Below the pieces are notes generated by a model that was not told the origin of the DNA, did not search any database, and worked only from the letters and a program-made list of their open reading frames with translations. From Candidatus Sumerlaeia bacterium (GTDB lineage Bacteria > Sumerlaeota > Sumerlaeia > SLMS01): DNA of 38,676 nt. Location of the stretch: NCBI GenBank assembly GCA_020831705.1, contig JAFIGB010000418.1:1-38676 (forward strand), read 5' to 3'. This document shows positions 1-38,676 of the stretch, one piece after another. Position 1 is the first letter of the stretch. Each line of letters starts with the position of its first letter. The translations under genes and the position numbers were made by a program.

Positions 1-2782
1 CTTTGTTGATGTCGTTATGTGCGTGGTAGGTGTTCCTTACAACAGCCTGGATGCGCTGGATCTGCAGCGGGTTTGCCTGTGAGTTCGGGTTGGTACCATC
101 AACATTGAGGTTGTTGGGGTTCGGAATCACGAAGATGGGCAGCGCACCGTTGACGACCTGAAGGGCGCGGACGGCGTCGCCAAGTTCCACCTGGCCGTTG
201 TTGGTGAGATCACCAAGGCTGGCGGTCAGGCCAAGGTCAGCCATGAGGGCCTCGTACCAGTCAACGTAGCCGGAGCTGTTCGTGTCGGCGGTGAAGGAGT
301 CGCCATCCCAGCCCGGGGGAAGATCGCTGCTGAGGGGATCGAGACCGGCAGCAACCATGACGCCGTCGGGAACATCGTTCGGACCGGAGGAAACAGCCTG
401 GAAGTCGGTGCCGAGACGGAACTCGATCACGTCGGGAAGGCCGTCGTTGTCGCGGTCGAAGGTGGCGACGATGTTTGTCTCGAGAATGTCATTGCCGCCG
501 CGTGAACCGAAGAAGCGGACGCCATCTTCGATGGACTGGGCGCCGGTAACATCAGCACTGACATCGCCATCAATGTAACCATCGTTGGAGGAGTCAGGTC
601 CGTAGACGTTGCTGTGCCAGTTGTGGCTCATGTTCCAGTATCCAGCGGGTGTTCCGGTCTGGCTACCAACACCATCAATGAAGACGGTAATCGGGTGCAT
701 GAACATGTTGCCATCAGAAGGGGAACCACCAATGGTGGCGCTTCCGGGGGTGCCGGGAAGCTCAACAGCGAACATTCCTGAGATGGCACCAACACGGTTA
801 CGGGTGAACTCGAACGTACCACCGTTTCCGGAGAAAAGGGCCAGACGGGCGACATCCTCGATAAGACCATCTGTGAAGGTGAGTGAGGAGGCCGTATTGC
901 GGAGGCGCAGGGCACGGAAGGCCTCGCGGATTTCCACATTAGTAGCTGTGATGGACGTACCATCGATGGCGGAGAGGACGACGTCGTTGAAGTCACGAAG
1001 TTTGACGTTGTCGAGAACGATGGTGCCGCCATTGCCCGTGAAGGGCGAGAGGCTGTCGCGGTTGCCAAAAAGGCCGGGAACGTTACCACTGACGACCACG
1101 TCTTCAAGGATCAGCGTGGATGTTTCATCCTCAAGAACGAACATGGAAGTCGTTACGCTCTGGTTGTTCGGGGTGATGACAAAACGATCTGACTTGGCGG
1201 CTTCAGAACGGATGGTCAGGGTCTGGTTTGCGCGGACAACCGTCCCGACGGGGAAGGACTCGTCCTCGGTCAACTCATATTCCTCATTGTCGGAAAGACC
1301 AACGAAGCGGTTCGGGTCGCCCGGGTCAATCTCGTCACCAAAGGCGTTGTAACCCATGGCGAGGGTGCCACCGCCGGTGGGATCTGAGAACTTGGGCAGG
1401 CCCGTCCAGTCCGGATTGTTGACGATATCGCCGGGATCTGCGGGCGGGATGACTTCGGCGTTCAGGATGCCGAACTGCCCGGGGGGATCACCCGGTGAGT
1501 TGTCAAAGAAGACATTGGCGGGATCGCTCATGTAGTGGAGCAATTCAATGCCTGTGATCGTGTTGCCACCATTGATGACCTGGGTATCAAGGTTGAAATG
1601 GAATCCGTGGGGAGCACCGTCGGAGTAGGCACCGCCACCAACTGCCCGGACAACAGCAACGTCCTCGGCGGCATTCCCACTGTCGATAAAGACATTGTTC
1701 TCAAGCACGTAGACCAGTTCTTCATCAAGCGCCGCATTGCCGCGCCATGCGGTGTAGGGGTTGGTGACATTGATGAAGGTGTTGTTGTTGAAGCGGATGC
1801 GGGAACCGGTGTCCGTCTCCTGATATTCGCCACTCTTGCTGGCCGGGGAGATGCCACGACCGAAGTTGGAGAACACATCATCGGAGAACATCACGCCACC
1901 GTTCATCGTGTTGCCCGAAATGTCCATGTTGCTGCTGTCGGAATTCGAGTTGTCACGGAAGAAGCGCAGGTTCTGGGAACTGGTTGAAATGTTGGTGAAC
2001 TCGGTGCTGTCGACTTCGCCTTCGAGAACAACATCGATATCGTTGTCGATCAGCTGGAAGCCATCGTCATTTGCATCACCAAACGGGGATCCATTGTGCA
2101 TGTAAACACAATAGATGTTGGTGAAGATGCCGCTGGTATTGAGGCGGGCAACGAGATCGGGATGAAGAACGAGGTCAAACTGGTTTTCCGAGATGACCAT
2201 GTTCTTGAGGCTGTTGCTCCCCGAGGGGCGGATGTAAATGCCGAAGGTAAACCAAAGGTTCGGGTCAACATTCCCATCATGGCGGACACGAATATGGTTG
2301 TTCGTGATCGTCATGTTCTCGGAGGTGGTTCCACCTGTGGCCTGGATGTAGAAACCGTAGGTGGCTCCCTCAAGGGTCAGGTTGGTGATGGTCAGATTGT
2401 CGGAATCGTTGATGTAGAAACCATCATGACCGTAGGGGAAGGTAATGCTCGCGCTGGTGTTGGCGGTCAGCGTCAGGCCTTCCTTGCCGACGATTTCAAT
2501 TCCCGGGTTCGAGAGGTCCATGTAGGAATCGAGGGCGAAGCCTGAGGTGAGGTCAAATTCACCCTGCAATGCAATGGTCTGACCAGCCGGAGCGTTATCA
2601 ATCGCATTCTGAATGCGGGTGAAGTCGTTGTCGGTTTCCGTCGGTGTGACGCCCTCTTGGCTGGTGGAACTGACCGGCGTCACCGTTGCCTGAGCCATTC
2701 CTGCCGAAAGGGCGAGTGCAATGACGGCACTTGCTGGAAGGAATTTTCTCCGCAATGCGGAAATCTTGCTGTTTTTCTTCAT
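1..2782 (-). CDS. Secreted right-handed beta-helix-type protein with C-terminal EF-hand/dockerin-like module (paralogue 1; 3' end lies outside window)
   Basis: Minus-strand reading frame from ATG at 2782 (MKKNSKISALRRKFLPASAVIALALSAGMAQA signal peptide) stays open to the window edge (codon 927 begins at position 4); absent from ORF track because no stop lies in the window. Contains NLTITNLTLEG-type repeats and DTNSSGYVDWYE...LGDLTNNGQVELGDAVRALQVVNG C-terminal motifs; AGGGGG Shine-Dalgarno upstream. Confidence 0.85.
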   Translation of the reverse strand, partial: MKKNSKISALRRKFLPASAVIALALSAGMAQATVTPVSSTSQEGVTPTETDNDFTRIQNAIDNAPAGQTIALQGEFDLTSGFALDSYMDLSNPGIEIVGKEGLTLTANTSASITFPYGHDGFYINDSDNLTITNLTLEGATYGFYIQATGGTTSENMTITNNHIRVRHDGNVDPNLWFTFGIYIRPSGSNSLKNMVISENQFDLVLHPDLVARLNTSGIFTNIYCVYMHNGSPFGDANDDGFQLIDNDIDVVLEGEVDSTEFTNISTSSQNLRFFRDNSNSDSSNMDISGNTMNGGVMFSDDVFSNFGRGISPASKSGEYQETDTGSRIRFNNNTFINVTNPYTAWRGNAALDEELVYVLENNVFIDSGNAAEDVAVVRAVGGGAYSDGAPHGFHFNLDTQVINGGNTITGIELLHYMSDPANVFFDNSPGDPPGQFGILNAEVIPPADPGDIVNNPDWTGLPKFSDPTGGGTLAMGYNAFGDEIDPGDPNRFVGLSDNEEYELTEDESFPVGTVVRANQTLTIRSEAAKSDRFVITPNNQSVTTSMFVLEDETSTLILEDVVVSGNVPGLFGNRDSLSPFTGNGGTIVLDNVKLRDFNDVVLSAIDGTSITATNVEIREAFRALRLRNTASSLTFTDGLIEDVARLALFSGNGGTFEFTRNRVGAISGMFAVELPGTPGSATIGGSPSDGNMFMHPITVFIDGVGSQTGTPAGYWNMSHNWHSNVYGPDSSNDGYIDGDVSADVTGAQSIEDGVRFFGSRGGNDILETNIVATFDRDNDGLPDVIEFRLGTDFQAVSSGPNDVPDGVMVAAGLDPLSSDLPPGWDGDSFTADTNSSGYVDWYEALMADLGLTASLGDLTNNGQVELGDAVRALQVVNGALPIFVIPNPNNLNVDGTNPNSQANPLQIQRIQAVVRNTYHAHNDINK

Positions 2783-3050
2783 GAAGGGTCCCCCTGGATG
2801 GAAGAAATAAAAGTGGATACATAACCTAAAACCAAGCTCAGAATTCACCCTTTTGACGGTTCATTGCGGCACTTAGTGCGCAACAGAATGCCTGATTTGG
2901 GTGCATTCTGCTCTAGGTTCGGCCCCACCGATACCTTCAAAACGGGAGCCCTGTCAACAGCAAGAAGTTGGATACAACAATCGACCCGGTTTGACAGAGC
3001 AAATCGGGCCGAATATGATCGACGTTAAAACTGTAACTGCGAGGAGAGAA

Positions 3051-3085
3051 TTGCCGGGGAAAGCAGGGGAAACTCCCCCCGGCAA
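3051..3085. terminator. Hairpin downstream of paralogue 2 (TTGCCGGGG / CCCCGGCAA)
   Basis: 9-bp perfect inverted repeat just beyond the minus-strand stop at 3108; no U-tract. Confidence 0.45.
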
Positions 3086-3107
3086 CCTTCAGGTAAAGGT
3101 GTTAACC

Positions 3108-6050
3108 TTAGTTAATGCCAGGAACTGCGGGGAAGGTGGTGCGAACACCAGCCTGGAAGCGCAGGATCTGCAGCGGATTGGCCAGGGAGAAGGGATTCGA
3201 CCCGGACACATTGAGTGAGTGGGGCGAAGCCACCGCTGATGCGGAGATCGAACCATTGACGATCTGAAGGGCGCGAACGGCGTCGGTCAGGGACACTTCG
3301 CCGTTGCCGTCAAGGTCACCGAGGGGAAGGACAAACCCAACGATTTCAGTGAGGGCCAGCTCATACCAGTCGGCAAGGCCGCTGTTGTTTGTGTCTGCTG
3401 CCAGTGACCCGGGGGTCCACTCGGCGGGGACATCGGTGAGGCCAATGGGAAGCCCAAGGGCCACGTGAACGCCGTCGGGGATACCATTGCCGCTGGTGTC
3501 GAAGGCGAAGGGATTGGCGCCAAGCTGACGAGCAATGGTGTCGGGCAGGCCGTTGCCACTGCGGTCAAGGATGGCGACAATGTTGGTTTCAACGATGTCG
3601 TTGCCCTGGCTGGAGCCATAGAAACGCTTGCCGTCTGTAATGGCTGTAACAGCGGGTTCGTAGATCGCAGGACCGACATAGGGAACAGCCAACGTGCCAT
3701 CAATGTAACCATCGTTGTTGGAGTCTGGACCAACGACGTTGATGTGGGTGTTGTAGCTGAAGTTAAGGCCAGTGTTTTCAACACCTGATGGGGTGGGTCC
3801 AGTGCCGTTAAGGGTCCATGTCACCGGGGTGGCGAAGATGTTGCCTGCATCGGGGGCACCGCCGATGGCGAAGTTACCCGGGCCATTGATCATCTGGAAG
3901 GTGGTTCCGGTGCCGGTAATCGTGCCGATCCGGCTCGAGGTAAGGGATCCGGAGCTTGCGCCACCACGGAACTGAACGACATTGCCCACATTTGTGATGA
4001 TCGACTCCGTGACATTGACTTCGCCACCATTGTCGAGCGCGACAGCACGTCCAACCCGGTGGATCAGGACGTCGGAGGCATTGATGACAGCGGAGGCATG
4101 CTTTGCGGAAAGGGCATCGCCAATGAAGTCTTCAATTGTGGCGTTCTCAAGGTTAACGGTCCCGCCATTGGGGGTTCCGAAGGGGCTGATAATGTCGGCA
4201 GTGGCACCGCCTGGAGCATCACCGCTTACGATGACATTTTCGAGATTCAGCACAGAATCACTGGCATCAAGGGTGAAGAGTGGAGCGGAGAAGCTACCCA
4301 CTGTCGGGGCGATTCTCACACGATCCACGTGGCTGGATTTCGTGTCCTCAACACCGACGATGGTAACTGTTTGGCCGGCACCAATGCGTGTTCCGGGAGC
4401 GAGCTCCTCGAGTTCGCTGATTTCCAGAAGAACATTCGAGCCAAGACCAAGGAAGCGATTGGGGTCGCCCGGATCGATTGCATCACCGAAGGCGTTGTAG
4501 CCCATTGCCAGATCGCCATTTCCGAGGGGATCAAAGAAACGGGGAAACTGGACAGAGTCCGTCCAATCGGGATTGTTGACGATGTCACCGGGGTCTGCTG
4601 CGGGGGCAATGAACAGACCGGTTACACCATAGTCAAGGCGCTCTTCCCAGGGATCATCCGTTTCAGAATTGAATTCGGTGTTCTCTTGAGTTTGGAACAT
4701 GGTGCGGCGGTCAGTGGCCAGGTATTGGAATGCTTCCAGTCCCGTGAAACCATCAATGACCGTATCGAGGTCAAAGTACATGGTCTTGGGAATTGGCGAG
4801 CTCCATGATTGGGCCAATGAGTTCGTGACCGTTGTGTTGGTGAAGGTGTTGCCGTAGGCCATCAGGTATTGACCAAGGTCGGGATCCGCCTCTGGCCATG
4901 TGAAAAAGTAAAGGGCGGTTGTGACATCTTCGAACACATTGTTGTGAACCACCAAGGCGTTTGCGACCGAGGAGTAATCATTACCCGGATTTGGGTCGGT
5001 GAAACTGGCGGGGTTGCTCAACGAAGTGATAATGACACCAATGTTGAATCCGGCTGGGACAATCATCTCACCGGGGGCTTCGGGATCGGCAACCTTGAAA
5101 TCAAAGCTGTTTCCCGAGAAGGTCTGCTTGCCGGCCAATGCATGGCCTGTGAAGCCTGAATTGGCGTTGTCATAGATGGAAATTCTTGTCTGCGCGACAA
5201 AGTCTTCTGCAGTTGCGGGAGTGGTATACCCAAGGGAGGCGGGCCTTGTCTCAACTCCGAAGGTATTGTCTGAAACCACCAGGCCACGAACACGAGTGGC
5301 TGAACCTGCGTTTGTTACCACGCCGGACGTTTGAACGGCGATACCATTGGTCGGCCAAAGGAATGTATTGCCAGTAATGGTCGTGTTCAGGTCGTTTCCA
5401 CCACCACCCCTGAAGACAATGGCACTCCCGCCACCGTAGGCAGTCGTAACGTGGAAGGTATTGTCGGAAATGGTAAGACCATTGTGTGACCCGGAATTAA
5501 TGTGAAATGGAGTGTTGAACTCTGAAAATTCAATTCCGGTGACCGTCAGGTTGGTTGTGTTGGTGCTTTGGAAGCCCATGAAGCCAGTGATCCCGGTCAC
5601 ACCGCCAACTGATGTGAGTTCCGGAGGTGCCGTATCGCCATCGTTCGGGGCAATGATCGTGACCGTCCCCTGACCGTTAATGGTGATGTCGCTGACACCT
5701 GTAGGGGGCCGCAATCCAAGGTAACGATATTGTACCCCGGATATGGTTGCAGAGGAATTCACATTCACAAAAGCACCGCTATCGAGTTCGAAATATGAAT
5801 CACGTGCATTTGCTTCATTCCAGTCGAAGGTGCCCTCAAGGATAAGTGTCTGGCCGGTTGTGAGGCCGCTGAGCGCATTCTTGATGCGGGTGAAATCGTT
5901 GTCCGTGGCGTCCGGTGTTCCACCGGAGGCGGAAATGGAGCTGATGTTAACGACGGTCGCGTTCGCCATGCCGGCGGAAAGCACAATTGCCACAAGAGCA
6001 CTTGCCGGGATAAACTTCCGCAATGCGGATGTTCTGCTGTGATATTTCAT
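3108..6050 (-). CDS. Secreted beta-helix-type protein with C-terminal EF-hand/dockerin-like module (paralogue 2)
   Basis: ORF 3108..6080; preferred start MKYHSRTSALRKFIPASALVAIVLSAGMANA at 6050, preceded by AGGGGGACCCC. C-terminus DLDGNGEVSLTDAVRALQIVNG...NPLQILRFQAGVRTTFPAVPGIN. Confidence 0.9.
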   Translation of the reverse strand: MKYHSRTSALRKFIPASALVAIVLSAGMANATVVNISSISASGGTPDATDNDFTRIKNALSGLTTGQTLILEGTFDWNEANARDSYFELDSGAFVNVNSSATISGVQYRYLGLRPPTGVSDITINGQGTVTIIAPNDGDTAPPELTSVGGVTGITGFMGFQSTNTTNLTVTGIEFSEFNTPFHINSGSHNGLTISDNTFHVTTAYGGGSAIVFRGGGGNDLNTTITGNTFLWPTNGIAVQTSGVVTNAGSATRVRGLVVSDNTFGVETRPASLGYTTPATAEDFVAQTRISIYDNANSGFTGHALAGKQTFSGNSFDFKVADPEAPGEMIVPAGFNIGVIITSLSNPASFTDPNPGNDYSSVANALVVHNNVFEDVTTALYFFTWPEADPDLGQYLMAYGNTFTNTTVTNSLAQSWSSPIPKTMYFDLDTVIDGFTGLEAFQYLATDRRTMFQTQENTEFNSETDDPWEERLDYGVTGLFIAPAADPGDIVNNPDWTDSVQFPRFFDPLGNGDLAMGYNAFGDAIDPGDPNRFLGLGSNVLLEISELEELAPGTRIGAGQTVTIVGVEDTKSSHVDRVRIAPTVGSFSAPLFTLDASDSVLNLENVIVSGDAPGGATADIISPFGTPNGGTVNLENATIEDFIGDALSAKHASAVINASDVLIHRVGRAVALDNGGEVNVTESIITNVGNVVQFRGGASSGSLTSSRIGTITGTGTTFQMINGPGNFAIGGAPDAGNIFATPVTWTLNGTGPTPSGVENTGLNFSYNTHINVVGPDSNNDGYIDGTLAVPYVGPAIYEPAVTAITDGKRFYGSSQGNDIVETNIVAILDRSGNGLPDTIARQLGANPFAFDTSGNGIPDGVHVALGLPIGLTDVPAEWTPGSLAADTNNSGLADWYELALTEIVGFVLPLGDLDGNGEVSLTDAVRALQIVNGSISASAVASPHSLNVSGSNPFSLANPLQILRFQAGVRTTFPAVPGIN

Positions 6051-6390
6051 GAGGGGTCCCCCTGAAAAAAGTTGGTACAAAATTGCAAACAGTCGTCACA
6101 TTGGCGTTGTTCCATGGCAGTCGCTTTACTAGCTCTTATGCAACATACCACTGTGGCGAATCGAGCAAATCCTAATGGCGAGATAACTAAGTCGGCCCCC
6201 AGAGTGTCAAGGAAATTTGACTTTTGTTGTTTGGAACAGTAAACTTATGAAAGGTCCTGTCGAGAAATGGAGGGAACCCCAACGGTTGGCCACGGTCCAA
6301 AATACTTACAACATAGGGCTTATGCTGACAGGGCAACTGCTCCATGATTTCGGGGGGATAATTGGGATACTGAGTTGCGATTTGGTTGTG

Positions 6391-6434
6391 GTGCCATCTC
6401 CGGAGAATAATAAAGTTCTTTCCGGAGATGGCAC
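6391..6434. terminator. Hairpin downstream of paralogue 3 (GTGCCATCTCCGGA / TCCGGAGATGGCAC)
   Basis: 14-bp perfect inverted repeat with 16-nt loop about 30 nt past the minus-strand stop at 6467; no U-tract. Confidence 0.5.
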
Positions 6435-6466
6435 CGAGGGACATTCCAAGGTCGAAACCTTGTGGA

Positions 6467-8713
6467 TTAGTTGATTCCTGGCACTGCGGGGAAGGTGGTA
6501 CGAACGCCCGCCTGGAAACGCAGGATCTGAAGTGGGTTGGCCAGGGAAAGAGCCGCACCGCCCGTAACATTGATCCGGTTGGGATCATCAACGATACCGA
6601 TGGGGATCGCGCCATTGATGATTTGGAGGGCCCTGACGGCATCACCTAGGGACACATCACCGCTGTCGGTCAAGTCGCCCAGATTTGCGGGAAGTCCTGT
6701 CAGACCCGAGCGCACGTTTTCATACCAGTCCGCGTATCCCGAGTTGGTTGTGTCGGCGGAAAGGGACCCTTCGGGCCAGACCGTCGCAAGAACTGCAGGA
6801 TCATTGAAGTCCAGGGGGACGCCAAGAAGGACATGAACGCCGTCGGGAACACCATTGTTGTTGGTGTCGATGGAGAGGTAATTCGCATCGGGATCACCCA
6901 ATTCCCAGGCATCGGGGAGGCCGTCGTTGTCGCGGTCGAATTGAGCAACGATGTTGGTTTCCACAAGGTTGCTGCTGAAAACCCGCTCGCCATTGACGAG
7001 GGTCAGTTGGGAGGCCAGCGCCGTGGAAAGGGGCGGGGCGTTACCAACGAGGAAGCCGTTCTCCTCGAATTCACCGACACCGAAGTAATCCGCATGCCAG
7101 TTGTGGCTGAAGGTCAGGCTGTTGGTCCCCGTGGAACCAATGACCGTGCCGGAGCGCCCAAAGAAGAGGTTCCCATTCCCGGGGCCACCGATGGTCAGAT
7201 CGTTGATGCCCGGGCCACCCATGAACTGCATCTTGATGGAGGGACGGATGATGTTGCGGGTAAGGGTGACAGTGTCGGCACCCTGGAACCGGACGGGGAA
7301 GGTAATGTTGGAGCCAAATTCCGAGCGGTTGACGGTCAGGGAGGCGCCGGAGGTCGGACGCGGGGCGTTGGCCTGGGTGATGATGCCCACGCCGGAGTTA
7401 TCAAAGGCCGAATTCTCGATGGAGACGCCATTGTCGCCATCGGTCCAGTAGGCTCCAGCAACACGCACGAGACCAGTGTTCGAGTTTTGAAACTGGACAC
7501 CATCGGCGGAGAAACCGGCATTCTCGCTGGCAATGGAGACCAGGAAGGGGACATTACTGCCACCGGCAACGGACGGATTATTCCCGTCAACAATGACATT
7601 CTCAAGGGTGAGGCTGCCGCTTGTCTGGATGTCAAAGAGCGGGAAAGAAAAGCTCCCCGCATTGGGGCGGATCACAGGGAGGGGACCACTGGACTTGTCG
7701 GCGTCTGCAGCTTTGATGGTGACACTCTTGTTAATGATCGACCCGGGGGTGATTTCAAGAACATCGCCACTGTTGAGCTCAATGACTTCGCCATCGACCA
7801 CCGAGTTGATGAAGGCAAACTGGTCGCCAGGCACTTCCGGCTCGGCATCGAGGGGCACCTGATAATTGGAGCCGTAATTCAGGGCCGCCACGTGAACGGC
7901 AAGAGACTGGTCGGCGACCGTGGTGAGGGCACCCACGGAAATGCCGGCAATTTCTGCATCCGCGAGACGATTCAACCCCGTATCAGGGATGATCAACTCC
8001 TCGTCCACCCCGTCACCAACGACGTAGTAGCGCAAACTTGAGTCGGGAAGGAGCTGCATCCCGATCGTATACCAGTTATCGGGGGTGATTGTCGCAAACT
8101 CCCCGGAGTCACCAGCGGTTACCGAATTTCCGGAGATGATGATCGACGTGGGATCGCCAACATTAAGGGAGGAGATGAAAAGACCCGGGAAGCCGAACCC
8201 ATCGGGAGTGACGTGGTAATACTCCACCTCGAAATAGGGACTCCAGTCCCTGCCCATGGCGAGGTCGAAGAGGAATCGCTCGCGCTGTGCATCGGTGGTG
8301 CCGGGATAACTCTCCAGTTCGAAGCCACCGGGATTTTGACCGGTCAGGGAGATGCGGGACTGGGCTGCACGAATGACATTCTCCGGGGGAAGGGTCACTC
8401 CGTTGCCACCATTGACCGTATATCCGTCATCAGTAGTACGGAAACCAAAGGCTGCAACGGGCACAGGAGGATCCGTGGGGGTGTTGACGGGGGTCATTTT
8501 TGACCCACTTCCGCCGGGGACACCGTAACCGCGATCAGACCATGCGGGAGCCTGAAAGCCAGTCCATGTGTCATCAAAGTCCATGGAAACAATGAAGGGT
8601 TCCGTGGTGGGGTCATCCGCAAAAACAGGCGCTGGTGCAATCGCCAACAGGCCACAAGCAGCAAGCGCCATTGGCCAGACGTGTGCACTCTTCGGGTTGA
8701 AACGTTTCGTCAT
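6467..8713 (-). CDS. Secreted protein, concanavalin-like N-terminal part plus shared C-terminal EF-hand/dockerin-like module (paralogue 3)
   Basis: ORF 6467..8866; preferred start MTKRFNPKSAHVWPMALAACGLLAIAPAPVFA at 8713; C-terminus DLTDSGDVSLGDAVRALQIING...NPLQILRFQAGVRTTFPAVPGIN nearly identical to paralogue 2. Confidence 0.88.
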   Translation of the reverse strand: MTKRFNPKSAHVWPMALAACGLLAIAPAPVFADDPTTEPFIVSMDFDDTWTGFQAPAWSDRGYGVPGGSGSKMTPVNTPTDPPVPVAAFGFRTTDDGYTVNGGNGVTLPPENVIRAAQSRISLTGQNPGGFELESYPGTTDAQRERFLFDLAMGRDWSPYFEVEYYHVTPDGFGFPGLFISSLNVGDPTSIIISGNSVTAGDSGEFATITPDNWYTIGMQLLPDSSLRYYVVGDGVDEELIIPDTGLNRLADAEIAGISVGALTTVADQSLAVHVAALNYGSNYQVPLDAEPEVPGDQFAFINSVVDGEVIELNSGDVLEITPGSIINKSVTIKAADADKSSGPLPVIRPNAGSFSFPLFDIQTSGSLTLENVIVDGNNPSVAGGSNVPFLVSIASENAGFSADGVQFQNSNTGLVRVAGAYWTDGDNGVSIENSAFDNSGVGIITQANAPRPTSGASLTVNRSEFGSNITFPVRFQGADTVTLTRNIIRPSIKMQFMGGPGINDLTIGGPGNGNLFFGRSGTVIGSTGTNSLTFSHNWHADYFGVGEFEENGFLVGNAPPLSTALASQLTLVNGERVFSSNLVETNIVAQFDRDNDGLPDAWELGDPDANYLSIDTNNNGVPDGVHVLLGVPLDFNDPAVLATVWPEGSLSADTTNSGYADWYENVRSGLTGLPANLGDLTDSGDVSLGDAVRALQIINGAIPIGIVDDPNRINVTGGAALSLANPLQILRFQAGVRTTFPAVPGIN

Positions 8714-9031
8714 ACCATTTCGTTCCTTTGTAGGGTATCTTGCCGCAGTCAATTTTTGAGCAGCAATAGTGCCAAATATCCCGACAAAAAATCGATAAAG
8801 GCTTGGTTGACGCAGGAATATCAGTACAAAATCACGTTTCGACGAACTTTCGCCACGATGGATCATGCCATGGCCATCTTTCCTGTATACCTCAACCAGA
8901 TCCCAAATCCGGTTTTCTTTTCATTGCGGTTGCCGGACCAAATTGCCCAGATTGCAATCCGTGCGGACGTGATCAGGCCATGGCCACGTCTCCGCAATTA
9001 TGACCCGAAACCAACTCCGAGGGCGTGCAGG

Positions 9032-9820
9032 ATGGAAACACTTCGTGCCCTTTGGCTCCTCGCCAAGGGGGTGTTGCTTGAGGCGATCAGGCGGAAGGAA
9101 ATCTACGCCATCGTCCTGGTGACGGTAATTCTGATCGGTGCGGTCATGACGGTGGACTTTTTCGGTCTTCAGGGACTGGAAAAATTCTACCGGGAAATCG
9201 CCCTGAAGGTCATGGGCATCGCCACGGCGCTGACGACCATTGTGCTGGCCTCGCGCCAACTCCCCCGGGAGTTCCGTAACCGCACCATCTACCCCCTGAT
9301 GGCCAAGCCGATCACGCGGACGACCTTCCTCCTCGGGAAGTTTTTTGGCGTCCTCCTCGCCGCAATTTTCTGCCTCGCCCTTTTTATGCTCGTCTATCTT
9401 TCGGGCGCCCTGTACCTGGGACAAACAATCCCCTGGGGCCTGTTTTTCCAATACCTCTACCTTCAGGTGATCCTGCTGGCCATTCTGGCAACCCTTTGTT
9501 TCTGGCTTTCCCTCCTTCTGACACTGGATGCCGCAATCACGCTGGGGGTGATCTTTTACCTCACCGCATCGACCTTTAACACCATCCTGAACGAGGTTTA
9601 CTTTCTCGCCGATGATCTCGCGAAATGGATGATGGTCTTCCTGAATTATCTCATTCCGAACCTGAACGTCTTTGACCTGACGGAGAAAACCGTCCATGCC
9701 GGGGAACTTTGGGGGCCGGTGGACCTGATGACGATGCTGGGGGTCAGTCTTTATGGCATTTTCTGGGTGGGCGCTTTTTTCGGTCTGACACTGCTTTGGT
9801 TCAGGAGGCGTGAGCTATGA
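9032..9820 (+). CDS. ABC-2 type transporter permease
   Basis: Start METLRALWLLAKGVLLEAIRRKEIYAIV; multiple hydrophobic helices; PREFRNRTIYPLMAKPITRTTFLLGKF motif typical of ABC-2 permeases. Confidence 0.8.
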   Translation: METLRALWLLAKGVLLEAIRRKEIYAIVLVTVILIGAVMTVDFFGLQGLEKFYREIALKVMGIATALTTIVLASRQLPREFRNRTIYPLMAKPITRTTFLLGKFFGVLLAAIFCLALFMLVYLSGALYLGQTIPWGLFFQYLYLQVILLAILATLCFWLSLLLTLDAAITLGVIFYLTASTFNTILNEVYFLADDLAKWMMVFLNYLIPNLNVFDLTEKTVHAGELWGPVDLMTMLGVSLYGIFWVGAFFGLTLLWFRRREL

Positions 9821-10584
9821 ACGCAATCCTTCTGATCGGCAAGGGGGTGGTGCTCGAAACCCTTCGGCGCCAGGAGTTCCACCTTGTCGTAATCATTGCC
9901 GGCCTCCTCATGCTCAAGGCGATCGTGGTGCGCATGATCGGAATCGAGAACCCCGCCACGGGGACATTGTTGCTCAATCTCAGCATGACCGTGGCCACAT
10001 GGACGGCACTGATTTTCACCCTGCTCACGGTGAGCGGCCTGGTCCCCAAGGAGTTGGAAAACCGGACCGTTTACCTCCTGCTCGCAAGGCCGGTAACCCG
10101 TGCCCAGTTCTTTCTGGGCAAATGGGGGGCGGGGATTGCCCTCGGTGTGGTGGCGTATCTGATGCTCCTCGCCCTCGCATGGGCACCGGGGCCACGGATG
10201 GAAGCCAATGATGGGGCGATGATGGCCCAAACGGTCATTTTCGGGATCGGTTCGATCATCATGATCGCAACACTGGCGATCACCTTGTCCCTGCTCCTCC
10301 CCCAGCCGGTGACGATTGTCCTGGTGGGCCTGATGGCGGCCGGTGGGGAGATGGCGGCGAACTTATTCAGGACCGCCTTTCGCTCCGACGCCGTTGGGAG
10401 TCTTCTGGAATGGGGGGCGAATTACCTCCCTGCCTTTGGCCGGTTAAACACGGTGACCCGCTACACCGATGGGATCGGTCCCCTTGGTTTTGGTGACTTT
10501 ATGGCCCTTCTGGCCCATGTCTTGATCATAAGCGGTGTTACCCTGGTGGGTGGCATTGTCCTTTTCGAAAAAAGGTCCATCTGA
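9817..10584 (+). CDS. ABC-2 type transporter permease
   Basis: ATGA overlap with preceding ORF; MNAILLIGKGVVLETLRRQEF...PKELENRTVYLLLARPVTRAQFFLGKW. Confidence 0.8.
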   Translation: MNAILLIGKGVVLETLRRQEFHLVVIIAGLLMLKAIVVRMIGIENPATGTLLLNLSMTVATWTALIFTLLTVSGLVPKELENRTVYLLLARPVTRAQFFLGKWGAGIALGVVAYLMLLALAWAPGPRMEANDGAMMAQTVIFGIGSIIMIATLAITLSLLLPQPVTIVLVGLMAAGGEMAANLFRTAFRSDAVGSLLEWGANYLPAFGRLNTVTRYTDGIGPLGFGDFMALLAHVLIISGVTLVGGIVLFEKRSI

Positions 10585-10611
10585 GACCTGGATCCTCTGG
10601 AGGTCGGTAAC

Positions 10612-11541
10612 ATGCCCAAGGCCCGGAATTGGTGGATTGCCCTCGGCATTGGCGCCTTTGTGTACGCTCTCTCCCCGGCGCTGGTGGGGAATGTCCGCCC
10701 AACGGAATACGATGGGGGTCGAAGCCGCAGCGAGGCCGCCGAAGCCGAACGAAACAGCAGCGCCATCGGTCGTCTGCTGGGGGAAATGCGTACCAGTTTC
10801 AGCGACATCATGTTTATCAAGACCGAGCGATACCACCACATGGGCATCGCCTATGATGCCCACCTCGGTGCCAACCCCGGCCAGGAACTGGATCAATCCC
10901 ACGCCGGAACCGGAACGCTGATTCCTCCCCCGGACAAGGACTTCCGCGGCTTCATCGGCAATCTGGAACGGAACATCCGCCCTTGGAGGGACCCAAGCCT
11001 GGCCCATGTCCACTCCGATGGACGGGAACTCCTGCCGTGGTACCGTCTCATGACATTGAGTGATCCCCATTATATACGGGGGTTCATCCTTGGTGCCTTC
11101 TGGCTGGAGCGGGAGGACCCCGAGGAGGCAATGGCTTTCATCACCGAGGGCCTTGAGAACAATCCCAACTCCTTCCAGATTCTGCTCACCAAGGGCCAGA
11201 TGGTCGACAGGGTGGGGCAACGGATTGGCCGGGAGGGAGGCGATCCCACTCCCAAGCGGAAACGGGCCCTGGAGCTTTTCATCAGGGGGGCGGAAATCGT
11301 CCTCCAGCAACGCCCCCCCGGTGCGGACAAGCCCGACCTGAATTGGTGGACGGAATACATCGAGAACGATGCCCGGGCGGTTTTCCAGTTGGCCGTCCTC
11401 ATGGAGTCCCGTCTCGGGGATGTCGATGTGGCCTACGAACGGGGCCTGCGGTACCTGGAACATATCCCGGATGATCGGATCATCAGGCGGGAACTGGATC
11501 GCATTGAAGCCGATCGCCAAAGTGCCGAGCGGGAAGGTTGA
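10612..11541 (+). CDS. Membrane-anchored hypothetical protein, possibly TPR-like
   Basis: N-terminal hydrophobic helix (NWWIALGIGAFVYALSPALVG); helical C-terminal half (EEAMAFITEGLENNPNSFQILLTKGQM); apparent operon with the permeases. Confidence 0.65.
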   Translation: MPKARNWWIALGIGAFVYALSPALVGNVRPTEYDGGRSRSEAAEAERNSSAIGRLLGEMRTSFSDIMFIKTERYHHMGIAYDAHLGANPGQELDQSHAGTGTLIPPPDKDFRGFIGNLERNIRPWRDPSLAHVHSDGRELLPWYRLMTLSDPHYIRGFILGAFWLEREDPEEAMAFITEGLENNPNSFQILLTKGQMVDRVGQRIGREGGDPTPKRKRALELFIRGAEIVLQQRPPGADKPDLNWWTEYIENDARAVFQLAVLMESRLGDVDVAYERGLRYLEHIPDDRIIRRELDRIEADRQSAEREG

Positions 11542-11698
11542 AAAAGCTTTCCTTGCACCTAAGAGCTTGACGAAACCAAGGTTTGTGCGTCGATAATCCC
11601 ATCGATTTTTCGATTCGGGAAATAATCGGCAAAATAGAAACCGAGAGAACAAGGCTGGGACACCAGGTCCAGTCCCGCTGTCCGGAGGATTTCAACCA

Positions 11699-13462
11699 AT
11701 GGCAAGCGCCATGGAACGCAAGCTGGGCGAGATGCTCGTCAAGGACAACGTCATCAGTCGCGATGACCTTGAGAAGGCAATCACCCAGCAGGAAACAAGC
11801 AAGAGAAGCCTTGGCAGTGTGCTCATCGATCTGGGCCTGACCTCCGAGTGGGAAATGGCAGCCGCGCTCGGCAAGCAGCTCAATGTCCCCTTCATCACCC
11901 TTTCCCACTACGAAATCGACGAACTCGTCCTCAACAGCATCCCCCGGGAGATCGTTCGCAAGTACAAGATCGTCCCCGTCGACAAAACCGGCGACACCCT
12001 CACCATCGCCCTTGCCGACCCCTCCAATATTTACCTTCTTGACGAACTCAAGATCCTCACCAAAAGCGACATCATCCCCGTTATTTCCTTCGAGTCGGAC
12101 ATTACCGAGGCTATCGGGCGTTATTATCCCGGCCTCAATGATGACGCCAATCAGGCCAATATCAACGAGGCACTCAAGGATATCAGTGACGAGGACATGC
12201 GCTCGGCCATGCAAAGCGCCCTCGAAGATGACAACTTTGACATGGAGGAATCCAAGGAGGATGAGGACGAGGACGGAGCCGAAATCAACGACGCACCGGT
12301 CATCCAGCTCGTCAACATGATCATCTCTGAGGCTCTCAAGATGGGAGCCTCCGATATCCATATCGAGCCCTACGAGAAGAAACTGCGTCTTCGTTACCGT
12401 GTCGACGGTGTCCTCCACGAGATGACCAACCCGCCCAAGAAGTTCCAAAACGCCATCATCTCGCGTATCAAAATCCTTTCCGAACTCGACATTGCCGAAC
12501 GGCGTCTCCCCCAAGACGGACGTTTCCGCGTCAAGATTCAGGGCCGCCCCATCGACTTTCGTGTCAGCACCTGCCCGGTGATTTATGGCGAAAAGGTCGT
12601 TATGCGTATTCTCGACCAGGGCAACCTGATGCTCAATCTCGAGGATCTCGGCTTCGATGCCGACATCAAGAAGAAGTTCGAGGATGCCATCCTCCGCCCC
12701 TACGGCATGTGCCTGATCACGGGTCCGACCGGTTCGGGTAAATCGACGACGCTCTATTCCGCTCTTTCCCGCATCAATGACCCATCGAAGAACATCAGCA
12801 CCTGCGAGGATCCGGTGGAATACAACCTCCCGGGGATTAACCAGGTGAATGCCCGCCCCGATGTGGGGCTGGATTTCGCGGCGGCGCTCAAGTCGTTCCT
12901 GCGTCAGGATCCCGACATCATCATGGTTGGTGAGATTCGTGACCTGGAAACCGGCGCCATTGCCGTCAAGGCAGCGCTCACGGGCCACCTTGTGCTTTCC
13001 ACCCTGCACACGAATGATGCCCCCGGCACCGTCCAGCGGCTTCTCAACATGGGTATTGAGGATTTCCTGATCACGGCCTCGCTGAACATGATTCAGGCCC
13101 AGCGCCTTGCCCGGCGCATCTGCAAGAAATGCCGGTATGAATATAAACCCGATGCCATCGAGGCGAAGGTCCTTGGCGTCGATTTCAATGAAAAAGAGGA
13201 CCTGCTCTTCTACAAGGGCAAGGGATGTGATGTCTGCCGCCACACAGGATACAAGGGCCGCGTGGGCCTTTACGAGGTCATGGTGATGGACGATCCCCTG
13301 CGTGATGCGATCATGGCGGAAATGCCCCCGTCGCAATTCAAGCGGGCATCCATTGCCCAGGGCATGGAATCCATGCGCCAGGCCGCGATCAAAAAAGTCC
13401 TTCAGGGAGCCACCACGGTGGAGCAAACACTGGAGCTTACCGTTGAGGATCCCATCGATTGA
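11699..13462 (+). CDS. pilB: Type IV pilus / type II secretion assembly ATPase (PilB/GspE family)
   Basis: GPTGSGKSTTLYSAL Walker A, DPDIIMVGEIRDLETG, GHLVLSTLHTNDAPG, tetracysteine CKKC...CDVC, N-terminal MshEN-like domain; GGAGGA upstream. Confidence 0.93.
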   Translation: MASAMERKLGEMLVKDNVISRDDLEKAITQQETSKRSLGSVLIDLGLTSEWEMAAALGKQLNVPFITLSHYEIDELVLNSIPREIVRKYKIVPVDKTGDTLTIALADPSNIYLLDELKILTKSDIIPVISFESDITEAIGRYYPGLNDDANQANINEALKDISDEDMRSAMQSALEDDNFDMEESKEDEDEDGAEINDAPVIQLVNMIISEALKMGASDIHIEPYEKKLRLRYRVDGVLHEMTNPPKKFQNAIISRIKILSELDIAERRLPQDGRFRVKIQGRPIDFRVSTCPVIYGEKVVMRILDQGNLMLNLEDLGFDADIKKKFEDAILRPYGMCLITGPTGSGKSTTLYSALSRINDPSKNISTCEDPVEYNLPGINQVNARPDVGLDFAAALKSFLRQDPDIIMVGEIRDLETGAIAVKAALTGHLVLSTLHTNDAPGTVQRLLNMGIEDFLITASLNMIQAQRLARRICKKCRYEYKPDAIEAKVLGVDFNEKEDLLFYKGKGCDVCRHTGYKGRVGLYEVMVMDDPLRDAIMAEMPPSQFKRASIAQGMESMRQAAIKKVLQGATTVEQTLELTVEDPID

Positions 13463-13560
13463 GAACCTGACCAGCGGGGCAAATTGACAATCCCCCTTGA
13501 TCCGGTTTCGCCAATCACCTAGGAACGCTTTTCGAGAGAACTCAGGAGAACGAACTCCCA

Positions 13561-14778
13561 ATGCCTGTTTTTCAATATGTGGCGCGCGCCAGTGACGGGA
13601 GGCAACTAAGTGGAACCGCCGAGGCCAGCGATCAGGCCACGGTCGTCCGCATGCTTCGCGAAAAAGGACTGACGGTGACCTCGATTCAGACCGGGGCCGT
13701 CAAGGGCGCAAAAAAGAAAAAGGAACTCAAGGGCAAGGGCGGCCGCGTCAAGCTAGAGGACATCGTTATCATGTCCCAGCAGATGTCGGTCATGATCCGC
13801 TCGGGTCTTCCCCTCATCGAGGTCCTCAACATCCTCGGGGAACAGACCGAGCGCCGTTCCCTCGCCGAGGTCCTCCGCCAGGTGGAAAAGGACGTCGAGG
13901 GGGGCTCCTCCCTCACCGAGGCGATCCAGAAACACCCCAACGTCTTCAACACCTTCTACCTTTCCATGGTCCGTGCCGGTGAGGCTTCCGGTATGTTGGA
14001 CTCCATTCTGGATCAGGTGGCGACCTACCTGGAACGCCTCGCGGCCCTCCAGCGCAAAATCAAGTCGGCCCTGATGTATCCCACCACCGTCACGCTGGTG
14101 GCCATCGGCATTACCTTCTTCCTTATGGTGAAGGTCGTTCCCGTTTTCGAGGACATCTTCGAATCCCTCGAAGGCGATCTCCCCGTCCCCACGATGATCA
14201 CCATCGCCATTTCCCAGACCCTGCAATCGTACTGGTGGCTGGCGCTGCTCATACTGGTCGTCCTTTATGTTATCCTCTATCAATGGGGGAAAACGTACTC
14301 GGGACGCATGACCATCGACCGATTTAAACTCACCATGCCGATCTTCGGGGCGCTGCTCCTCAAGTCCAGCGTCGCCAAGTTCTGCCGCACCCTCGGGACA
14401 CTGATTCGGTCCGGCGTGAACATTCTCTACGCCCTTGAAATTACCGCCAAGACTTCCGGCAACGCCGTCATTGAGGCGGCCGTCTATAAGACCCGGTCGA
14501 GCATCCAGGCGGGCGAATCACTGACCAAGCCCCTCGTCGAGGCAAACGTCTTCCCCCCCATGGTGACCCGCATGATCGACGTGGGCGAGCGCACCGGTGC
14601 CCTTGAAGGCATGCTCATCAAGATCGCCGACTTCTACGAGGACCAGGTCAACACCATGGTCGCGGGCCTCACCTCCCTCATCGAACCCCTCCTCATCGTC
14701 GGACTGGGCGTCGTCATCGGATTCATTGTCGTTTCGATGTTCATGCCCATGTTCAAGATGATCGAGATGCTCAGTTAG
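13561..14778 (+). CDS. pilC: Type IV pilus / type II secretion inner-membrane platform protein (PilC/GspF family)
   Basis: MPVFQYVARASDGRQLSGTAEA...; GEASGMLDSILDQVATYLE; VGERTGALEGML...EPLLIVGLGVVIGFIVVSMFMPMFKM. Confidence 0.93.
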   Translation: MPVFQYVARASDGRQLSGTAEASDQATVVRMLREKGLTVTSIQTGAVKGAKKKKELKGKGGRVKLEDIVIMSQQMSVMIRSGLPLIEVLNILGEQTERRSLAEVLRQVEKDVEGGSSLTEAIQKHPNVFNTFYLSMVRAGEASGMLDSILDQVATYLERLAALQRKIKSALMYPTTVTLVAIGITFFLMVKVVPVFEDIFESLEGDLPVPTMITIAISQTLQSYWWLALLILVVLYVILYQWGKTYSGRMTIDRFKLTMPIFGALLLKSSVAKFCRTLGTLIRSGVNILYALEITAKTSGNAVIEAAVYKTRSSIQAGESLTKPLVEANVFPPMVTRMIDVGERTGALEGMLIKIADFYEDQVNTMVAGLTSLIEPLLIVGLGVVIGFIVVSMFMPMFKMIEMLS

Positions 14779-14808
14779 CAACCCACAACACATTACCGCC
14801 GCACACCC

Positions 14809-14845
14809 CCGGGCCTTTCCACTGCGGAAGGGCCCGGTTTTTTTC
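14809..14845 (+). terminator. Rho-independent terminator after pilC
   Basis: GGGCCTTTCC-ACTGC-GGAAGGGCCC followed by GGTTTTTTT. Confidence 0.85.
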
Positions 14846-14947
14846 TGGGAGCACCGGGGTGGATATCCTCCTTGAGCCTCCGGTGGATGCCCATCCAGCA
14901 TCGGCCCAACGCCATGGGCTGTGGCAGTTCCATTTCCAGAATGAAGA

Positions 14948-16834
14948 ATGATGACCATGATGAAGTCCCTCCACCCCATTAAGGTTCTCCTGATTCTGGC
15001 CCTGTTGTTCCTTCAGGGATTAAACCCGGCAGGCGCTTTTACCGGTGGCCTCTTTGGCTCCAACCAGAACAGCGATGCGCCACCCGAGGTCATGGCGCGG
15101 GACATTGCGGGGCTGGAAAATCCCCGCGAAACGTTCCGGACATTCCTCACCAATATGCTGGAGCGGAGGGAACGGGCGGCCCTTCGTGCCCTGGATCTTT
15201 CGGATATTCCCGCCCCGATACGGACCACCCGGGGAGGCAACCGTGCCCGGCTCCTTTATGAAATCATCAACCGCCTCGGCCATGTGGACTATAACACGAT
15301 CCCCACGGAAGTGGAAGATGACATTTATTACTTTCATACCCGGGTCGCAGATATTTTTGAACTGGAGTTGATCCGGGGCGAGGATGAAGGATGGCGCTTC
15401 AGCCCCCAGACACTCGAGGACCTGGACGCCATGTGGGAGTCCGTCCGTGCCGAGGACCAGATTGCTGGGCGCCGGGTATCGTTTACCGAGGATCCCGACC
15501 TTTGGATGGACCAGAATTTCCCCCGCTGGCTGACGCGCACGGATCTCATCCTGCGCAATTACCAGTGGGCGAGCATCCTCCTCCTGATTTTCATCGGCGT
15601 GGTTGCCGACCGGTTTTTCCGGTTTTACGCAGGCCGACTCATCGCCCGGTTCCTGGAGCGACAACACATACAATACGATTCGGATTTCCTCCCCGTGGCA
15701 ACCAAGTGGTTCGGTTGGACAGTGGCGGGTATTGTCTGGGTGGTTGGTGTTTCGGCGCTGAACCTACCCGAGCGCATGGTGGTGATCCTCGACATTGCGG
15801 CGCGGTTCCTCGCCGTGGCGGCGGGGGTCATGGCGGCCCTGGCGGTGACGGATTTGATGGCGTCGATCTTCATGCTCAAGGCACGGAAAACGGCCACGAA
15901 GTTCGATGACATTCTGGTACCACTGATCCGCAAGGCGGTGAAGGTTTTCATCACGACGGTGGGGATCATCTTCATCGCCGACAACATGCAGGTCAACATC
16001 ACCAGCCTTCTTGCCGGCCTCGGCATCGGCGGCCTGGCCTTCGCCCTCGCCGCGAAGGATACGGTGGAAAACCTCTTCGGATCGATCACGATCCTCATCG
16101 ACCGCCCCTTCCAGATTGGCGACTGGGTTTGTATAGACAATGTCGAGGGGAACGTGGAGGCACTTGGATTGCGATCGACCAGGATCCGCACCTTCTACAA
16201 CTCGCTGATCACGGTGCCGAATTCCAATCTCATCAAGGCCAATGTGGACAACCTGGGCATGCGGCGGTATAGACGCTTCAGAACACACATCAATGTGACC
16301 TACAATACGCCTCCTGAAAAGATCGATGCCTTCTGCGAGGGCATTCGCGAGCTGATCCGCCAGCACCCTTACACATGGAAGAGCAACTACCATGTCTGGC
16401 TAAATGAGTTCGGTCCCCATTCCCTGGATATACTGATACACATGTTCCACGAAACCCCCGACTGGGCAACCGAGTTGCGCGAGCGCCATCGCCTCATGAG
16501 CGACATTGTCCGCCTGGCAAAACGCATCGGGGTGGAGTTCGCCTTCCCGACCCAGACGTTGTACCTCGAGCGTGGAAGCGGCCCCGCCGTCCCCGACGAT
16601 TCACCATTCGTCAATCGTGCCGGGATCATTGCCGGGCGCGAGCAGGCACGCTCCCACGCCAACGAAATGGTCGATGAGCTTCTTCGCAATGACGGATTCC
16701 AGAACCCTCCCCCACCGGTGTCGTTCAATCTCCCCCTCGACGCTGAGGAGGATTGCGTGAAGAAGGCCCTCAAGATGCGTGGTGAATCGGGCGACGCCGG
16801 CGGCTCCTCCGGTGATGGGGAGGGCGGTCGCTGA
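14948..16834 (+). CDS. MscS-family mechanosensitive ion channel with N-terminal periplasmic extension
   Basis: Signal/TM start; LLAGLGIGGLAFALAAKDTVENLFGSITILIDRPFQIGDWV...TRIRTFYNSLITVPNSNLIKANVDN core. Confidence 0.92.
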   Translation: MMTMMKSLHPIKVLLILALLFLQGLNPAGAFTGGLFGSNQNSDAPPEVMARDIAGLENPRETFRTFLTNMLERRERAALRALDLSDIPAPIRTTRGGNRARLLYEIINRLGHVDYNTIPTEVEDDIYYFHTRVADIFELELIRGEDEGWRFSPQTLEDLDAMWESVRAEDQIAGRRVSFTEDPDLWMDQNFPRWLTRTDLILRNYQWASILLLIFIGVVADRFFRFYAGRLIARFLERQHIQYDSDFLPVATKWFGWTVAGIVWVVGVSALNLPERMVVILDIAARFLAVAAGVMAALAVTDLMASIFMLKARKTATKFDDILVPLIRKAVKVFITTVGIIFIADNMQVNITSLLAGLGIGGLAFALAAKDTVENLFGSITILIDRPFQIGDWVCIDNVEGNVEALGLRSTRIRTFYNSLITVPNSNLIKANVDNLGMRRYRRFRTHINVTYNTPPEKIDAFCEGIRELIRQHPYTWKSNYHVWLNEFGPHSLDILIHMFHETPDWATELRERHRLMSDIVRLAKRIGVEFAFPTQTLYLERGSGPAVPDDSPFVNRAGIIAGREQARSHANEMVDELLRNDGFQNPPPPVSFNLPLDAEEDCVKKALKMRGESGDAGGSSGDGEGGR

Positions 16835-16844
16835 AAACGCGCCG

Positions 16845-17522
16845 TTACCTGCCCTGCCTCAGCAATCTTTGACGCAGGATATCGAGCCGTTCACGGTTCT
16901 TGAATCCACATTTTTCCAGGCGCCTGATGATGTCGTTGACGGAATCGGGCGTGAAGGGAACCCCGTTGATGGCAAGGTATTCAAGACTTGCCAGTTCAAC
17001 CCCCTCGTTCATTCGCATCAGGATGTCTTCCGCAAAGGCCACCTCAAGCTGACGCCCGCAGCGATCCAGATCCCCCTGCATGGCATACACCACCGCGATC
17101 ATGGCAAGACGCTGGTGCTCGAAGGGGATTTCCTCCGGGGGAAGATCATCAACGGAGGGACGATCCTTGACGGTGAGGATCTCCATGGCGCTGGACGGGT
17201 TGGCGCCAAAGGAAAGATAAAAGCGCGCCAGGGCAAGGCGGCTGATCATCCTCGTGGGGAGTTCCTCGATCCCCTTGATGAAAAATTCCTCGGAGGTCTC
17301 GAAGTGCTCCTGGGCCTCGCCCTGTTCGTTGCGGGCAAGGGCACGAGCGGCGACGGACTGATGGAGGGTCGCCAGCCAGTGGTACGTGTCGGCACGATCC
17401 ACCGGACGTGCCATCGCCGGCATGATGGACTCCAGCGTCTCAATGGCAGGGAGCAGTCCATCGGTGGTGGCAAGCAGCGGTTCCACGCGCTCGCTGAAAA
17501 GATCATCAAAGGTGGGATTCAT
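16845..17522 (-). CDS. Hypothetical helical protein, TPR-like
   Basis: Minus ORF MNPTFDDLFSERVEPLLATTDGLLPAIETLESIMPAM; ATGA overlap with upstream glycosyltransferase. Confidence 0.6.
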   Translation of the reverse strand: MNPTFDDLFSERVEPLLATTDGLLPAIETLESIMPAMARPVDRADTYHWLATLHQSVAARALARNEQGEAQEHFETSEEFFIKGIEELPTRMISRLALARFYLSFGANPSSAMEILTVKDRPSVDDLPPEEIPFEHQRLAMIAVVYAMQGDLDRCGRQLEVAFAEDILMRMNEGVELASLEYLAINGVPFTPDSVNDIIRRLEKCGFKNRERLDILRQRLLRQGR

Positions 17523-18688
17523 TGTCGTTCCTTGCGGGATTTTTTTTTGCCGCCTGCGCTCATGACCTCGATGGCATCAAGAAGGGCACGGGCCGTTTTC
17601 CTTGAGTCGTGATGCTGGTGTACAAACTTCGATCGCTGCGGGGGCACGCCCTCGTTCTGTGCATCGCCCAGTGACTTGATCACGGCTGCCCAGTTGTCCT
17701 GCGACGTTCCCTCCACCACCGCAGCCAGGGGCCAGGGGGGGACGATCCTGTCGGTGCCGCTCCCGGCACGAACAATCACGGGGAGGCCGCGGGAAAGGGC
17801 CTCCACAACGGCGCGACCGTAGGACTCCTGGGGGGAAGGGTGAAGGAGAATGTCGGCAGCGGCGTAATGTCGCTCGATTTTGTCCTGGCTTCCCGGCAGA
17901 TCCACCCGATCCAGAACACCCTCCCGGCGAGCGACATCGAGCAGTGGCCTGCGTGCCGGACCTTCTCCTGCAATGACGAGCCGGTACTTGGCATCCAGCG
18001 CCTCCATCGCCCTGATCGCAACATCCCATGCCTTGTTGTGGGTCAGGCCACCAACACCAAGGAGGATGATTTCTGTCGGGCCAAAGGAGAGCTCGTTGCG
18101 TGCCGTTTCCCGTTCCCCGGCGGTCACCAGGGGGAACCGGCAAAGGTCGACACCATTGGGGATGGAAAGAATACGGCGGCGGGAAAAACCGGCGCGGATG
18201 AGCTGTCGGCGGACCTTCTCCGAGACGGCACCGATCCAGACCCCCTTGTGAAGGGTCCGTCTATACAGCATGCCGATGAGGGGGCGAAGCAGGGCACCCT
18301 TGTCCCCCCAGGCATGGAGGCCGTGCTCCACGGCGAGGAGCGGCCGACCCGTCCGCCGGGAAAGAATCCTTCCCACCATGTCGGGACGGAGAAGGTGGCT
18401 GCAAAGATGGGTGACCGAGGAATACCAATCCAGGTCGGCGATTTGACGCGCCGTTTTTGGAACTCCCCCCCAGCCGGTGGGGAGGATGGCAAACTCGCCA
18501 CCGAGGCGGGTCACTTCCTCCCCAAGGGGCTCGCGAAGGCTTCCCTCCCAGTCCAGCGCCACCACGGAGACCCGAAGCGTGCCGGTCTCCAGTGCCTTCA
18601 GGGTGTCAAGCACCTGCCAGCCCGGACCATCGGAGTGAAAGCCGCGCAGGAGAAGAAGCAGGTGGTTCGATGTGGTACTTTTGGGCAT
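17519..18688 (-). CDS. GT-B glycosyltransferase (group 1 / GT4-like)
   Basis: LSIPNGVDLCRF, LLGVGGLTHNKAWDVAIRAM, LVIAGEGPARRPLLD, HYAAADILLHPSPQESYGRAVVEALSRGLPVIV; preferred start MPKSTTSNHLLLLLRGFHSDG at 18688. Confidence 0.88.
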   Translation of the reverse strand: MPKSTTSNHLLLLLRGFHSDGPGWQVLDTLKALETGTLRVSVVALDWEGSLREPLGEEVTRLGGEFAILPTGWGGVPKTARQIADLDWYSSVTHLCSHLLRPDMVGRILSRRTGRPLLAVEHGLHAWGDKGALLRPLIGMLYRRTLHKGVWIGAVSEKVRRQLIRAGFSRRRILSIPNGVDLCRFPLVTAGERETARNELSFGPTEIILLGVGGLTHNKAWDVAIRAMEALDAKYRLVIAGEGPARRPLLDVARREGVLDRVDLPGSQDKIERHYAAADILLHPSPQESYGRAVVEALSRGLPVIVRAGSGTDRIVPPWPLAAVVEGTSQDNWAAVIKSLGDAQNEGVPPQRSKFVHQHHDSRKTARALLDAIEVMSAGGKKKSRKERQ

Positions 18689-18881
18689 GGAGAACAATTC
18701 TGGAAGGCATTTTCCACACAGGAAGTCTGCACAGCGATGGTTCCGGCCGCAACGGCAAGCATCATCCGGGAAACGGTTCGTGGTCCGATAACAGTTCCCC
18801 AAAAAAACAAGGACTTCCTTGCGCCCCACCAACCCACCTCCATTCTCGACTCGATGGGATCAACACGAGGAGAGTAACATC

Positions 18882-19988
18882 ATGCGACTGACAACCCTGA
18901 TACTACTACCAACCCTGCTGCTGCTTCTCGGCGGCTGCCTCCACCGGGGGGACAAAAAGGGGTGGACGGACAGAAAGCTTGCCCCGGGATGGAGGACGAT
19001 CCCCCTCGCCGAATCGGCGGCGGTCGCTGCGGAGCCACGCTCCGTCTCCTGGTTGGACGAGATCGTCCGAAGCGCCTCCATCCGCGCGGCGGAGGAACTC
19101 GGGGACGACATGACCACCCCCGAGGAGGTCTATACAACCGTCATTGACCTTCGCGACCCCCGCGACCCACGGATGGGCTCCTACCAGGGAACCGATTCCG
19201 TCTATCCAGCCAGCGTCATCAAGACCTGCTTCATGGTCACCGCCCTGGACATGGTTGCCCGGCGCGAGCTGGTCCTCGACCAGGAACTCAGGGACGAACT
19301 TCGCGCGATGATGGAACGATCCAGCAACATCACCACCAACAGCATCCTCGACAAAATATCCAATACCGGTTACGGCCCCCGCCTCGACGACGAGGCCTTC
19401 GAATCATTCCGCCACAAGCGCCACATCACCCATCGCCACATGGTGGACATTGGCCTTCCCGGTCTATACCCCGTGATGAAGACCTTCGCCGACGGCACCC
19501 CCTTCTACGGCCGCGATCCCCAGTTCCTCGGCCAGCGCATGCCCGACAACTTCGAATTTTCCAACAAGATGACCACCGACGACACGGCGCGCCTGTTCTA
19601 CCTGATCTGGAAGCGGGCCGTGGTCAGCCCGGCTGCAAGCGAGTACATGCTGGACCTGATGTATCGCGGCGAGGGGCGTTCCGGGACGGCCTTCCGCCGC
19701 ATCCTCCCCGACGGCGCCCGTCTATACAGCAAGAGCGGCTCGACGAACCTGGATCGCCATGACGCGGGAATTATCGAGCTTGCCGATGGTGGGGTGGTAA
19801 TCATTGCCAGCTTTGCCAAGGTTCGCAATCGCGGGGACCGGCATGCCCCCCAGGTCATTGAACGGGTGGCGAGCCTTGTCCTTGAGGAGCTGGATAACCT
19901 CCCCGGTTCCCTGGACCAGACAACGGCGGAATCCGCCGAGGAGGGCCTTGAGCGACTTCGCCGTGCCCGCGAGGAACGAAACCAGTAA
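18882..19988 (+). CDS. Lipoprotein, class A beta-lactamase-like serine hydrolase
   Basis: Lipobox LLLLGGC; YPASVIKTCFM (SxxK), ERSSNITTN (SxN-like), LYSKSGSTN (KTG-like). Confidence 0.78.
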   Translation: MRLTTLILLPTLLLLLGGCLHRGDKKGWTDRKLAPGWRTIPLAESAAVAAEPRSVSWLDEIVRSASIRAAEELGDDMTTPEEVYTTVIDLRDPRDPRMGSYQGTDSVYPASVIKTCFMVTALDMVARRELVLDQELRDELRAMMERSSNITTNSILDKISNTGYGPRLDDEAFESFRHKRHITHRHMVDIGLPGLYPVMKTFADGTPFYGRDPQFLGQRMPDNFEFSNKMTTDDTARLFYLIWKRAVVSPAASEYMLDLMYRGEGRSGTAFRRILPDGARLYSKSGSTNLDRHDAGIIELADGGVVIIASFAKVRNRGDRHAPQVIERVASLVLEELDNLPGSLDQTTAESAEEGLERLRRAREERNQ

Positions 19989-20000
19989 CTCCACGAAGAA

Positions 20001-20038
20001 AGCCGCCGGAGCGCATTCCTGCATTCCGGCGGCTTTTA
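20001..20038 (+). terminator. Rho-independent terminator
   Basis: GCCGCCGGA...TCCGGCGGC followed by TTTT directly after the serine hydrolase. Confidence 0.8.
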
Positions 20039-20069
20039 AATGTAACGACATTTGGGGAGGAGGGCGATA

Positions 20070-20339
20070 TCAGATATCGGCGTCCTCAAGTTCCAACTCG
20101 TATGCGTCCATTTCCTCTTCGCCGCCGAGGAAGGCTCCAAAGCTGGCAAGGAAGACTCCGGCAACCAGGTTCCCGCCATTGGGGGGAACGAGGGCGGCGA
20201 TGGCGGTGAAAACCACGCTGGTGAGGAGTGAAAGTGCGGCTACGAGGGGGTTGTCGAGGATGGTCATGGTTCGCTTGCTGAAGAAATGGGTTGTTGTCCT
20301 GCCGGGGGCCATACCGCCCGATGTTCCAAAGTTGTCCAT
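20070..20339 (-). CDS. Small membrane protein with acidic C-terminus
   Basis: MDNFGTSGG...PLVAALSLLTSVVFTAIAALV...LASFGAFLGGEEEMDAYELELEDADI; two hydrophobic stretches. Confidence 0.5.
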   Translation of the reverse strand: MDNFGTSGGMAPGRTTTHFFSKRTMTILDNPLVAALSLLTSVVFTAIAALVPPNGGNLVAGVFLASFGAFLGGEEEMDAYELELEDADI

Positions 20340-20504
20340 CCCCCGCCGCTGGGTCAAAGGCAAAATGGGGGAGATTCAAGGTCGCGGATTCGTCCCGGCA
20401 CGGCCCGGGACTGGAACTCCGGTTGCGCCCGATGGGTGTCGTGGCGTTGTAATCCCCGCCGCCGGGAGAACCCGGCTCAAATTTCGAGTGCGAGATGTTT
20501 CCCC

Positions 20505-21605
20505 ATGCCCCTTCAGGCCGGAATTGTCGGGCTGCCCAACGTTGGCAAGTCCACCCTCTTTAACGCCATCACCGCCGCCAAGGCGGAGGCTGCCAATTAT
20601 CCCTTCTGCACCATTGATCCCAACGTGGGCGTGGTGGAGGTCCCCGACGAGCGGCTCAAGATCCTGACCCAGCTGGTCAAGCCCCAGAAAACCATCCCCA
20701 CGGCCTTTGAATTCGTCGACATCGCCGGACTCGTCCGTGGTGCCTCCAAGGGGGAGGGACTCGGCAATCAGTTCCTGTCCCACATTCGCGAGGTCGACGC
20801 CATCATTGAGGTCGTTCGTTGTTTTGAGGACGAGGACATCACCCACGTTGCCGGCAAGATCGACCCCCTCGACGACATTCAGACCATCAACCTGGAACTC
20901 GTCTTCGCCGACATGGCCAGCATGGAACGGCGCATCGAGCGCACCGCCAAGGCCGCCCGGGGAGACAAGAAGCTCGAACCGGAAATGGAGCTTTGCAAGC
21001 GCGTCCTCGCCACCCTGGAGGAGGGCAAGTTCGCCCTGAAAGCCGCCCGGGACGAGGATGAGGATCGTCTGATCCGCAGCTACCAGCTCCTCACCGCCAA
21101 GCCGATCGTTTACGTCTGCAATGTGCTGGAATCAGAAGTGGCCGACTCGGAGAACAACGAGCTGGTCAAAAAGGTCCGTGCCTTCGCCGAGGGGGAAGGG
21201 GCGCAAACCCTCGTCGTCTCCGCCAAGGTGGAGAGCGAAATTGCCCTCCTCGAAGAAGAGGAGAAGGAAATGTTCCTGGAGGAACTGGGGCTGAAGGAAA
21301 GCGGTCTAGATCGCCTGATCCACGCCGCCTACCACCTTCTGGGACTTGGAACATACCTGACCGCCGGGGAGAAGGAAGTCCGCGCCTGGACATTCCAACG
21401 CGGCTGGAAGGCCCCAAGGTGCGCCGGGGTGATCCACACCGACTTCGAGCGCCTCTTCATCCGTGCCGAGGTGGTCGCCTACGAGGACGTGGTGGAAGCC
21501 GGGGGCATGGCCCAGGCCAAGGAGGCAGGCAAGCTCCGGGTCGAGGGGAAGGAATACGTCATGCAGGACGGCGACGTGTGCAACTTCCGCGTCGGGCAGG
21601 GGTGA
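20505..21605 (+). CDS. ychF: Obg-superfamily ATPase/GTPase YchF
   Basis: [51 protein letters not shown] ... [22 protein letters not shown] ... C-terminal TGS-like [33 protein letters not shown]. Confidence 0.97.
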
Positions 21606-21710
21606 CATTTTCCGGGCAGGCACTTGAGTATGTCCGCTTTCGGACAGCACTTGTAATTGAATGTCTTGCCAATTGACAGCACGAGTCCGACGTCGTTACC
21701 TTGTCCTGTC

Positions 21711-23729
21711 ATGAAGAACGAAAAATCACAAATCATCATCTCCGACCCTGAAAAGCAGGTCTTCCGCCACTCGGAGGATTATATCCTCTTCGGGCTGCTG
21801 GTCAGCCATGGGCTGTTCCATGCGGGGGACATGGAGACCCTTGCCCGCGCCCAGGAGGAGTCGGATGGTGAACCCCTTGTTGAACTGCTTTCCCGATCCA
21901 GTGAATTGCCGGACAAAACCCGGTCGAACCTGAAAAAGCTCCTCGGGATTCTTCAGGTCCCCGAACTTTCCAACTTCCTTCCCAGCTCGCTGCCGCCGGT
22001 GGAAACCATTGTGGAGACGTTACGCCAGCCACCGGTGGCATCACCGGTAGCTCCAACGGTCCGTATTGATCCCGCCCAAAAAGACACCGAGATTGATTAC
22101 CCACATCGGGGCGATGCTTCAACCATTCCCGCTCGTACTGAATTCAACCACACGGTGGGGAGCGATTCGCCGTCATACACCAAGTCACTCACTGCCGAGG
22201 AAATTAAGCGGCTGGAAAAGGCCCGGGTGAAGGGCGACCTGATCGGCGAGGAGTTGGCGGGACATGTGATCATTGATCGCCTGGGGAGCGGCGGCCAGGG
22301 GGATGTCTTCCTCGCCAAGCAATTGAGCCTGAACCGGTATGTGGCGCTGAAGAAACTCGCCATTCCACCGAGTGCGGACCGCACCCATTTCATCGAGGCC
22401 TTCCGGGCCGAGGCGCGGACGCTCGGCAAGATCAGTCACAGCAGAATCGTCAAGGTTTACGAAATTTTTGAGGTGAACGAAACCGCCTTCTTCACGATGG
22501 AATACGTCAGCGGCAACACCCTCAAGGATGTCGTGGCCCAGGCAGGCGGCGCCCCCGCCCTCGATGTTGTGGCAAACCTGGCCTGCCAGGCGTGCGGTGC
22601 CTTTGAGCTGACGGCAGCGGAGGGTCTTGTCCATCGTGATATCAAACCGGCAAACATGCTCCTCGATACCAACGGTGACCTGAAGATCGTGGACTTCGGT
22701 CTTGCCGCGGCGGCGGCAGAAATGGCGGCCTCGGAGACAACCTTCTTTGCCGGGACGCCAAGCTTTGCCTCGCCGGAGCAATTCGAACTCAAGCCCCTCA
22801 CCCCCATGAGCGATCTATACTCCCTCGGGGCAACGCTCTATTACACCCTTACCGGACGCCCACCCTTTTCCCACCGAACACTTATTGATCTCAAGAACGC
22901 CCACCTTACCCAGACTCCCGATCCTCCCTCACAGATCAACAACGAGATTCCCACCGAGATTGACCGAATTGTACTCCGCATGATGGAGAAGGATCCGGAA
23001 AAACGATATGCTTCATTCTCGGACTGCTTTTCGGATTGGGAACAGGTCCTCATCAAGTCCTCCAAGGGCTCCGTCTCCCCTGCCAGGCAATTGCTGGCCG
23101 ACTCGCTGCTGCGATTTGGCAAGGAAGAGAAGGAGGGAATTACCAAGACGGCCTTCGGGCTGGGAGCGGCCTGGATTCTTGTCACCGGCGGGGCGATGCT
23201 TGGGGAGGCGCGGTTGCGCCATGGAGGCATGTCCTGGTTCCTTGATGCCTGCGGTCTATACGGAACGATCCTTCTGGCCTTTTCCCTCTCCTGTATCTTT
23301 TATGTGGCCATGGCGCGCCGGAAGTGGCTCCCTGTTTTTGGCAGCCTGCGCACCTGGCTCTATACACACATTGCGACGGCAATTCCAGCGGTGATCCTCA
23401 TCCTGATTCATTCGGGGAACTTCCTGGTCAACGTTGGTTCCGGCCCGAGGATGCCTCCACCCGTCCTGACAATTGTCATCAGCATCACCCTGCTGGTGAC
23501 GGCGATCAGCGGCACCGTGGGGCTTCTGATCTTTCGCAACCTGCGTCGCAAGGTTTTGCTTCAGCAACTTCAACTTCGCGGCGGGGAAATGTCTGAGGGC
23601 GACCAGAACAGGCTCCTGCTGGGCGCACGGGTTCTGTCGGGCTGGCGCCTGATTCATTACCCGCTGGCAATTTTCTTTATTCTGCTAACGATCCTTCATA
23701 TCCTGCAGGTCATCCGCTTCACGGTGTAA
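21711..23729 (+). CDS. Ser/Thr protein kinase fused to a five-helix membrane domain with two H-x13-H (putative bis-heme b) helices
   Basis: Kinase: LGSGGQGDVFLAK, VALKKL, HRDIKPANML, DFGLA, FASPEQF, DLYSLGATLYYTLTGRPPF. C-terminus: helices THIATAIPAVILILIHSG (His codons 23367 and 23409) and LIHYPLAIFFILLTILHILQ (His codons 23655 and 23697). Confidence 0.88.
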   Translation: MKNEKSQIIISDPEKQVFRHSEDYILFGLLVSHGLFHAGDMETLARAQEESDGEPLVELLSRSSELPDKTRSNLKKLLGILQVPELSNFLPSSLPPVETIVETLRQPPVASPVAPTVRIDPAQKDTEIDYPHRGDASTIPARTEFNHTVGSDSPSYTKSLTAEEIKRLEKARVKGDLIGEELAGHVIIDRLGSGGQGDVFLAKQLSLNRYVALKKLAIPPSADRTHFIEAFRAEARTLGKISHSRIVKVYEIFEVNETAFFTMEYVSGNTLKDVVAQAGGAPALDVVANLACQACGAFELTAAEGLVHRDIKPANMLLDTNGDLKIVDFGLAAAAAEMAASETTFFAGTPSFASPEQFELKPLTPMSDLYSLGATLYYTLTGRPPFSHRTLIDLKNAHLTQTPDPPSQINNEIPTEIDRIVLRMMEKDPEKRYASFSDCFSDWEQVLIKSSKGSVSPARQLLADSLLRFGKEEKEGITKTAFGLGAAWILVTGGAMLGEARLRHGGMSWFLDACGLYGTILLAFSLSCIFYVAMARRKWLPVFGSLRTWLYTHIATAIPAVILILIHSGNFLVNVGSGPRMPPPVLTIVISITLLVTAISGTVGLLIFRNLRRKVLLQQLQLRGGEMSEGDQNRLLLGARVLSGWRLIHYPLAIFFILLTILHILQVIRFTV

Positions 23730-23763
23730 CAGGATCACGAAACCCACCCGGCCCAGGAGCATC

Positions 23764-24324
23764 ATGTCCCAAGCCATCGTTGAAAAACGCGCACCAGTCG
23801 CCCTCAGTATCGCCGCCTCCATCGCCGCGGTGGCCTTTTGTGGGTACCTGTGGTATGCAGGGGCGGAAAACCCCCGTGTCTATCACAGCAACATGGCCTT
23901 CAATTATCACAACCAATACAGCGCCTTCCTGACCTGTTACGATTGCCACCGCCCGGAGAAAAGCCGTTACGGCATGGCCCTTGAAATGTCCTGCCACACC
24001 GCGGGCTGCCACGGGGAATACGATCCCTCCACTTCCCGGGAGGACGCCTTCGCCATGAAGCTTGAGGAATGGGGCTATTACCCCGACGCCGAAGAGCGGG
24101 CGAACCACTTCCTCGACCTTCACGAAGCCTTCTCCCACCAGGAATGCTGGACCTGTCATGCAGAGCATACTGTCTCGCCCCGGGTGGTTCCGGAAGGATG
24201 GACCCTTTGGAGCGAAAGAGCGACCGTCCAATCCAACGCTCTCAGGAATCTGGAGTCGGAGAACTGGACCTCGCTGTTGGCAGCGAATACCCATGAGAAA
24301 AAGGGGGCCACCAAGGGTAACTAA
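23764..24324 (+). CDS. Membrane-anchored triheme c-type cytochrome
   Basis: N-terminal TM anchor (VALSIAASIAAVAFCGYLWYAG); CYDCH (23935-23949), CHTAGCH as CX4CH (23992-24012), CWTCH (24145-24159); extra His residues available as axial ligands; 34 nt after kinase stop. Confidence 0.85.
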   Translation: MSQAIVEKRAPVALSIAASIAAVAFCGYLWYAGAENPRVYHSNMAFNYHNQYSAFLTCYDCHRPEKSRYGMALEMSCHTAGCHGEYDPSTSREDAFAMKLEEWGYYPDAEERANHFLDLHEAFSHQECWTCHAEHTVSPRVVPEGWTLWSERATVQSNALRNLESENWTSLLAANTHEKKGATKGN

Positions 24325-24462
24325 ACGAATTCCAGGGTCAAATTTCATCCGTCATCAATGCTCCACTTGACGATTCAACGCGCACGCCGCACGCTGAGTA
24401 TGTCGTCTGCATGCCTTACTTCCGTGCATGCTCTTCACCTATGGACTGGAGACTTGGTACTG

Positions 24463-25185
24463 ATGAGCGGTGTCCACATGGAGCCCCGAATATGGTCGTT
24501 GAGGACAAGCGCACTTTTTGAGGACGCCACTGAATCGGTGCTCAATTGGGCCGAGGACAGCGCCAGGGAGCGAAGGTTTCAGAGGGGTGAGGTGATCACC
24601 GTGCCCGAGTCTGCCGGGCGCTCCATCTGTGTCGTCCTGGAGGGGCAGATCAAGCTGCGTACTTTCTCGGAATCGGGGAAGGAACAGATCATCGATGTTG
24701 CCTCGGTCGGCGATACATTCGGCCCCCTCGAAAAGATTCTCGATAACGGTTATCGTGTCGCCAGCAAGGCGAGTGACATGGCCACGGAGGCGGTGGCCCT
24801 GAGCAAGGGTGCCCTTGTTTCCTACAATATTGATGAATTCCATCGCCTGGTGGAACAGCGGCCGTTCGTTATCCTGAATGTCTCCCGAATACTGGGGCTC
24901 AAGCAGAGGCGCTTCGAAATTCGACTCACCCGCCTGCTCTACCGCAGTGCAACAGGCAAGCTCGCCGGGCTCCTTTCCGAGCTTGGAGAGCGATTCGGGG
25001 AGGAGGATGGTTCCCACATCCGTCTTCCCTTCCGACTGACCCACCAGGAGATGGCCTCCATTATCGGCGCCAAACGGGAGACCGTCTCCGAAGCGATGGC
25101 CCTCCTTGAGTTGGAAGAGGTGATTCGAGCGGAAAAAGGCGGCATTCTCGTCCTTCAACCGGAAAGGCTCGACTCTATCCTCTGA
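24463..25185 (+). CDS. Crp/Fnr family transcriptional regulator
   Basis: cNMP-binding-like beta-barrel (ITVPESAGRSICVVLEGQIKLRTFSESGKEQIIDVASVGDTFGPLE) and winged HTH LTHQEMASIIGAKRETVSEAMALLE; start chosen at MSGVHMEPR (ORF open from 24358). Confidence 0.87.
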   Translation: MSGVHMEPRIWSLRTSALFEDATESVLNWAEDSARERRFQRGEVITVPESAGRSICVVLEGQIKLRTFSESGKEQIIDVASVGDTFGPLEKILDNGYRVASKASDMATEAVALSKGALVSYNIDEFHRLVEQRPFVILNVSRILGLKQRRFEIRLTRLLYRSATGKLAGLLSELGERFGEEDGSHIRLPFRLTHQEMASIIGAKRETVSEAMALLELEEVIRAEKGGILVLQPERLDSIL

Positions 25186-25317
25186 ATAGCGTCTCACTCT
25201 CGTTGTCGAAATATTTTCGGATTTGTCCCCGGGAGGACAGACAACCAGACTGTTTCCTGCAATTTTACTCTCAGGAAATTCAGGACAACCATTCAGCCCA
25301 ACCGGAGAATCCGAAAA

Positions 25318-26034
25318 ATGCGCCGCTTCCCACCAAAGCACCCAAACAAGATCGCCTTCACGCTCATTGAGCTCCTTATCGTCGTTGCCATTATCGCCAT
25401 TTTGGCCGCCATCGCCGTTCCCAACTTCCTGGAGGCGCAAACACGGTCGAAGGTGTCACGGGCGGCCTCCGACCTTCGGACGCTCGCGACTGCTCTCGAG
25501 TCCTATCATGTCGACCACAACGCATACCCCTATTCCGAATCAGTCGGCTCATCGATCAACATGCCCGCAGGTGGTTTCCCCCGCCTTACAAATGGAAATC
25601 ATCGACCAGGGGGCCTCACCTCACCCATTTCCTACATCAGCTCCATCCCCAACGATGTCTTCCGTCACAGCGTCTGGGATGCTCCCGGCGTACAAGGTAG
25701 TGATCAGGCGCCCATCTATTATGAACGCCCCGGATTTGGATTTCTCAATGGGGTGCTCTTATTCAACAAACCCATCCTGGTCCCGGCCGATGCCGTTGGA
25801 ACCCGGTCCCTTCTCGGCAGCGGAGCCGATACCATCATCAACCAACCTTCCGACGCGCCCCGCGAATGGGTGCTTTACAGCCTCGGGCCGACACTCACCC
25901 CCCATGTGGTCAACCCCAGCGGTGGGTTCTTCACACAATCGCGATACAATATCAACAATCGCTACGACCCCACCAACGGCACGATCAGCGCCGGCAATGT
26001 CCTGCGGTTTTCCGGAAGCGAAGTCTTCCCATAA
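25318..26034 (+). CDS. Type II/IV pseudopilin-like protein with prepilin N-terminal cleavage/methylation motif
   Basis: FTLIELLIVVAIIAILAAIAVPNFLEAQTRSKVSRAASDLRTLATALESYHVDHNAYP. Confidence 0.9.
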   Translation: MRRFPPKHPNKIAFTLIELLIVVAIIAILAAIAVPNFLEAQTRSKVSRAASDLRTLATALESYHVDHNAYPYSESVGSSINMPAGGFPRLTNGNHRPGGLTSPISYISSIPNDVFRHSVWDAPGVQGSDQAPIYYERPGFGFLNGVLLFNKPILVPADAVGTRSLLGSGADTIINQPSDAPREWVLYSLGPTLTPHVVNPSGGFFTQSRYNINNRYDPTNGTISAGNVLRFSGSEVFP

Positions 26035-26070
26035 AAATTGAAGGTGAAGGGAATCATTGGAAACAACATC

Positions 26071-26104
26071 CAGGACACATGAGCCACAAGGGCCGTGTGT
26101 CCTG
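26071..26104. terminator. Hairpin CAGGACACA / TGTGTCCTG between convergent genes
   Basis: 9-bp perfect inverted repeat between pseudopilin (+) and MNT (-) stops. Confidence 0.45.
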
Positions 26105-26160
26105 ATTGTTGATTAACGACAGAAATGGCAGGTTTGAGTGTGGGTGTGCGACACGTTTGC

Positions 26161-26520
26161 TCAGGCGACGGCGGCGACACCATTGCGGCGGTACAGCGTC
26201 CGGCCCTCGTCAAGGGCCACCGCGACCATGTGATTGGGCAGCTTGCTGTATCGCGTCATTTCGGCCAGGGAAAAGACACGGAAATCAACGGGGATGGGGA
26301 ACGGCGAGCGGGCCTGGCGGACCCTCTTGACGTAATCCCAGCGGCTGTTTCCATGGGAGGAAAAATCGGTATCAAAAACAAGGAGAAGATCCACATCGCC
26401 CCCCTGGTCGTCCTCACCGCGGCCCCGAGACCCAAAGAGGATGATTTCCTCCAAGTCTTCCAGATCGCGGCTCAATTTTTCGACGAGGTCATTGATCAGG
26501 CGGTCAGATACGGGAAGCAT
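26161..26520 (-). CDS. MNT-type minimal nucleotidyltransferase domain protein
   Basis: EEIILFGSRGRGEDDQGGDVDLLLVFDTDF (GS...DxD motif); preferred start MLPVSDRLINDLVEK. Confidence 0.75.
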   Translation of the reverse strand: MLPVSDRLINDLVEKLSRDLEDLEEIILFGSRGRGEDDQGGDVDLLLVFDTDFSSHGNSRWDYVKRVRQARSPFPIPVDFRVFSLAEMTRYSKLPNHMVAVALDEGRTLYRRNGVAAVA

Positions 26521-27041
26521 GTGTGCCTCGAATGCGGGAGCTTGGTTCAACGGGATGGTTGGCCACCGGGGCGGTTCCCAACGGTCCAAATAGAGGAGCA
26601 GGGTTGATGCCACTCCGGCAAGTGAAAAAAACGGGGAAAATTACCCCGAATTTGTCACTGATCATGTCACTCATTAAAAAAACCTTGAACTCAGGTGGTT
26701 TCGTGGCCGGCTTCCCGGATATCCGAGCCTTCATGAGCCCTCGCGATGGAAGGCCATGTGACGGGGTTTGAAAAGGAACTTTACGTTCCAAGAAAGTCAT
26801 CCCCACCGGGGCGGTGTGGGAAAAGGGGTTGGCGGCTCCGACGCGGCAAGGGGAATCGCTGCTGCAATCCTCCAAAATAACAAAAACTGTACTCTTCAAC
26901 TCCTGCACGATGACACTCTTTGGGTTTCAGGGCCAGGTTGTCCTCAACAGACGGTGCCCCATGTCTATACCGAAGCCCACCAGGCCCGGCCCGAATATTG
27001 CCCCAAACAACATTCCAATCCCTCGGCGAGGTATCTCAGCC

Positions 27042-27422
27042 ATGGCCTCCAGCGCTCTCAACGTACTCGGAACTCCCCTTCAAACCTGCTCCATGGAGCC
27101 ACTGACCGGTTTTTACCGGACTGGTTGCTGTGAAACAGGCCCCGAGGATGCCGGTGCTCACATGGTTTGTGTCGTCGCGACCGACGAATTCCTCGAGTTT
27201 TCCCGCTCCCGGGGCAACGACCTGAGCACCCCCCACCCAATCTTCCACTTCCCCGGTCTCAAGGCAGGGGACCGCTGGTGCCTCTGTGTGACACGGTGGA
27301 TGGAGGCCTATGAAGCAGGCTGCGCCCCCAACGTCGTCCTGGAAGCCACCCATGCGGCCACACTGGAGTGGGTCAGCATGGACCAATTAAAGAAATACGC
27401 CGTCCCCGCCGACGCCTCCTGA
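27042..27422 (+). CDS. DUF2237 family protein
   Basis: NVLGTPLQTCSMEPLTGFYRTGCCETGPEDAGAHMVCVVATDEFLEFSRSRGNDLSTPHPIFHFPGLKAGDRWCLCVTRW matches the remembered family signature. Confidence 0.88.
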   Translation: MASSALNVLGTPLQTCSMEPLTGFYRTGCCETGPEDAGAHMVCVVATDEFLEFSRSRGNDLSTPHPIFHFPGLKAGDRWCLCVTRWMEAYEAGCAPNVVLEATHAATLEWVSMDQLKKYAVPADAS

Positions 27423-27506
27423 GTGGGGAATAAATCCGACAACCTGATGGTGCGGGCTCGTTGGGTTTGACGACGGGGCCGTGGATAGAATTACCTAATC
27501 GCGATC

Positions 27507-27935
27507 ATGGTATCTTCCGTTTCGTCAGGAGACCTGAACCAGATGAAGGCACCAAAGCGTCGGAGACCCTTGAAGCGCGGTTTCATGCACCCTCCACCAC
27601 CTCGGCAGGAATTGGAGCAACTGGCGGAAAGGGTGTATTATCATGGAAGCCCCGAACATAAACGACACCCTTCATTCGCAGGCCCGCCAGCGCCAAAAGC
27701 AACTTCCTCCCTCTGCGACCCAAGATTTTCCAACCAGCAGGACATGCTTACGAAATGGCTGCGAAGAGCCGTCGAGCAGGGGCAAATCAGCAATAACTGG
27801 GATGGTGAATTCCCGAGGAACATCTGGGCGAAGGAGGATGGAGTCGTCTACGAGGCTCGGGTTGTCAACAGGTGCAATGGCGGGTATAAGGGATGGCCAC
27901 TGGAGGACTTTGAAGTCCCCGAGGAGCTTCTGTGA
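27507..27935 (+). CDS. Small hypothetical protein, operon partner of the ImmA/IrrE-like gene
   Basis: YYHGSPEHKRHPSFAGPPAPKATSSLCDP...WDGEFPRNIWAKEDGVVYEARVVNRCNGGYKGWPLEDFEVPEELL; ATGA overlap with next ORF. Confidence 0.7.
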   Translation: MVSSVSSGDLNQMKAPKRRRPLKRGFMHPPPPRQELEQLAERVYYHGSPEHKRHPSFAGPPAPKATSSLCDPRFSNQQDMLTKWLRRAVEQGQISNNWDGEFPRNIWAKEDGVVYEARVVNRCNGGYKGWPLEDFEVPEELL

Positions 27936-29215
27936 TGGCGTTGAAACTGGCTGTTGAATGGGAGGACCCCAAGAGGGCCAAGGGCGCCGAGTTGCGGGCA
28001 ACGTGGGCCTCCCTTCAAATAATCGCGGGCAACGATGAAAACTCCAATGTTGTCACAAAGCATTACGACGAATATCTCAACACCGTCCGCAATCAGGTTT
28101 ACTGCCCCGTTTACCCCCTCGCCGAGTGGATTACCCATCATTGGTTCAGGATGCTCCATGGAACAGAACGTTCCAACCTGGGGCACCCCGATTTACGCCT
28201 CGGTGCGGAAGGCTTCGCCCTCCCCTGCCTGAAATTCTGTCCCGAGGGTGAAGAAGTTCGATTGGTTTGGACCCCATACCAACACCGTTCCGCCCATGTG
28301 GAGTTCATATCCAAGGGGGACGTCACATTGCACCGTTCGGCTGTTGAGGCCGAATTGTATGGTTTCCTTAATCGTGTGATGGCCCGGTTGGAAGAACACC
28401 AAATTTCAGATACACCCTTCCAAACCGAATGGCAAAGCATTCTGAATCTGGATCAGGAGGAACGGGAGTTCTGCATTGCTGCGGCAAATCTTGGCCTCGA
28501 CCCCTTCGATTTGGAAGATGGCGTGGAGGACAAGATCCTTGAAGTGGCAGGACTGCTTCACAAGGACCTCACGGAAGAATTTTTTCCTGCGGCCAATGCG
28601 GAGTCCCTTCTGGAACAGGCTGATACGGTTGTCGCCGCCATCGCAAAACTGGAGGACCAACGAAAAGTAAGTCCCCAGTTCCAGAAACTAAGAAACCAGT
28701 TGGTCAACTTCGATTCGGAGATGAAGGCGTGGGAGAAGGGATACGAAGCCGCCCGATGCGTTCGCAACGCCCTGGGTCTCGAGGACAAACCTGTCACCCT
28801 TGAAATGCTCGAAGGCTTCGCCCTTCCGCTGGAGTTTGATGACCTTACCAGGACACAAAGCATCGAAGGCATTGTCTCCCGAAATGGATCAACGGCGGGG
28901 ACGGTGGTTCGCTCCGGGTTCCTGTCGCGACGGACCGAGAATGTGAAGTTCGCGCTGGGACGCATGCTCGGGGAAAGCCTTTGGCTTCCAACGTCAAGTG
29001 CCGCACTTGTCACCAGGGCCAGAACAACACGCCAAAAAACAAACCGAGCCTTTGCCGCCGAACTCCTCGCACCAGCAGCCGAGCTGAAGAAGCGCCTCCA
29101 CCACCATGAAATTTCACCCGATGAGGTCTCCGACCTTGCTGAAGAATTTGAAGTCTCCACCTATGTGATTGAGTATCAAATCCATAATCATCGGCTTGCT
29201 GTCATTCGAGGTTGA
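27932..29215 (+). CDS. ImmA/IrrE-like protein lacking the HExxH zinc motif
   Basis: C-terminal KFALGRMLGESLW at the position of the usual RFTLAHELGH, then RQKTNRAFAAELLAPAAELKKRL...VSDLAEEFEVSTYVIEYQIHNHRL; N-terminal YPLAEWITHHWFRMLHG. Confidence 0.65.
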   Translation: MMALKLAVEWEDPKRAKGAELRATWASLQIIAGNDENSNVVTKHYDEYLNTVRNQVYCPVYPLAEWITHHWFRMLHGTERSNLGHPDLRLGAEGFALPCLKFCPEGEEVRLVWTPYQHRSAHVEFISKGDVTLHRSAVEAELYGFLNRVMARLEEHQISDTPFQTEWQSILNLDQEEREFCIAAANLGLDPFDLEDGVEDKILEVAGLLHKDLTEEFFPAANAESLLEQADTVVAAIAKLEDQRKVSPQFQKLRNQLVNFDSEMKAWEKGYEAARCVRNALGLEDKPVTLEMLEGFALPLEFDDLTRTQSIEGIVSRNGSTAGTVVRSGFLSRRTENVKFALGRMLGESLWLPTSSAALVTRARTTRQKTNRAFAAELLAPAAELKKRLHHHEISPDEVSDLAEEFEVSTYVIEYQIHNHRLAVIRG

Positions 29216-29413
29216 TTCACAACGCCACAGGTAAATAAGATGGCGGTAGGTAAAGGACCTTGAGAGCGTGAAAAACTCAGGGATGGCCTTATTGCCCTAC
29301 TGGATGACGTGACCACCCCAACCTACCACCGCCCCCCGATTTCCGTTGTGTTCCCCCCCGCCCATGGGGGCAAAGTTGACCCAGCAGGAATTTGTGGATA
29401 ACGAGGATCTAAC

Positions 29414-30415
29414 ATGGCTGAAAACCTGACAAGGGACACCATTCGCGAAATATACGAGCTTCCCATTCCGGAACTCCTTTACCGAGCCGCCACCGTCCAT
29501 CGCGCCCATCACGACCCCACCAAGGTGCAGTTCTGCCAACTCGAGAACATCAAATCGGGGAAGTGCCAGGAAGATTGCAAGTATTGCCCGCAAAGTGCCC
29601 ACTACGACGTGGAAATCCCCGAATACGGGCTTGAAAGCGTCCAGCAGGTCATCGAGGCAGCCCGTGAGGCCCGCGATGGGGGCGCCACGCGCTTCTGCAT
29701 GGGTGCCGCATGGCGGGGTCCCCGCAACGAACAGGAATTCGAGCGCGTCCTCGACATGGTCCGTGCCATTCGTTCCATGGGGATGGAAGCCTGCGTGACC
29801 CTCGGACTCCTCAACGAAGACCAGGCCGCCCGCCTTGCCGAGGCCGGGTTGACCTCCTACAACCACAACCTGGACACCTCGCCGGAATATTACGAAAAGA
29901 TCATCACCACACGGACCTTCGAGGATCGCCTCAAGACGATCCGCAACGTCCGCAAGGTTGGCGTCAGTGTATGCTCCGGCGGAATCGTCGGCATGGGTGA
30001 ATCCCGCGAGGATCGCATCGGGATGCTTCATTCCCTGGCAACACTGGACCCACCGCCGGAAAGCGTCCCCATCAACCTGCTCGTCCCCGTGGAGGGAACG
30101 CCGCTGGAAAAGGCGCCCCCCCTTGGCAATATCGAACTGGTCCGCTGCATTGCCACCGCCCGCATCCTCATGCCCACCAGCCGTGTTCGCCTCAGCGCAG
30201 GCCGCCAGGGCATGACCACCGAAATGCAGGCCCTTTGTTTCTTCGCCGGTGCCAACTCCATCTTTACCGGTGAAAAGCTGCTGACCACCCCGAACCCCGG
30301 AGAAGGGGACCAGGCACTCATGGAAATCCTTGGAATGACCAGCGAATCCGCCGAGGAAACCAACCAGGAATTCGCCCAAGCCACCGCCGCCAACGGCATC
30401 AACGGCCAGAATTAA
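29414..30415 (+). CDS. bioB: Biotin synthase
   Basis: Radical-SAM CQEDCKYCPQSAHY; GATRFCMGAAWRGP; YNHNLDTSPEYYEKI; SVCSGGIVGMGES. Confidence 0.97.
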   Translation: MAENLTRDTIREIYELPIPELLYRAATVHRAHHDPTKVQFCQLENIKSGKCQEDCKYCPQSAHYDVEIPEYGLESVQQVIEAAREARDGGATRFCMGAAWRGPRNEQEFERVLDMVRAIRSMGMEACVTLGLLNEDQAARLAEAGLTSYNHNLDTSPEYYEKIITTRTFEDRLKTIRNVRKVGVSVCSGGIVGMGESREDRIGMLHSLATLDPPPESVPINLLVPVEGTPLEKAPPLGNIELVRCIATARILMPTSRVRLSAGRQGMTTEMQALCFFAGANSIFTGEKLLTTPNPGEGDQALMEILGMTSESAEETNQEFAQATAANGINGQN

Positions 30416-30481
30416 CCAGACGCCAACGGTGCCGGGTTAAGCAGGCACCCATGGACCATGGTAAATCAAGCACCCAAACAT

Positions 30482-30519
30482 TTAATGCCTGGAATGTATA
30501 TACACACTCCAGGCATTAA
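30482..30519. terminator. Hairpin TTAATGCCTGGA / TCCAGGCATTAA between convergent bioB and ABC ATPase
   Basis: 12-bp perfect inverted repeat, 14-nt loop containing GTATATAC. Confidence 0.5.
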
Positions 30520-30580
30520 TCTTTGAATCCATCCCCTGCCACGTATAGACACTTCAAACTTCACAAAATTCCTTCACCCC

Positions 30581-31294
30581 TCATCCTTCGGCCTTCATCC
30601 CTACCCTCAGTGGTTCCCTCAAAACCTCGATTTCATTCACGACACCGTCCTTGATATGAATAATGCGATTGGCGTTCTCGGCGACTTCGCGTTCGTGGGT
30701 CACGAGGAGAATCGTGCGTCCCCGCTCATTGAGTTCCTGAAAGAGGGCGAGGATTTCCACGCCGGTCTTCGAGTCGAGATTTCCGGTTGGTTCGTCGGCC
30801 AGGAGAATGGCAGGGTCATTGACGAGGGCGCGGGCAATGGCGACACGCTGGCGCTGGCCACCGCTGAGCTCGTTGGGAAGGTGGCGGACACGGTCGCTCA
30901 GGCCGACGAGTTCGAGAACCTTGTTTGCGCGGCTGGAGCGTTCGGAGGGTTTGGAGTTGGCGTATATCATGGGCAGTTCAGTGTTTTGCTGAACCGTCAT
31001 GGCGGGGAGCAGATTAAAGCTTTGAAAGACAAAGCCGATCTCGCGGTTGCGCGTGCGGGAAAGCTCCTCATCGTCGAGGGTCTCCACCAGCGAACCATTC
31101 AGGTTGTAGGAACCCTTGGTGGGGCGATCGAGGCAGCCGAGGATGTGCATGAGGGTGGACTTGCCACTCCCCGACGGGCCCATGATGGCCACGTATTCAC
31201 CCTTTTCAATTTCCAGGTTCACACCGCGAAGGGCATGGACCTGGAAGGCGCCCATTTCGTAGGTCTTGTGTAGATTTTCAATGCTGATAATCAA
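30581..31294 (-). CDS. ABC transporter ATP-binding protein (MacB/LolD type)
   Basis: [56 protein letters not shown]. Confidence 0.93.
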
Positions 31295-32757
31295 CGGGGA
31301 GTGCTCCCACGGCCGGATGTTTGACCGGGTGTCTGGGCGACCTCGGGGGTATCCAGATCATCATCGCCGATGAATTGTTCCGGGCTGACGCCCCGGCCAA
31401 CGCGGCGGAGGGCAAGGACAGCCAACTCGCGGGCCTCGTCGCTGCTGACGGTGGGATTGCGCGTGTATAGACGCTCACCAGGCTCCAGCGGGGCGGTCAC
31501 ATAGGCGAAGAGTGCGTTGGTATCCTTCACATCAACGGGAATGAAATCATACCCCATGTCGCCGCGGCGATAGACACCGACTTCACCGGCAATGTTCAGC
31601 GTGAGGCTTTGGAGCGGCACCATCAGGGCGTCATCCAACTCCAGGATCCTGATTTCCGCGGCCGCGGTCATGCCCTGGAAGAATCGGGAGTCACTATTTT
31701 CGAGCTTGATTTCCACCTCGAACTCCCGCGGGCCGGTGCTGGAGGTGTTGCCCCGCCGTGAAGTGGCCGCATCAAGGGCAACGACAGACTTGCGGGTCAC
31801 CTTCCCCTTGTACTGCTCGCCGGGGAGGGCATCCAACGTGATGATCGCCGGTTGGCCCACATCCACGTTGGCAATATCAAGTTCGTTGACGGGAATGACA
31901 GCCAGCATTTCGGAGCGGTCGGGAATCTCCATCAGCGTCAGCCGGGGAAAGACGTTGTCGCCCTCGGCAACCTTGGCCATCTGGCCGGACTTCCAGATGC
32001 GCATGTAGGAGACTTCACCGTTTTCCGGGGAGCGAATTGTCGAGCGGTCGATGCGATCCTGAAAGTCATCAATGCGGCGCTGGATTCGCTCGATTTCAAG
32101 CTCGGCGCGCTCAATGCCGCTTTGCTTCACCCGCAGGTTGGAGGCGAGATTCTCCTCCGTCTTGCGCAGGTTGATGTTCGCATTGCGAAGTTCCACCGTT
32201 GCCTGAAGGAGGGAAAGCCGTGCTTCCTCAAGACGGGTCTGCGGGGAAATGCGCCGCTCGACCAGAATGCGTTCCGACTCGAAGCGCTGCTCCGCATCCT
32301 GAAGACGCTGCTCGGCAAGTTCCACGCGGGCCAGCTCGCTTTGCAGGTTATATTCGTTCTGCAATTCCTGGAGCTGATAATCTTCCTTGGCGGCATCGAG
32401 ATCCTTCTCGGCGAGGAGCATCCGTGCTTCCTCGTCCCGGAGACGATCGACAAGATCATCGGTATCGAGCCAGATAATCGGGTCATCTGCCTGGACCCGG
32501 GTTCCCTCGGGAATCAGGCGCGTGATCTTCCCGTTGAAGGGCGACGTGATCATCGCGCTCCGCGAGGCCTTCAGCTCGCCAATGCTGCTGATGGTCTTGC
32601 GGAAGTCACCTTGGCGGACTTCCACGAGGGGGATGCTGTCACTGGCCAGGGTCGACCCGGTCCGGAGGGCACCCCAGGCGTAGTAACCACCAACCCCGGC
32701 GCCACCGATCAGCGCCAGCAGGAATACGGTTTGTAGAATGCGGCGTCCAGTTTTCAT
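31291..32757 (-). CDS. HlyD/MacA-like periplasmic adaptor subunit
   Basis: Single N-terminal [41 protein letters not shown]; long coiled-coil; overlaps both neighbours. Confidence 0.88.
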
Positions 32758-34442
32758 CAGATCAATGGTCTCCCCAGGGCTACGTAGAGTCGTGAAAGGG
32801 CAATTTGGTAATTCAGCAGGGTGTTCGAGTAACGGGTTTCCGCCTCGAAAAGTTCATCCTGCGCAAGGCGGACTTCCGTGATGCTGGCGAAGCCGACCTC
32901 GAACCTGCCATTGATCAGTTCGAGCGACTTTCTTGCCCGTTGGACGTTGCGGCTCAAAACCATCAGCTGCGCCTCCGTTGTGAGCACCTGACGGCGGTTG
33001 TTCAGGACATCCTGGGTGAGGTTCCGTTCGTCAGAAAGGCGGTCCGTACGGCGCTGCTCAAGCGTCAAGCGGGAACGCTTGGCGGTCTCGCGGCGCTGGA
33101 TGTTGACCAGGGGCACCCGGAGTGCCAATCCGGCATCCCATCCCGAGTCGCGCCATCCCCACGAGGAGTCAAAATGGCTCCCCTGATCTTGTCGCCCATA
33201 CCCGGCATCGAAGTCCAACTGGGGAAGGAGGGCGTTGCGATCCACCTGGGAGTCGATTTCGGCGAGGGCAATGGCGAGGTCGGACTGCATCAGCTCCAGC
33301 CGCTGGTTCAACGCCTCGGCGACAACATCGTCCTGCGTGGGAAGATCCACCCTGCCCTGGCGGCTCAATTCCTCGGTAATGTCGATGAGGGAGATGGGCG
33401 TCGACAGAGGAAGACCGAGGAGGATGAGCAGGTTCTCCCGCTGATCATCGAGGGCACGGCGACGGCCAATGGCGCGTTCGAGTTCGGAAAGATACGAGGT
33501 TTCCGCACGAAGGATTTCCGATTCATCGACACGGCCAATCTCGAAGCGGATCCGTGTTTCCTCCACGAAACGGAGGCGCTCGCGGATCGCTTCCGCCGAG
33601 ACCTGAAGTTCCCGGGCGCGCTGAAGGATCGAAAAATAGGAGGTGATGACGCTTTGAATGACATCGCGTTCGACCAGCTTGTCGGCCAGGATGCGGTTCA
33701 TTTCATTGATGCGGGCGGAGCGCAGGGCGGCGGTCCCGACGTCCATTCCGCCTCCACGAAGGAGGGGCTGGATGTACCGAATATCGGCACCGGTTTCATA
33801 TTGGCGTGTATTTTCCGTACCAAATCGTCCACGCGCGGTCGAATCGGTACGACTTACATCGGAGTCAATAACCACCCGTCCGGCGGTGGGAAGGGTGACC
33901 CCCGCCTCGACTCCCGCACTGGATCGCAGGCCGGTGGTGCGCTGGGTGGCGCCGCCTTCCGCGAAGGATCTGTTGGTGCTCTGCTCGGAAACCCGGGTGC
34001 CCCCGACAAGATCCACGAAGGGAATAAAGGGGGCCTCGGCGGAGCGCACGCTGGAGCGGGCGATTTCCAGGCTTCGCCGCGAGGATTCGAGACGGAAGTT
34101 ATACTCCAGCGCAATATCCACCAGATCGGCCAGGGTGAGGAGGGAATAAAGCTCGGTTTCAGGGACTTCTGCGAAGACAACGCCGGTGGTGACGGCATCG
34201 GTGACCTCCACGGGGATGGAGGCGAGGAAGAGCGTCCCCAGGTCGGTTTCCTCTCCTTCGGTGTATCGGAGGGTGTCATAATCGGGGATTTCTCCCGGTT
34301 CGATCATGATCAACCCATCGTCCGGTTCGCTGTATTGACCGATATCCATCGTCCCATCCATTGCCGCCAGGGGCTGAAAGAGGAGAAGTGCCAGGGCGGG
34401 TGGTGCCACCATGGCCACTGCGGCGCTGAAAGTTCTGATCAT
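32757..34442 (-). CDS. TolC family outer membrane efflux protein
   Basis: LTLADLVDIALEYNFRLESSRRSLEIARSSVRSAEAPFIPFVDL; repeated TolC halves ending FEVGFASITEVRLAQDELFEAETRYSNTLLNYQIALSRLYVALG; preferred start MIRTFSAAVAMVAPPALALL. Confidence 0.9.
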   Translation of the reverse strand: MIRTFSAAVAMVAPPALALLLFQPLAAMDGTMDIGQYSEPDDGLIMIEPGEIPDYDTLRYTEGEETDLGTLFLASIPVEVTDAVTTGVVFAEVPETELYSLLTLADLVDIALEYNFRLESSRRSLEIARSSVRSAEAPFIPFVDLVGGTRVSEQSTNRSFAEGGATQRTTGLRSSAGVEAGVTLPTAGRVVIDSDVSRTDSTARGRFGTENTRQYETGADIRYIQPLLRGGGMDVGTAALRSARINEMNRILADKLVERDVIQSVITSYFSILQRARELQVSAEAIRERLRFVEETRIRFEIGRVDESEILRAETSYLSELERAIGRRRALDDQRENLLILLGLPLSTPISLIDITEELSRQGRVDLPTQDDVVAEALNQRLELMQSDLAIALAEIDSQVDRNALLPQLDFDAGYGRQDQGSHFDSSWGWRDSGWDAGLALRVPLVNIQRRETAKRSRLTLEQRRTDRLSDERNLTQDVLNNRRQVLTTEAQLMVLSRNVQRARKSLELINGRFEVGFASITEVRLAQDELFEAETRYSNTLLNYQIALSRLYVALGRPLI

Positions 34443-34652
34443 CTGAGAATCCTGTCCCCGCTTGTTGAGTGCGATTTTTCCCGCCGGTTGAGGTGTGTCC
34501 ACTTCGGCGCGAACCAAACTGTCAGCAAGAAGCAGGGCACTGGCTCAACAGGAGTTTTGGGAAAGTCTCCTTGCCCTTCAGGCCCCGTGGTCTCTTCTCT
34601 TTCCTGTCGCCCGGGAAGGGCGTCACAATGTTTCATGGGGTTTACCGGTTTC

Positions 34653-35495
34653 ATGGAAGTCATCCAGACGATCAAACAGATGCGCGAGGCCGCCTCCAAG
34701 GTACGGGCCGCCGGGAAGTCGATCGCCTTTGTGCCCACCATGGGAGCCTTCCATGGCGGCCATATTCGCCTCATGCAGAAGGCCAAAACCCTCGGCGACA
34801 TCACCGTGGTGTCCTCCTTCGTCAATCCCAAGCAGTTCAACGAGAAGGAAGACCTCAACCGCTACCCCCGCGATCCCGAACGCGACCGCCTGAAGGCCGA
34901 AAAGGCCGGGGTTGACTATTACTTCGAACCCGCCGTGGAGGAAATTTACCCCCCCGGATTCCTCACCACCGTCAACGTGAGCTACCTGTCCAGCAAGCTC
35001 GAAGGCGCCTCCCGTCCCGGGCACTTTCGCGGCGTCACCACCGTCGTCCTCAAATTTCTCAACATCGTGTCGCCCAACACACTGGTCATGGGCTACAAGG
35101 ATGCTCAGCAATTCACCATTATTCACCAGATGATCGAGGACCTCGCCCTCGACGTTCACCTGGTCGGAGTCCCCACCGCCCGCGAACGTGACGGTCTTGC
35201 CATGTCGAGCCGCAACGTCCTCCTCTCCCCGGAAGATCGTGATAAGGCCCTCTCCCTCAACCGCGCCCTCAAGCGGGTTCACTTTCTTGTAAAAAAGCAG
35301 GGGATTCTTCACACCGGCGAACTGCTCCAGGCCGTGCGTTCGGCCATAAACTCCTCCGGTGCCGAGCTTGATTACGCCGAGATCGTCAACCGCACCACCC
35401 TCGAACCGGTCGACCACGTCATGCGCGGCGGCACGTACGTTCTCGTTGCGGCGCGTGTTGGAGGGGTTCGCCTCATCGACAGCACGCGAATTTGA
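34653..35495 (+). CDS. panC: Pantothenate synthetase (pantoate-beta-alanine ligase)
   Basis: FVPTMGAFHGGHIRLMQKAK; VVSSFVNPKQFNEKEDLNRYPRD; GASRPGHFRGVTTVVLKFLNIV; GYKDAQQFTII; RERDGLAMSSRN. Confidence 0.96.
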   Translation: MEVIQTIKQMREAASKVRAAGKSIAFVPTMGAFHGGHIRLMQKAKTLGDITVVSSFVNPKQFNEKEDLNRYPRDPERDRLKAEKAGVDYYFEPAVEEIYPPGFLTTVNVSYLSSKLEGASRPGHFRGVTTVVLKFLNIVSPNTLVMGYKDAQQFTIIHQMIEDLALDVHLVGVPTARERDGLAMSSRNVLLSPEDRDKALSLNRALKRVHFLVKKQGILHTGELLQAVRSAINSSGAELDYAEIVNRTTLEPVDHVMRGGTYVLVAARVGGVRLIDSTRI

Positions 35496-35637
35496 ACCTG
35501 TGGTGACACAGGGGTGTCATTTTGGACCGTGAAGGCTCAAGGTGCGCTTGACGCGGGTGCTGATAAAAGGGTTTCTGGATTCAGGATCGGGGGGCAAAGT
35601 ACCACACCCGGTCCGCTTTTGCCACGGGAGCCCTCCC

Positions 35638-35841
35638 ATGAAAGCCCAGAAGATTCCGCCAACGCTTGTCTCCGACCTGGCCACCCTCTCACGGCCCCGC
35701 CAGTTCCGCGACACCGACCCCCAGATGCTCTTTGCGATCTGGAACATGGAACTCGGCGTCGACCCCGACAAATCCCTCAACGAAGTCGAAAACGCCACCG
35801 TGGCCTACGACAAATTCAAACCCGGCATTTCACAGCGGTGA
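35638..35841 (+). CDS. Small hypothetical protein (67 aa)
   Basis: GGGAG upstream; MKAQKIPPTLVSDLATLSRPRQFRDTDPQMLFAIWNMELGVDPDKSLNEVENATVAYDKFKPGISQR. Confidence 0.45.
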   Translation: MKAQKIPPTLVSDLATLSRPRQFRDTDPQMLFAIWNMELGVDPDKSLNEVENATVAYDKFKPGISQR

Positions 35842-35909
35842 GGGGGGGATTGCTCCCCCAGTCCTCTTTTCTTCCATTTTGTGTTTATTGGCGAAGGGTG
35901 AAGTGCGCG

Positions 35910-36176
35910 ATGACCCCGGAGCAGATTCAGCAAATCATTGAAAGAGTGAACAGTCGCCTGATCACTTTGGGTAGAGGCCGTGGGGTTGACCTGCACGTTG
36001 AAAAGGAGGGGTCAACTTTCGACGATGACTGGCTCTATGTCAGTGTGGAAACCACCACTGATAAAATAAGGGTGGCCGACTTCGCCGAGATCCTCTCGGA
36101 AATCGAAGCCGAACTCAGGCAGCAGGGAGTAAACAATGTCCTCCTTGTGCCCTCACATGCTGGTGGTGGGGTCTGA
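35910..36176 (+). CDS. Small hypothetical protein (88 aa) upstream of AbiEi
   Basis: MTPEQIQQIIERVNSRLITLGRGRGVDLHVEKEG...; followed by TTTTTTT-terminated weak hairpin near 36195. Confidence 0.5.
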   Translation: MTPEQIQQIIERVNSRLITLGRGRGVDLHVEKEGSTFDDDWLYVSVETTTDKIRVADFAEILSEIEAELRQQGVNNVLLVPSHAGGGV

Positions 36177-36269
36177 AGGGGGGATTGATTCAGCGCTTTT
36201 TTTACCTGCTGCGAAGGCCTATCATCGAGCGTCATACGCGCATGTAAATGGATCGGTTTGCAGTTGCCC

Positions 36270-36338
36270 TTGACCTGAGCGATCAGTCGGATAATAACCC
36301 ATGCAGTCTCAAGAGAGACAACGAGGTTATTATCCGGG
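36270..36338 (+). promoter_or_regulatory. Promoter with 12-bp perfect inverted repeat operator upstream of abiEi-like gene
   Basis: TTGACC and TAATAA about 16 nt apart; CGGATAATAACC (36288-36299) and GGTTATTATCCG (36325-36336) flank 25 nt and end 2 nt before ATG 36339. Confidence 0.7.
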
Positions 36339-36941
36339 ATGAACAGCAACACAACCATCACCAAGCTCTTCGAGAAACGAGGTGGCATGCTGCGCACCGC
36401 AGAGGCCCTGCGCCTCGGCGTCCACCCGCGCGATCTCTACCGGCTCCGTGATGAGGGAACAATCGAGGCGGTGTCGCGGGGGCTTTATCGCCTTCGCTCC
36501 AAGCCCCTTTCCGAGCATGCGGACCTGGTCACGGTGACCCTGCGATGCCCGAATGCCGTCATCTGCCTGGGGTCCGCCCTGGCCTTTCACGAACTAACCA
36601 CCCAAATTCCGCACGAAGTCTCCATCGCCTTTCCCCGTGGGGCCTGGTCGCCCCGGATCGAGCATCCTCCGATCCGTGTGCATTGGTTCTCTGCCGAACT
36701 CCTCAGGGAAGGGGTGGAGGTGCATCGCCTTGACGATCAGGAGGTGCGCATCACCTCCCGTGAGAAGACGCTTGTGGATCTGTTTCGGTTCCGGAGCAAG
36801 CTGGGCTCGGACCTCTTCGTGGAAGGACTCCGCCGCTATGCCGAAGGGAGGAAGCGCCGCATTCCCGAGCTAATTCGCCTGGCCAAACTTGCCGGTGTGG
36901 AAGGACCGATCAGGCCGTATCTGGAAGGGGTGCTGTCATGA
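36339..36941 (+). CDS. AbiEi-family antitoxin / transcriptional regulator
   Basis: N-terminal winged HTH GGMLRTAEALRLGVHPRDLYRLRDEGTIEAVSRGLYRL; VTLRCPNAVICLGSALAFHELTTQIPHEVSIAFPRG; ITSREKTLVDLFRFRSKLGSDLFVEGLRRY. Confidence 0.85.
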   Translation: MNSNTTITKLFEKRGGMLRTAEALRLGVHPRDLYRLRDEGTIEAVSRGLYRLRSKPLSEHADLVTVTLRCPNAVICLGSALAFHELTTQIPHEVSIAFPRGAWSPRIEHPPIRVHWFSAELLREGVEVHRLDDQEVRITSREKTLVDLFRFRSKLGSDLFVEGLRRYAEGRKRRIPELIRLAKLAGVEGPIRPYLEGVLS

Positions 36942-37006
36942 AAGGGCGTGTTTATCTACAGTGACGTTACCGTGCTCTCATTAAAACACGAGCCAACTTC
37001 AAGACA

Positions 37007-38674
37007 CCCTAATCCTTCACCCTACCTGCCACAAAGCAGATGACCCCCTGCCCGCCCCCATGTTTACTTGGGTTTGCGAAGACTCAACCAAACAAGAAAG
37101 GCGGCCAGAGGGTGACCAAGACCAAACAACAGAGAGTAAAGCGGATCAAGCTGGACTTTGCTCCCCACGAGTCGGTGACAAGCTTCGGTGGGTTTGCCGT
37201 GATCAAGCGCCTGATCCTGCGGCTCGGCATCGATGGCCTGCTCGAGAAGCATCTCCCGACACGTCGGGGATATTCGCTCCCTGAGATTGCTTGCAGCGCC
37301 GTGGCGGGATTGCTCTCCGGAGCACGGGGAACGGTGGCAACCGAGGCGGTGCGTCACGATCCGGCACTTCGAAGGCTCCTGGGCTTGTCGGGTTCGCCGG
37401 AGGAGGCGACGTTTTGGCGTTCGCTCGGGGATGCGGGTGCGCCCAAGGCACTGGCAGGTTTTGATGACATCTATGGCAAGGTCGCCCGTCGGGCGATTCT
37501 GCGTTCCTCGCGCACGGCACTCTTTGACCATGGGTTCGTTCCTGTCTTTATAGACGGAACGCTGCTGGAGGGCTCGGAGCGACGGGAGGGGACCAAGGTT
37601 CTCAAGGAAAAGGGGAAGGGCCTTCTGTGGACGGCTGGGTTTGTCGGCCCTTTTCCCTGTGCGCAGCGTCTAGCTGCCAAGGGAAAAGGTGAGGGTGAGG
37701 TAACTCACGCCCGTCAACTCCTCGAGCGTATAGACCATGACATTCTGCTCCCGACGGGGCTCAAAAAAGACGCCCTGGTGCTGATGGATTCGCTCCATGG
37801 AAACGGCCCGACCCTGGACCTTATCGAGGAGCGGGGCCTTGACTTTATCATTGGCGCGAGGGGGCTTTCGCGCGTCCAGGACGTGCTTTCCGAGCAGCAC
37901 GAGTCCCAGTGGACGCCCTCTCCGGAGTATGATGCGAAGCATCCAGGCATTGAGGAATCGGCGGTCTGCGTGGCGTCTGTGCACTGCGAGGATTGGAAGC
38001 ACAAGAGGATGATCATTGGGCGGCGCTGGAGGAAGAAGGGGGAGTTCGTGTGGAACTATACAGCGGTTCTGACAAGCCTTCGAGAGGATGATCCTCGACT
38101 TGGGGCATGCGAGAATCACGGTAAGTTTGCCAAGAAAATATGGAATCTATACAATCGCAAGGGTGCGCATGAAAATCATTTCAAGAACCTGCTTGCAGAC
38201 CTGGGCCTTCACCACCCTCCCTGCCAGGAATGGATACGCAACGCGGGCTTTTACGCCATCGGCCTTCTTGGCGGTCTGATCGGGATGACGTGTGATGTAC
38301 TGACAAGCAAGCCTTCAAAGGCGAGGCGGCGTCTTGCGACCCTTCGGCGATGGCTCCTCGCCGTGCCGGCCCGCGTGACCTGCCATGGGCGGACAGCGGT
38401 GGCGACGGTGCTGGGCCTGTCGGATTGGTGGCGAAGTTGGAGCGCGGATCGATTTGCCCGAGCGGCCCGATGTTGATTTAAGACCCGCCTCGCCCCAAGA
38501 ACCCCAAAAACCTCTCCCATCCCAAAGAATCCCCCGCAGAACCCGAAAAAACAACGAAGCCCAGCCCGCCAAATGGCGGGGCAGGCCGAACACGCCGAAT
38601 TTTCTTCCGCGAAAATGCCGCGAAGCCCTTGGAGCGAAAAAAAGGGCCGGGGAAATTATGTGAAGGATTGGGGG
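37007..38674 (+). mobile_element. IS1380-like insertion sequence
   Basis: Transposase ORF bounded by CCCTAATCCTTCAC (37007-37020) and inverted GTGAAGGATTGGGG (38660 to about 38674), differing at one position. Confidence 0.8.
37040..38476 (+). CDS. DDE transposase, IS1380-like (the N-terminal ~30 residues of the ORF may not be translated)
   Basis: SVTSFGGFAVIKRLILRLGIDGLLEKHLP; VFIDGTLLEG; LVLMDSLHGNGPTLDLIEERGLDFIIGAR; YNRKGAHENHFKNLLADLGLHHPPC. Confidence 0.88.
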   Translation: MTPCPPPCLLGFAKTQPNKKGGQRVTKTKQQRVKRIKLDFAPHESVTSFGGFAVIKRLILRLGIDGLLEKHLPTRRGYSLPEIACSAVAGLLSGARGTVATEAVRHDPALRRLLGLSGSPEEATFWRSLGDAGAPKALAGFDDIYGKVARRAILRSSRTALFDHGFVPVFIDGTLLEGSERREGTKVLKEKGKGLLWTAGFVGPFPCAQRLAAKGKGEGEVTHARQLLERIDHDILLPTGLKKDALVLMDSLHGNGPTLDLIEERGLDFIIGARGLSRVQDVLSEQHESQWTPSPEYDAKHPGIEESAVCVASVHCEDWKHKRMIIGRRWRKKGEFVWNYTAVLTSLREDDPRLGACENHGKFAKKIWNLYNRKGAHENHFKNLLADLGLHHPPCQEWIRNAGFYAIGLLGGLIGMTCDVLTSKPSKARRRLATLRRWLLAVPARVTCHGRTAVATVLGLSDWWRSWSADRFARAARC

Positions 38675-38676
38675 GA

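Follow-up and report, generated by a model that had tools for sequence, protein, structure and literature searches.

A Ser/Thr kinase fused to a membrane domain

Sumerlaeota is a little-known bacterial phylum. In a 38,676-nucleotide stretch of DNA from this phylum (the window, by which we mean the whole stretch analysed), we identified two adjacent genes, encoding a kinase-membrane fusion protein and a cytochrome c, that are surrounded by unrelated genes. The features of the pair are as follows:

21711..23729, plus strand: fusion gene, Ser/Thr kinase and five-TM, four-His membrane domain (ATG at 21711; 672 aa)
22272..23012, plus strand: Hanks-type kinase domain (residues 188-434; Pfam PF00069)
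23151..23720, plus strand: membrane domain, from hydropathy, loop charges and AlphaFold helices
~23151-23210, ~23241-23312 and ~23346-23426, plus strand: TM1, TM2 and TM3, from hydropathy and AlphaFold helices
~23457-23534 and ~23643-23720, plus strand: TM4 and TM5, from hydropathy and AlphaFold helices
23367..23369, plus strand: His553, cytosolic half of TM3, predicted inner heme b ligand with His649; invariant across kinase and non-kinase relatives
23409..23411, plus strand: His567, periplasmic half of TM3, predicted outer heme b ligand with His663; invariant across kinase and non-kinase relatives
23655..23657, plus strand: His649, cytosolic half of TM5, predicted inner heme b ligand; invariant
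23697..23699, plus strand: His663, periplasmic half of TM5, predicted outer heme b ligand; absent only in the truncated relative L023
23755..23759, plus strand: Shine-Dalgarno-like AGGAG upstream of the cytochrome start, from sequence
23764..24324, plus strand: membrane-anchored triheme cytochrome c gene (186 aa; N-terminal anchor, periplasmic C-terminus)
23908..23910, plus strand: His49, predicted distal heme c ligand; invariant non-motif His
23935..23949, plus strand: heme c site 1, CYDCH; C58/C61/H62 invariant in the cytochrome alignment
23992..24012, plus strand: heme c site 2, CX4CH (CHTAGCH); C77/C82/H83 invariant in the cytochrome alignment
24121-24123, plus strand: His120, predicted distal heme c ligand; invariant non-motif His
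24145..24159, plus strand: heme c site 3, CWTCH; C128/C131/H132 invariant in the cytochrome alignment
24166-24168, plus strand: His135, predicted distal heme c ligand; invariant non-motif His

The window protein is a Hanks-type Ser/Thr kinase with intact catalytic residues. It matches PF00069 with an E-value of 9.8e-47 (160 bits; cut-off 31.7), and the motifs picked out in a first-pass annotation of this DNA, namely the G-loop (GSGGQGDV), VALKK, HRDIKPAN, DFG and SPE, are all in place in the ORF, with none missing. Residues K214, E234, H308-R309-D310, N315, D328-F329-G330 and P355-E356 are invariant in all eight full-length relatives of the alignment, which includes the window protein. The same eight proteins share no invariant Cys anywhere in the fusion, which argues against a thiol switch. 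We rejected identification as a PknB/PASTA kinase, as the match to model NF033483 is confined to the kinase domain and reaches 248 bits against a curated cut-off of 450, and the window kinase has no Pfam match to PASTA repeats. An anti-phage kinase was also rejected, the PADLOC matches being confined to the kinase domain.

Beyond the kinase, hydropathy reveals the five TM helices and two exact H-x13-H pairs that had been proposed earlier, H553/H567 on TM3 and H649/H663 on TM5. Two helices each carrying such a pair arose by chance in only 25 of 200,000 shuffles of residues 455-672, and the four His are invariant in 8/8 full-length kinase relatives (alignment, window included). The Arg/Lys-rich loops of the membrane domain are on the kinase side, and these charges place the kinase in the cytoplasm, in agreement with the topology suggested previously. 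Judging from the conserved His, the membrane domain probably binds two heme b groups.

The downstream triheme cytochrome c

The cytochrome gene starts exactly 34 nt after the kinase stop, as the first-pass annotation had it, and encodes the membrane-anchored protein with three heme c sites described there. The middle site is CX4CH rather than CXXCH, a spacing common to all aligned relatives. Invariant positions of the cytochrome alignment comprise the three heme motifs and exactly three other His, plus A4, E7 and P37; the three motifs and three further His thus predict three bis-His heme c groups. This pairing of each CXXCH or CX4CH motif with a distal His is a feature of the cytochrome c7/c3 type. 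Pfam Cytochrom_c3_2 matches the window cytochrome at 19 bits, under the cut-off of 25, and Cytochrome_C7 matches the relative at locus L022 at 31.9 (cut-off 24.8).

These ligand counts bear on whether the pair is a gas or small-ligand sensor, in which O2, NO or CO on one heme, rather than electron occupancy, would control the kinase. Some known gas sensors rely on heme and signal through a kinase, and there are also sensor domains with c-type heme (PMC12889525, PMC3460858). However, with three extra His for three heme c and four His for two heme b, all five hemes are predicted to be six-coordinate with no open site, and we consider such a sensor improbable.

Distribution in Sumerlaeota and neighboring genes

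A search for further fusions of a kinase to this membrane domain, with their neighbors tabulated, had been suggested in the first-pass annotation and yielded seven more genomes, so that the fusion is present in 8/40 Sumerlaeota genomes. The fusions form one group (100/98), and a multiheme c gene is directly downstream in all eight genomes, the intervening gap, measured in six relatives, being 2-13 nt. Among the 40 genomes, the cytochrome occurs in the eight kinase genomes and as a single further copy that a contig end truncates, and in no others (Fisher p 1.2e-7 for co-occurrence, a value that ignores the relatedness of the genomes). All eight also encode cytochrome c assembly and heme-copper oxidase genes. 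The refuting conditions given in the first-pass annotation were checked and the proposal survived: the relatives keep both the four His and the cytochrome neighbor, and no known heme-free family came up to explain the helices. We found no conserved downstream target or phosphatase. No relative was detected in viral contigs; among plasmids, the kinase-side query returned nothing, and other queries returned distant non-kinase relatives. A weak match at L032 lies in a complex I region and is NuoH-like by reading, and it was set aside as a false positive.

The next gene 3′ of the cytochrome in the window, on the same strand, encodes a Crp-type regulator, and its position had led to the proposal of a redox unit with transcriptional output through this Crp/Fnr gene. 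The regulator does follow the pair, but it is missing from 7/7 homologous neighborhoods. Its likely start is Met41 of the ORF (nt 24478, by reading), which probably sets it ~150 nt from the cytochrome, where the longest ORF would imply only 33 nt. From Met41 onward the protein also lacks, by reading, the N-terminal Cys cluster of FNR. We consider a transcriptional output via this gene very unlikely, and we dropped it from the unit since it is not conserved at any relative. What stands of the redox-signaling unit as first proposed is the intact kinase, the probable bis-heme b domain and the triheme c. Elsewhere in the window, pantoate ligase seems to carry an N-terminal extension (32805-35495), but this overlaps a minus-strand gene and was rejected as an ORF artefact.

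The membrane domain belongs to a wider, unnamed family

The membrane domain of the kinase fusions is homologous to an unnamed family (hhalign 98%, E 7e-14) found in Hydrogenedentota, Bacteroidota and Alphaproteobacteria as well as Sumerlaeota, and thus in at least four phyla. In the alignment of the non-kinase relatives, invariance is confined to four His, two Gly and a Trp that precedes the third His. The window domain shows the same features, with profile homology to the family, all of these His, Gly and Trp residues, and a neighboring multiheme c gene. Members are annotated as "hypothetical protein" wherever we saw an annotation.

A multiheme c gene adjoins the membrane protein, or is in the same gene cluster, in all nine non-kinase relatives with readable flanks. 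Examples that pair the TM protein with a cytochrome c3-family protein are Emticicia EMTOL_RS21090, Sphingobium B6S01_RS18450 and the Hydrogenedentota loci. These clusters resemble the window pair in their conserved residues and multiheme c. Four non-kinase loci (L034, L054, L055, L051) contain additional Pyr_redox and/or 4Fe-4S partners, some partners have cNMP-binding domains, and some loci include DUF547; no kinase is present among the cytoplasmic partners seen, in contrast to the window pair. L053/L066, a partial-domain match on a 2.7 kb contig with no intact four-His ORF and no multiheme neighbor, was excluded from the counts. Read across the family, the module is a putative b/c transmembrane electron conduit in which the cytoplasmic oxidoreductase appears to be swapped for a kinase in the Sumerlaeota fusions. 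This swap makes a redox-gated receptor kinase the best explanation of the pair.

No Pfam or NCBIfam family could be assigned to the membrane domain above cut-off. Pfam matches to the families put forward in the first-pass annotation, Ferric_reduct, Ni_hydr_CYTB and DUF4405, were all under the curated cut-offs wherever scores were shown. Ferric_reduct (PF01794) matched single family members weakly and the window protein not at all. Ni_hydr_CYTB (PF01292, prokaryotic cytochrome b561) scored 8.4 bits against the window domain (cut-off 30.1), with weak matches in 5/8 kinase members (best E 0.012). The AlphaFold models reached pLDDT values of 72 and 76, a moderate confidence, and when searched with Foldseek they gave no PDB or viral match at E <0.001. 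The top PDB rows include cytochrome b6f, cytochrome b561 and NOX5, but at E 0.2-1 and alongside F-BAR proteins, so we discounted them as evidence. Sequence searches of the PDB returned nothing for the kinase-side query or the kinase-side profile, and only unrelated chance matches for the wider-family profile.

In NOX, STEAP and YedZ domains ("ACRATA", Ferric_reduct), TM3-TM5 form the conserved core (PMC546010). Like these domains, the Sumerlaeota protein is predicted to pair its TM3 and TM5 His residues, set at one-helix spacing, around two hemes. This invariant arrangement is the part of the earlier ferric reductase/NOX-type assignment that held. Membership of the family itself is not established: the domain has five TM helices instead of six, lacks an FAD/NADPH part, reaches no Pfam cut-off and gave no significant match by fold.

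The same lack of a Pfam family and of a structural match could be read to mean that the helices are heme-free, with the His in a structural or metal-binding role and the cytochrome being a separate respiratory part. Against this, the same four His occur at one-helix spacing on TM3 and TM5 across four phyla, multiheme c is present wherever flanks are readable, and the sub-threshold matches fall on cytochrome b families, the best being Ni_hydr_CYTB at 3.9e-5 in the non-kinase relatives. Heme-free helices are thus highly doubtful.

Proposed mechanism

On balance, we think it likely that the pair forms a two-gene redox receptor, in which electron occupancy of the b/c hemes gates the Ser/Thr kinase. 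We give an even chance to a receptor kinase with electrons as its signal, where a b/c heme wire ends in the kinase and occupancy or electron flow gates phosphorylation. The periplasmic bis-His triheme c, anchored in the inner membrane, would swap electrons with a respiratory or periplasmic redox pool and would equilibrate with two heme b that its partner holds between TM3 and TM5, the outer at H567/H663 and the inner at H553/H649. Since the cytoplasmic end is a kinase without a redox cofactor, heme electron occupancy would most likely alter TM helix packing and so switch the kinase. Its output would then represent the envelope redox state as protein phosphorylation, for example over-reduction at oxygen shortage. 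The fusion probably lets the cell read the envelope electron state and convert it to intracellular phosphorylation. Here we infer heme occupancy, electron transfer, kinase gating, the signal and the targets alike.

The conservation pattern of the cytochrome is equally expected if the module performed real electron transport. The b/c module would then be a working electron-transfer enzyme, for example with quinone, and the kinase would tune the module or its partners rather than be redox gated. The non-kinase relatives do resemble real conduits with NAD(P)H/4Fe-4S partners, and CbcL-type proteins combine diheme b with multiheme c and oxidise quinol (PMC6295460). However, the kinase fusions have no cytoplasmic redox partner domain, and the unrelated genes around the window pair leave it with no obvious electron donor or acceptor enzyme. 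We regard such an enzyme as unlikely, if worth serious consideration.

Comparison with known redox-sensing systems

Envelope redox sensing is usually attributed to quinone- or thiol-sensing histidine kinases. ArcB and RegB are bacterial redox sensor kinases that report the respiratory redox state across the membrane; together with the heme c chemoreceptors they are histidine kinases or MCPs, with sensing by quinone/thiol or a single heme c. To our knowledge, none of them combines a Ser/Thr kinase with a bis-heme b domain in the membrane. The heme c chemoreceptors are counted among redox sensors (PMC3460858). Limited searches of the open-access literature and of genomes returned no precedent for joining a kinase to a heme b domain in the membrane, and the first-pass annotation likewise gave no described kinase of this architecture. 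As far as we found, electron-gated transmembrane Ser/Thr signaling, if true, would be undescribed in bacteria; an electron wire dedicated to sensing, joined to the kinase, would read the envelope redox state. Such a compact two-protein system would allow heme electron transfer and kinase output to be measured together.

In thylakoids, cytochrome b6f activates the membrane Ser/Thr kinase STT7/STN7 (PMC13287000), and cysteines of STT7 are implicated in its regulation (PMC11808413). The proposed receptor would be similar in placing a membrane Ser/Thr kinase under the control of b/c hemes linked to electron transport. STT7, however, is a protein separate from b6f and has Cys implicated in regulation, whereas in the Sumerlaeota system the kinase and the predicted heme b domain share one polypeptide without any invariant Cys, and the c partner carries several hemes. 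If the redox-receptor reading is true, the fusion would be a single-polypeptide analogue of the photosynthetic cytochrome b6f-STT7 problem.

The b part of CbcL resembles HydC/FdnI, has two putative hemes and is fused to its c part (PMC6295460). CbcL, MtrH, MtoC and similar inner-membrane proteins are like the predicted Sumerlaeota pair in that a putative two-heme membrane b domain works with a periplasmic multiheme c, but here the b part belongs to the unnamed family under the Ni_hydr_CYTB cut-off and is fused to a kinase.

The kinase fusion and its partner cytochrome

The window contig, part of a 4.65 Mb assembly, encodes a Ser/Thr kinase joined to a membrane domain, followed by a multiheme cytochrome.

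21711-23729, + strand: kinase fusion gene, 672 residues (variable N-terminus, kinase, five hydrophobic segments)
23764-24324: triheme cytochrome c gene, next after the kinase (N-terminal anchor; heme c motifs CYDCH, CHTAGCH, CWTCH)

The first-pass annotation described an intact kinase continuing into about five transmembrane helices. Residues 188-434 indeed form a Hanks-type Ser/Thr kinase domain (PF00069, E 9.8e-47), and five hydrophobic segments were found. The two exact H-x13-H pairs it assigned to TM3 and TM5 are also present, with H553 and H567 on segment three and H649 and H663 on segment five. Residues 455-672 contain five His in total, and in shuffled sequence two H-x13-H helices arose in 25 of 200,000 trials. 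Judged by loop charge, the kinase and the Arg/Lys-rich loops lie on the predicted inner side, in agreement with that annotation, so H553 and H649 are predicted to face the cytoplasm and H567 and H663 the periplasm. The membrane-anchored protein with three heme c sites was likewise correctly placed 34 nt downstream of the kinase gene.

Conservation in Sumerlaeota

A protein search found the membrane domain in eight of 40 Sumerlaeota genomes, including that of the window, and profile searches returned the same eight. All eight copies are kinase fusions and all are directly followed by a multiheme cytochrome gene, as the proposed kinase-cytochrome cluster would have it; the gap is 34 nt in the window and 2-13 nt in the six relatives measured. 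Membrane-domain identity to the window sequence is 31-57% among the kinase-fusion relatives, and in their alignment the catalytic residues are invariant, as are four TM His and no others. By all-against-all BLAST, based on rough gene calls from which further shared genes could have escaped, the shared gene order is the kinase-cytochrome pair, bar a single closely related pair and a few isolated matches. A cytochrome profile matched the eight kinase-fusion genomes and one other of the 40, G024, whose copy (L064, contig C201) begins within the cytochrome at the extreme contig end, its upstream gene unassembled. Co-occurrence of kinase and cytochrome gave a Fisher p of 1.2e-7, with relatedness ignored and all positives in one order. 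All eight genomes also have genes for cytochrome c assembly (PF01578) and heme-copper oxidase (PF00115), which many other Sumerlaeota share, so they are equipped to make heme c.

The Crp/Fnr gene, which in the window follows the cytochrome gene on its strand, had been read as a possible transcriptional output. Its likely start leaves a gap of ~150 nt and tblastn found no Crp/Fnr-like gene in the seven relatives; we regard it as a neighbour only and not as part of the unit.

A scan of 85,462 species genomes with two short peptide patterns returned Sumerlaeota only, plus one Hydrogenedentota fragment on a chimeric-looking contig. Given these patterns, the kinase fusion may be more widely spread. 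Locus L023 (Hydrogenedentota, 2.7 kb contig) has a kinase-type membrane domain fragment joined to an unrelated ORF and looks chimeric or low-coverage.

Identity of the membrane domain and cytochrome

Pfam relates the membrane domain only weakly to cytochrome b561, DUF4405, and ferric reductase; all available scores are below the curated cut-offs. Two AlphaFold models, with mean pLDDT of 72 and 76, contain long helices as expected, and Foldseek found no significant match for them. We therefore do not place the domain in the NOX/STEAP or cytochrome b561 families. Of the earlier comparison with ferric reductase/NOX-type bis-heme domains, the family membership is not established; the His pattern and multiheme c context still make the domain look as if it works like a bis-heme b domain.

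In seven aligned cytochromes the invariants are A4, E7, P37, the three heme motifs, with CX4CH spacing kept in the second, and exactly three extra His (H49, H120, H135). Three heme motifs with three extra His is the pattern expected from three bis-His, six-coordinate hemes, which argues against gas binding; judged by conservation, the cytochrome is a putative pure electron carrier. The partner is longer in three relatives, with approximately five heme sites.

L021:8325-9608
L022:8559-9752
L009:299-1489, minus strand

These longer proteins have a Pro-rich linker. Their C-terminal domain looks like a thioredoxin fold lacking CXXC, and gave no Pfam match at 1e-3 in the two scanned, L021 and L022.

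Relatives without a kinase

A profile search of Hydrogenedentota identified TM proteins related to the membrane domain, and tblastn with two Hydrogenedentota proteins led to plasmids of Emticicia (Bacteroidota) and Sphingobium (Alphaproteobacteria).

L034, L035/L065, L036/L067, L049, L050, L051, L052: four-His membrane proteins, always near multiheme c
L054:3914-4759: the same, Emticicia
L055:4806-5696: the same, Sphingobium
L055:2329-4806 and L051:2307-3728 (minus strand): cNMP-binding domains combined with 4Fe-4S upstream of the membrane gene, with Pyr_redox too in Sphingobium

Profile-profile comparison of the kinase and non-kinase sets gave 98% probability (E 7e-14). Only four His, two Gly, and one Trp are invariant across the non-kinase set, and they occupy the same positions in the kinase set. 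All nine non-kinase members whose flanks could be read have a multiheme cytochrome adjoining or in the same gene cluster. A 4Fe-4S/pyridine-nucleotide oxidoreductase is fused to the TM part in L034 and encoded beside the membrane gene in Emticicia; the Sphingobium oxidoreductase, also beside it, has an extra cNMP-binding domain, and L051 has cNMP-binding and 4Fe-4S encoded there. The cNMP-binding combinations of Sphingobium and L051 are possibly cNMP-controlled electron conduits. In L035/L065 and L049 the membrane domain has a C-terminal DUF547 fused (Pfam match in L035), and a cytochrome with at least three heme sites comes next. Both annotated plasmid records call the membrane protein "hypothetical protein" and we found no convincing Pfam family; this unnamed family merits its own model.

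Proposed mechanism

The kinase stands where some of these relatives have oxidoreductase partners, which points to a transmembrane b/c conduit whose cytoplasmic oxidoreductase end was swapped for a protein kinase, apparently once in this sample. The kinase fusions group together (100/98) in a tree of 17 sequences, whose deep branches are long and unsure. The kinase part has no redox cofactor and the fusion no invariant Cys. Sensing is the simplest function for the pair, with heme binding, electron transfer, and gating all inferred: the triheme c would equilibrate with electrons of the periplasm or respiration and hand them to the two b hemes, whose occupancy may alter helix packing and so kinase activity. 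Sumerlaeota are reported to have oxidases of the aa3 and bd types and to live flexibly under oxic and anoxic conditions (PMC8092238), a setting in which a redox-sensing kinase would be useful, as context rather than evidence.

The open-access papers searched gave no description of a kinase joined in one protein to a membrane heme b domain. Closest in function is the Ser/Thr kinase STT7/STN7, which cytochrome b6f activates (PMC13287000); however, that kinase is a separate protein from its cytochrome, whereas here it is fused to the predicted heme b domain.

Other window features

Four long ORFs, some of which may not be genes, had no Pfam match at 1e-5, and a transposase gene lies close to the contig end.

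3108-6080, - strand: long ORF
11483-13561, - strand: long ORF
27932-29215, + strand: long ORF
29297-30379, - strand: long ORF
37040-38476, + strand: DDE transposase
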